DNA from: a virus
DNA: 36,953 nucleotides
Direction: 5' to 3' (one strand)
IMG/VR virus record: IMGVR_UViG_3300037847_005284
Span: 1-36,953 of that record
The notes under the pieces are model-generated. The model did not search any database. It was not told the DNA's origin and worked only from the letters and a program-made list of their open reading frames with translations. Of the stretch, positions 1-36,953 are shown in pieces. The translations under genes were made by a program, and so were the position numbers. Each line of letters opens with the position of its first letter. The stretch's first letter is position 1.

Positions 1-1761
1 AATGTAGATCTTAGGAGGCTCTGTTTCAGAATATCCAGTACCGAAGTTGGTAATGTTAATATCAGTGATCTCACCGTTAAAGATAGTTGCTGCAGCAGTT
101 GCACCTGTGCCACCAATAGGCACACCATAGGGATCCTTTCTATCGTCAACGATGTAAACGGAAGGAGCGTCGGTATAACCTCTACCACCTGTCAACATCT
201 CGATGTTAGTAACAGCACCAGACGCAACAGTAACGTCAAGCACCTGAGCACCGATAGGTTGAATAATCCTTGCTCTAGGTGGAGTTACATATCCTCTACC
301 TCTATTTGTAATAACGATCTCGTAAACTTGACCGTCTTGGTTGATTCTGGAGATTGCCTGAGCATTGATACCACCTTCAGGTGCTTCATCCAGATAGACA
401 ATAGGAGGATTGCTGTAGTTGAGACCTTGCTCTTCGACAACAATACTATCGATGTTTACACGACCTTCACTATCAATAGTAGGTTGTCCAATTTTACAAC
501 CACCAGGATTAACAAAGGAAATAGCAGGGATAAAGTCATATCCACTACCAGAATTCATAATAGTCAGACTATCGACCTGACCAGATTCATCATCTACAGT
601 CAGAGCGACTTTTGCCAGTGTGCCACCTGTAGGAGCGCCTACAATGGCGATTGGAGGGTTGTATGACGTATAACCTTGTCCACCATCAATTAGAGTGATA
701 TCTTTGATACCACTAACCAAAGTTTTGGCAGTTGCACCAACACCATTGTTATGCTGGACGACAACCTTGGGCTCAAAGTCTAATCTATAACCACTACCAC
801 CAGTTTTAGGAATCAGACGGTCAACTTGACCATTTGCATCAACAGACACAACTGCAGATGCTCCAGATCCAAATTGAGGTGCAATATACTCAACAGAGCG
901 TACATGAATAGTATCAGCAGCACCCAGAGGGAATCTGAAGATAATTTGATTCTCAAAAACGGTATAATCGGTATATGCCTCTAATTGGCGATTATTCTTC
1001 TTAATAATCAGACCGATTGCCGAAGTTGGCGTATATGGTTGAGTATTTACTCTGAGGGGATATTCTTTCTTACCTTGATACTCTTGGTATGGGATAGCAT
1101 CAGTTGTGACGATCGTTTGATCGGCATACCCAACCAGATATGTAATTTCAGTAAACTGAGAGTCGTCAGCACCAGATCTAGCACGAGGAGCAACTTGAAA
1201 GCGAATTTGATCGCCTTCAACAAAATAATCAACTCCAGGAATGAGCATATCGTTATATGTGATAACGATAAGGTGCTCTGCCGAAGGAGGACGGACTGGG
1301 GTGCCTAGGAAGTTGAGAGGGAAAGTATTTCTAGTCCCATCAAACAAACTGAAGGGATTTTCTAGTTGTTGTTTCTTTTTATCGAATTGAGCAGGAGAAA
1401 CACCTGGTGTAATGATGGCATCAGGACCACGAGTCACAGACTCGTAGTAAATGACTTCATTATCGATCATAATCGATCCATTGGTCTCCTTGAAACCATC
1501 AATCGATTCAATTTTAATATCTTTATCGTTCAGCCCAATATCATTCAGCAGAAGAGTATCTCTAGACAGTTCGTCAGACGTATAACTGTCAAGATCCAAA
1601 TAAGTCAGAAGATTATTCAGAATGTCGTAAGGACGACCTGTTTTTTCTTGAGACTTGTAGTATTGGAAGAGAAAGTCAACAAATTGTCGATCTTCCTCCC
1701 TGATAAACTCAGGGAGTTGATTTTCAACTCTATCCGAAATATTGATATTTTTTGTAGGCAT
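1..1761 (-). CDS. Virion structural (baseplate/tail) protein with G-x-GY repeats, C-terminus beyond window
   Basis: The frame is open from an ATG at 1761 (MPTKNINISDRV...) to the window edge, so about 587 residues are visible and the C-terminus is missing. The gene starts 5 bp after the gp6 stop. The N-terminal ~110 residues are acidic and helical-looking. From about residue 300 onward a motif recurs every 40-60 residues: a Gly-x-Gly-Tyr turn followed by Pro and a hydrophobic strand (SGYRLDFEPKVVV, QGYTSYNPPIAIV, RGYVTPPRARII, RGYTDAPSVYIV). This suggests stacked beta modules. Position after gp25 and gp6 points to a baseplate or tail protein. I do not recognise a T4 counterpart; a role at the baseplate periphery is inference. 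Confidence 0.8.
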   Translation of the reverse strand, partial: MPTKNINISDRVENQLPEFIREEDRQFVDFLFQYYKSQEKTGRPYDILNNLLTYLDLDSYTSDELSRDTLLLNDIGLNDKDIKIESIDGFKETNGSIMIDNEVIYYESVTRGPDAIITPGVSPAQFDKKKQQLENPFSLFDGTRNTFPLNFLGTPVRPPSAEHLIVITYNDMLIPGVDYFVEGDQIRFQVAPRARSGADDSQFTEITYLVGYADQTIVTTDAIPYQEYQGKKEYPLRVNTQPYTPTSAIGLIIKKNNRQLEAYTDYTVFENQIIFRFPLGAADTIHVRSVEYIAPQFGSGASAVVSVDANGQVDRLIPKTGGSGYRLDFEPKVVVQHNNGVGATAKTLVSGIKDITLIDGGQGYTSYNPPIAIVGAPTGGTLAKVALTVDDESGQVDSLTIMNSGSGYDFIPAISFVNPGGCKIGQPTIDSEGRVNIDSIVVEEQGLNYSNPPIVYLDEAPEGGINAQAISRINQDGQVYEIVITNRGRGYVTPPRARIIQPIGAQVLDVTVASGAVTNIEMLTGGRGYTDAPSVYIVDDRKDPYGVPIGGTGATAAATIFNGEITDINITNFGTGYSETEPPKIYI

Positions 1762-1766
1762 CTATC

Positions 1767-3929
1767 TCAGAAACAGGAGGAATCTACTGGATATGTGAAG
1801 GTATCCGAAGGATAATCAATGATATTTATTCCGCTTGGATCACCGAAGTTATAACCATTGAAGTTGTTGGGATCGAAGTTGGGGATTGAGATGTCGTTGG
1901 TTTTCCAATCGATTGGAAACGCTTCAACATCAAACAATGTGGGATCAACGCCAGGTGGAATGTTAATAGATCCACCATAAGGCAATACTTGAATGGGAAG
2001 ACGGGTAGTATCGTCAGGAGTGCCTTGGATCGCAATAGGACCAACACAAACTTGTCCGCTACCGTAGTCAACGCTACCAACTGAGTTATTTAACGTTACT
2101 TCAACCTCATCTCTTTTGGTAACAAGAATAAGATTGCCTTTACCGTCATCTCTAATGTTTACAGGCACCAAAACTTGATTTTCACCAGTAATGGAGTTAG
2201 AAGACGAAACAGCAGTGGTAGCATTTGTGCCACTACCTGCCATAGTCAAATTAACAAGATCTTCGCTGTATCCTGTTGCATAGAAGGTGCCAGATTTGAC
2301 TACAGAGAAGGAAGGAGCACAAGTGCCGCTATCTCCCTCGTCTACACACTTACCATCCTTACAAATTTGACCTTCTGGACAATCTGAGTCAGTGCTACAT
2401 GTATTTCCACCTTCTGGGGTGCCAGAATAGTCGCCAGGATTGTAAAGTGGGTTTCCAAAGTCAAGACATTGAGTAAATACGCTACCAAACTCAAATTGGT
2501 CAAGATTTTGACCAATAGTCATCTGAGTAACCGTGCCAGAGATCGCAGGATCACTATTATCGACCATCGTGTTGTATTTCGATGTATCAATACGACCACC
2601 GAAGCGATTATTCTGACCATTCTTGTTAAATTGGTCAATATTACGCAAAACGTCACTTCCGAGTTGAGCACCACTCTTATTAGTGTTGTTTCCGTCGTAG
2701 TAAACGTAAGATTTGGGGATAACGTAGAAAATAGTAGGATCAATGATCACAGGATCGATTGATGCAACCGTATAACGCTTCAAATCATTTTTAATCTTTG
2801 CTTTTGTCGTCTCATTCAGTTTGTTTCCTGTTTTTGGACGAATAGCAACGTAAACTTTACCGTAAATGGGTGGAGATAGTTTTTCACCACCGTATGCGGT
2901 CACAGATGCTGCCTGAGGATAGATCTCTGAGACGATATGCTCATAATCTGTTTCCGTTACCGCTCTGTTTTGGGTAGAGAAGGATCTTGGCGCTCTAAAC
3001 TTGACTGATAGCGCACTTTCGCGTGCTTCTCCGTCTGCAGCAGACTCTCTAGTAACAACTGCGATGTTTGCAGGAGCGATTGCGCGACCATCACTGTCTT
3101 TGATGGTGCCAATGAAGGCAAAATCCTTACAACCGTTTGCTTCTTCACCAAAAGTGGTCACATATGACAATCTAATGTATTCACCATCGATCAATTTACG
3201 TCCAAGGACGCCATCACCAAAGACGAGGCGGTATCTAAGGTCATCAGTCTCCTCAAGGAAGTAAACACGAGAGGTGCTGTTGAGTGTAGTAACGTTTGCA
3301 GCAAGATTATATGTGTCAATCTCCTGTGACTGCGCGTTAGGAGAGATATCGACGTAAACCAACTGAGTGTCTACATCTTCAGTGGGGATAACGTAGTCTT
3401 GCTTCTTCGTATAGTCAACTGTGTAGTTATACTTGAGCAAGTTACCCTGATAAACGAGCACAGGGTCAAACGTCGCGATACCAGTTGCGGGATCTACGGT
3501 AGTTTGGAGGTCACGAGTCACACAGAAAGTGTATGTGTCATTAAAGTTGCGGGCAACAAACACATCTCCCGCTCTTAGAGTGCAGAATTCAGGATATGTA
3601 GTGCCATTCAGCGACACTTGTGTCTGGACGCGGATAGTTACGCACGCTCTGGGCGCTTTAATTGACCTAGGAGTGTAATTTAACTGCTTTGCAATGCGGA
3701 CAACGTTATCTCTAACCGTAGCAGTCTCAAGAAATGCCTCATTCAGCGCCATGTTTGCGTTGAATGCGGTATAATATGTGTTATAAGCGAGGATATCAAT
3801 CAGATACGACGCAGCACTACCCTCAAAGTCGTAGTCAGTAAACTCTTTACGAGTACGAAGGTAGGACTTAATAGACTCCTTAATCTCAAAGAAGTCTAGA
3901 GATGTTAATTGTGATGGGATAGCTGCCAT
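1767..3929 (-). CDS. 6: Baseplate wedge subunit gp6
   Basis: A 720-residue protein whose N-terminus (MAAIPSQLTSLDFFEIKESI..., then LAYNTYYTAFNANMALNEAFL near residues 47-67) is typical of T4-like gp6, the wedge protein that forms the inner ring of the baseplate with gp7 and gp53 and rearranges when the tail sheath contracts. It directly follows gp25 (1 bp apart), the usual order in T4-like phages. The body to about residue 500 looks like a normal gp6. A cysteine-rich stretch follows at residues 511-528 (C..DSDCPEGQICKDGKC), then a ~190-residue tail rich in Gly, Asn and Asp ending in SSCF. The C-terminal part is the unusual feature. Family assignment is confident. Confidence 0.92.
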   Translation of the reverse strand: MAAIPSQLTSLDFFEIKESIKSYLRTRKEFTDYDFEGSAASYLIDILAYNTYYTAFNANMALNEAFLETATVRDNVVRIAKQLNYTPRSIKAPRACVTIRVQTQVSLNGTTYPEFCTLRAGDVFVARNFNDTYTFCVTRDLQTTVDPATGIATFDPVLVYQGNLLKYNYTVDYTKKQDYVIPTEDVDTQLVYVDISPNAQSQEIDTYNLAANVTTLNSTSRVYFLEETDDLRYRLVFGDGVLGRKLIDGEYIRLSYVTTFGEEANGCKDFAFIGTIKDSDGRAIAPANIAVVTRESAADGEARESALSVKFRAPRSFSTQNRAVTETDYEHIVSEIYPQAASVTAYGGEKLSPPIYGKVYVAIRPKTGNKLNETTKAKIKNDLKRYTVASIDPVIIDPTIFYVIPKSYVYYDGNNTNKSGAQLGSDVLRNIDQFNKNGQNNRFGGRIDTSKYNTMVDNSDPAISGTVTQMTIGQNLDQFEFGSVFTQCLDFGNPLYNPGDYSGTPEGGNTCSTDSDCPEGQICKDGKCVDEGDSGTCAPSFSVVKSGTFYATGYSEDLVNLTMAGSGTNATTAVSSSNSITGENQVLVPVNIRDDGKGNLILVTKRDEVEVTLNNSVGSVDYGSGQVCVGPIAIQGTPDDTTRLPIQVLPYGGSINIPPGVDPTLFDVEAFPIDWKTNDISIPNFDPNNFNGYNFGDPSGINIIDYPSDTFTYPVDSSCF

Positions 3930-3930
3930 T

Positions 3931-4344
3931 TCAGGTCTTCTCTAAGAGGAATGTTACTTCTTGGGTAGTATTCTCACCCGTAATCTTATATTCGAGCTCA
4001 ACTTGAATTTCATTCAGATCGCTGTTGTCACGAATGCGGACATCTTGGACAGTGATTCGTGGCTCAAGTCTTGCGAGACAATCTTTAATCTCAGTTTTGA
4101 TCGCATCTTTAGAGAATGGATCCCATGGCTCAAAAAGAAGACCTTTCACCCTACTCCCGATGTTGGGTTGAAATGGTCTTTCACCTAATATAGTCAATAA
4201 CAAATTTCTTACAGATTGATTGATTGCTCTCTCATTCTTCACAGCACCAAAATCGTCAGTAGAGGGATTGGCATTAAAGGAAATTGCTAAATCCTTAAAT
4301 CCTCTACTGACGTATTGGTCTGATCTAAATCTGTAAGCAGGCAT
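3931..4344 (-). CDS. 25: Baseplate wedge subunit gp25
   Basis: A 137-residue protein with the gp25/lysozyme-like baseplate signature: a central NERAINQSVRNLLLTILGERPFQPNIGS segment (residues ~37-64), then LFEPWDPFSKDAIKTEIKDCLARLEPRI (about 70-97), and a C-terminal strand pair (VELEYKITG). In contractile tails gp25 anchors the sheath to the wedge and binds the gp6 core bundle. Length fits the family (about 130 residues in T4). The stop is one base before the gp6 ATG, so the two are almost certainly co-translated. The first ATG after the preceding stop is used. Confidence 0.93.
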   Translation of the reverse strand: MPAYRFRSDQYVSRGFKDLAISFNANPSTDDFGAVKNERAINQSVRNLLLTILGERPFQPNIGSRVKGLLFEPWDPFSKDAIKTEIKDCLARLEPRITVQDVRIRDNSDLNEIQVELEYKITGENTTQEVTFLLEKT

Positions 4345-4491
4345 TTAACCCTCTTTTTTCTTTTGTCTCTCAGGTGGGCGGACATTACGATTCACCTTAT
4401 GAAGGTATTTATCACTGCGAGGGTCGGTTATTAGCACCATCCCCGATTTAATGAAATCAGCACTCTGATCAGGCACAGGACTGTTAGCCAC
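4345..4491 (-). CDS. Small basic protein upstream of gp25, GTG start
   Basis: A 48-residue frame that opens at GTG (reads VANSPVPDQSADFIKSG...) and ends in a run of Lys/Glu/Gly (PPERQKKKEG) immediately before the gp25 ATG. The GTG is preceded at good spacing by a strong Shine-Dalgarno sequence (GGAGGAAGAAAA), the best in this part of the window, which decides the start. A late-promoter-like CATAAATA lies 24 bp upstream, so the gene probably opens the gp25-gp6 transcription unit. I do not recognise a family. The position suggests a minor virion or assembly protein. Confidence 0.7.
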   Translation of the reverse strand: MANSPVPDQSADFIKSGMVLITDPRSDKYLHKVNRNVRPPERQKKKEG

Positions 4492-4515
4492 TTTTCTTCC
4501 TCCACACGGTATTTT

Positions 4516-4523
4516 TATTTATG
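4516..4523 (-). promoter_or_regulatory. Candidate late promoter (CATAAATA)
   Basis: The minus strand reads CATAAATA, one of eight NATAAATA/ACTAAATA octamers placed 17-25 bp before start codons in this window. T4 late promoters have TATAAATA as their only conserved element, recognised by gp55 with gp33/gp45, and cyanomyoviruses use a close variant. It overlaps the stop codon of the upstream gene and sits 24 bp before the GTG start at 4491. It would drive the small protein, gp25, gp6 and beyond. Confidence 0.55.
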
Positions 4524-5040
4524 GGCATTCCCAATGGTTGTTAGGACGTTCCCACCAGAAGTGTAAATCTTCCTTGGAATTGTCATAATAATGAGAAACA
4601 AAATCTGATTTGAATTTGCTTCCAGTGTTTTCGCAGAGAGCAACAGTGTAGTTGGGGCGATCACCGTATATCTGATACTTATTCATTGCCTCAGTGATCC
4701 AAGTGTAGTTGCCACCTCTGATGACACCTGCCTCAATCAATACAAAGTTGTCCCAGTCGATTGTCCATTCCGAGAATCGATCAATGAATGTCTCAAGATA
4801 AGACTCATGTGATTCGTCTGGGAAAGGGACATTTACTGCTTCTATGTGGTAAATCTCACCATCTTTACTCAGGGCATGGCTCAGATGTTGAGCCACGACA
4901 CTTGAATAGTCAGGTGAGACACAAAGGAAGCAGGTCCTTTTAGGATGAATGTCAGGATCCGCCATTTGAATCCTATAGATCATTTCCTGAATTAGTGCTA
5001 TCTCTTTATCTTGAGAGATGAAATTCAGTTTCCTTTTCAT
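4519..5040 (-). CDS. Putative phosphoribosyltransferase-fold protein
   Basis: A 173-residue protein from ATG 5040 (MKRKLNFISQDKEIALIQ...); an upstream in-frame ATG at 5067 would add nine residues and deepen the overlap with the preceding gene. Two segments recall a Rossmann-like PRTase core: a strand-helix segment TCFLCVSPDYSSVVAQHLSHAL, and DNFVLIEAGVIRGGNYTWITEAM, which resembles a degenerate PRPP-loop strand (hydrophobic strand, acidic residue, GG turn). The canonical paired acidic residues of the PRPP motif are not both present, so catalysis is uncertain. The gene lies between structural genes. Function is inferred from pattern only; it may simply be a conserved unknown. Confidence 0.6.
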   Translation of the reverse strand: MKRKLNFISQDKEIALIQEMIYRIQMADPDIHPKRTCFLCVSPDYSSVVAQHLSHALSKDGEIYHIEAVNVPFPDESHESYLETFIDRFSEWTIDWDNFVLIEAGVIRGGNYTWITEAMNKYQIYGDRPNYTVALCENTGSKFKSDFVSHYYDNSKEDLHFWWERPNNHWECP

Positions 5041-5188
5041 AACTATATGTTGGTGGATGGAAAGCACAATACTCGTTAAAGGTAATCTTCATCTCTTTAT
5101 TAGTGAGATTACAATGCTTCGCTGCTTTAGGAAGATTCCATTTAGCACTCCAAAGCATTTCCATCGCTTCTCGGGTTTCGGGTCTCAT
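5006..5188 (-). CDS. Small conserved-looking protein, possible HTH-like
   Basis: A 60-residue protein, MRPETREAMEMLWSAKWNLPKAAKH... Its ATG overlaps the stop of the upstream basic protein as ATGA, and its 3' end overlaps the next gene by 35 bp, which supports translation. The segment WNLPKAAKHCNLTNKEMKITFNEY (residues ~17-40) reads like a short helix-turn-helix ('proceed through AAKxCxLTxxEMK'), similar to transposase or regulator HTH sequences. DNA binding is only suggested. The C-terminus is aromatic and charged without a clear motif. Confidence 0.7.
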   Translation of the reverse strand: MRPETREAMEMLWSAKWNLPKAAKHCNLTNKEMKITFNEYCAFHPPTYSYEKETEFHLSR

Positions 5189-5334
5189 CGACCCTGACCA
5201 CGATAACGCTTACCTTTGCTATTACGGGACGTTGCCGAATATTTAGTATTCTTAGAGGACCCTTGTCGAGTTACCTTAGGTCTAGCAGGAAGCCAACCAT
5301 CTTTTACCAAACCAGTCTTTGCTTTTGCAGGCAT
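5185..5334 (-). CDS. Small very basic protein (49 aa)
   Basis: The frame MPAKAKTGLVKDGWLPARPK... ends in SKGKRYRGQGR; 14 of 49 residues are Lys or Arg and only one is acidic. The stop overlaps the next ATG (ATGA at 5185-5188). The C-terminal Arg/Lys/Gly tail could bind nucleic acid or the acidic surface of virion proteins, but I recognise no family. It sits between the PAAR-like gene and the HTH-like small gene in the baseplate module. An ACTAAATA octamer at 5240-5247 is inside the reading frame and may be chance. Confidence 0.65.
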   Translation of the reverse strand: MPAKAKTGLVKDGWLPARPKVTRQGSSKNTKYSATSRNSKGKRYRGQGR

Positions 5335-5353
5335 AACCTTTTTTGAAACTACT

Positions 5354-5887
5354 CTATGATGCTAACACAGTTGGGTGCCCAAATGCAACCACCGAAGAGC
5401 ATGGATATGAGAATCCTGGAAAACCAACACCCAGTGGGTCTAGGATCCTCGCAATAGGGATCTTAAATGCAAAGACTGTCAGGGTAGTTGGGAAGAGGAC
5501 TCTAGTATGTCCTGCACCGCCAAAGTCCTCAGCTGTCAGCACACTACAAGCAATAGGTGTAGGGATAGGACACATACTCTTACCACAGGGGCAGATATAA
5601 ATCACAATGTTTGTACACAATGCGATGTGTGGGGTAAACGTATCACCACCAATCATGATGGGGATAAACTGCACCAGCACTGTTGCTCTAATTGGGTTAA
5701 TTGCTGAAAGTGGAATTAGAGGTGTGGGTGGCCACCAGCATGTAAAATTCTTAATGACGATGCTGTAGGGCACTGGAGGGGTGCCACACGCTTGCACTGA
5801 GTGGACAGTAGAAGGCAAACAAAGACCATGACCTGAGCAAGGCAGACCATTCAGTGATGCGACTGGTTTAAGAAATCCGTATGCCAT
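5354..5887 (-). CDS. PAAR-like tail spike tip protein
   Basis: A 177-residue protein rich in Cys, Pro, Gly and hydrophobic strands. The C-terminal ~35 residues (IPIARILDPLGVGFPGFSYPCSS..., then VVAFGHPTVLAS) match the PAAR-repeat pattern: arginine plus D-P-L/G, a short loop, then a strand with a Gly-x-Pro turn ending in V-L-A. PAAR proteins cap the central spike of contractile tails and bind a metal through His/Cys; several His and Cys residues (SGHG near the N-terminus, ACGT, CPCGKSMC) could serve. Its ATG overlaps the stop of the 1294-residue structural gene by one base (TAATG), so it belongs to the baseplate operon. It is longer than a minimal PAAR protein (about 95-100 residues). Confidence 0.72.
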   Translation of the reverse strand: MAYGFLKPVASLNGLPCSGHGLCLPSTVHSVQACGTPPVPYSIVIKNFTCWWPPTPLIPLSAINPIRATVLVQFIPIMIGGDTFTPHIALCTNIVIYICPCGKSMCPIPTPIACSVLTAEDFGGAGHTRVLFPTTLTVFAFKIPIARILDPLGVGFPGFSYPCSSVVAFGHPTVLAS

Positions 5888-8800
5888 TATTCAAACTCTT
5901 GGTTAATTCGTTTGCCCGCATCGTCTGGGCGAGCAACATCACATTCAGAGAAGTATGGGTTACCAAAGTTTTTAAGAGAGTTGCTAAGTGCTTGGACACC
6001 ACCAGTCAACCAATTCCTTACACGCATTGTGCCACTGTAAGATCCCATCTTAAATGCTTTGTCTCCATCAGAATTCTGATATATCCTCGTTGGGTCAATA
6101 GCGATGGATGCATCATTAACACTACTTAGACCACAAGCAGGAGGTCCACCGCCACCGCCAAGATAACTCCAAACCAGACCACCAGTATATCCAGATCCTC
6201 CACAAGAAGCACAGAAGGGATTCACTGGTCCTGTAGGTGTTGTATGTCCACTAGGATTCGTGCCGTTAGCGGGTCCTCTGATCTCCCAGAAACGCTCTCC
6301 TGACATTGGGTTACCAGATGCATCCCAACCACAATAAACGTCTAGAGGGGCATCTGAGGGCGCTCCTGAGGCACGCACATACTTATCCCAACAATCATGG
6401 TTAGGCACGTTGGTGCTGCCAGGATCAGGACTACAGTCCACAGTGAATGCAGTATACGCTGTGCTATTAGTGCCACCGTAACTTGTAGTAGACGAAGATG
6501 TATTTCCATTCTCATCTGTAGTCGTAGTTGTCTCATCATCAACCCAACTAAACGTCGTTTGAGCAGAAGTTAGACCACCACCAGTCAAATTATCACCCAA
6601 CCAAAGTCTAAATTGCTCATATTCACTAAAACCATTACGGTTATAGTCAAAAGTATTCTCATCTAGACCCACTGGGACGAAAATAATGTCATTTGGGTCG
6701 CCAGGATCGCGATAACAGCGTCCATCAACGTCTCCGTTGTTGCAATTCCACGTTTTGTAACCACCAGACACCTTTCTGCGCGGTGTAACCTTGGGTTTTG
6801 TGAAAGAATCCATGTAATCCATGAAATCTTCACCCATAGATCCAATAACTTTACCTTCAACCATGATACTGACGTTAAATTCTGCCTCTTTGATCTTAGA
6901 AGCGCAGTATTTGTAAGGCAAATAACCGAAAGCACGCTCATCAGAGAGGTTTCTACCCTTTTCAATCATGTCAAGAGTCTGTGATCCCCTTTCTATGGTG
7001 CTCACATAGGCACATGGCATGTCAAACCAACGTCTGATGTTGTAAATCTTGGGTTGACCCATGGTCAAACAGCGATCTTTGTTGAAAGGACCGTAAACAT
7101 GCGACGTTTGCTCTTGATATTCGTCTAGTGCCTTCGCTCCTTGGTATACTTGAGGCATAACTTGCGACTCAAACTCACGTACACCAGGACTTACACCGCT
7201 AACCAACTCCCAGAAGTCCTCTTTTGGTATAGCATCGAGCACATTACCGCGACCATCTACCTCTAAACAGTTAGGTGGTAGGTCAAAACACAGTTTTGTC
7301 TCATTCTCTTCATCAATCTCCGCCATTCTAATGTAGGAATCAGGTGCTGCGGAGGCAACAGGTGTATTCATAATGGTGAAACCCGTGTTTGCAACCTGAT
7401 TAGGAGAGGTTGCAGAGCCAATACCAGTAGTACCTAGACTCTGAAACTGTGTAGGTGCGCCACCAAAGTCATTTCCAGTGTTAGTATTGATCCAAGAGTT
7501 GGGATCTTGGTCCTCACCTACGGGAATACCGTCATTCATAAACTCAAACTGGTTAGAAATGCCCTGTCCAAGCGCAGCAATGTCGCCAATGTCGGGACTT
7601 TCATACTCAATATACTCAGGATCGCTAATAAACACGTCGGGTGGCTCTTCCTGAGAGTATCCACTACCGCCATCAATCACTCTAATCTTCTTAATACCGC
7701 CAATTTCGTCGAATGCAGCGATCTCTAGTGTCGCAGCTTTGAGCTTAGATGCGATTCCATCGTGATCAGTGGGGAATTCTGTCGCACCACTGAAGGTTCC
7801 ATACGCAACTTGCACATCTTTGATGGGGTCATCACCCGAAAACTCCGATTCTGTGAATCCAATCGCCTCTTCGGCGTTGTAATCTTTGCGGATTAGGTCA
7901 TCTAAGTGCTCTGTAGTGTCCGTAGGAGAGAAATTGTTGAGGACTTTTGGTGTAATTGCCGTAACTTTTGCTCTTTCGGAGTAACCACGACCGCTATTGA
8001 TGATCTCAACCTCTGAAATCGCGCCCTTATTGTTGATAATTGCCTCAAGTTTCGCCTCATCTAGAGTACGATTGGGCACAAGTGCCTTCGGAGAGAGCTC
8101 AACTTTGTAATATGACACCTTTTTAGGGAATTCATACACACCAGCAAACGCACATTTGTTAGCAATGCCGTATCCAGCAAGAATTTCTACCGTGCCACCG
8201 TCCGTAGAGGTGAATTGTTGGAGATAAGTGAAGGCATTAGTGCCGCCTTCTAGCTCCATCAACCCGCATTTGAGTTGATCACCGTAATAAAAGACAGAAA
8301 CGATATTCCAACCATTGATTTCTTCACCTCTATTGAAGTCACCAGTCCGTGTTGTGTATCTAAACAGGATTCTAGGACTGTCTGTGTCAATAGTTTCAAA
8401 GGATTCGTTAACTCCATTGGTAGATGTATCAGTCAAAACACATCTAGTCTTAGTAGTCTCCCATGAGTCTTGTCTAATTTGATAGAAATGAGAGTAGAAA
8501 TGCTCGTTAGGGACACAACAGGGTCTAGGTCTCTCGCTAGTCTCGTCATTACAAGTAGTATTAGGGCAGCAGGGGATGTCATTCAGCTCATACTGAATGC
8601 CAAACAGCGGTCCATTCCAAGGATATGTCGTATCGTAGAGATAATAATAGAATTGTGAGTCATAAGAATCCTCAAATCCTAAGAAACGAGGCACTGCTCC
8701 CTTGATTGCACCGTTAAGACCGTATGCCCACTCAAAGTTTGCCTCTGCACTTATGATTTCAGCGTTGTCTGGGTTACCAAAACCGATAACACCAGGCGTT

Positions 8801-9771
8801 GCACCTGCAGGACCGTTAGGATAACCACCAGGATACCCTCCTCGGTTGTATACTCTCCAGTTAAATGGTCCATTCTCGTCATCAAACTCATACCAACCAG
8901 TCTTATCTACACACTGACCAGTAGGACCAATCCTACCAACGTCTATAACCTGCTGCTGAGGCGCTGAGGGGGCGTCTGCAGGGTAGACATACCCAATGAT
9001 ACCCTGATACTGGTAATCCCTATCCATGGGTTTCCTACAGGGAATAGGGTTATCCTCTAGATTGACCTCACCAGCAGGGTTGATTGTATAGAAGTCATCA
9101 ATATCTTTACCCTTACTAGCACTCTGACTACCATAGCGGTAGTGATACAGAGGCACAGCATCATCACCATACTCCTGTGCATCAGATAGATTGGTGAAGA
9201 TATATCCAAGGGTGTAACACTTATAATACTTTCCTTTCCCGCAACCTGTATTAACGCCAGGTGGGTTACCAGTGCCAGCAACTAACACACAGTTGTCAGG
9301 CCAATACGAATACCACATAACAAGTGGCACAGCACCTTCCTGCTGACGATCTAGACAGAAGAAGTATGGAGTGCCCTTCCTAGGCTCATGATTGTATCCA
9401 CTTGATATCTTCTTCCACGATTCATTCTCACAACCTGCATCTGCCTCGATCATCTCAGGTTTCTTTGTATACTTGTGATCGCGCTTTGCTCCGCGATACC
9501 ATCTGTATACTGGCGCACGGGTATATCCGCAGTTTGCTATGCAGGTCTCTTCTTGATCACCGATATAGTGTACAGCATCTTTCCCCAGAGGATACGAACC
9601 AGGTCCGCTACCCTCAAAGGTAATAAAGTAATCTGTGCCCGTGCCAAGTCCATTACCAGTGGAGTGACTCTCATAGTCACCACTAGATGGTCTTTTCCAA
9701 GTTGTGTTATACTCTTCCCCACTAATGGGGTTAGGAAAACTCCGAGCAGTCTCTTGGAGATATGCAGGCAT
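5887..9771 (-). CDS. Large virion structural protein (1294 aa), baseplate/hub region
   Basis: The largest gene in the window. The N-terminal ~400 residues contain loose repeats of the form P-x-Y-R-W/Y-Y-R...DHKYT (PVYRWYRGAKRDHKYT; PLYHYRYGSQ...DDFYTINP; IGYVYP), which resemble the DUF5648-type repeats of secreted and phage proteins. The middle carries two G-x-GY beta motifs (NSGRGYSERAKVTAI and DGGSGYSQEEPPDVFI) like those in the partial protein at the left edge. The C-terminal third has Cys-rich, Gly-rich and Thr-rich linkers (TTTTTDENGNTSSS). It is followed by the PAAR-like tip and preceded by a coiled-coil protein, which suggests a hub or spike-associated tail component. No lysozyme motif seen. 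Exact role unknown. Confidence 0.8.
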   Translation of the reverse strand: MPAYLQETARSFPNPISGEEYNTTWKRPSSGDYESHSTGNGLGTGTDYFITFEGSGPGSYPLGKDAVHYIGDQEETCIANCGYTRAPVYRWYRGAKRDHKYTKKPEMIEADAGCENESWKKISSGYNHEPRKGTPYFFCLDRQQEGAVPLVMWYSYWPDNCVLVAGTGNPPGVNTGCGKGKYYKCYTLGYIFTNLSDAQEYGDDAVPLYHYRYGSQSASKGKDIDDFYTINPAGEVNLEDNPIPCRKPMDRDYQYQGIIGYVYPADAPSAPQQQVIDVGRIGPTGQCVDKTGWYEFDDENGPFNWRVYNRGGYPGGYPNGPAGATPGVIGFGNPDNAEIISAEANFEWAYGLNGAIKGAVPRFLGFEDSYDSQFYYYLYDTTYPWNGPLFGIQYELNDIPCCPNTTCNDETSERPRPCCVPNEHFYSHFYQIRQDSWETTKTRCVLTDTSTNGVNESFETIDTDSPRILFRYTTRTGDFNRGEEINGWNIVSVFYYGDQLKCGLMELEGGTNAFTYLQQFTSTDGGTVEILAGYGIANKCAFAGVYEFPKKVSYYKVELSPKALVPNRTLDEAKLEAIINNKGAISEVEIINSGRGYSERAKVTAITPKVLNNFSPTDTTEHLDDLIRKDYNAEEAIGFTESEFSGDDPIKDVQVAYGTFSGATEFPTDHDGIASKLKAATLEIAAFDEIGGIKKIRVIDGGSGYSQEEPPDVFISDPEYIEYESPDIGDIAALGQGISNQFEFMNDGIPVGEDQDPNSWINTNTGNDFGGAPTQFQSLGTTGIGSATSPNQVANTGFTIMNTPVASAAPDSYIRMAEIDEENETKLCFDLPPNCLEVDGRGNVLDAIPKEDFWELVSGVSPGVREFESQVMPQVYQGAKALDEYQEQTSHVYGPFNKDRCLTMGQPKIYNIRRWFDMPCAYVSTIERGSQTLDMIEKGRNLSDERAFGYLPYKYCASKIKEAEFNVSIMVEGKVIGSMGEDFMDYMDSFTKPKVTPRRKVSGGYKTWNCNNGDVDGRCYRDPGDPNDIIFVPVGLDENTFDYNRNGFSEYEQFRLWLGDNLTGGGLTSAQTTFSWVDDETTTTTDENGNTSSSTTSYGGTNSTAYTAFTVDCSPDPGSTNVPNHDCWDKYVRASGAPSDAPLDVYCGWDASGNPMSGERFWEIRGPANGTNPSGHTTPTGPVNPFCASCGGSGYTGGLVWSYLGGGGGPPACGLSSVNDASIAIDPTRIYQNSDGDKAFKMGSYSGTMRVRNWLTGGVQALSNSLKNFGNPYFSECDVARPDDAGKRINQEFE

Positions 9772-9777
9772 TACAAA

Positions 9778-10020
9778 TCATTTCTCTTCCAAATTATTTA
9801 GACGGGTATATAGATCGTTAAACAATTCAGGTAGGTTTGAGTAGTCCTCCTGACCAGGAATCTTATATTTGATCATATCCGCACCAGGCGGCGGAAACTT
9901 TTGTAGTGCCTGCTCTAAGGCGGTTACGCGATTAGTCAGTTGCACTAATGCTTGGGATAGTTGCTCAAATCCCCAGTTAGTATATTCTTCTAGGGTTTCA
10001 AACTTCGGAGTTTCATTCAT
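9778..10020 (-). CDS. Small coiled-coil protein
   Basis: An 80-residue protein starting MNETPKFETLEEYTNWGFEQLSQ. Residues ~18-40 (QLSQALVQLTNRVTALEQALQKF) show a clean heptad pattern and the C-terminus (LPELFNDLYTRLNNLEEK) a second, with a Pro/Gly break (PPPGAD) between, so an antiparallel hairpin or trimeric bundle is likely. It ends 6 bp before the ATG of the 1294-residue structural gene, so it may be a chaperone or oligomerisation partner of that protein. No family recognised. Confidence 0.7.
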   Translation of the reverse strand: MNETPKFETLEEYTNWGFEQLSQALVQLTNRVTALEQALQKFPPPGADMIKYKIPGQEDYSNLPELFNDLYTRLNNLEEK

Positions 10021-10049
10021 AATTTGGGACGCGGTTTTTCGCGGATTTT

Positions 10050-10214
10050 TTAGGTTACCACTTTCTTCAGGATAATAGATCCGTCGATGTCTTCTGAATA
10101 CTCTAAGACATCACCTACGTCCCACTGTGCTTCTTCAAGCAATTCGTCGGGTAGTGTGACGAAACATTCTCCATGCTCATCTACCTCGACCTCTAGGACA
10201 TAACGCTTTGACAT
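10050..10214 (-). CDS. MazE/AbrB-like small protein
   Basis: A 54-residue protein, MSKRYVLEVEVDEHGECFVTLPDE..., then LLEEAQWDVGDVLEYSEDIDGSIILKKV. The pattern 'beta strand, FVTLPDELL, W-x-x-GD-x-L-x-Y, I-I-L-K-K' is that of swapped-hairpin AbrB/MazE DNA-binding domains. Many cyanomyoviruses carry a stand-alone gene of this kind near the baseplate genes. No toxin gene is adjacent, so an antitoxin role is unlikely; it may be a regulator or a structural protein using the same fold. The surrounding 10021-10049 spacer holds a GC-rich imperfect repeat (CGCGG TTTTT CGCGG). Confidence 0.72.
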   Translation of the reverse strand: MSKRYVLEVEVDEHGECFVTLPDELLEEAQWDVGDVLEYSEDIDGSIILKKVVT

Positions 10215-10236
10215 GTAGTAGTTTTATTCTACAATG

Positions 10237-10719
10237 CTATGTAGACTTCTTGCGAATTGCACCGATACAACTTGTATTCCAAATGCGGTTGCCTTCTTTT
10301 TCAAGGTCTGCAATCATACTGGTGGCATTGTAAGGGTGATGCAACATAAAACCATCACCTAGGTAAATCCCTCCGTGATTAGGTGCTGCGCCCCGTGGTG
10401 CTGAGTAAGATCCTCCTAGTGGATTCACATACAGTCTGAAGAGAATAACATCATCTACCTGTAGTGTAGAGAAGTCTGTCTCTTCTCCCCATTCACTCTC
10501 CCACAGTTTCTCTGCACCACCCTCTTCGATTGCTTCGTCAGTGAAGGTGATAATTCCCCGTGCATTGAAGTCTGGGAGATCGTCATCATACTTGTGCTTG
10601 TAATACTTACGAATGATCTCATAACATCCGTAGATACGTCTTCCTGTCCAAGGGAGTCCTAGGAGATCCTTGTATTGCTCTCTGAGGGCAATCATCTTCT
10701 CCTTGCGGGAAATACTCAT
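10237..10719 (-). CDS. NlpC/P60-family tail-associated hydrolase
   Basis: A 160-residue protein with NlpC/P60 features: the catalytic Cys in GRRIYGCYEIIRKYY (Cys32) and the His of APNHGGIYLGDG (His115) with downstream FMLHHP (127-128). The segment DDVILFRLY before the His is the conserved strand of the family. These cysteine peptidases cleave peptidoglycan stem peptides; in phage tails they sit near the tip and help entry. Placement between the baseplate genes and small late genes fits. The start overlaps the upstream stop (ATGA, 10716-10719). A second Met at residue 9 is too close to AAGGAG to be preferred. Confidence 0.85.
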   Translation of the reverse strand: MSISRKEKMIALREQYKDLLGLPWTGRRIYGCYEIIRKYYKHKYDDDLPDFNARGIITFTDEAIEEGGAEKLWESEWGEETDFSTLQVDDVILFRLYVNPLGGSYSAPRGAAPNHGGIYLGDGFMLHHPYNATSMIADLEKEGNRIWNTSCIGAIRKKST

Positions 10720-10883
10720 GGTTTGGTAGTCTTGTTAGTAATCTTATCGCGAAGCGCCTTAACGGCGATCCTAGCGGTCTCTGAGAGAGATTCCCAGATA
10801 TATGTTACCTGCTCCCTCAAAGGGGTATGGAGCATTTTCATATTCTGGGAATTTTTTTCTGTAGGGGGGACCCGAAGTTTCAT
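10716..10883 (-). CDS. Small protein upstream of the NlpC/P60 gene
   Basis: A 55-residue frame, MKLRVPPTEKNSQNMKMLH..., ending NKTTKP. The C-terminal half (YIWESLSETARIAVKALRDKI) is predicted helical and amphipathic. Its stop overlaps the next start as ATGA, the arrangement seen for most genuine small genes here. No Shine-Dalgarno is evident, and alternative Met starts exist at residues 15 and 17. Function unknown; translational coupling suggests a partner of the NlpC/P60 hydrolase. The spacer 10884-11000 holds only short hairpins (GCC-GAA-GGC at 10950-10960) and an AT-rich TATATAAA stretch. Confidence 0.6.
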   Translation of the reverse strand: MKLRVPPTEKNSQNMKMLHTPLREQVTYIWESLSETARIAVKALRDKITNKTTKP

Positions 10884-11000
10884 TTGAATAATATTGCGAG
10901 GTCGCTGTGATACTTTTGTAGGTTAGGGAAGTATACCTTTTTTATATACCCGCCTTCGGCGTGACACAAACGAGTAACAAATAACTGTCGTTAAGTGTTA

Positions 11001-11219
11001 TTAACTGTCCCCTACTTCTACATCATAGCACATACCCTCAGCAATGCAATAGTCGCATAGTTGTTGATACTGTGTGAGATAATCGTCGAGGTCCATGTCT
11101 ATCAACTGTTGTGCCATTTCGATTTGCTCATCAGGTGGTAATTGTCCCTCGTCGTAGAGATCTAGGAGACGCTCTAGACTGTCTGGAATTGATGCAATTT
11201 TCGCTCCGTAGGATGTCAT
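11001..11219 (-). CDS. Small acidic protein, last gene of an early-type operon
   Basis: A 72-residue acidic protein: MTSYGAKIASIPDSLERLL..., QLIDMDLDDYLTQYQQLCDYC..., ending DVEVGDS. It is helical with three Cys in the last third (CDYCIAEGMC). It is the fourth and last gene of a chain joined by ATGA overlaps and driven by the sigma70-type promoter at 11707-11735. Small acidic early phage proteins often bind host enzymes, but nothing in the sequence names a target. Confidence 0.72.
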   Translation of the reverse strand: MTSYGAKIASIPDSLERLLDLYDEGQLPPDEQIEMAQQLIDMDLDDYLTQYQQLCDYCIAEGMCYDVEVGDS

Positions 11220-11383
11220 AGTTGTGCCGAGAATGTGCGAGCGTCGGTGATTGCCTGTTGTTGTGATTTGAATGGACCATTCTTAGGGCAACCCTCATAA
11301 TCGTAGCGCCAATAGTAACGCTTACTCTTCTCCCATAATTTTACCATAACTGGGGGAGATGTGTCAAGTGTGATGCTTTTCAT
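11216..11383 (-). CDS. Small protein, third gene of the early-type operon
   Basis: A 55-residue frame, MKSITLDTSPPVMVKLWEKSKR, then YYWRYDYEGCPKNGPF, QQQAITDARTFSAQL. It has the look of a small beta-plus-helix domain: a strand pair with aromatic residues, a turn (GCPKNGPF), and a closing helix. Both ends overlap neighbouring genes by four bases (ATGA), the main evidence for translation. Function unknown. Confidence 0.68.
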   Translation of the reverse strand: MKSITLDTSPPVMVKLWEKSKRYYWRYDYEGCPKNGPFKSQQQAITDARTFSAQL

Positions 11384-11484
11384 GAAAATTCAGGGTCTGA
11401 GAGGTTTTCTTCTGTTAGGTCATCATACTCGGGAAAGTCTTCCTGGAGCATGTCATCGATCCAGTCATTTTCGATGTCATTCAT
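11380..11484 (-). CDS. 34-residue acidic micro-protein
   Basis: A very short frame, MNDIENDWIDDMLQEDFPEY..., DDLTEENLSDPEFS, with 15 Asp/Glu and no Lys or Arg, so strongly anionic. It is joined by ATGA overlaps on both sides (11380-11383 and 11481-11484), which is hard to explain unless it is translated. It could act as a nucleic-acid mimic or bind a basic partner such as the Arg-rich protein encoded just before it; this is inference. Confidence 0.6.
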   Translation of the reverse strand: MNDIENDWIDDMLQEDFPEYDDLTEENLSDPEFS

Positions 11485-11669
11485 GAGTTGTAATCCTCTG
11501 GGCGTTGTTGGTCAAAATCGACATTCTTTCGTTGATATTTCCCTGTGGATTCATCTGTGGAAAACTCATCGGGCACCTGTCGATTAGTCTTGGAAAACTG
11601 TCGCTTTTCTCGGATTGATTTCGGTCGGCGTGAGTTGTGGAGATCGTTACGTTTGTAGGTCCGTCCCAT
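11481..11669 (-). CDS. Small basic protein, first gene of the early-type operon
   Basis: A 62-residue, highly charged and probably disordered protein: MGRTYKRNDLHNSRRPKSIR, EKRQFSKTNRQVPDEF..., ending PEDYNS. The N-terminal half is Arg/Lys-rich, the C-terminal half mixed-charge. It is the first gene after the sigma70 promoter at 11707-11735, about 30 nt from the predicted transcript start, with AAGGA in the leader. The coding DNA at 11544-11564 contains TTTTCCACA and a related ATCCACA on the minus strand, echoing the DnaA-box cluster upstream. Function unknown. Confidence 0.7.
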   Translation of the reverse strand: MGRTYKRNDLHNSRRPKSIREKRQFSKTNRQVPDEFSTDESTGKYQRKNVDFDQQRPEDYNS

Positions 11670-11706
11670 CAGTCAGTTGAAATTGTCCTTGGTTAACTAC
11701 TCAGTC

Positions 11707-11735
11707 AATATAAGCAATTTTGGGCAATGTGTCAA
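11707..11735 (-). promoter_or_regulatory. Strong sigma70-type (early) promoter
   Basis: On the minus strand TTGACA (11730-11735) and TATATT (11707-11712) are separated by exactly 17 bp. The -35 is a perfect match and the -10 differs by one base. The predicted start near 11700 leaves about a 30-nt leader before the ATG at 11669. It is the only complete host-type promoter I see on the coding strand, so the four-gene operon it drives is probably expressed immediately after infection. Confidence 0.8.
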
Positions 11736-11772
11736 TAACTCTGTGACGGTTTGTGAGGTGATCCGAGCATAG

Positions 11773-11801
11773 TTGACAAAAAAATCTCGCTGTGCTACGC
11801 T
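11773..11801 (+). promoter_or_regulatory. Possible plus-strand promoter facing the DnaA-box cluster
   Basis: On the plus strand a perfect TTGACA (11773-11778) is followed after 17 bp by TACGCT (11796-11801), which matches only 3 of 6 bases of a -10. No plus-strand gene lies downstream. A transcript would run toward the AT-rich tract and DnaA-type boxes at 11841-11905, so it could be a primer or regulatory RNA, or the match could be accidental. Confidence 0.3.
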
Positions 11802-11840
11802 CTAAGGTAACAATAACTCCGTAGATATAATTCTCGGAAG

Positions 11841-11905
11841 TATATTTATTTACCTATTTTAATTATCCACAGAATACGCGGAAACTGTGGAAATCGTGTG
11901 GAAAA
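11841..11905. other. Origin-like cluster: AT-rich tract plus three DnaA-type boxes
   Basis: The tract 11841-11865 is nearly pure A/T. It is followed by TTATCCACA on the plus strand (11863-11871, the classical DnaA box) and, on the minus strand, ATTTCCACA (11886-11894) and TTTTCCACA (11897-11905). The last two are 11 bp apart, one helical turn, in the same orientation. TTTTCCACA is the form I associate with cyanobacterial origins. An unwinding element next to phased boxes is the design of a minimal bacterial origin. It lies in a 239-bp gene-free spacer (11670-11908). AATAAATA at 11843-11850 could alternatively be a late promoter. Confidence 0.5.
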
Positions 11906-11908
11906 CTA

Positions 11909-12133
11909 TCATTGTAGTCCCCTGTTTTCGTGTATGGTGTCTCTCACTCTTTCACGGTCTAGACTATCACCTCCACCCCATGTAATTACATCACCATCAC
12001 ATGCATCAAGGTAATTAAGTGTGGCAAGTGCAATTTCTTCTCTAGTTAGGTTAGGTATAGGATAGAGGCAATCTTTGTGAGATGGTAGATAGAATGACTC
12101 GCAATAATCAAGGAATTCAGAGAAGTTTGTCAT
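11909..12133 (-). CDS. Small hypothetical protein (74 aa)
   Basis: MTNFSEFLDYCESFYLPSHKD..., EIALATLNYLDACDGDVITW, ending HENRGLQ. Helical, acidic, with two Cys and a Gly-rich turn (WGGGD). It starts about 27 bp after a TATAAT box of the repeated promoter design (12161-12204), with an A/C-rich leader lacking a Shine-Dalgarno. No family recognised. It ends just before the origin-like cluster. Confidence 0.7.
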   Translation of the reverse strand: MTNFSEFLDYCESFYLPSHKDCLYPIPNLTREEIALATLNYLDACDGDVITWGGGDSLDRERVRDTIHENRGLQ

Positions 12134-12160
12134 GTGTGATGTTTCTTTGTTGTTAATACT

Positions 12161-12204
12161 ATTATAATGGATAATTGGTGTGGCACAGTGTTTAATTGTG
12201 CCAC
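12161..12204 (-). promoter_or_regulatory. Accessory promoter A: upstream palindrome plus TATAAT
   Basis: Minus-strand -10 TATAAT (12161-12166). No -35 consensus 17 bp upstream. An 8-bp inverted repeat GTGGCACA / TGTGCCAC (12180-12187 and 12197-12204) with a 9-bp loop lies upstream; its distal arm is 30 bp from the -10. The same geometry recurs before the gene at 14002-14172. The palindrome also lies 13 bp after the upstream stop codon, so an RNA hairpin role is possible. Confidence 0.65.
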
Positions 12205-12217
12205 TTATTGTATTGGA

Positions 12218-12664
12218 TTAGATCATGTATAGGTGACCGCCTGCCCAGTCTACGTTGTTAGCGTTATGGACAAAATTGCGATCCTTAATCACTCTCATGT
12301 CAAATCTGACGTGCTTCGCTGGTCCCTTCCATCCTGCTGGTTTGTATATCTCACCTGTCTTTTTATCGATGAAAGCAACAACTGACTGATCGCGATATTC
12401 ACCCGCTTCGTTTCTTGCTTCCTGTTGGATGATCTTGAAATACTTCTTTCCAGGATTTGCTCTGAATTTCATTAACTTTGCTTCACCTGATTCGATCTTT
12501 TCAAGTTGCTCATTTGCGTAGTTAGATGAATCTGGGCGGGATGCCATTCTCTTCATTGAGTCAATATGATAAGCGCGATAGTTTGCTGTTAATGCGTCAC
12601 AATACTGTTGTGTCCATGTTGGGACTAATGCTTCGATTGTTGGATTTGAGATTGTTTGAGTCAT
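12218..12664 (-). CDS. Hypothetical protein (148 aa)
   Basis: MTQTISNPTIEALVPTWTQQY..., with a central charged helix (NYANEQLEKIESGEAKLMKF) and a C-terminal strand-rich part (KYFKIIQQE..., SVVAFIDKKTGEIYKPAGWK, VRFDMRVIKD). The motif 'VVAFIDKKTGEIYKPAGWKGPAKHVRF' resembles a conserved domain found in cyanophage proteins of similar size, to which I can attach no function. Starts 28 bp after a TATAAT box (accessory promoter C). Codon use looks like its neighbours. Confidence 0.78.
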   Translation of the reverse strand: MTQTISNPTIEALVPTWTQQYCDALTANYRAYHIDSMKRMASRPDSSNYANEQLEKIESGEAKLMKFRANPGKKYFKIIQQEARNEAGEYRDQSVVAFIDKKTGEIYKPAGWKGPAKHVRFDMRVIKDRNFVHNANNVDWAGGHLYMI

Positions 12665-12691
12665 GTAAGTTTGTTTGTTTCTTATACTATT

Positions 12692-12734
12692 ATTATAGTG
12701 TAAAAAACGACGGTAGCATACAAGTATGTGACAC
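12692..12734 (-). promoter_or_regulatory. Accessory promoter C: TATAAT with degenerate upstream repeat
   Basis: Minus-strand TATAAT (12692-12697) with GTGTCACA (12727-12734) 29 bp upstream and an imperfect palindrome around CATAC-TT-GTATG. The leader is AGTATAAG then A/C-rich to the ATG at 12664. The block differs by one base from the GTGGCACA of promoters A, B, D and E. A T6 tract lies just upstream of the -10. Confidence 0.5.
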
Positions 12735-12747
12735 TAATTAAAGTGTA

Positions 12748-13371
12748 CTAAATGGGCACCACATTTGCTGTAAATGTGATACGTTGATCGCTTGGGTTTG
12801 AGTCATAACCGTGAGTAATGTTTGATGGATAAACTAAGACATCACCCTCGGATTGTTTGAAAGTTGCTTCAGTCATATTGTAAGGAGATAATTCACTTGT
12901 ATCGAGTTGAATAACTGGGTAAAAGTGAGAAGCAACGTTGCGCCGCCATTTCATATAAGCGTGTTGTTTCTCATCATAGTTAACAAGATAGGTGACAGAA
13001 TAGAGGCAATTAGAATGCTCATGAGGGGCATAGATTGCGTCTTTATTTGCTATCTCTAGGTATGAATCACTAAACCCAAATTGTGCATTATACTTGAGTG
13101 AGTTAGTATTGTGTAGAGTGACTGCGTTGATGATAAGTTGCGCGAGATCGGGGCAATCTTTAATTAGTTGGTTATTTGGTCCAACTTGTAATACATTGTG
13201 GCAAATTGCTTGACGTTTATGATCTGTGATTAGATCTTGTTTGCTCATCCAGTTAAGGATCTGATTCTTGATTTCTTGATGATTTGGTGCTGTGTAACGT
13301 GTGATGGGGATAGGAAATAAACCGTAAGTTTCCTGCGTTACTGCATCATCTAGTGAATCTGATAAAGTCAT
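12748..13371 (-). CDS. 2-oxoglutarate/Fe(II) oxygenase (PF13759-like)
   Basis: A 207-residue protein with the facial-triad pattern of the phage-type 2OG-Fe(II) oxygenase family: APHEHSNCLYSVTYLV (His117, His119), then DVLVYPSNITHGYDSNPSDQRITFTANV (His187 and the 2OG-binding Arg197). These enzymes use Fe(II), O2 and 2-oxoglutarate to hydroxylate proteins, nucleic acids or small molecules; the substrate is unknown. Unlike the six clustered oxygenases at 22991-27038 it stands alone among small genes, but it has its own late-promoter-like octamer (13393-13400). Confidence 0.85.
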   Translation of the reverse strand: MTLSDSLDDAVTQETYGLFPIPITRYTAPNHQEIKNQILNWMSKQDLITDHKRQAICHNVLQVGPNNQLIKDCPDLAQLIINAVTLHNTNSLKYNAQFGFSDSYLEIANKDAIYAPHEHSNCLYSVTYLVNYDEKQHAYMKWRRNVASHFYPVIQLDTSELSPYNMTEATFKQSEGDVLVYPSNITHGYDSNPSDQRITFTANVVPI

Positions 13372-13392
13372 AATTAAAGGGAGAATCGTCGC

Positions 13393-13400
13393 TATTTATC
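13393..13400 (-). promoter_or_regulatory. Candidate late promoter (GATAAATA)
   Basis: Minus-strand GATAAATA, 21 bp before the ATG at 13371, touching the stop of the upstream gene. Same octamer and spacing as those before the tail genes at 31182 and 32014. It suggests the isolated oxygenase is expressed late although its neighbours have the accessory promoter type. Confidence 0.5.
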
Positions 13401-13582
13401 TATTGTAGCATATCATTAAACCTCTTTTGTGCATCCTCTGCGATTGCTGGTAGATAACCTAAATCAGAATTTTGATCCAGTGCATCTAGTTGATCTGAGG
13501 TGAGATTGTGTGCTTTTCTGTAATCCTCCCATGCTTCATCGTAACAGGTTTCATACAGTGATTCATGATGTAAAATGCTCAT
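13400..13582 (-). CDS. Small acidic hypothetical protein (60 aa)
   Basis: MSILHHESLYETCYDEAWEDY..., RKAHNLTSDQLDALDQNSDL, ending RFNDMLQ. Mostly helical and acidic. It starts 3 bp after the stop of the preceding gene and is presumably co-transcribed with it from promoter D. Function unknown. Confidence 0.68.
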   Translation of the reverse strand: MSILHHESLYETCYDEAWEDYRKAHNLTSDQLDALDQNSDLGYLPAIAEDAQKRFNDMLQ

Positions 13583-13585
13583 TGA

Positions 13586-13924
13586 TTATGCTCCTGCGAA
13601 AGTGTCAAATGTGAATCCGTTAGTGAATTCCTTAACTACACCATTTTCGCGGACATACCACACATAATCTTTCTGAAATACACCATCAGTGAAAGCATTA
13701 CCAAATTCGTTGATAAGTGCATTCAAACGTGATTTAGTGGTGTTTGACTGCCAACCGCCATCGAAAATAGTAAGAATGCCGCCACATACTTCAGCGATCT
13801 TGTTACCATGTAGGCGGACGATTGAGATGCCTTCGTGCTCATTGAAATACACTGAAGTGTTTGAGTTAGTCCAGTTAGCGTTGTTTGCTACTGCTTGATT
13901 CATTTGCTTTTCGATCTTACGCAT
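13586..13924 (-). CDS. Hypothetical protein (112 aa)
   Basis: I place the start at ATG 13924 (MRKIEKQMNQAVANNANW...). An in-frame ATG at 13966 exists, but the codons between read through a TATAAT box and an A/C-rich leader ending AAGAAAC-ATG, which matches the leaders of neighbouring genes, so the upstream ATG lies in the promoter. The protein looks like a compact alpha/beta domain: N-terminal helix, then strands (SVYFNEHEGISIVRL, IAEVCGGILTIFDGGW), a helix (TKSRLNALINEFGNAF) and a C-terminal strand pair (DYVWYVRENG). No family recognised. Confidence 0.75.
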   Translation of the reverse strand: MRKIEKQMNQAVANNANWTNSNTSVYFNEHEGISIVRLHGNKIAEVCGGILTIFDGGWQSNTTKSRLNALINEFGNAFTDGVFQKDYVWYVRENGVVKEFTNGFTFDTFAGA

Positions 13925-13954
13925 GTTTCTTAGGTGTGTTTGTTTGATACTCTT

Positions 13955-13997
13955 ATTATAGGGCATAATGAGGCGGTGCCTACATCATGTGTGCCAC
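13955..13997 (-). promoter_or_regulatory. Accessory promoter D
   Basis: Minus-strand TATAAT (13955-13960) with GTGGCACA (13990-13997) exactly 29 bp upstream and no -35 consensus between. The proximal palindrome arm is not conserved here, which implies that the distal GTGGCACA block, not the hairpin, is the functional element. The leader reads AAGAGTATCAAACAAACAC and lacks a Shine-Dalgarno. Confidence 0.6.
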
Positions 13998-14001
13998 TAC
14001 T

Positions 14002-14172
14002 TCAACTGTCCTGTGCAATGTCCCACATTGCATTAAAATTGTGTAACCATTGAATGTGCTTTTCATCCATGTCGGTTAAATCCTGCTCATCTGCTGAAAC
14101 ATAGGGAAGACCATGTTTAGTGCAATAATCTTCGTAAACATCAGTGAGGAAATCAATTTTGTCCATGATCAT
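14002..14172 (-). CDS. Small hypothetical protein (56 aa)
   Basis: MIMDKIDFLTDVYEDYCTKH..., QDLTDMDEKHIQWLHNF, ending AMWDIAQDS. Helical and acidic. The ATG at 14172 follows the leader CTAGAAAC-ATG seen before other accessory genes; an internal ATG at 14166 is the alternative. Transcribed from accessory promoter B, with promoter D of the next gene directly after its stop. Function unknown. Confidence 0.65.
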   Translation of the reverse strand: MIMDKIDFLTDVYEDYCTKHGLPYVSADEQDLTDMDEKHIQWLHNFNAMWDIAQDS

Positions 14173-14194
14173 GTTTCTAGGTGTCGTTAATACT

Positions 14195-14237
14195 ATTATA
14201 ATGAATAATTAGGTGGCACATAGTATTATTGTGCCAC
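14195..14237 (-). promoter_or_regulatory. Accessory promoter B: upstream palindrome plus TATAAT
   Basis: Minus-strand TATAAT (14195-14200) and an 8-bp inverted repeat GTGGCACA / TGTGCCAC (14213-14220 and 14230-14237) with a 9-bp loop. Geometry matches promoter A, and the -10 is followed by the same AGTATTAAC. It lies 12 bp after the helicase stop codon. Sequence between -10 and ATG is A/C-rich. Confidence 0.65.
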
Positions 14238-14249
14238 TTAATAAATTGG

Positions 14250-15512
14250 TTAGACTAATGCCGTGGCGGGGACACCTTTGACAAAAATCTCATCAGTCAC
14301 ACGTTGTAAACGTTTGATGATGTTTGCACCGTGATTGCGATGCACTGGAATTGTCACAAATCCTGTTGGTTTGTTGTAAAATGCCCATTGCTGTGGTTGT
14401 AACTCACCTGACTGAAGTCTCTGAGCATCATCACGATCGAGACGGATAACTCTCCCGATTGTTTGTGCCATCTCAACAACGTTGAGATTTCTGAGTAGAA
14501 TGCAATGAGTTAATCCTGGAACATTGATCCCTTCACTCAAAATAGAATAGTGAAACAATACAAACTTGCGTCCCTTCTCTTTGCCCCACTCGGTGAGAGT
14601 ATTGAAGAATACTTCGCGGGATACTTTAGTGCGGTTGACATATGCACCAAATTTAGAGGTGACATGCATCACATCGTAACCACGCTCTGATAACTCATGA
14701 ATCAAATCTGTATGACCTAGGATATTACCAAGGATGCGAGAAGAGGGGACAGCAACTAACACTTTCGCCGCGTGTGTCTCATCTAGATTGTCGATGATAT
14801 CCTGCACGGTGTTACTGTGGACCATGTGAGGATTCTTTCTATCAACTGTGTGATCTGTTTCAAAAGGGACAATAGTGGGCGGAAGAATGTGACCGCCTTC
14901 GATCAATTCAGGTGCGGGGACATTCTCAAGAATAGGACCAAAGATAGCACGGTTATTCATGCCACGGTCATGCTTATTTGAAATGCGTGGTGTAGCAGTG
15001 AAGAAATACTTTTTAGTAGCAATGTCACTCATAGCAGCAACACTCACAAAAAAGTGCTTAGTGCATCCGTTATGTGCTTCATCAAAATAGATTGCATCTA
15101 CATCGATACCACTATCAACAACGCGGCGCAATGAGTGATAAGTTGTGAAGATAATGCAAGACTCATTGGCAGCACGCGCAGTGTCATTGAATAAAGCAAG
15201 TTTGTGTGACTTAGTTGTGCTGAAATGGTGTGTTTCACCAGAGTGGCAATGCGCGACATGTGTCCATGTTGCGGGGATAATGCTCATAAACTCATCGCTG
15301 AGTTGATTAGCAAGAAGAATGCGCGGCGCAACAACAACAATAGTGCGCGGGGCATCGTTAAGCAATGCGCGGCAATGCTCGATCATGATAATAGTCTTGC
15401 CACCACCAGTGGGGACAATGATTTGACCATGATCAGCGCCATTCATTGCAGCAAGTGAGCGGGATTGATGAGGGCGGAGAGTGATGGTCAAAATGCGTTT
15501 CTGTCGATGCAT
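14250..15512 (-). CDS. SF2 DEAD/DEAH-family helicase
   Basis: A 420-residue superfamily-2 helicase with motifs in order: Q-like LRPHQ (12-16), Walker A PTGGGKT (34-40), Walker B/II DEAH (144-147), III TATP (172-175), and VI QTIGRVIR (350-357). It resembles the Res/UvsW-type ATP-dependent DNA or RNA translocases of phages and restriction systems, without extra nuclease or methylase domains. It could act in recombination, replication restart or remodelling of host nucleic acid; T4-like phages often encode a separate UvsW. A TATAAT box lies 2 bp before the ATG at 15512 and a terminator just upstream, so the mRNA may be nearly leaderless. Starting at the next Met (residue 23) would delete the Q-like motif, so I keep 15512. 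Confidence 0.88.
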   Translation of the reverse strand: MHRQKRILTITLRPHQSRSLAAMNGADHGQIIVPTGGGKTIIMIEHCRALLNDAPRTIVVVAPRILLANQLSDEFMSIIPATWTHVAHCHSGETHHFSTTKSHKLALFNDTARAANESCIIFTTYHSLRRVVDSGIDVDAIYFDEAHNGCTKHFFVSVAAMSDIATKKYFFTATPRISNKHDRGMNNRAIFGPILENVPAPELIEGGHILPPTIVPFETDHTVDRKNPHMVHSNTVQDIIDNLDETHAAKVLVAVPSSRILGNILGHTDLIHELSERGYDVMHVTSKFGAYVNRTKVSREVFFNTLTEWGKEKGRKFVLFHYSILSEGINVPGLTHCILLRNLNVVEMAQTIGRVIRLDRDDAQRLQSGELQPQQWAFYNKPTGFVTIPVHRNHGANIIKRLQRVTDEIFVKGVPATALV

Positions 15513-15514
15513 CT

Positions 15515-15558
15515 ATTATACACATAAAAAAGCACCCTTGACAGGGTGCCTTGTGACA
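15515..15558 (-). promoter_or_regulatory. Accessory promoter H (helicase)
   Basis: Minus-strand TATAAT (15515-15520), with TGTCACA (15552-15558) 31 bp upstream, a variant of the GTGTCACA block of promoter C. The intervening DNA contains the terminator 15526-15549. The -10 is so near the ATG that transcription would begin at or inside the start codon. Confidence 0.4.
15526..15549 (-). terminator. Rho-independent terminator
   Basis: Minus-strand hairpin GCACCC / GGGTGC (15532-15537 with 15544-15549), 6-nt loop TGTCAA, immediately followed by six T. A textbook intrinsic terminator that ends the transcript of the small-gene group 16139-15564 before the helicase. Confidence 0.85.
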
Positions 15559-15563
15559 GTTAA

Positions 15564-15719
15564 TCAATCGGACAACGGTCCACGCGGTGTCCTAACAACT
15601 TTCTCGTTGTTAATAACATCCTGTAAATATGGACTCAATTTCTTATCTGAAGTCTTTGCAGGTTTCGTCGTATCCTGCTCCGATGGGGACGGATTTGCAG
15701 AGTCTTTGGAGTTTGGCAT
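15564..15719 (-). CDS. Small Ser/Pro/Lys-rich protein overlapping a membrane protein gene
   Basis: A 51-residue frame: MPNSKDSANPSPSEQDTTKP, AKTSDKKLSPYLQDVINNEK, VVRTPRGPLSD. The N-terminal half is low-complexity and probably disordered; the end looks like a short helix plus tail. Its first 77 bp overlap, in another frame, the 3' part of the small membrane protein gene 15643-15804, so one DNA stretch appears to encode both. It stops 14 bp before the terminator. Function unknown; the 'membrane protein with embedded second frame' layout recalls spanin pairs, but no lipobox is seen here. Confidence 0.55.
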   Translation of the reverse strand: MPNSKDSANPSPSEQDTTKPAKTSDKKLSPYLQDVINNEKVVRTPRGPLSD

Positions 15720-15804
15720 CTTGAATCTTTGAAATTGTGTTGATAGCAGAGATCCCTATATTTGTGCCTATGATGAGCACGAGAGCGGCAAGAAATAGTC
15801 TCAC
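15643..15804 (-). CDS. Small membrane/signal-anchor protein, GTG start
   Basis: A 53-residue frame starting GTG at 15804, whose GTGA overlaps the stop of the upstream gene; GGAGG lies 7 bp before it. The N-terminus (MRLFLAALVLIIGTNIGISA) is a hydrophobic segment, either a signal peptide or one transmembrane helix, followed by a charged segment with two Cys (RLCKSVPIGAGYDETCKDF). The Cys pair could form a disulphide in the periplasm. Strong ribosome site, coupling and hydrophobic pattern support reality. A spanin-like, holin-like or superinfection-exclusion role is possible but unproven. Confidence 0.62.
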   Translation of the reverse strand: MRLFLAALVLIIGTNIGISAINTISKIQDAKLQRLCKSVPIGAGYDETCKDFR

Positions 15805-16139
15805 TTCATTGCCTCCAGTGCGTTGCGATGTTGGTCATTAAATATCGCTTGAGATACTGGTTGATTGATGTATTCAAAAATGAATTGCTTACACTCGTCA
15901 ATAGTATCAAATGAGCATATGTAAGGGAAATGATAGATTAGCACATTGTCCGCTGTATATTGCTGACGACGTGCATTTACTCGGTATTTGTTACCTTCTG
16001 CCATATTTTCAGTGATCTGAAACGCTGGCACTTTTTGACCTGCATCATTATAAATGCAGTCATATTGGATGAATACCTCTTCACAAAAGAGGATAGAATT
16101 AGCGATCTTGGTGGAATCAATGTCGATAGTCTCAGTCAT
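15801..16139 (-). CDS. Hypothetical protein (112 aa)
   Basis: MTETIDIDSTKIANSILFCEE..., EDVFIQYDCIYND-like strands, KYRVNARRQQYTADNVLIYH, FPYICSFDTIDECKQFIFEYI, ending ALEAMK. The pattern suggests a small beta sheet with a C-terminal helix (DECKQFIFEYINQPVSQAIF). It begins 21 bp after the preceding stop and ends in the GTGA overlap with the membrane protein. No family recognised. Confidence 0.72.
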   Translation of the reverse strand: MTETIDIDSTKIANSILFCEEVFIQYDCIYNDAGQKVPAFQITENMAEGNKYRVNARRQQYTADNVLIYHFPYICSFDTIDECKQFIFEYINQPVSQAIFNDQHRNALEAMK

Positions 16140-16160
16140 GATAATTCAGTGTAATAGATT

Positions 16161-16355
16161 TCAGGAAAAATAGCAAGAATCCTGTGCTTCCTGATAGACA
16201 TCATAAAAGAGGTCAAATGCCTTCTCATCGTGTGCAAAGGGGCGAGACTGGTCACAAACCCAGTCATATGCCATATCCAGATCAACGTCGTTGACGAGCA
16301 GGAAAGCGGGCAGGGCATCCAGTGCCTGCAGGAAAGAAGAATCGGTGAGAAGCAT
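16161..16355 (-). CDS. Small acidic hypothetical protein (64 aa)
   Basis: MLLTDSSFLQALDALPAFLL, VNDVDLDMAYDWVCDQSRPF..., ending EAQDSCYFS. Acidic, helical, two Cys. I prefer ATG 16355 over ATG 16370 because a TATAAT box ends only 6 bp before 16370, so the transcript would start at about that codon; from 16355 the leader is ACAAACAAAACC, like those of the other accessory genes. Function unknown. Confidence 0.65.
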   Translation of the reverse strand: MLLTDSSFLQALDALPAFLLVNDVDLDMAYDWVCDQSRPFAHDEKAFDLFYDVYQEAQDSCYFS

Positions 16356-16376
16356 GGTTTTGTTTGTCATGTGCCC

Positions 16377-16421
16377 ATTATAAGCATAGATGGGCAGGGA
16401 TTGCTATCGACGTTGTGCCAC
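16377..16421 (-). promoter_or_regulatory. Accessory promoter E
   Basis: Minus-strand TATAAT (16377-16382) with GTGGCACA (16414-16421) 31 bp upstream. No palindrome partner and no -35 consensus. It supports the reading that the distal GTGGCACA block is the conserved part of this promoter class. Confidence 0.55.
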
Positions 16422-16425
16422 TGTG

Positions 16426-16608
16426 TCAGGTGTCTGAGAGCAGGTCATCTGGGTGACATGTTGCTTTCGCATATTGCCGCCTTAATTCATACTTAACCCT
16501 ATTAAGGTGTTGTTGTAAGTATTTTGTATAATCTAGTGCCTTAATGATGACCTCTAGATTATCGACATGTTGCAATGCCATTTTAATTTCGGCAGCGGTA
16601 TTACTCAT
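16426..16608 (-). CDS. Small basic helical protein (60 aa)
   Basis: MSNTAAEIKMALQHVDNLEV, IIKALDYTKYLQQHLNRVKY, ELRRQYAKATCHPDDLLSDT: one long helix or helical hairpin, net basic in the middle. Overlaps the upstream stop by one base (TAATG), so it is translated with the two genes before it. Possible coiled-coil dimer. Function unknown. Confidence 0.7.
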   Translation of the reverse strand: MSNTAAEIKMALQHVDNLEVIIKALDYTKYLQQHLNRVKYELRRQYAKATCHPDDLLSDT

Positions 16609-16805
16609 TAACTAAGTGTGCAATTTGGAATGAAAATAAACTCATAGGCACCATCCATAGGATCGCGACCATCAACAACCCACTCATTATAAATGCTAGT
16701 TGCATCCTCACGGCGGTCATCCTCAATGCATTGTTTCATAGCATCGAGAAGTGAATCTCCCATATTATCTAGGGATGTTTCTTTCTCATTGATGTCGTAA
16801 TTCAT
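16608..16805 (-). CDS. Small acidic hypothetical protein (65 aa)
   Basis: MNYDINEKETSLDNMGDSLL, DAMKQCIEDDRREDATSIYN, EWVVDGRDPMDGAYEFIFIP..., ending NCTLS. Helical N-terminal half, then strands. ATGA overlap with the upstream gene (16802-16805) and TAATG overlap downstream support translation. Function unknown. Confidence 0.7.
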   Translation of the reverse strand: MNYDINEKETSLDNMGDSLLDAMKQCIEDDRREDATSIYNEWVVDGRDPMDGAYEFIFIPNCTLS

Positions 16806-17041
16806 TTGATGTAAGAATTGGGTTGACTGTAATACTCTACAACTTCATCGTAGAGTGATTTAGGAGAGGGATCCAGATCCCTCAATGTTTGCTCACCGTA
16901 ATTCTCTACGATCTCATCGCGTAGATCATCATCGGTTGAGTCAGAATATCCATCTAGCAATAAATCATATGCTAGTTGATAGATTGAATCGCTGTCCATG
17001 TTGTCCAGTTGGTGTTGAATGTAGCGATCGCGTAAACTCAT
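16802..17041 (-). CDS. Acidic hypothetical protein (79 aa)
   Basis: MSLRDRYIQHQLDNMDSDSI, YQLAYDLLLDGYSDSTDDDL, RDEIVENYGEQTLRDLD..., ending QPNSYIK. Strongly acidic helical protein; the arrangement 'D-S-I-Y-Q-L-A-Y-D ... D-D-D-L-R-D-E-I' looks like paired short helices. Overlaps the upstream TM protein by ATGA (17038-17041). Function unknown; host-takeover or inhibitor roles are common for such proteins but not shown. Confidence 0.7.
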   Translation of the reverse strand: MSLRDRYIQHQLDNMDSDSIYQLAYDLLLDGYSDSTDDDLRDEIVENYGEQTLRDLDPSPKSLYDEVVEYYSQPNSYIK

Positions 17042-17166
17042 TTTCTCAGTGGTGAATTGTAGTAACGTGTGAATGCAGTATACAGAATAATGAGAGTTGA
17101 TGCAACTCCAATAAATCCAATTACTGTGACTGCATCACCAGTGAAGTTGAAAGTGTCAGGTGTCAT
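17038..17166 (-). CDS. Single-pass membrane micro-protein (42 aa)
   Basis: MTPDTFNFTGDAVTVIGFIG, VASTLIILYTAFTRYYNSPL, RK. A hydrophobic stretch of about 18-20 residues (VTVIGFIGVASTLIILYTAF) is followed by a positive tail (TRYYNSPLRK), typical of an N-out/C-in single transmembrane protein. Both ends overlap neighbours as ATGA (17163-17166 and 17038-17041). No family recognised; accessory membrane subunits, lysis modulators or exclusion proteins would all fit. Confidence 0.68.
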   Translation of the reverse strand: MTPDTFNFTGDAVTVIGFIGVASTLIILYTAFTRYYNSPLRK

Positions 17167-17246
17167 CGATAAACTGCTTTGAAGAATAAAATAATACCAC
17201 CAACAAATAAAATGCCAGTGATAGCAAGACTAAACTCTGTGGACAT
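17163..17246 (-). CDS. Single-pass membrane micro-protein (27 aa)
   Basis: MSTEFSLAITGILFVGGIIL, FFKAVYR: an almost entirely hydrophobic 27-residue peptide with a GG pair in the helix and a basic end. Its ATG overlaps the upstream stop (TGATG) and its stop overlaps the next ATG (ATGA), so it is in a fully coupled chain. Size and composition resemble small subunits of membrane complexes, such as small photosystem or cytochrome subunits, or a phage membrane peptide; the sequence alone cannot decide. Confidence 0.62.
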   Translation of the reverse strand: MSTEFSLAITGILFVGGIILFFKAVYR

Positions 17247-17518
17247 CAGCAGAAGCAGGGAGTGTAAGAATCGGGGCACTTATCGGTATTGAAGTCAGTA
17301 ACCTCAGCACCGTTGTTGATACGCTCAGCAACCTCATTAGCATAGGTTGATGCAGTAACAACAGAATAAGATTTCTGATCATTGCCATAATCAGAGGGGA
17401 AAGTCACACGCTTGATGAATCGCTTGACAACAACTTTCATACCTTTGATGTCACATGCCTCGGCAATAAATGCCTCAGGGAAGAAATCAACAATACAGAT
17501 GGAGTTGGTGAGTTGCAT
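17246..17518 (-). CDS. Hypothetical protein (90 aa), first gene of the 17518-16426 operon
   Basis: I start at ATG 17518 (MQLTNSICIVDFFPEAFIAE...). An upstream in-frame ATG at 17590 would place a TATATT -10 box inside the gene. The protein looks like an alpha/beta domain: a strand with Cys (ICIVDFF), a helix, a basic strand (KVVVKRFIKRVTF), then a helix (STYANEVAERINNG) and a Cys-containing end (CPDSYTPCFC). Five Cys in 90 residues suggest metal binding or disulphides. It opens a six-gene overlapping operon ending at 16426. Confidence 0.72.
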   Translation of the reverse strand: MQLTNSICIVDFFPEAFIAEACDIKGMKVVVKRFIKRVTFPSDYGNDQKSYSVVTASTYANEVAERINNGAEVTDFNTDKCPDSYTPCFC

Positions 17519-17540
17519 GGTGCGTTGCTTTGACTCTTTT

Positions 17541-17595
17541 AATATACAGGAGATTGGTGCCTGTGGGGAGAATGGTGGACAGTGTGTCAACTGTC
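17541..17595 (-). promoter_or_regulatory. Accessory promoter F (second upstream-block type)
   Basis: Minus-strand TATATT (17541-17546), no -35 at 17 bp, and TGTCCA (17576-17581) 29 bp upstream. Further upstream is GACAGTTGACAC-ACTGTC (to 17595), a 6-bp inverted repeat. The same TGACAGTT...TGTCCA block stands 29 bp before the TATATT of promoter G at 22606, so these two form a second class with identical spacing to the GTGGCACA class. TTGACA at 17585-17590 is too far from the -10 to be its -35. Confidence 0.55.
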
Positions 17596-17758
17596 AGAAG
17601 ACCTTGGTCCAGCGGGTGTGCTGTGATTTGGTGATAACACCAGAGTGCAATGCATTGTCACATACATTACAAAATACTTGCCATTTCTCTACTCGATTGA
17701 GATTGTGTTTAGAAGCAGATTCAGAGATGATGTGAAGAATTTGGCGCTTAGTCATCAT
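17594..17758 (-). CDS. Small Cys-containing basic protein (54 aa)
   Basis: MMTKRQILHIISESASKHNL, NRVEKWQVFCNVCDNALHSG, VITKSQHTRWTKVF. Basic, with C-x-x-C (FCNVC) and several His, which could bind zinc. The start is one of two adjacent ATGs (17758 or 17755), 4 bp after the upstream stop. Its stop codon lies in the upstream block of promoter F. Function unknown. Confidence 0.62.
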   Translation of the reverse strand: MMTKRQILHIISESASKHNLNRVEKWQVFCNVCDNALHSGVITKSQHTRWTKVF

Positions 17759-17762
17759 TCAA

Positions 17763-17957
17763 TCAAAAAGGGTTGGTCCAGTTGTCGTATTGATAATCAC
17801 TGATCTCACCACACTTGCAGAGCATATCAGTGAAGTTATTCCAGTCTTCACGCTTTGCAATAGTGTCACCACGCAATGATGGATTCTGCATTGTTGCAAC
17901 TTTCCAGTTGTAACGGAATTGCTCTAGGACCTGTGCTTTTGTGTAGTGACGACGCAT
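17763..17957 (-). CDS. Small basic hypothetical protein (64 aa)
   Basis: From ATG 17957: MRRHYTKAQVLEQFRYNWKV..., then NPSLRGDTIAKREDWNNFTD, MLCKCGEISDYQYDNWTNPF. 'DTIAKREDWNNFTDMLCKCGEISDYQYDNWTNPF' (spread over ~34 residues) has the feel of a small conserved phage protein with C-x-C. An ATG at 17987 is in frame, but a TATGAT box (17979-17984) and an A-rich leader lie between it and 17957, so I take the downstream start. Function unknown. Confidence 0.65.
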   Translation of the reverse strand: MRRHYTKAQVLEQFRYNWKVATMQNPSLRGDTIAKREDWNNFTDMLCKCGEISDYQYDNWTNPF

Positions 17958-17978
17958 GTGCTTTGTTTGATTTCCTAT

Positions 17979-17984
17979 ATCATA
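17979..17984 (-). promoter_or_regulatory. Weak -10 box (TATGAT)
   Basis: Minus-strand TATGAT followed by an A-rich leader (GGAAATCAAACAAAGCAC) to ATG 17957. No -35 and no clear copy of the 29-31 bp upstream block, so it is a weak member of the accessory class or just a fortuitous match just inside the end of the restriction-modification operon. Confidence 0.3.
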
Positions 17985-17990
17985 CACGAG

Positions 17991-18539
17991 TCAGCGCCGT
18001 CCGCCATCAATAGCAGTCAGTTGTGTGATTGGCACACTAGGGTAGACTGCTCCTAGACTCACACGATAACCGCTCTCAGGTCCCTCACCACGATGCACCA
18101 GTGCTGAGTTGAATATAATTAAACGACCTAATTTCCACTCTACAGTTTCATTTTCAAATACAGTATTGCCACTGTTACCATGACCCATGTAGATAACACT
18201 CAAATAATTATCACTATCAGCATCAGTATGGTCACATCCTGATTGTGATGGGAGTTGAGCATTTAATAGCACACGATGACAATGACCGACGGTCCAGTCT
18301 TTGCATAGATCATTATACATGCAGTGATTAAAATACTCTATCCACCACCACGGTGGCATATCAATAAATTGATCATTTAATACTATTTGAGATCCAAAGA
18401 ATCGTGCTTTCTCGAAATCTGCATATGGTGAGTTGTTATACCTAACAGGCATCATCTCCAGATCTCTTGAGATATGCTTCACCATCCATGATGGAAAGTA
18501 ATCATCAATTACTGTTATCTTTTCCTTGGGATGCATCAT
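17991..18539 (-). CDS. 2OG-Fe(II) oxygenase (prolyl-hydroxylase-like)
   Basis: A 182-residue protein with His-x-Asp in GCDHTDADSDNYLSVIYM (His104, Asp106), a distal His in LIIFNSALVHRGEG (His149) and the 2OG-binding Arg in GYRVSLGAVY (Arg159), the order of P4H-type Fe(II)/2-oxoglutarate oxygenases. It is the last gene of the restriction-modification operon and overlaps the preceding gene by 35 bp. Substrate unknown; nucleic acid is a possibility given the neighbours, but the HxD...H...R scheme is also used on proteins and small molecules. Confidence 0.82.
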   Translation of the reverse strand: MMHPKEKITVIDDYFPSWMVKHISRDLEMMPVRYNNSPYADFEKARFFGSQIVLNDQFIDMPPWWWIEYFNHCMYNDLCKDWTVGHCHRVLLNAQLPSQSGCDHTDADSDNYLSVIYMGHGNSGNTVFENETVEWKLGRLIIFNSALVHRGEGPESGYRVSLGAVYPSVPITQLTAIDGGRR

Positions 18540-18708
18540 ATGCTGAGTCCAATAATTCTTTTAATTCAGTGCATTTCTCAATGCGCTCACTAATACTATC
18601 TTCAAGTGATTCACCATCTAGTGTGGTGTCACCATATCGTTGCATCATTGCTTTTAATTCTGCAAGTGCCTTGGCGACTTTCTCGCCTTCTGCTCTACCA
18701 TCTTTCAT
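18505..18708 (-). CDS. Small charged helical protein (67 aa)
   Basis: MKDGRAEGEKVAKALAELKA, MMQRYGDTTLDGESLEDSIS, ERIEKCTELKELLDSAYDAS, QGKDNSN. Two amphipathic helices separated by a Gly/Asp loop, a likely coiled-coil hairpin. The start overlaps the methyltransferase stop as ATGA (18705-18708). It might be an accessory or control subunit of the modification operon, but it has no DNA-binding HTH, so it is not an obvious C protein. Confidence 0.65.
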   Translation of the reverse strand: MKDGRAEGEKVAKALAELKAMMQRYGDTTLDGESLEDSISERIEKCTELKELLDSAYDASQGKDNSN

Positions 18709-19595
18709 TTTAATAGATCCAATAGTGTTGACTTATCAACAGTCACTGTTTCTGATACTTCACTGACTCTTTTATGTATCAATGCATCATAATCATCATG
18801 CAATTCACATCCGAGATAGTCACGTTTGAGTGATTTGGCGACTGCTGCTGTGGTGCCTGATCCCATGAATGGGTCAAGAATAATATCACCTTCCTCACTA
18901 CCTGCGAGGATTGTAGGGATAATCAATTCACTAGGATATACTGCAAAGTGAGCACCTTTATAAGGTTTAGTCTTCACCTCCCACACTGATTTCCTGCGCT
19001 TTAATTGATTACCATCAACAGTAGGCACCTTAATACTATTTACATCAAAATAATAGTTTTGACTCTTACTTAGTAAGAAAATATACTCATGTGATTTAGT
19101 GCATCTATCCCTGACACTTTCGGGCATTGGATTAGGTTTAGACCAAATAATATCTTGCCTAAGATACCATCCATCCTTACGCAATGCGAATGCCAACATC
19201 CATGGGATGCCAATTAGATCCTTTTCTTTATATCCTTTAAGTTTATTACCTCTTCTTGGATTCTTTCCCTGCGGTAGATCCTGATTAGTTGTTGCTACTG
19301 ATTGTTTAGGCAATGCCTGTCCCTTACCACCACGATAGTTGTAATAACTATCACCGATATTAACCCATAGAGTGCCATCATCAGTCAGGCAATCGCGGAC
19401 ACCACGAAATACCTCGACCAACTGGTCAATAAACTCTTCAGGTGACTCTTCTAGACCTATTTGATCATCTTCCTTACCATAATCGCGTAGACCATAGTAA
19501 GGCGGGGATGTCACACACATCCGTGCCTTATCACCAGATTGTGCAATCTGTTGGAGAGTCTGACGACAATCACCATATAATACAGTATTTCTCAA
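18705..19595 (-). CDS. Type II DNA methyltransferase (beta-class, amino-MTase), partner of the MvaI/BcnI-like enzyme
   Basis: A 296-residue amino-methyltransferase: motif IV TSPPYYGLRDY (residues 29-39) comes before the SAM-binding motif I DPFMGSGTT (241-249), the beta-class order. TSPPY is typical of N4-cytosine enzymes but also occurs in N6-adenine ones. It transfers a methyl group from SAM to the restriction site. Its ATG overlaps the restriction-enzyme stop by four bases, so the two are co-translated, and MvaI/BcnI-family endonucleases usually pair with m4C methyltransferases of this type. Recognition sequence cannot be read from the protein. Confidence 0.9.
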   Translation of the reverse strand: MRNTVLYGDCRQTLQQIAQSGDKARMCVTSPPYYGLRDYGKEDDQIGLEESPEEFIDQLVEVFRGVRDCLTDDGTLWVNIGDSYYNYRGGKGQALPKQSVATTNQDLPQGKNPRRGNKLKGYKEKDLIGIPWMLAFALRKDGWYLRQDIIWSKPNPMPESVRDRCTKSHEYIFLLSKSQNYYFDVNSIKVPTVDGNQLKRRKSVWEVKTKPYKGAHFAVYPSELIIPTILAGSEEGDIILDPFMGSGTTAAVAKSLKRDYLGCELHDDYDALIHKRVSEVSETVTVDKSTLLDLLK

Positions 19596-20287
19596 ATCTC
19601 CTCCTTTGTGAATAACTCTTCCATTTTACCATGATTTACACGAAATGCAGTGCCACGGTTACGGATGCCTATTTGACCATTTTTCAGGGTCTTCCAGGAA
19701 TACATACGAGTTTCAATAATTACATGACCATTTTCAATAGCAGTGCGGACCTTATTCTTATCTCCATTAACATAACGATGTGCTTCATTATAATGGAAAT
19801 ACTCTACACCATCACGTTTTTTAACGTCAGCAATCACCTTAATACATGCAGGGAACTTGTTAGCAAATTCACTGATAACCAACTCCCATGACCATTTAAC
19901 GATGATAGTATCACCATGCATGACTGCAACGTGGTCATCAGTGGTCTTAATGTATAGACCATGCTTATTAGGTTTCAGAGTGATTGTCATTTGTGCTGAG
20001 GTCTCATCAACATATTTGGTATGTTGGAAACCATAGGTTTTAATGTAATCTCTTTGAGATACTACCCACTCACCCTCTTTATTGAGTAGAGTTTGTTTCC
20101 CTCCCTTACCTCTTCGTGCTGTCTTTAATTCATTGCCCTCAATATCTGGTCCTGCAATGTTATTCTCTTGCAATCCCAATTCTTGCTCAAAGGTGTGACC
20201 TACACCAGTATCACCATCACGATGAGACTTAATAAATCCCTTTGCTTTGATGAGAGAATACTTTGATTTGAATGTTAAAAGATCCAT
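19592..20287 (-). CDS. MvaI/BcnI-family type II restriction endonuclease
   Basis: A 231-residue protein whose residues ~23-60 carry the family signature: GDTGVGHTFEQELGLQENN, then IAGPDIEGNELKTARRG. Asp48, Glu53 and Lys55 reproduce the spacing of the catalytic PD...ExK residues of MvaI (which I recall as Asp50, Glu55, Lys57), and Glu34 sits in the TFE segment. The rest is strand-rich with a YFHYNEAHRYV segment. MvaI cuts CCWGG and BcnI CCSGG as monomers; this protein is slightly shorter than MvaI. It is followed at once by its methyltransferase, a complete restriction-modification pair in a lytic-type phage genome. All catalytic residues are present, so it should be active. Confidence 0.85.
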   Translation of the reverse strand: MDLLTFKSKYSLIKAKGFIKSHRDGDTGVGHTFEQELGLQENNIAGPDIEGNELKTARRGKGGKQTLLNKEGEWVVSQRDYIKTYGFQHTKYVDETSAQMTITLKPNKHGLYIKTTDDHVAVMHGDTIIVKWSWELVISEFANKFPACIKVIADVKKRDGVEYFHYNEAHRYVNGDKNKVRTAIENGHVIIETRMYSWKTLKNGQIGIRNRGTAFRVNHGKMEELFTKEEI

Positions 20288-20490
20288 TAGATTGAGTCCT
20301 CACGGTCCATGATTTCGCGTAATCCTGTGATGATCATTGTTTGAATTTGATCCTCAGATAATCCTTTGAAGATACTATATCGTGGGTCATTCTCATCCCA
20401 CTCCACTTGAAATGTGCCGTCATCATTCTCTGTGATAGAGAGACCATCGACATCATTGAAATCCTTTGGGTTGTTGTTGTCGCTTAGCAT
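20287..20490 (-). CDS. Small acidic protein (67 aa) before the restriction gene
   Basis: MLSDNNNPKDFNDVDGLSIT, ENDDGTFQVEWDENDPRYSI, FKGLSEDQIQTMIITGLREI, MDREDSI. Beta hairpin then helix; strongly acidic. The motif 'F-x-V-E-W-D-E-N-D-P-R-Y-S-I-F-K-G-L-S-E-D-Q' is common in small cyanophage proteins of unknown function. Overlaps the restriction-enzyme ATG by one base (TAATG) and the upstream gene by 38 bp. Confidence 0.7.
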   Translation of the reverse strand: MLSDNNNPKDFNDVDGLSITENDDGTFQVEWDENDPRYSIFKGLSEDQIQTMIITGLREIMDREDSI

Positions 20491-20662
20491 CGATTACCTC
20501 AATGTGAGAAATAAAGTGTTTGTAATTCCACCATGCTGTTTGCACTTCCTCATAGGATTGCACAACTTTAACTGACTTGTCAGTGCAGTGGATTTTATAC
20601 CATTGACGATCATAAGGGGCATCACTGGTCTGTGTGAAATAAGGGGCATCATTCGATTTCAT
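20453..20662 (-). CDS. Small hypothetical protein (69 aa)
   Basis: MKSNDAPYFTQTSDAPYDRQ, WYKIHCTDKSVKVVQSYEEV, QTAWWNYKHFISHIEVIDAK, RQQQPKGFQ. The middle (YKIHC...VKVVQSYEEVQTAWW) looks like a small beta-alpha unit. It overlaps genes on both sides (14 bp and 38 bp). Function unknown. An imperfect internal repeat of 'DAPY' near the N-terminus is noted. Confidence 0.66.
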   Translation of the reverse strand: MKSNDAPYFTQTSDAPYDRQWYKIHCTDKSVKVVQSYEEVQTAWWNYKHFISHIEVIDAKRQQQPKGFQ

Positions 20663-20852
20663 AATAGTCCCAGTTGTTGTCGTTAGGATAGTCTACCCAA
20701 AACCAGAAATCAACGTTGTCAATAGCACTGAAAAACCATCGGTCAGGACGTTTGTGCTCAATATACACCAGTGATTTAGAGTTTAGATAGTTTGCGAAGA
20801 TCTCCTTCGCTTTATCACTCTTTGGAGTGACTTTGCATTTACCTCTTAACAT
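20649..20852 (-). CDS. Small aromatic-rich protein (67 aa)
   Basis: MLRGKCKVTPKSDKAKEIFA, NYLNSKSLVYIEHKRPDRWF, FSAIDNVDFWFWVDYPNDNN, WDYYEIE. Basic N-terminus, Trp/Phe/Tyr-rich acidic C-terminus; a ferredoxin-like small domain is plausible. Overlaps both neighbours (7 and 14 bp). Function unknown. Confidence 0.68.
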   Translation of the reverse strand: MLRGKCKVTPKSDKAKEIFANYLNSKSLVYIEHKRPDRWFFSAIDNVDFWFWVDYPNDNNWDYYEIE

Positions 20853-21133
20853 AAGATACCTGCAAGTGGTCCGAGGTTGATCTGCATAGCAGTGTAATTA
20901 CGGGTCTCATCGATATCTACGGGGTCACCCACTGACTTTGCATTTCTTGGCGCATAATACTGGCATTTCTTGGTGTTGTAGAATCCCCAGATCGTAGCAA
21001 CAGGATCAGAAGTATAGTTGTAACTATTGGGATGGTGTAACCAAATAGAAAGCACATTACGCTTAAAGGGTCGTATTTCATAGTGAAATCCTTGGGGTGG
21101 TTTGTGGGGGAAGTTTTCAATAGTTAGATTCAT
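20846..21133 (-). CDS. Hypothetical protein (95 aa) after the second methyltransferase
   Basis: From ATG 21133 (MNLTIENFPHKPPQGFHYEI...), overlapping the second methyltransferase stop as ATGA; the in-frame ATG at 21184 lies deep inside that gene and is unlikely. The protein is strand-rich: HYEIRPFKRNVLSIWLHH..., PVATIWGFYNTKKCQYYAP..., ETRNYTAMQINLGPLAGILC. It could be a small beta-barrel or OB-like domain. Function unknown. Confidence 0.7.
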   Translation of the reverse strand: MNLTIENFPHKPPQGFHYEIRPFKRNVLSIWLHHPNSYNYTSDPVATIWGFYNTKKCQYYAPRNAKSVGDPVDIDETRNYTAMQINLGPLAGILC

Positions 21134-21969
21134 GATAAACGAGTGAGCACATTGTCTTTCCATGGTAGCACACGCTCCACACACATTTGATGATAAGTCT
21201 CATCAATTTCAAATCCAATAAAGTTGCGATCCTCTTCACAACATACCTGAGCGGTAGTGCCTGCACCCATGAATGGGTCGAGAATAACATCACCTTTATT
21301 AGACCATGTTTGAATGTGACCTCGTGCCAACTCTTCAGGCATGGTAGCAGGATGCTTGTAAGATGCCTTGGATGATTGACCAAAACCTCCAGAGTTTTTG
21401 ATCTTCCAAATGTTAGTCCTTACACCATACTCACGGATGACATTACTCTTTCGATTAGGATCATGCATTGTGCCATCCTTCTTTCGAGTCTTAGCATTGC
21501 CAAATGAGGTGTAACCTGCCCATGCATTCTTCTTGTCTTGAATGAGGTTGATTGTCTTAGGTTTACCCTTAGAGAGTATGAAACAATACTCAAAGATTTG
21601 AGTATATCTTACACTCTTAGGACCAGATGCGAATGCTGTGCCTGTCTTCTCATATATCATGGTGTCATGTAGTCTGAGACCACATTGCTCCATAAAATAT
21701 AAGCACTGACGGAAACTAGATCCAGTTTCAGATCCTTTAACCGTGGCATCGTTAACATTCCACATGATAACCCCACCCGCCTTCAATACACGAGTGAGGT
21801 TATCTGCAACTTGTTTGAATACCTCATGATCCCATTTACTGCTGTCGTTGTAGGTCCTCAGGTCATCATATGGGGGAGAGGTGACTACTAAATCAACACT
21901 CTCCTCATCCATAAGTTGCATACCATCGATGCAATTCATGAGGTGTGTATCATTTAGAGAGAGTTTCAT
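21130..21969 (-). CDS. Second DNA methyltransferase (beta-class amino-MTase)
   Basis: A 279-residue protein from ATG 21969 (MKLSLNDTHLMNCIDGMQLM...). Motif IV TSPPYDDLRTY (TSPPY at 30-34) precedes motif I DPFMGAGTT (231-239), again the beta-class order. A target-recognition region with many basic residues lies between (KNSGGFGQSSKASYKHPATM). Sequence differs clearly from the methyltransferase at 18705, so it should have another specificity. It overlaps by 20 bp the upstream gene, a candidate nuclease, which suggests a second restriction-modification pair; if that gene is not a nuclease it is an orphan methylase protecting against host restriction. Confidence 0.88.
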   Translation of the reverse strand: MKLSLNDTHLMNCIDGMQLMDEESVDLVVTSPPYDDLRTYNDSSKWDHEVFKQVADNLTRVLKAGGVIMWNVNDATVKGSETGSSFRQCLYFMEQCGLRLHDTMIYEKTGTAFASGPKSVRYTQIFEYCFILSKGKPKTINLIQDKKNAWAGYTSFGNAKTRKKDGTMHDPNRKSNVIREYGVRTNIWKIKNSGGFGQSSKASYKHPATMPEELARGHIQTWSNKGDVILDPFMGAGTTAQVCCEEDRNFIGFEIDETYHQMCVERVLPWKDNVLTRLS

Positions 21970-22555
21970 ATTCTGTGTGGATGAATTTAGTAGTCTTTCT
22001 GATTTTACCATAGATCGGAGTGATGCAGATTGCATCCTCTTTGTGGATCTTAAGAGTGCTGAAACCGTTGTTGTTTTTACCAGTCTTTGTTACTGAGTCA
22101 GTCCAACCAGTAGCAGGATTCTGAGCGAGTGATAGATCAACAATAGCAGCGAAGATCTCAGGGAATTGGTTACCAGTCTGCACCAACTTGCAAACGAAGA
22201 TCTTATCAACCTTAGTCTTGCTGTGGTTGTTACCAGTAGCGAATGATGATGTGCTGCTGCCTAGTGTCAACTTATTCTCAATCTCTTCTTCAAGAAGAAT
22301 AGCATCATAACCAACTGTCTCCTCAGTGATGTAGTCAACACCTAATTGCTTAGCAGCATCCTCAAGTGCAGGATTGAAGATGTTAGCAAGGAGTTTAGTC
22401 TTGTCAACAGTGTTGTCACCAAAATACTCATCAAGGTCATTGAAACGACCACCAGAGATGATTGAGAGACCCTTCTGAAGACGCTTAGTGCTAAGGTCGA
22501 TTGCTTGAGGGATGATTCTGAAGAGTGCGTCTGCGAGTTGTGTGTTGCTTGTCAT
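21950..22555 (-). CDS. Candidate PD-(D/E)XK nuclease paired with the second methyltransferase
   Basis: A 201-residue protein, first gene of the operon. I do not recognise a named family. Residues 81-95 read VGYDAILLEEEIENK, with Asp84 and Glu93-x-Lys95 in the arrangement of a PD-(D/E)XK active site, followed after a Ser/Gly loop by a hydrophobic strand with Lys (KVDKIFVCKLV), as in many type II enzymes. A helical N-terminus and strand-rich C-terminus (DAICITPIYGK) fit a restriction-enzyme fold. The adjacent, overlapping methyltransferase supports this. A non-nuclease role remains possible. Confidence 0.75.
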   Translation of the reverse strand: MTSNTQLADALFRIIPQAIDLSTKRLQKGLSIISGGRFNDLDEYFGDNTVDKTKLLANIFNPALEDAAKQLGVDYITEETVGYDAILLEEEIENKLTLGSSTSSFATGNNHSKTKVDKIFVCKLVQTGNQFPEIFAAIVDLSLAQNPATGWTDSVTKTGKNNNGFSTLKIHKEDAICITPIYGKIRKTTKFIHTEYETLSK

Positions 22556-22605
22556 GTTTCTCAGGTATAAAAGATGTGTGGTAGGTCTGTTGCCTCCACT
22601 CCTTT

Positions 22606-22662
22606 AATATAACCGAAAAAAAGACGTGCGCTACAAATAGTGGACACTTTGTCCAACTGTCA
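22606..22662 (-). promoter_or_regulatory. Accessory promoter G, drives the restriction-modification operon
   Basis: Minus-strand TATATT (22606-22611) without a -35, and TGTCCA (22641-22646) 29 bp upstream as the arm of a perfect TGGACA-AAG-TGTCCA palindrome (22641-22655), preceded by TGACAGT. The TGACAGTT...TGTCCA block matches promoter F. Leader of about 45 nt, ending TGAGAAAC-ATG. A T7 tract lies near the -10. Confidence 0.6.
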
Positions 22663-22664
22663 CA

Positions 22665-22994
22665 CTACCGCTGATCAAGGTCGGGTAGCAACTCATTGCC
22701 AGGATGGTCATTGGTGGTGCCTCTGAATGCTTTATGATCATAGAAGTGCTCGTCTTCTATTTCTAGATCATCCCACATATGTGGATAGACACATAGACAG
22801 CACTTATTCATTGGTTGACGAGATCCTGGTGGATTTGGTTTAGTGCCAACACATAGTGTGATGTATTCATCACTGACGAATTCAATGGTGCCTGTCATTT
22901 GACCATATTTGGCAGGCATACCAACCTCAAGTGATTTGAGGATGTTTTTAATTTCTTTAGGCACTGATTCAGAAAGAAAGAGAGGAATTGTCAT
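22665..22994 (-). CDS. Conserved-looking hypothetical protein (109 aa)
   Basis: MTIPLFLSESVPKEIKNILK, SLEVGMPAKYGQMTGTIEFV, SDEYITLCVGTKPNPPGSR..., NKCCLCVYPHMWDDLEIEDE, HFYDHK... The middle reads like an SH3-like barrel (GQMTGTIEFVSDEYITLCV), then a CC-x-C cluster and acidic His-rich loop that could bind metal. It follows the first oxygenase of the cluster with ATGA overlap (22991-22994). Function unknown; a partner of the oxygenases is suggested by position only. Confidence 0.75.
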   Translation of the reverse strand: MTIPLFLSESVPKEIKNILKSLEVGMPAKYGQMTGTIEFVSDEYITLCVGTKPNPPGSRQPMNKCCLCVYPHMWDDLEIEDEHFYDHKAFRGTTNDHPGNELLPDLDQR

Positions 22995-23611
22995 AAGGTT
23001 AATGCAGTATCTTCATAACCAAATGGACCTTTAAGAAAGTAATTAAAGGCACAACTATATCTGTCTTGATCTGTTTCACTAGGTGATACAGAATGCGGCA
23101 GGTGTGATGGAAATATAATAATAGTGCCATCACATGGTTCGATAGGAAACTCCCTTTGGTTAAGGTAGTTACTCTCCATTATATCAGGTTGCACTGTGCT
23201 GGTCAAGTAAGTCGGAAACATAGTTGGCATCCTCATACGAAACTCACCACAGTTTTCAGGCACCCTGATATACAAACAACCGCTAAACATACTGTTGGGA
23301 TGAGTATGCTCAGCGGCGCTGTCACCAATACCATGGTAGTTAATCCATGATGATTGATGTTGTATTCTGTGTCTGCGACTGATTGCTAACGCTTCATGCA
23401 CATATATGTCCATGTGAGTGTCAACAATATCTTTCACGTCAATGTTATTAGATAACCATTGCGTGTCTTGTGACATAAACCCATTCTTTTTATAAGCACC
23501 ATCGAGTGCCATATCTTGCATGGGTGTTTGTTGTGCTCTCTTCAATACATCTGGTTGTAGATCAACAACGTCAATATAAACTGGTTGTGAGAAGAGAGGT
23601 AAAATTTCCAT
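22991..23611 (-). CDS. 2OG-Fe(II) oxygenase (PF13759-like)
   Basis: A 206-residue protein that opens MEILPLFSQPVYI, the usual start of the phage PF13759 family (strand with 'FPTPV'-type motif). Metal ligands in AEHTHPNSMFSGCLYI (His102, His104) and IIIFPSHLPHSVSP (His173), with Arg184 in DRYSCAFNYF for 2-oxoglutarate. Last oxygenase of the cluster, coupled to the 51-residue gene before it (TAATG) and the gene after it (ATGA). Substrate unknown. Confidence 0.86.
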   Translation of the reverse strand: MEILPLFSQPVYIDVVDLQPDVLKRAQQTPMQDMALDGAYKKNGFMSQDTQWLSNNIDVKDIVDTHMDIYVHEALAISRRHRIQHQSSWINYHGIGDSAAEHTHPNSMFSGCLYIRVPENCGEFRMRMPTMFPTYLTSTVQPDIMESNYLNQREFPIEPCDGTIIIFPSHLPHSVSPSETDQDRYSCAFNYFLKGPFGYEDTALTL

Positions 23612-23766
23612 TACAAATGTAGTGTTTCAACTATACTTTTAAGTGATTCATGTTGCACGGGCGTCATGTGTCCGTGCTTCTCATATGCATTCTTTTGATA
23701 TAAAAAGAGAGCGTGCTTTAACAATGACTTCTCAGCAGGAGTCAGGATGGCAGACTTGTTTAACAT
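23611..23766 (-). CDS. Small basic helical protein between oxygenases (51 aa)
   Basis: MLNKSAILTPAEKSLLKHAL, FLYQKNAYEKHGHMTPVQHE, SLKSIVETLHL. All helical with many His and Lys. AAGGA lies about 6 bp before the ATG, and the stop overlaps the next ATG (TAATG). It fills a gap that would otherwise be empty between two oxygenase genes. Function unknown. Confidence 0.65.
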   Translation of the reverse strand: MLNKSAILTPAEKSLLKHALFLYQKNAYEKHGHMTPVQHESLKSIVETLHL

Positions 23767-23809
23767 GGGATGATCCTTCGACAGGGATATCTTAGCGAAG
23801 TCAGATCAG

Positions 23810-24511
23810 TTATGCCATGGATTTCCAGATTTGTTTCACGGTTTCAACATTCAATCCAGCGATACCTCGATCTTCAACGGGTGGCATATTATTTATCTCA
23901 TGATCCACAAATAGTTTATGTCTAGTATCTTTGTCCATATACTTGAATGCCAAGATATATCTATTAAACATAAATTTGGGCGTTGGTGGTCTCCCTGTGT
24001 GTGGGATCCTGCCATCAAATATCACAATTCTACCAGGTTTTGGTGTTACAATACGTTGTGCTTCTAGTTTATCATCATAGAATATAGTTTCACCACCCCA
24101 GTCTGGTCTCCACTCTGCGTTGAGATATACTAATACAGTTTTATTATCATCTACATGATATGGTGCATCACAATGAATTCCTGGTGAATCATTATACTTA
24201 AGCACATTGATATATGATGAGTAACAATCTTCGCGTGGGGGCATATCAGGGCAAACTGCCTCAAGATATGACAACACATCTTTCCACAATGGATTGTCAC
24301 TACCATGTAATCCTGGTGAGTCATACTCTTTGGGATCATCAATAGGACAATAATTATAGAATTGATGTGTCCAATACATCCCTGCCAGATCTAAATTAGG
24401 TGCTGACTCTGTAGGTGGCACATCCACCCTAGTATAAAAATAAGGAAGATGCACCACCTGTGCAAATAGATCCTCATTCACTAGGTTTGTATCATATACT
24501 TTAATTGACAT
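23810..24511 (-). CDS. 2OG-Fe(II) oxygenase (P4H-like)
   Basis: A 233-residue prolyl-hydroxylase-type oxygenase: His-x-Asp in DSPGIHCDAPYHVDDNKTVL (His113, Asp115), a strand WRPDWGGETIFYDD, then VIFDGRIPHTGRPP (His171) and NRYILAFKY (Arg184). Similar proteins in phages are annotated as 2OG-Fe(II) oxygenases with unknown targets. 11-bp overlap with the upstream oxygenase gene. No signal peptide, so it acts in the cytoplasm. Confidence 0.87.
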   Translation of the reverse strand: MSIKVYDTNLVNEDLFAQVVHLPYFYTRVDVPPTESAPNLDLAGMYWTHQFYNYCPIDDPKEYDSPGLHGSDNPLWKDVLSYLEAVCPDMPPREDCYSSYINVLKYNDSPGIHCDAPYHVDDNKTVLVYLNAEWRPDWGGETIFYDDKLEAQRIVTPKPGRIVIFDGRIPHTGRPPTPKFMFNRYILAFKYMDKDTRHKLFVDHEINNMPPVEDRGIAGLNVETVKQIWKSMA

Positions 24512-25118
24512 AATTACCCATGACGTTTAGGGACATGACATATCTATTCTTATCAGTTTTATTGACCTCAGTTTTATGAGTCAACCAACCTGGAAAAAAT
24601 AACACATCATTAGTTTGCACATCGATGTATTCCCAATCCATTTCCATGTCATAATAGTTATAGTCTAGAGGTTCTCCTAGTTTATAAATGGAGTATGGAT
24701 TCTTGACCATAAATCTACCACTACCTTCAGGCACATGTAGATAGGCAGCACATGCCACCGTGACATTTTGATGGTGATGCTCTGCCGTCCATGCACCTTT
24801 AGGATGCACATTGATCCATGATTCTGAGAGCATTTTATTCATTGGAGTGAGATGCCATAGGTCCCAGATTCTATTCACACGCTCATAAAACCATGGCATA
24901 AAATCTTCAAACTCTTCCCACACATGAGGTGGCACTTCTCTACTAATTACGACACTTGTTGTGCCTCCACCCTTCTCCATGGTGTCATACTTATTCTCTT
25001 CAATAACAGTTTTTGCTGCTCCCATGTGTCCCATGGTTCTTGCCTTGAGTGATGACTTGTCAAACTTAAAGTCATACTTACATCGGTGAATGATGGGAAA
25101 TGGGTTATAGGATTTCAT
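24501..25118 (-). CDS. 2OG-Fe(II) oxygenase (PF13759-like)
   Basis: A 205-residue protein from ATG 25118 (MKSYNPFPIIHRCKYDF...), whose start lines up with the N-terminal strand of its relatives; an ATG at 25157 adds 13 residues but overlaps the preceding gene by 53 bp. Ligands: TAEHHHQNVTVACAAYLHVP (His114-116), VLFFPGWLTHKTEV (His181) and Arg192 in NRYVMSLNV. The triple His is unusual; one of them must replace the acidic ligand. Part of the six-oxygenase run. Confidence 0.84.
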   Translation of the reverse strand: MKSYNPFPIIHRCKYDFKFDKSSLKARTMGHMGAAKTVIEENKYDTMEKGGGTTSVVISREVPPHVWEEFEDFMPWFYERVNRIWDLWHLTPMNKMLSESWINVHPKGAWTAEHHHQNVTVACAAYLHVPEGSGRFMVKNPYSIYKLGEPLDYNYYDMEMDWEYIDVQTNDVLFFPGWLTHKTEVNKTDKNRYVMSLNVMGNYVN

Positions 25119-25800
25119 ACCAGTGTCTGTCACGTTGTTTAAGATGGGGATACCCATGTTGTAGGGGAATACTTACACTCAAGCGTCTACCTTCAGGTTG
25201 TGCATGATGATAGCATCTAGCAGGAATGTATAACATATCACCTGCCTTCATTGTAACATCAATCGCACAATCTAGATCATCATGTTGTAGATTCCACTCA
25301 GGAATCTGATTGACAATGTTAGATGCTCTGTTGTGATATACACGCCAGTGTGTCTCTCCATCTACCTGAATGATGAAGTTGTTAGCGAAATCCTCATGGA
25401 TTTTGAATGACTTACAATCTCTCGTGCCAGCATATATGTGCATCGATGATCTAATTGCTGGGAATGTTTCTTCAACACTCCTCATGATTTGCTGGCGTTT
25501 CTTATCAATCTGATCAAAGTTGTTAATGATAACATTGTGACCATGATTCCAACAGTCAACTACATCACGCTGCTCCATGTGTGGACGTGACCAACACCTC
25601 TCGAATTCAGGTAATTGTATAAAAGTACTGGATATTCTATCAATGAATTGAATATCAAAGAATTGTGGATTGTTGAGACAATACTCCACATCTTTATAGG
25701 TAGCATAATACTCTGGATCTGGGATGATCCCCTGCCAGTATTGTGGAGTGTCATCAATACTCCAGTCTTTATCCAGACGTTGTAAAATCGAATAGATCAT
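25105..25800 (-). CDS. JmjC/cupin-4-type oxygenase
   Basis: A 231-residue protein from ATG 25800 (an in-frame GTG lies at 25806). It differs from its neighbours: the core FKIHEDFANNFIIQVDGETHWRVY (His135, Asp137) and TMKAGDMLYIPARCYHHAQPEG (His198/199) is the JmjC/ribosomal-oxygenase (YcfD, NO66-like) pattern. Those enzymes hydroxylate His or Arg side chains of ribosomal and other proteins. A phage enzyme of this type could modify a host or virion protein. It overlaps both neighbours, so it is in the same operon as the PF13759 and P4H types. Confidence 0.85.
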   Translation of the reverse strand: MIYSILQRLDKDWSIDDTPQYWQGIIPDPEYYATYKDVEYCLNNPQFFDIQFIDRISSTFIQLPEFERCWSRPHMEQRDVVDCWNHGHNVIINNFDQIDKKRQQIMRSVEETFPAIRSSMHIYAGTRDCKSFKIHEDFANNFIIQVDGETHWRVYHNRASNIVNQIPEWNLQHDDLDCAIDVTMKAGDMLYIPARCYHHAQPEGRRLSVSIPLQHGYPHLKQRDRHWYEIL

Positions 25801-26425
25801 GCTCACAATAAAAATTCAAATTCAGGATAACCCTATAAGGGTTAGTTGTTGGATTAGATGATGAATGGAATTGATGTCCATCAAATGCAAATAGTTTATT
25901 TGCTTTCGGTGTTGATCTAAAGCACTCATTATATGACTGCTGTCTTGCTTTTGTCCATCTCTCATCTACAGTCCCATATGTGGGATCATCATACTCGTGA
26001 AAGAATACTGTGTCACCACTGCTGTCATTTATGTAAAACAATGCTGCATAATGATCACTCTCATGATCAGTATGTGGTCCGTTATGTGAATCTTTACCGT
26101 TTGCTAGTTGTAGTGCCAACCTCGCACGGAAGAATTGCACGGGATAAGGCAATGCATCACTCACACTATCTAGTAGTGGTTGAAACATGGGCAAATATGG
26201 ACTCTCTACGCCCTCTTGATCTAGTAATACATGAGTAAATCCCAGAGTCTTCTGCTCTTCTGGAATCTCTGAGAATTCTATATCACCAAATCTAGCATGA
26301 CTTGGTGTGTAACTAATATCTTCCGATAGAAAAAACCACGGGAATCCATTCATCCCACCCGTCAGGTCTTGTATACGTTTGAGATAACTAGGAGTTAGCA
26401 GATTGTCTACTTGGATATATTTCAT
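25769..26425 (-). CDS. 2OG-Fe(II) oxygenase (P4H-like)
   Basis: A 218-residue protein starting MKYIQVDNLLTPSYLKRIQDL at ATG 26425; the upstream ATG at 26482 would add 19 residues inside the previous gene. Ligands: SHNGPHTDHESDHYAALFYI (His118, Asp120), FDGHQFHSSSNP (His187) and NPYRVILNLNF (Arg198). The HTDHESDH cluster has spare His residues. Belongs to the P4H subgroup also found at 17991 and 23810. Confidence 0.85.
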   Translation of the reverse strand: MKYIQVDNLLTPSYLKRIQDLTGGMNGFPWFFLSEDISYTPSHARFGDIEFSEIPEEQKTLGFTHVLLDQEGVESPYLPMFQPLLDSVSDALPYPVQFFRARLALQLANGKDSHNGPHTDHESDHYAALFYINDSSGDTVFFHEYDDPTYGTVDERWTKARQQSYNECFRSTPKANKLFAFDGHQFHSSSNPTTNPYRVILNLNFYCEHDLFDFTTSG

Positions 26426-27038
26426 CATAATGATTTGAGAATGCTGTGATATTAAATGAGATAGAGATCCTATCACCATCACCAGCAGATGCTGTCACGG
26501 CATGTTGCAACCATGATGGAAAGATCACCAGTTGATCTACTTCAGGGAATACATCATGCTCTGTCTCATTCATATGCTCCCATCGATGCACGTTGTCACC
26601 ACTACCCCAGAATTCTTTCATCATTGAATAGTTGAGGTCACGAATAAACGTGAGGTGACCATAACAACAATCTGGCAGTTTCAAATAATATGCACCAGAC
26701 AGCACACCACCAGGATGTGAGTGGAGATGATTTGTTGCACCTTTACCATTGATATTGATCCACATGTTGATCATCTTCAATGTGTAATCGTTAAATCCAA
26801 ACTCATCAGCACATACATATGCTCTCTCCATGATCTTATCTCTGATCTCTTTCAATGGATTGTTATCCATCACTCGATCAATGAAATCATGAGATTGCCA
26901 TCCACCATTATTAGATTGTTTACGACCAGCAGGATCTTCTGATTTCACATGATATACGAAATCAGTCAGTGATTGCTTGTCTATACCTACATTATCAAAC
27001 TTCCAAACTGGTGTTGGAAAAATCAATTCAGTCTTCAT
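26388..27038 (-). CDS. 2OG-Fe(II) oxygenase (PF13759-like)
   Basis: A 216-residue protein with the classic N-terminus MKTELIFPTPVWKFDN. Ligands in ATNHLHSHPGGVLSGAYYL (His104, His106, His108) and LVIFPSWLQHAVTASAG (His179), with Arg190 in DRISISFN. First oxygenase of the cluster, coupled by ATGA to the preceding coiled-coil gene (27035-27038). The next oxygenase starts within its 3' end. Confidence 0.88.
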   Translation of the reverse strand: MKTELIFPTPVWKFDNVGIDKQSLTDFVYHVKSEDPAGRKQSNNGGWQSHDFIDRVMDNNPLKEIRDKIMERAYVCADEFGFNDYTLKMINMWININGKGATNHLHSHPGGVLSGAYYLKLPDCCYGHLTFIRDLNYSMMKEFWGSGDNVHRWEHMNETEHDVFPEVDQLVIFPSWLQHAVTASAGDGDRISISFNITAFSNHYDEIYPSRQSANS

Positions 27039-27391
27039 TCCCCTTCGGTGAAAGTAAACTCTCGCTCAGTAACTTCAGGATCAACGTGTCTCTTATACAG
27101 TGACATTGCTTCGACGGCACCAGAGAGTTTATTCATATGATCTCTCTTAGTTTGCAATTCTTCCAAAGAGATCTTTGTGATCGTAGAAGTATAATGCATG
27201 TTGTCAAGTGCTTCTTGCAGTTTGATATACTCTTCTTTAGTATCTTCATACTGCTGAATAAAATTCATAACGAGTTGATCAAATGTAATGAGTCCTTCAA
27301 TAGACCCATTCATCTCACGTTTTTCTTCTTCAGTAGCAACTCCTGCCTGTTGGGCAAGATCTACCTCCATCACGTCTTGTTCTTTAGACAT
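27035..27391 (-). CDS. Coiled-coil protein at the head of the oxygenase operon
   Basis: A 118-residue helical protein: MSKEQDVMEVDLAQQAGVAT, EEEKREMNGSIEGLITFDQL, VMNFIQQYEDTKEEYIKLQE, ALDNMHYTSTITKISLEELQ, TKRDHMNKLSGAVEAMSLYK. Heptad-like from ~50 to 100. Likely scaffold, chaperone or substrate of the oxygenases encoded directly after it. An ACTAAATA octamer lies 25 bp before its ATG. No family recognised. Confidence 0.75.
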   Translation of the reverse strand: MSKEQDVMEVDLAQQAGVATEEEKREMNGSIEGLITFDQLVMNFIQQYEDTKEEYIKLQEALDNMHYTSTITKISLEELQTKRDHMNKLSGAVEAMSLYKRHVDPEVTEREFTFTEGE

Positions 27392-27393
27392 AG

Positions 27394-28269
27394 TTACATA
27401 AACCTCTTGATGTTTTTATTTAGTGCAAGGATTGCTTTGTGTGAAGCAATGCGCTCCCTGAGAGTTTCCATTTCCATAAAAGATTTATGGCGTTGATACT
27501 CCATAATAGCATTGTTTTCAAAATCTGCCTCGTTGGCAGTTTCACAATGGAAATCAATGTTCCTATTACTTAGGAAACTTCTATGCACGGGCACCCACTG
27601 GCAAAGTGGAGTGCCTGCTTTAATTAGATACTCACCCTCTTCAATCTTATGCCAGAATAGTTGTAAGTTAATCTCATATGAATATGAGGGATCAACTACA
27701 CCTGTAGGTGGTGAGAATCTATCTTCATCCCAGTATGGAATAGGCATTTGAATAAACACCAGATCAGGATGTGCTTGCACTCTCCATGGCAATTCTAGTT
27801 TAACTGTCCAGTCAAGTACATCCTTAGTCTGATCAACTAAGTGACGCATACCTTCAGTCTGCTCAGGTATATGTGCTGTGACATATTTACCTGGACTGAT
27901 AGATGTGCAGAATCTCATCTGGGAGATCCACTCAAAGTTTACACCAGTGCCATCAGTCTTGATCAGAATATCAGCAGGGCATGGCAACACATAACCTGAG
28001 TCCATAACATCTCTCAATGCTGGGCAAGTTACGGCGTGCTCATACAATTCAGGTGTGCTATCATTGCCTGCCAATTCAGAAGACATTCTGTCCCAGAGTT
28101 TCTTAACTCTCATAACAGGACAGCGATTCTCTTTATTAGCACGATCTTTTAGTGCTTGTGTCCGCCACTTACGGTGCAGTTTTGCAGCAGGAATCCATGG
28201 TTGCAACTCTGCAACGCCAGGATCGACTGAATAAAATCTAACCCACGGTTTCTTCTTTTTGAAGATCAT
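27394..28269 (-). CDS. Conserved-looking protein of unknown function next to the halogenase
   Basis: A 291-residue soluble protein: MIFKKKKPWVRFYSVDPGVA..., CPVMRVKKLWDRMSS, CPALRDVMDSGYVLPCPADI, LIKTDGTGVNFEWISQMRF..., QLFWHKIEEGEYLIKAGTPL, CQWVPVHRS. The order 'CPALRDVMDSGYVLPCPADILIKTDG ... AGTPLCQWVPV' reminds me of an uncharacterised family (possibly DUF6065) of about this size. Strand-rich, no signal peptide. It overlaps the halogenase gene by 32 bp, so it is translated with it; it could supply or bind the substrate. Function unknown. Confidence 0.8.
   Translation of the reverse strand: MIFKKKKPWVRFYSVDPGVAELQPWIPAAKLHRKWRTQALKDRANKENRCPVMRVKKLWDRMSSELAGNDSTPELYEHAVTCPALRDVMDSGYVLPCPADILIKTDGTGVNFEWISQMRFCTSISPGKYVTAHIPEQTEGMRHLVDQTKDVLDWTVKLELPWRVQAHPDLVFIQMPIPYWDEDRFSPPTGVVDPSYSYEINLQLFWHKIEEGEYLIKAGTPLCQWVPVHRSFLSNRNIDFHCETANEADFENNAIMEYQRHKSFMEMETLRERIASHKAILALNKNIKRFM
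27417..27424 (-). promoter_or_regulatory. Candidate late promoter (ACTAAATA) for the oxygenase operon
   Basis: Minus-strand ACTAAATA, the same variant as at 32868, 25 bp before ATG 27391 with AGAGG in the leader. It lies inside the 3' end of the preceding gene. If used, the six oxygenases are made late together with the virion proteins. Confidence 0.42.
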
Positions 28270-29857
28270 AAATGTTGTCCCTCAGGTACTCATAGTGTGA
28301 TGGGAGTTTGTCAACCCAGTCCATCATGACTTTACGGTCTTGCTGATATTTAGCATGTATATCTGCAAGTGTTTCTTCCTCTTCTGCTCTGTCTTCTTCA
28401 CTCATAGCAGCGAGTCTTTCTTTGTATGATCCTTCAGCAAAAGGACGATAACCTTGACCAGCAGCAATGTAGATAGATCCACTATGTTGCTCTAAGTTAT
28501 AGAATGCAGAATCTAAACCCTCAAGTAATACTACTGTATTTGCATGAGCAACTCTAGTTGAGTGTCTCCATAGAGGATCAATATCAAAATCGATATTAGT
28601 GCAGTCTTTCCAATACTGATTGTCATCTCTCTGACTGAGAGCATAATGAATTGCAACAAAGCATTTCATTGCCTCAATCATATTATCACATCCATAGTTG
28701 AATGCATCAACATCCATTCTAGCATAGAATCCCTGTCTTTTCTCAAGAGTATCACACAACAACAGGATATTCTCATGGGTTGTCATCAGTCCAGTAGACT
28801 CCAGAGGTTCTAGGAATGCATATGACAGACCAATACCAACAACATTCTTAATCCATGCTTTATTACGCTTGCCATGTCTGATATCAATCTTGCGTAGTTT
28901 AGCATCTTTGGCAATTTCAGGCGTATATCTTTCACTGAGATACTTTCTAAACTCTATCTCTGCCTCACACTCATTGATATAATCTGACGAGTAAACATAT
29001 CCTGTGCCAACACGATGCCACAGTGGGATATTCCATACCCAACCAGCATCCATTGCAACACAATCAGTATATGTTTCCATCTGATTCTCACGATCAGAGT
29101 ATGGAATCTGTGTCGCTAGTGCTGTGTCATTGAATAGTTTATCTTTGAATGAGATAAACTCACTACCCATGTGCTGCTCAAGTAACAGTGACTGAAAACC
29201 TGTGCAGTCAATATATAAGTCTGCTTTGATTAGTCCATCCTGTGTGGTAACCAGTGCGTCAATACTACCATCAGGATTCTTCATCACCTTCTCAATCTTA
29301 CCCTTGAGATGTAACACACCATTAGGGATGCAGTGATGATCTCTCAAATAATTACCAAACAATCCTGCATCAAAATGATATGCAGTATCTCTATCCATAC
29401 TGTATGTGCAGTTAGGAATACCACCGTCAGCAATCTTACATTGATCTGCTAAGTATGTCTGACTATTTGCAAAGTTTGCAAATTGATCGGGTGGATACTT
29501 ATCTACACCATACTTACACCCCAACTCAAAGTATCGTTGTAGTTGGTCTTTATAGTCAAAGAGATCAAATTCACCAAATGGATATTGGAATCTCTCTCCT
29601 TCACCATGTCTGAAATTCTTAAACGCAATCGATGTCTTATAAGTTGCGTTGCAATGTGGCATCCAGTCTTTATCTTCCAACTCCATACGTCTCAGGAATC
29701 GGTTGAAATGTCCTAGTGTAGATTCACCAACACCAATCGGTCCTTTATCATCTTCAATGAGACCAATTTGCATGTGTGGAAATGTCTTGGATAGCATTGC
29801 TGCTGCCATCCAACCACTGCTACCACCACCAACAATAACTATAGATTCAACTTTCAT
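28238..29857 (-). CDS. Flavin-dependent (tryptophan-type) halogenase
   Basis: A 539-residue protein from ATG 29857 (MKVESIVIVGGGSSGWMAAA...). Motifs: FAD-binding GxGxxG-type loop GGGSSGW (10-16), the Trp-halogenase WxWxIP motif as WVWNIP (273-278), the segment CNATYK whose Lys74 aligns with the catalytic Lys79 of RebH/PrnA, and LEPLESTG with the conserved Glu. These enzymes use FADH2, O2 and chloride or bromide to form HOCl and a lysine chloramine that halogenates an aromatic substrate. All catalytic elements seem present; the substrate-binding half diverges. No flavin reductase is encoded nearby, so a host one must serve. A terminator ends 5 bp before the ATG. Confidence 0.9.
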   Translation of the reverse strand: MKVESIVIVGGGSSGWMAAAMLSKTFPHMQIGLIEDDKGPIGVGESTLGHFNRFLRRMELEDKDWMPHCNATYKTSIAFKNFRHGEGERFQYPFGEFDLFDYKDQLQRYFELGCKYGVDKYPPDQFANFANSQTYLADQCKIADGGIPNCTYSMDRDTAYHFDAGLFGNYLRDHHCIPNGVLHLKGKIEKVMKNPDGSIDALVTTQDGLIKADLYIDCTGFQSLLLEQHMGSEFISFKDKLFNDTALATQIPYSDRENQMETYTDCVAMDAGWVWNIPLWHRVGTGYVYSSDYINECEAEIEFRKYLSERYTPEIAKDAKLRKIDIRHGKRNKAWIKNVVGIGLSYAFLEPLESTGLMTTHENILLLCDTLEKRQGFYARMDVDAFNYGCDNMIEAMKCFVAIHYALSQRDDNQYWKDCTNIDFDIDPLWRHSTRVAHANTVVLLEGLDSAFYNLEQHSGSIYIAAGQGYRPFAEGSYKERLAAMSEEDRAEEEETLADIHAKYQQDRKVMMDWVDKLPSHYEYLRDNIYDLQKEETVG

Positions 29858-29861
29858 AGAC

Positions 29862-29894
29862 AAAAAAATAGAGCAGTTATGTCCTCTGCTCTAT
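29862..29894 (-). terminator. Rho-independent terminator abutting the halogenase start
   Basis: Minus-strand hairpin ATAGAGCAG / CTGCTCTAT (29868-29876 with 29886-29894; 9 bp stem, 9-nt loop) followed by a T run (29862-29867). The halogenase ATG is only 4 bp beyond it. It should stop most transcripts arriving from the tail genes, leaving no room for a promoter before the halogenase. Confidence 0.87.
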
Positions 29895-29919
29895 GTATAC
29901 CTGTAATTACTCGCTTATT

Positions 29920-30348
29920 CTACGCGGGTGGCGTCCAGTTGTCAACCCATGGATCCCATGCTTTACGACCTTCGAGTTGCGTATGCTTAGGATTAGGGAC
30001 ATACTCGGGCACACTGCTAGGTGAAGTTGTGGTTGCTTTCACATTAGCAATATGATCTTTCCAAGTTGTAGTGCCGTTAGCAGCATCTGCAAACTGCATG
30101 TCAAGTTGCTCACCAATGGACCCATAGGCAAGGACACGAGTAACAGTGGCACGCTCTCTATGATCTTCGCAGTCATCTCTGTGGACAACTACACCGTTGA
30201 TCATACTGTGCTCATAAGTGCAGTCATCAGGGACTGGCACCCACTTAATGTCAGCATCTACGCCTTCGTAGATCTCAAATTTATCTTCTTCGTCACAAAT
30301 GTCAGTCAACTGACCTGTTTGTGCGTTACAGATTGCCCATTTAGCCAT
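29920..30348 (-). CDS. Tail-fibre-associated protein (assembly-protein-like motif)
   Basis: A 142-residue acidic protein: MAKWAICNAQTGQLTDICDE..., VPVPDDCTYEHSMINGVVV, then VLAYGSIGEQLDMQFADAAN, GTTTWKDHIANVKATTTS. The 'Y-x-S-I-G-E-Q-L-D-M ... W-x-x-H-I-x-x-V-K' motif (residues ~73-105) is the one seen at the C-terminus of many phage tail-fibre assembly and XkdW-like proteins. Placed directly after three adhesin-like genes, with its own AATAAATA octamer upstream. Probably a virion or fibre assembly protein. Confidence 0.75.
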   Translation of the reverse strand: MAKWAICNAQTGQLTDICDEEDKFEIYEGVDADIKWVPVPDDCTYEHSMINGVVVHRDDCEDHRERATVTRVLAYGSIGEQLDMQFADAANGTTTWKDHIANVKATTTSPSSVPEYVPNPKHTQLEGRKAWDPWVDNWTPPA

Positions 30349-30372
30349 GATAGATTAAAACCTCTACGTTGT

Positions 30373-30380
30373 TATTTATT
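30373..30380 (-). promoter_or_regulatory. Candidate late promoter (AATAAATA)
   Basis: Minus-strand AATAAATA, 24 bp before ATG 30348, overlapping the stop codon (TAA) of the upstream adhesin-like gene. AGAGG follows in the leader. Confidence 0.6.
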
Positions 30381-31182
30381 AGCTGTAGTATTCGTAAACT
30401 ACAACGACACCCTCTCGACCTCTTGCGCCACGGTTTCCGTTTCTAGATCCGTTACCGCCAGCACCCCACGCTGCGTGGGATTGGTGTCTGTGAGAATAGT
30501 TTTGCTGGTTGTGTGATGATGGTTGAGATCCACCCATGTAGGAAGATCCTGCCTCATGGTTACCATAAGAGTGATAAGATCCATGACCGTTACCACCGCC
30601 ACCATATACATTCAGGTTACCACCTGATCCGTTGCCGCCAATTCCACCAGCATGTTGTTGACGACAGTTGGCACCATATCCACCCGATGCTGAGCAGAAT
30701 GATCCAAAACTTGATGAGTTACCGTTACCACCGCAACCAGCGTAGTTAGTACCACCACCTGGATTACCAACAGTAACAGAAACACTGCTTGTGTTAGTTA
30801 CATCGATCACTCTTTGTGAGCAACCACCAGCACCTGCAGATTCACAATATCCACTCCCCCCGCCACCAGCGCCGACCACGACGACTTTAATTGATGCAAC
30901 ACCAGATGGTCTACTCCAAGTGCCATTAGATGTCCAGACTTGCATGGATCTAAATCCACCAGTAGCAGAAACTTGTGCCCATTGCAGGTTACTACCATCT
31001 GTGGAGAGATATCTACCACTCTGGAATGAGGGAATCACATACTGAGACGATCCCGAAATGCTGCCGTTGATGTTAAGGTTTTGGACCTTCAACTCACCAT
31101 TCGCAGTAATTTGACCACTGTTGAGGGTAAATCCACCCACACCAGAAGGGTCTTGTACTGTAGTAACTTTTAAGACGCTCAT
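30379..31182 (-). CDS. Glycine-rich tail adhesin-like protein, copy 1
   Basis: A 267-residue protein in two parts. Residues 1-~95 form a beta-rich foot (VTTVQDPSGVGGFTLNSGQI..., SGRYLSTDGSNLQW...). After QVWTSNGTWSRPSGVASIKV comes a Gly/Ser/Asn-rich domain (VVVGAGGGGSGYCESAGAGG, GNPGGGTNYAGCGGNGN, GGGGNGHGSYHSYGNH) ending GNRGARGREGVVVVYEYYS. Gly-rich domains of this kind occur in gp38-type adhesins (T2, S16) as polyglycine-II sandwiches that bind the receptor. It is one of three tandem paralogues sharing most of the Gly-rich part. Candidate receptor-binding tail tip. Confidence 0.85.
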   Translation of the reverse strand: MSVLKVTTVQDPSGVGGFTLNSGQITANGELKVQNLNINGSISGSSQYVIPSFQSGRYLSTDGSNLQWAQVSATGGFRSMQVWTSNGTWSRPSGVASIKVVVVGAGGGGSGYCESAGAGGCSQRVIDVTNTSSVSVTVGNPGGGTNYAGCGGNGNSSSFGSFCSASGGYGANCRQQHAGGIGGNGSGGNLNVYGGGGNGHGSYHSYGNHEAGSSYMGGSQPSSHNQQNYSHRHQSHAAWGAGGNGSRNGNRGARGREGVVVVYEYYS

Positions 31183-31201
31183 TTCGTAATGCCTGACTTA
31201 G

Positions 31202-31209
31202 TATTTATC
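31202..31209 (-). promoter_or_regulatory. Candidate late promoter (GATAAATA)
   Basis: Minus-strand GATAAATA followed by CTAA, 19 bp before ATG 31182, with the TAA stop of the upstream paralogue inside the octamer. Identical layout to 32032-32039. Confidence 0.65.
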
Positions 31210-32014
31210 CGAAGAATTCCTGTACCACGACAACACCTTCACGTCCTCTAGCACCTCTGTTACCGTGCTGAGATCCGTTTCCACCAGCACCCCAAGCACA
31301 GTGTGATTGGTGTCTGTGTGAGTAGTTAGATTGTCCGTGGGAGGATGGTTGTCCACCACCATAATATGATCTACCAGATGAGTGGTTACCGTAACTATGG
31401 TGTGATCCGTGACCATTGCCACCACCACCGTAGATATTCAAACTACCACCTGATCCATTACCACCAATACCACCTGCGTGTTGTTGACGACAGTTAGCAC
31501 CATATCCACCAGATGCAGAGCAGTAACTACCAAATGATGAGGAGTTACCATTACCGCCACATCCTGCATAGTTTGTGCCACCGCCAGGATTACCAACAGT
31601 AACAGAAACTGAGGACACATTAGTCACATCAATAACTCTCTCAGAGGTGCCACCTGCACCTGCTGATTCACAGTGACCAGATCCACCGCCACCTGCTCCA
31701 GTAACAGTAACGATGATAGATTTACAGTTACTAGGTCTATTCCAAGTGCCATTAGATGTCCACACTTGCATAGATCTAATACCAGATCCACCACCTGCAC
31801 TTGCCCATTCCAGACCCGAAGCACCTGCTCTGAGGTATTTACCTGAGTTACCAGACATGTTGGGGATAATATAATCACTATTACCACCAATCTTACCGTT
31901 GATGACGATATTAGAGACCGTCAACGTCCCGATAGCATGGATTTTACCTGTTGAAAGGAGAAATCCACTGTTATCAGAAAGATCTTTAATAGATGATACT
32001 CTAATCTGTGACAT
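31205..32014 (-). CDS. Glycine-rich tail adhesin-like protein, copy 2
   Basis: A 269-residue paralogue of the genes at 30379 and 32035. The foot (VSSIKDLSDNSGFLLSTGKI, SGKYLRAGASGLEW) is the more divergent part; the Gly-rich half is nearly the same up to a loop where the three differ: HHSYGNHSSGRSYYGGGQPSS here, against YHSYGNHEAGSSYMGGSQ in copy 1 and HYSYGNHTAGVSYFGGTQ in copy 3. Cys residues in the Gly-rich domain are conserved, so disulphides or metal sites are possible. Likely alternative receptor-binding subunit. Confidence 0.85.
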   Translation of the reverse strand: MSQIRVSSIKDLSDNSGFLLSTGKIHAIGTLTVSNIVINGKIGGNSDYIIPNMSGNSGKYLRAGASGLEWASAGGGSGIRSMQVWTSNGTWNRPSNCKSIIVTVTGAGGGGSGHCESAGAGGTSERVIDVTNVSSVSVTVGNPGGGTNYAGCGGNGNSSSFGSYCSASGGYGANCRQQHAGGIGGNGSGGSLNIYGGGGNGHGSHHSYGNHSSGRSYYGGGQPSSHGQSNYSHRHQSHCAWGAGGNGSQHGNRGARGREGVVVVQEFFG

Positions 32015-32031
32015 AATCGTCTCTTTTTTAG

Positions 32032-32039
32032 TATTTATC
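32032..32039 (-). promoter_or_regulatory. Candidate late promoter (GATAAATA)
   Basis: Minus-strand GATAAATACTAA, 17 bp before ATG 32014, with the upstream stop TAA inside. AAGAGACG in the short leader is a usable ribosome site. Confidence 0.65.
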
Positions 32040-32844
32040 CGTAGAATTCATGGACAACAACTACACCCTCACGTCCTCTAGCACCTCTATTACCGTGCTG
32101 AGCACCATTACCACCAGCACCCCATGCAGCATGAGACTGGTGTCTGTGAGAATAGTTTGATTGACCATGAGAAGATGGTTGTGTCCCACCGAAGTAACTC
32201 ACTCCTGCGGTGTGGTTACCATATGAGTAGTGTGACCCGTGTCCGTTACCTCCACCTCCATAGATGTTGAGGGATCCACCAGATCCGTTACCACCGTATC
32301 CGCCTGCGTGCTGTTGACTACAGTTGGCACCGAGTCCACCACCTGCACTGCAATAGGATCCAAAGGAGGAAGTGTTTCCACTGCCACCACAACCAGAATA
32401 GTTAGTACCTCCACCTGGGTTACCTACACTGACTGAGACCGATGATACATTGGTCACGTCAATCTGCCTCTGTGCAGTGCCACCAGCACCACCAGATTCG
32501 CAGTGTCCGCTACCTCCACCACCTGCACCTGTTACAGTAACCATGATAGTTTTAACACCAGATGGTCTACTCCAAGTGCCATTAGAAGTCCAAACCTGCA
32601 TGGATCTAACACCAGCAGCACTACTCAAATCACCCCATTGAAGTGATGATCCGTTAGTGGTCAAAAATTTACCCTGATATGACGAGGGATTAGGAATAAT
32701 ATAATTAGAAGATCCTGCAATAGTCCCATCTACGGTGAGATTAGTTACCGTCAGGGTGCCATTAGCAGTAAGACCACCACTGGATAGGGTAAATCCACCG
32801 ATGCCTCCTAAGTCTTTAATAGCGTTTACATTTAGCTGTGCCAT
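32035..32844 (-). CDS. Glycine-rich tail adhesin-like protein, copy 3
   Basis: A 269-residue paralogue: foot VNAIKDLGGIGGFTLSSGGL..., QGKFLTTNGSSLQW, then the Gly-rich domain (GGGGSGHCESGGAGGTAQRQ, NYSGCGGSGNTSSFGSYCSAGG) and the common end GAQHGNRGARGREGVVVVHEFYG. Copies 2 and 3 share SHGQSNYSHRHQSH. First of the three to be transcribed. All three have intact frames and own promoters, which argues for functional diversification rather than decay. Confidence 0.85.
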   Translation of the reverse strand: MAQLNVNAIKDLGGIGGFTLSSGGLTANGTLTVTNLTVDGTIAGSSNYIIPNPSSYQGKFLTTNGSSLQWGDLSSAAGVRSMQVWTSNGTWSRPSGVKTIMVTVTGAGGGGSGHCESGGAGGTAQRQIDVTNVSSVSVSVGNPGGGTNYSGCGGSGNTSSFGSYCSAGGGLGANCSQQHAGGYGGNGSGGSLNIYGGGGNGHGSHYSYGNHTAGVSYFGGTQPSSHGQSNYSHRHQSHAAWGAGGNGAQHGNRGARGREGVVVVHEFYG

Positions 32845-32867
32845 GCTACTTCAGTTCCTGTCCTCTT

Positions 32868-32875
32868 TTATTTAG
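32868..32875 (-). promoter_or_regulatory. Candidate late promoter (ACTAAATA variant)
   Basis: Minus-strand ACTAAATAA, one base different from NATAAATA, 23 bp before ATG 32844 and containing the upstream stop codon, the layout seen for copies 1 and 2. Confidence 0.45.
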
Positions 32876-33099
32876 TCGGGATAGCAGTCAATGATACGCT
32901 CCCTAAGATAATTTAGGGCTGGAGCATCTTCAACCTCTGTTACTTTGGCAGCAAACTCATCAAGAGTTTGTCTACCCATTTCAACCTCATATATCTCATC
33001 TACAATTTGCTTTGCATATGCAGATATATGCATACCTTCTTGTGTGCCGATCCACCTTTTTACATTTTTCATGTATTTTTCATAATCGGTGATGATCAT
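32872..33099 (-). CDS. Small helical protein in the tail-fibre operon (75 aa)
   Basis: MIITDYEKYMKNVKRWIGTQ, EGMHISAYAKQIVDEIYEVE, MGRQTLDEFAAKVTEVEDAP, ALNYLRERIIDCYPD. Helical and amphipathic. ATG overlaps the stop of the fibrinogen-like gene (ATGA 33096-33099). Possibly a chaperone for the large fibre protein; no family recognised. Confidence 0.75.
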   Translation of the reverse strand: MIITDYEKYMKNVKRWIGTQEGMHISAYAKQIVDEIYEVEMGRQTLDEFAAKVTEVEDAPALNYLRERIIDCYPD

Positions 33100-33932
33100 C
33101 GTATATACATCTCCACTCTTGCTGTCCTATTGAATCCAGTTACATTCTGACAACACCCAATATAGTCACCAGCAGAATATCTAGCACCACCCCTATGCAC
33201 CATTCCGATACCACCTGCCACATCATTGCTACCTTCGTTAGCATTAGGCCAAAGACCACCACCGTTTTCATTCCAACCAAATCCCCAGCGCGTGCGAGTA
33301 TCCACACCTGATGCTCTATAACCAAATCCGTAAAATCTTACGTCTCGTTGTTGAGAGAAACCAGCAACACCACACCATTGAGAAGCATCTCCCATGAAGA
33401 TCTCATTATCTGCTGCAAAGAATGATCTAAGGATAGTAGCGGATCCACTATTAAAGTTATTCTGTAACCAAACAGTCCCTCTACTAGATGATATACATCC
33501 ACGATTAGTAGTTAAGTCAGGCCAAACTGCCAAAAGATCTGTGCCAGGATATCTATTAAACGTCTCAAACTTAGCATCACCGTCATTAGTATTAGCAGAA
33601 CCTTCATTGAGGGTATTGTTAGATGTCCAGTAACTAGATCCCCACTGAAAAGTGCCACCTCGTGTTGCTTTCATCACCATCATCCAACCACCACCATTCC
33701 AAGATCCATCCAATAAGCAATAGATCTGCCTTGGTCCTACACTAGGAACATCGATCCAATAAGTGCCATCTTGACTGATACCTCGATTGACCAGTGCTTG
33801 TGCGCTTGCTGCTGCCTGTCCTGAGGATGATCCATCTGGACCACCGCCACCACCGCCAGCGCCACCGCCACCACCAAACTTACCGACGTTAGCACCAATC
33901 GCTGAATGTTTTCCGCTAACACCAATACTCAT
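33096..33932 (-). CDS. Tail protein with fibrinogen-like C-terminal domain
   Basis: A 278-residue protein from ATG 33932 (MSIGVSGKHSAIGANVGKFG...), which overlaps the upstream stop as ATGA; an ATG 87 bp further upstream lies inside that gene. An N-terminal Gly-rich linker (GGGGGAGGGGGGP, residues 20-32) leads to a domain from ~39 to the end that resembles fibrinogen/ficolin-type lectins: DGTYWIDVPSVGPRQIYCLL, then GGGWMMVMKATRGGTFQWGS, with WLQN, WCGVAGFSQQRDVRFYGFGYR, and a C-terminal NVTGFNRTARVEMYIR. Such domains bind sugars or acetyl groups. A phage tail role in host recognition is the natural reading. Confidence 0.8.
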   Translation of the reverse strand: MSIGVSGKHSAIGANVGKFGGGGGAGGGGGGPDGSSSGQAAASAQALVNRGISQDGTYWIDVPSVGPRQIYCLLDGSWNGGGWMMVMKATRGGTFQWGSSYWTSNNTLNEGSANTNDGDAKFETFNRYPGTDLLAVWPDLTTNRGCISSSRGTVWLQNNFNSGSATILRSFFAADNEIFMGDASQWCGVAGFSQQRDVRFYGFGYRASGVDTRTRWGFGWNENGGGLWPNANEGSNDVAGGIGMVHRGGARYSAGDYIGCCQNVTGFNRTARVEMYIR

Positions 33933-34786
33933 GATTCGTAATTGCTCCCGCTTCCGAGTACAGTAAACTGACCAGTTGTACCTGTGTTGAATGCAATCAA
34001 TGCGAAAGATATAACACAAATAGCACCACCACTATGTCCTGGTGAAGATCCACCTGCCCACTTAATTGTTTGTCCCTGACCATCAACATTCAGTGTTGTG
34101 GGGATTCCAGTCCCACCTGAATCTTCAATGATCAAAGTAATAGTATAACCAGCATTATCTGTTGGCACGTTATTCACGTTAAGAGTGAAATTACCACCGC
34201 CAGTTTTTCTTACAAAGATTGTGTTGTTATTGTTGAAATCGTGAGTGATACTACCAGTTGTCTCATAGAAAGTAATACTTTCTTTAGTTTCAGAGAAGTG
34301 TAGAGTCCCTGTACTGGTGATATTACCAGAGGACATCTCCACAAATTCAGCAGTGCTGGAGTCTTCCTCACCAATAATGTTCCATGCAGCACCATTCTCA
34401 ACAGTAACTGTATATCCATTGTCAATTTGCACGGGACCAATCGTGGCACCGTTGGCAAATTCAGGACCACCGTTAGCAGTTACACCAACAGTTATATTCT
34501 CTTGGATATTCTTTCCGTTTGTCCTGATGATAGAGTCTTCACCAAGTGAAGGACCACCACCACCCACATCATCCCATCCTGGCACACCTTGGGCAGCATC
34601 TGCCTTGTAGATTTGTGCCATGTCTTCGGTGGTATTATACACCAAAGTACCATAGGCAGGGGTGCCTAGAGCAGTAACTTGGGATTGATTTAGTGCAGGC
34701 AGATTGATCTGCTCAGTCACCTGAAGTGCCTCCATAATGGCACGGGTGGTTGCATCAATCTGATTGCCTATAATTTTGGTGGACAT
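33929..34786 (-). CDS. Tail-fibre/virion protein (285 aa)
   Basis: MSTKIIGNQIDATTRAIMEA, LQVTEQINLPALNQSQVTAL, GTPAYGTLVYNTTEDMAQIY: this start and the 'GTPAYGTLVYNTTEDMAQIYKAD' segment are typical of tail-fibre-like proteins of marine T4-like phages. The body is repetitive beta structure with Thr/Ser/Gly/Asn (SSGNITSTGTLHFSETKESI, TGSITHDFNNNNTIFVRKTG). The C-terminus (FTVLGSGSNYES) overlaps the fibrinogen-like gene by four bases. Own AATAAATA octamer 22 bp upstream. Confidence 0.85.
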   Translation of the reverse strand: MSTKIIGNQIDATTRAIMEALQVTEQINLPALNQSQVTALGTPAYGTLVYNTTEDMAQIYKADAAQGVPGWDDVGGGGPSLGEDSIIRTNGKNIQENITVGVTANGGPEFANGATIGPVQIDNGYTVTVENGAAWNIIGEEDSSTAEFVEMSSGNITSTGTLHFSETKESITFYETTGSITHDFNNNNTIFVRKTGGGNFTLNVNNVPTDNAGYTITLIIEDSGGTGIPTTLNVDGQGQTIKWAGGSSPGHSGGAICVISFALIAFNTGTTGQFTVLGSGSNYES

Positions 34787-34808
34787 TCTGTACCCCGATT
34801 AGTTTAAC

Positions 34809-34816
34809 TATTTATT
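34809..34816 (-). promoter_or_regulatory. Candidate late promoter (AATAAATA)
   Basis: Minus-strand AATAAATA, 22 bp before ATG 34786 and just past the stop of the large fibre gene; TCGGGG in the leader. Confidence 0.6.
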
Positions 34817-34817
34817 T

Positions 34818-36953
34818 TTAGATAACCAATTCACGGATCTGAATGTTGTCTCCAGTTTGAGGTACTGTGCCGATAGAGAAATCTACAGCGTTAGCAGTAA
34901 CTGTATAGTCTGTGCCAGGTCTCTGGCAGACACCATTCAAGAATACAAGTAACGAATATGCATTATGACCAGGTGAGATAGCAAAGGATGTAGTTGATCC
35001 GTTGCCCGTATACATCACACCATTGTTTCCATTGTTAATTCCAGTCGCCAGTGAGTATTTATCAGCACACCCATACTTACCAGTCACATCAATATCACCG
35101 CTAACCATTACGTTACCAGAGATCTTCATGCGGTTGGCAGCATCGGGAGCGATGCCAATACCATAATGTGTTTCACCACTGAATCTATTAGATGTAATAG
35201 GAGCAGTGTCACTGAGACCCCACTGATACCATGTGCCTGAATCGTAAATCCAACCCAAGAATGTACCAGGAGTCCAGTCGATGTTATAGCAGATATCGCC
35301 AGAGTTATATGCTTCAGTAGCATCAACATCTGGTTGACCGTTTGGCAACTCCTCTGCCATCAGAATGTTTCTGAGCACTGTGCCATCATCGTTGGACAGT
35401 GTAAAGTTGACAGTCTGAATTGTATCCTGTGATGTAAGCTTCTTCTGGAAGGTTACAGGACCAGAGAATACAGATTCCAACTGGTTAGATGCACCACCAA
35501 TAACAGTTAGTTTATCAGTCAGCACCAACTCAGAGAATGTCTCAATAGTTGTGCCTTCTTCACCCAACACGTTAAGTTGTGCAATATCTTCGTTAGTGAT
35601 CTGACCTGTAACAGGGTTGATAACCTGGTTACCAACAAACAGCTCACCATCACTGTTAACACCAGAGTAGTATGCAACACCTGCTGCTTCTTTTAGTGAC
35701 TGTGACAGTCTAACTTGGGCAGGAGTGAGCACTTCCACCTGTGTAGATGGGAATGCAGTTGAATAGTTACCTGGACCGAAACCAAGATACTCAAACGTAT
35801 GACCTGATGCTCTAAGAATTGAGTATCTTCTCAACTCACAGAGAATAGGTTGGACACTATTGTCAGCGTTGAGTTTCAGTGGGATCTTACGATCTTCTGC
35901 CTCACCTAGTCGTGCAGTAACAGAAATGCCATTCAACACGTTAGATGTGGTGTTATAACCTAGGTTATTCTCACTCTCAAGGAGATAGAATTGTGATGTC
36001 TCCTTAGTAATAGATCTCTCTGTGTCTTCATTAGGGACAGGAGATGCACCATCAGTTGTAGTAACCAGACCCAAGGTCTCGTTATCAGCAACAGATACAG
36101 ATGCTGCAGGGTCAGCGACAGGGTTATCTCTATCGAATGCAGGATATAGATCAACTGTCTGCTGTGAGAAGAAGAAGTCGTTAAAGTTAGAGGTAGATGG
36201 TGACACCGAAGCATTCAACAGTGTCAGATAGTAGATACCATCTTGCACACCTCTTTCAAATGTCTGATATGTCTCAGTAGCATAGATGTAGTAGGTCTTA
36301 CTATATGATGGTGAGTTTGTTTCACTGGATCTAGGTTGCAATACGAAACCAGTGATGGGCTCTCTAGGCACTGGGAATGCATCTTTGTCCAGCACATAGC
36401 GATAACGATATACTCTGTCAACCAAGTTACGAGCATCAGGCACCCTACGAATGTAAGTTGTAGGTGTAAAGCCCAGATTCTGATAGATAGAGTTTGCTTG
36501 TAGCGTAGTGTAAATGGTATTTTGTGCTCCATTACCATCAACTTGGAGATACCATTGGTTGTTGCTACTATCCCACTTGAGTGGTGAATCATCATCACCA
36601 GCACGGGTGCCAGTTACTGACTTACCAGAGGGATTGATGTCTGCATAGTGTGCAGTAGGTTCAGACGCGCCAGATGCGAGCAAGAGCACATATAGTCTGT
36701 CAGGAGTATTAACATCGTCTCTTCTTGCACCAACAGTATAACCTTGGACCTTACTTGGTGGTCTAGCAGTTTCTACTGTGTATCCATATAGGAATAGTTT
36801 TGTTGGGTCCGCAACAGATCGGGTCTTGGTAATATCAATCGTGACCCAGTTGATTGAGATTTCATCAACATCTGATAGCGATTTGGGTGGGATAACATGC
36901 GTAATCTGTCCCGCCTTATCCTTTGTAAATGATGCTGCCTTAAATCCTTTAGA
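34818..36953 (-). CDS. Large tail-fibre-like structural protein, N-terminus beyond window
   Basis: The frame is open from the window edge (first codon TCT, Ser) to the stop at 34818, about 711 residues visible; the GTG at 36689 is internal. Beta-rich and repetitive, with RYRYVLDKDAFPVPREPI..., FEYLGFGPGNYSTAFPSTQ, YYSGVNSDGELFVGNQVINP, and a C-terminal tip region ISPGHNAYSLLVFLNGVCQRPG, then DYTVTANAVDFSIGTVPQTG, DNIQIRELVI. The last segment ('SLLVFLNGVCQRPGTDYTV') is the end-domain common to phage fibre proteins. Typical of a long or proximal tail fibre of a cyanomyovirus. Confidence 0.85.
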   Translation of the reverse strand, partial: SKGFKAASFTKDKAGQITHVIPPKSLSDVDEISINWVTIDITKTRSVADPTKLFLYGYTVETARPPSKVQGYTVGARRDDVNTPDRLYVLLLASGASEPTAHYADINPSGKSVTGTRAGDDDSPLKWDSSNNQWYLQVDGNGAQNTIYTTLQANSIYQNLGFTPTTYIRRVPDARNLVDRVYRYRYVLDKDAFPVPREPITGFVLQPRSSETNSPSYSKTYYIYATETYQTFERGVQDGIYYLTLLNASVSPSTSNFNDFFFSQQTVDLYPAFDRDNPVADPAASVSVADNETLGLVTTTDGASPVPNEDTERSITKETSQFYLLESENNLGYNTTSNVLNGISVTARLGEAEDRKIPLKLNADNSVQPILCELRRYSILRASGHTFEYLGFGPGNYSTAFPSTQVEVLTPAQVRLSQSLKEAAGVAYYSGVNSDGELFVGNQVINPVTGQITNEDIAQLNVLGEEGTTIETFSELVLTDKLTVIGGASNQLESVFSGPVTFQKKLTSQDTIQTVNFTLSNDDGTVLRNILMAEELPNGQPDVDATEAYNSGDICYNIDWTPGTFLGWIYDSGTWYQWGLSDTAPITSNRFSGETHYGIGIAPDAANRMKISGNVMVSGDIDVTGKYGCADKYSLATGINNGNNGVMYTGNGSTTSFAISPGHNAYSLLVFLNGVCQRPGTDYTVTANAVDFSIGTVPQTGDNIQIRELVI

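Follow-up and report, generated by a model that had tools for sequence, protein, structure and literature searches.

Type II restriction enzymes 'rarely occur on bacteriophages' (PMC4081073). The nearest parallel in kind is the Chlorella virus PBCV-1, likewise a lytic virus with type II endonuclease-methylase pairs (CviAI and CviAII; PMC7248222, PMC4081073). PBCV-1 infects eukaryotic algae, however, and its systems are m6A systems at GATC and CATG. At the level of the enzyme, the closest described proteins are R.MvaI and R.BcnI (PF15515; PDB 2OAA and 2ODI). The window, by which we mean the whole stretch of DNA analysed, is a 37-kb virus record and less than a full genome. Its gp6/gp25-type baseplate genes, UvsW-like helicase and tail fibre, together with partial DNA similarity to Kyanoviridae (P-TIM40 being the best match), bear out its earlier placement among T4-like cyanophages. 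It contains an endonuclease-methyltransferase pair, R1-M1, and 0.8 kb upstream of it a second one, X2-M2 (Table 1); the coordinates that a sequence-only reading of the locus had given are exact.

Table 1. Features of the two endonuclease-methyltransferase pairs in the window.
Feature	Coordinates	Strand	Basis
M1, N4-cytosine/N6-adenine DNA methyltransferase, beta motif order, 296 aa, TTG start	18705..19595	-	PF01555, phrog_67, PADLOC
R1/M1 stop/start overlap, 4 bp, TTGA	19592..19595	-	sequence; recurs across distinct pair loci
AGGAGGAG, likely ribosome-binding site inside R1, just upstream of the overlap	19598-19605	-	sequence
R1, MvaI/BcnI-family type II restriction endonuclease, 231 aa, ATG start	19592..20287	-	PF15515, R.MvaI, Foldseek
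R1 catalytic residue codons D48, E53, K55	20123..20146	-	invariant; aligned to R.MvaI D-x4-E-x-K
M2, N4/N6 DNA methyltransferase, 20-bp overlap with X2	21130..21969	-	PF01555 E=3.3e-41
X2, predicted PD-(D/E)XK endonuclease, 201 aa, phrog_11812, earlier 'hypothetical'	21950..22555	-	AF2 model, Foldseek, alignment
X2 predicted catalytic residues, codons D84 to K95	22271..22306	-	alignment; model strands

R1 had been proposed to carry an MvaI/BcnI signature, and both profile and fold comparisons agree. The protein matches PF15515 over 217 residues (E=3.7e-33; 115.9 bits against a curated cut-off of 25 bits), spanning positions 4-227 of the 227-position profile and hence its full length, and it finds R.MvaI in the PDB at E=4.5e-11 from the single sequence and 4.5e-27 with a profile. 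In a Foldseek search of the PDB with a model of R1 (pLDDT 71, the N-terminal third being weak), MvaI and BcnI enzymes were the only significant matches, with E-values from 1.7e-11 for MvaI to 2e-7. The proposed residues D48, E53 and K55 reproduce the D-x4-E-x-K active site of R.MvaI and are invariant across 20 distinct phage R1 sequences; the TFE and NNIAGPDI motifs are present in the window protein, as is the GTAFR motif of R.MvaI. PHROGs and NCBIfam, both of which were searched, hold no model for R1. By family and predicted fold, R1 is thereby confirmed as a full-length MvaI/BcnI endonuclease, and DNA cleavage is its predicted activity. It differs from R.MvaI and R.BcnI in being phage-borne and in having a partner methyltransferase of another class than that of the bacterial homologues.

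That partner, M1, is the beta-class methyltransferase it had been taken for. It matches PF01555 (E=7.4e-53), phrog_67 (E=1e-65) and the PADLOC type II methyltransferase model (E=8e-104), and its TSPPY motif, at residues 29-33, precedes a late SAM motif, DPFMGSGTT, at about residues 241-249. As described previously, R1 lies ahead of M1 in transcription order and is joined to it by a 4-bp overlap, which recurs as (T/A)TGA across distinct R1-M1 loci. Bacterial homologues of R1 mostly lie beside a different methyltransferase of ~420 aa with the opposite motif order; the module is an MvaI-type nuclease joined to a methyltransferase of phage lineage. The M1 lineage is common in cyanophages as an orphan. 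Methyltransferases of the phrog_67 type in P-SSM2, P-SSM4, P-SSM7, S-SSM5, P-HM1 and P-TIM40 are 62-69% identical to M1, and a search of these records for an R1 homologue found none, unlike in the window. Such widespread orphan relatives show that M1 can serve without R1.

Of 35 informative viral loci, 33 have R1 and M1 side by side with both genes intact; L032 is truncated, and M1 is missing from L033 and L036. Recurrence of the pair in many independent contigs and in one single-cell virus rules out a chimeric assembly artefact. Reading frames are intact and the pair is under purifying selection, with R1 dN/dS values of 0.03-0.18 in nine comparisons and 0.38 in the closest pair, all below 1; together with the linkage of the genes, this upholds the description of the locus as a complete type II pair. 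Distances between R1 sequences correlate with those between M1 sequences (Mantel r=0.43, 1 of 9999 permutations), with R1 diverging faster. In two loci of unlike context, L021 and L002, homology sets in at the R1 start or close to it and stops within M1, and the M1 tree forces at least five changes of label between R1 present and R1 absent. R1-M1 behaves as an accessory cassette that is gained and lost. Family, conserved active sites, linkage, selection and cassette behaviour are all directly supported.

Two other accounts of the cassette bear on these patterns. M1 and M2 might act in anti-restriction, shielding phage DNA from host restriction enzymes, while R1 and X2 are passengers or what is left of bacterial systems once captured. 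The frequent occurrence of M1 alone and the repeated label changes on its tree would suit this idea, but purifying selection acts on R1, its frames are intact and its active site is invariant, and bacterial R1 homologues bring no M1-like methylase with them; we regard it as unlikely. We consider it more improbable still that the pair is a selfish, addiction-like cassette spreading among phages to no benefit. Its boundaries do lie in different contexts and R1 does diverge faster than its partner, but M1 is frequently present without R1, and addiction requires a surviving cell lineage, for which a lytic phage offers little scope.

Site statistics, an indirect guide, favour CCWGG as the most likely recognition sequence of R1. 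Two contigs with a lone MvaI-like enzyme, G002 and G017, which are related to each other, contain no CCWGG (20.6 and 19.9 sites expected) and normal numbers of CCSGG, and the methyltransferase profiles PF01555, PF00145, PF02086 and PF05869 found no match in them. Such purging points to another means by which a virus might tolerate its own restriction enzyme, but a host restriction enzyme could have removed the sites. CCWGG is also mildly depleted in pair-bearing relative to R1-less phages (0.91 vs 1.33, tied for lowest of 168 patterns), with p=0.004 uncorrected and the comparison phylogenetically confounded. The window itself retains 39 CCWGG sites, so protection would be needed. One contig does not fit and counts against CCWGG: G001, a T4-like contig of 127 kb with an R1 relative of 56-57% identity, avoids neither CCWGG (102 sites) nor CCSGG, and the same four profiles detected no methyltransferase in it. 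The absence of CCGG from the window was rejected as a sign of R1 specificity because every cultured cyanomyovirus tested, all of them without R1, has 0-1 CCGG sites.

It is conceivable, and the most serious of the alternatives we considered, that R1 (and X2) serve chiefly to destroy unmodified phages in co-infections, orphan M1 in other cyanophages then conferring immunity against R1 carriers. Cultured cyanophages without R1, many of them with an orphan M1, have as many CCWGG sites as expected or more (43-107 per 50 kb). R1 is gained and lost patchily while the M1 lineage persists, which points the same way, and virus exclusion has been proposed for an archaeal virus endonuclease (PMC10101028). 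Against this, host DNA would be cut too, which makes a weapon and a host-degrading enzyme hard to separate by sequence.

The second pair, which had been raised only as a possibility, has emerged stronger than claimed, with a confident PD-(D/E)XK-like model of X2 (AF2; pLDDT 87.7, pTM 0.85) and strict co-occurrence in phage records. The reported overlap of M2 with a D...ExK protein is as described, and M2 has the same motif order as M1, with (T/D)PPY before the SAM motif. NaeI and EcoRV are the top PDB matches to the X2 model, with PvuII and DpnI lower; the NaeI match has a probability of 0.99, yet a Foldseek E-value of only 3e-3. The resemblance is one of predicted fold without detectable sequence homology: X2 found nothing significant by sequence in the PDB, nor in Pfam, NCBIfam or PADLOC, and matched only phrog_11812, whose function is not annotated. 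D84-x8-E93-x-K95 is invariant in the alignment, D84 adjoining model strand 85-87 and E93 and K95 lying within strand 90-98. This spacing resembles that of NaeI D86/D95/K97. No X2 came to light outside cyanophages and related viral contigs. Each of the 17 phage records that match it, Syn9 (gp61) among them, also contains M2, 82-84% identical to that of the window, and X2 and M2 occur together in 24 of 33 viral loci, where the genes overlap. The other nine loci have X2 without M2, and in L068 and L069 it adjoins a UvsW-like helicase instead. X2 might accordingly be some other PD-(D/E)XK nuclease, acting in repair, recombination or host takeover, with M2 a neighbour by chance; given the co-occurrence and the type II restriction enzymes among its best structural matches, we find this doubtful. 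A search for purged sites in two X2 contigs (G010 and G011) found no site absent. X2-M2 probably forms a further module, independent of R1-M1 but working on the same principle, whose modelled endonuclease represents an unrecognised family.

Our preferred reading, to which we assign a probability of about 0.72, is that R1-M1 is a phage type II module in which R1 cuts unmodified DNA and M1 protects phage DNA, with X2-M2 as a second such module. The activities of R1 and M1, their shared specificity, the CCWGG site and the role are what we infer from sequence. R1 would cleave unmodified DNA in the infected cell, most likely at CCWGG, and M1, which probably shares its message with R1 and is translated via the stop/start overlap, would methylate the same site in phage DNA. 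The sequence-only reading had both genes share one visible promoter and looked elsewhere for timing control. A single promoter is not supported, as sigma-70-like patterns occur at chance level (19 matches vs 20.0 +/- 4.3 in shuffled sequence). Timing is probably no problem either: virion DNA would bring its methylation with it, and there is no need to spare the host. R1 could then do without the delay that a bacterial system requires while it becomes established in a naive cell. Its natural targets would be the host chromosome, for nucleotide recycling, and unmodified competing phages.

T4-like cyanophages lack denA, denB and ndd, and how they degrade host DNA in their absence has been called undescribed (PMC2984593). 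This gap makes R1 and X2 candidates for host-DNA breakdown. Host DNA is lost rapidly during infection by Syn9 (PMC7852597), which carries X2-M2; the patchy distribution of R1 fits an essential role in host degradation poorly. Many phage contigs from the environment carry R1, each time with a methyltransferase of phage lineage as its new partner, and X2 has been left 'hypothetical' in cultured phages; the R1 cassette and X2-M2 in Syn9 now provide specific candidate genes for host-DNA degradation by cyanophages. More tentatively, lytic T4-like cyanophages may carry stacked, interchangeable restriction-modification cassettes, including the unrecognised X2/phrog_11812 family (Syn9; perhaps GTAC), that would replace denA/denB and drive phage-phage competition, and their 'orphan' methyltransferases may be immunity genes or relics of such cassettes.

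The R1-M1 pair is real and maintained in phages. PF15515 covers the full length of R1, the 231-aa endonuclease, as a profile match (E=3.7e-33), and PDB searches with R1, whether as a single sequence or a profile, returned R.MvaI first and R.BcnI next. MvaI and BcnI are also the sole significant structural matches of the predicted R1 model (pLDDT 71), the N-terminal third of which is weak. The R1 and M1 genes proposed in the sequence-only reading are borne out. D48, E53 and K55 are invariant in 20 distinct phage sequences with identity down to 33%, and the GTAFR motif of R1 has the MvaI-type Ala at the position where BcnI has His (GPHLR), which we take to be the reader of the central base pair. 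On these matches, R1 belongs to the MvaI/BcnI enzyme family.

Predicted restriction-modification genes of the two pairs in the 37-kb virus record
Gene	Position	Strand	Arrangement
X2	21950-22555	minus	first of the four in transcription order
M2	21130-21969	minus	20-bp overlap with X2
R1	19592-20287	minus	after a few small phage genes that separate M2 from R1
M1	18705-19595	minus	4-bp overlap with R1

The methyltransferase gene M1 lies directly downstream in 33 of the 36 viral loci that hold a relative of R1, is absent in two and is lost to a contig edge in one; many of these loci are near-copies, with about 20 distinct R1 proteins. All complete R1 frames are open, and nine pairwise comparisons of R1 gave dN/dS values of 0.03-0.18, with 0.38 for the closest one. 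In those pair loci that were examined, the stop of R1 and the start of M1 overlap as TTGA or ATGA, and most have a purine-rich, ribosome-binding-site-like stretch within the R1 3′ end, an arrangement that probably couples the translation of M1 to that of R1. The single promoter previously claimed for the two genes is not supported. R1 and M1 distances are correlated (r=0.43; 1/9999 permutations). Between unlike genomes, DNA similarity starts at the R1 start codon (locus L021) or nearby (L002) and stops inside M1, while in L152, where R1 is missing, it starts at the M1 start; to judge from these boundaries, R1-M1 is a cassette. The paired/orphan label switches at least five times on the M1 tree. 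The pair is also carried by the single-cell virus AG-345-L05 (Kyanoviridae), and a locus filed under an archaeal MAG (L099) has both pairs in unchanged order, with 81% identity to the window across 6 kb.

Cellular R1 homologues (29-38% identity) mostly adjoin a 418-461-aa methyltransferase with the SAM motif DPYCGTGT ahead of TSPPY, whereas M1 has the reverse, beta order. The two methyltransferases aligned only over 76 residues (E=0.001), and M1 falls in a phrog_67-type group common without R1 among cultured cyanophages, which suggests that the phage module was re-partnered rather than simply captured whole.

Evidence on specificity comes partly from two related contigs, G002 and G017 (loci L080-L081, L231-L232), which hold a lone MvaI-like enzyme (mutually 70% identical) and no methyltransferase detected among four Pfam classes searched. 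CCWGG is absent from both (20.6 and 19.9 sites expected, respectively) and CCSGG is normal; among sites with substantial expectation, CCWGG alone is missing from G017, and CCWGG plus one other from G002. Phages that carry the pair retain CCWGG, with 39 sites in the window, but their ratio for this site is below that of cyanophages lacking R1 (0.91 vs 1.33; uncorrected p=0.004 with the site chosen in advance), and CCWGG ties for the lowest place among 168 patterns. This pattern agrees with an MvaI-type site for which M1 provides most of the protection. G001 (IMGVR_UViG_3300005611_000007; L073-L079) speaks against it: this T4-like contig of 127 kb has an R1 relative in its replication module but avoids neither CCWGG nor CCSGG, and no DNA methyltransferase of the four Pfam classes was detected in it. 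Its methylase may be encoded in a missing part, or its DNA may carry some other modification.

Separately, CCGG occurs 0-1 times against 43-126 expected in 50-kb stretches of 15/15 cultured cyanomyoviruses tested, and also in the window (counts from the window, L223-L228, L230 and L243-L250). This scarcity is independent of restriction genes, and GGCC is likewise strongly depleted. In L116 an N4/N6 methyltransferase overlaps a protein that distantly resembles MvaI and is 27% identical to the L036 enzyme, and the corresponding 39-kb contig, G018, is without many 4-base palindromes, including GATC and AGCT. Another viral contig (L185, 3704-5313) has two differing N4/N6-type methyltransferase frames overlapping head to tail.

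X2, a predicted PD-(D/E)XK endonuclease of 201 aa, matched no named family, only phrog_11812, for which no function is given. Its model is confident (pLDDT 87.7, pTM 0.85) and its PDB matches are all restriction enzymes, with NaeI and EcoRV on top and PvuII and DpnI lower; the E-values are modest, 3e-3 and above. Some of its matches in the viral library bear the name phage restriction endonuclease, and D84, E93 and K95 are invariant. X2 and its overlapping methyltransferase, M2, occur in the same 17 phage records (some duplicate GenBank/RefSeq entries), including Syn9 (X2 is gp61), P-TIM40, S-MbCM6, S-H35, S-RIM4 and S-MS29. The model, the invariant residues and the shared records carry the second pair beyond the possibility first raised. 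Phages that carry X2 are strongly depleted in GTAC (median 0.17 vs 0.73, p=1.6e-5); of the palindromes tested, only the extended form TGTACA ranks ahead of it. X2 occurs without M2 in nine environmental loci, and GTAC is strongly depleted in such contigs too. The depletion hints at the X2 target; phylogeny could also account for it.

The surrounding genes are those of a T4-like cyanophage, with baseplate wedge genes, a PAAR-type protein, a UvsW-like helicase, a tryptophan halogenase and a tail fibre, and P-TIM40 is the nearest cultured relative at the DNA level. Several 2OG-Fe(II) oxygenase-like genes cluster beside the halogenase (22991-29863). PHROG family 274 ('DNA endonuclease V') matches the proteins at 17991-18539, 23810-24511 and 25769-26482, which resemble 2OG-Fe(II) oxygenases (HxD...H...R), and two of which match phrog_81 oxygenases as well. 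The use of denV as a label in annotating cyanophages seems questionable.

We infer the function, common specificity and role of both pairs as follows. Virion DNA would enter already methylated from the preceding round, so that R1 and X2 could be made at once, and their substrates would be the host chromosome and unmodified rivals. Cyanomyoviruses are without denA, ndd and denB, and their route of host-DNA degradation has been called undescribed (PMC2984593); during Syn9 infection host DNA is degraded within hours (PMC7852597). The patchy occurrence of R1 argues for a role as an accessory weapon and against its being the only enzyme of degradation. For type II pairs in lytic viruses, the Chlorella viruses provide the known precedent (PMC4081073, PMC7248222), and for the phages described here host degradation and exclusion would be mutually compatible roles, neither ruling out the other.
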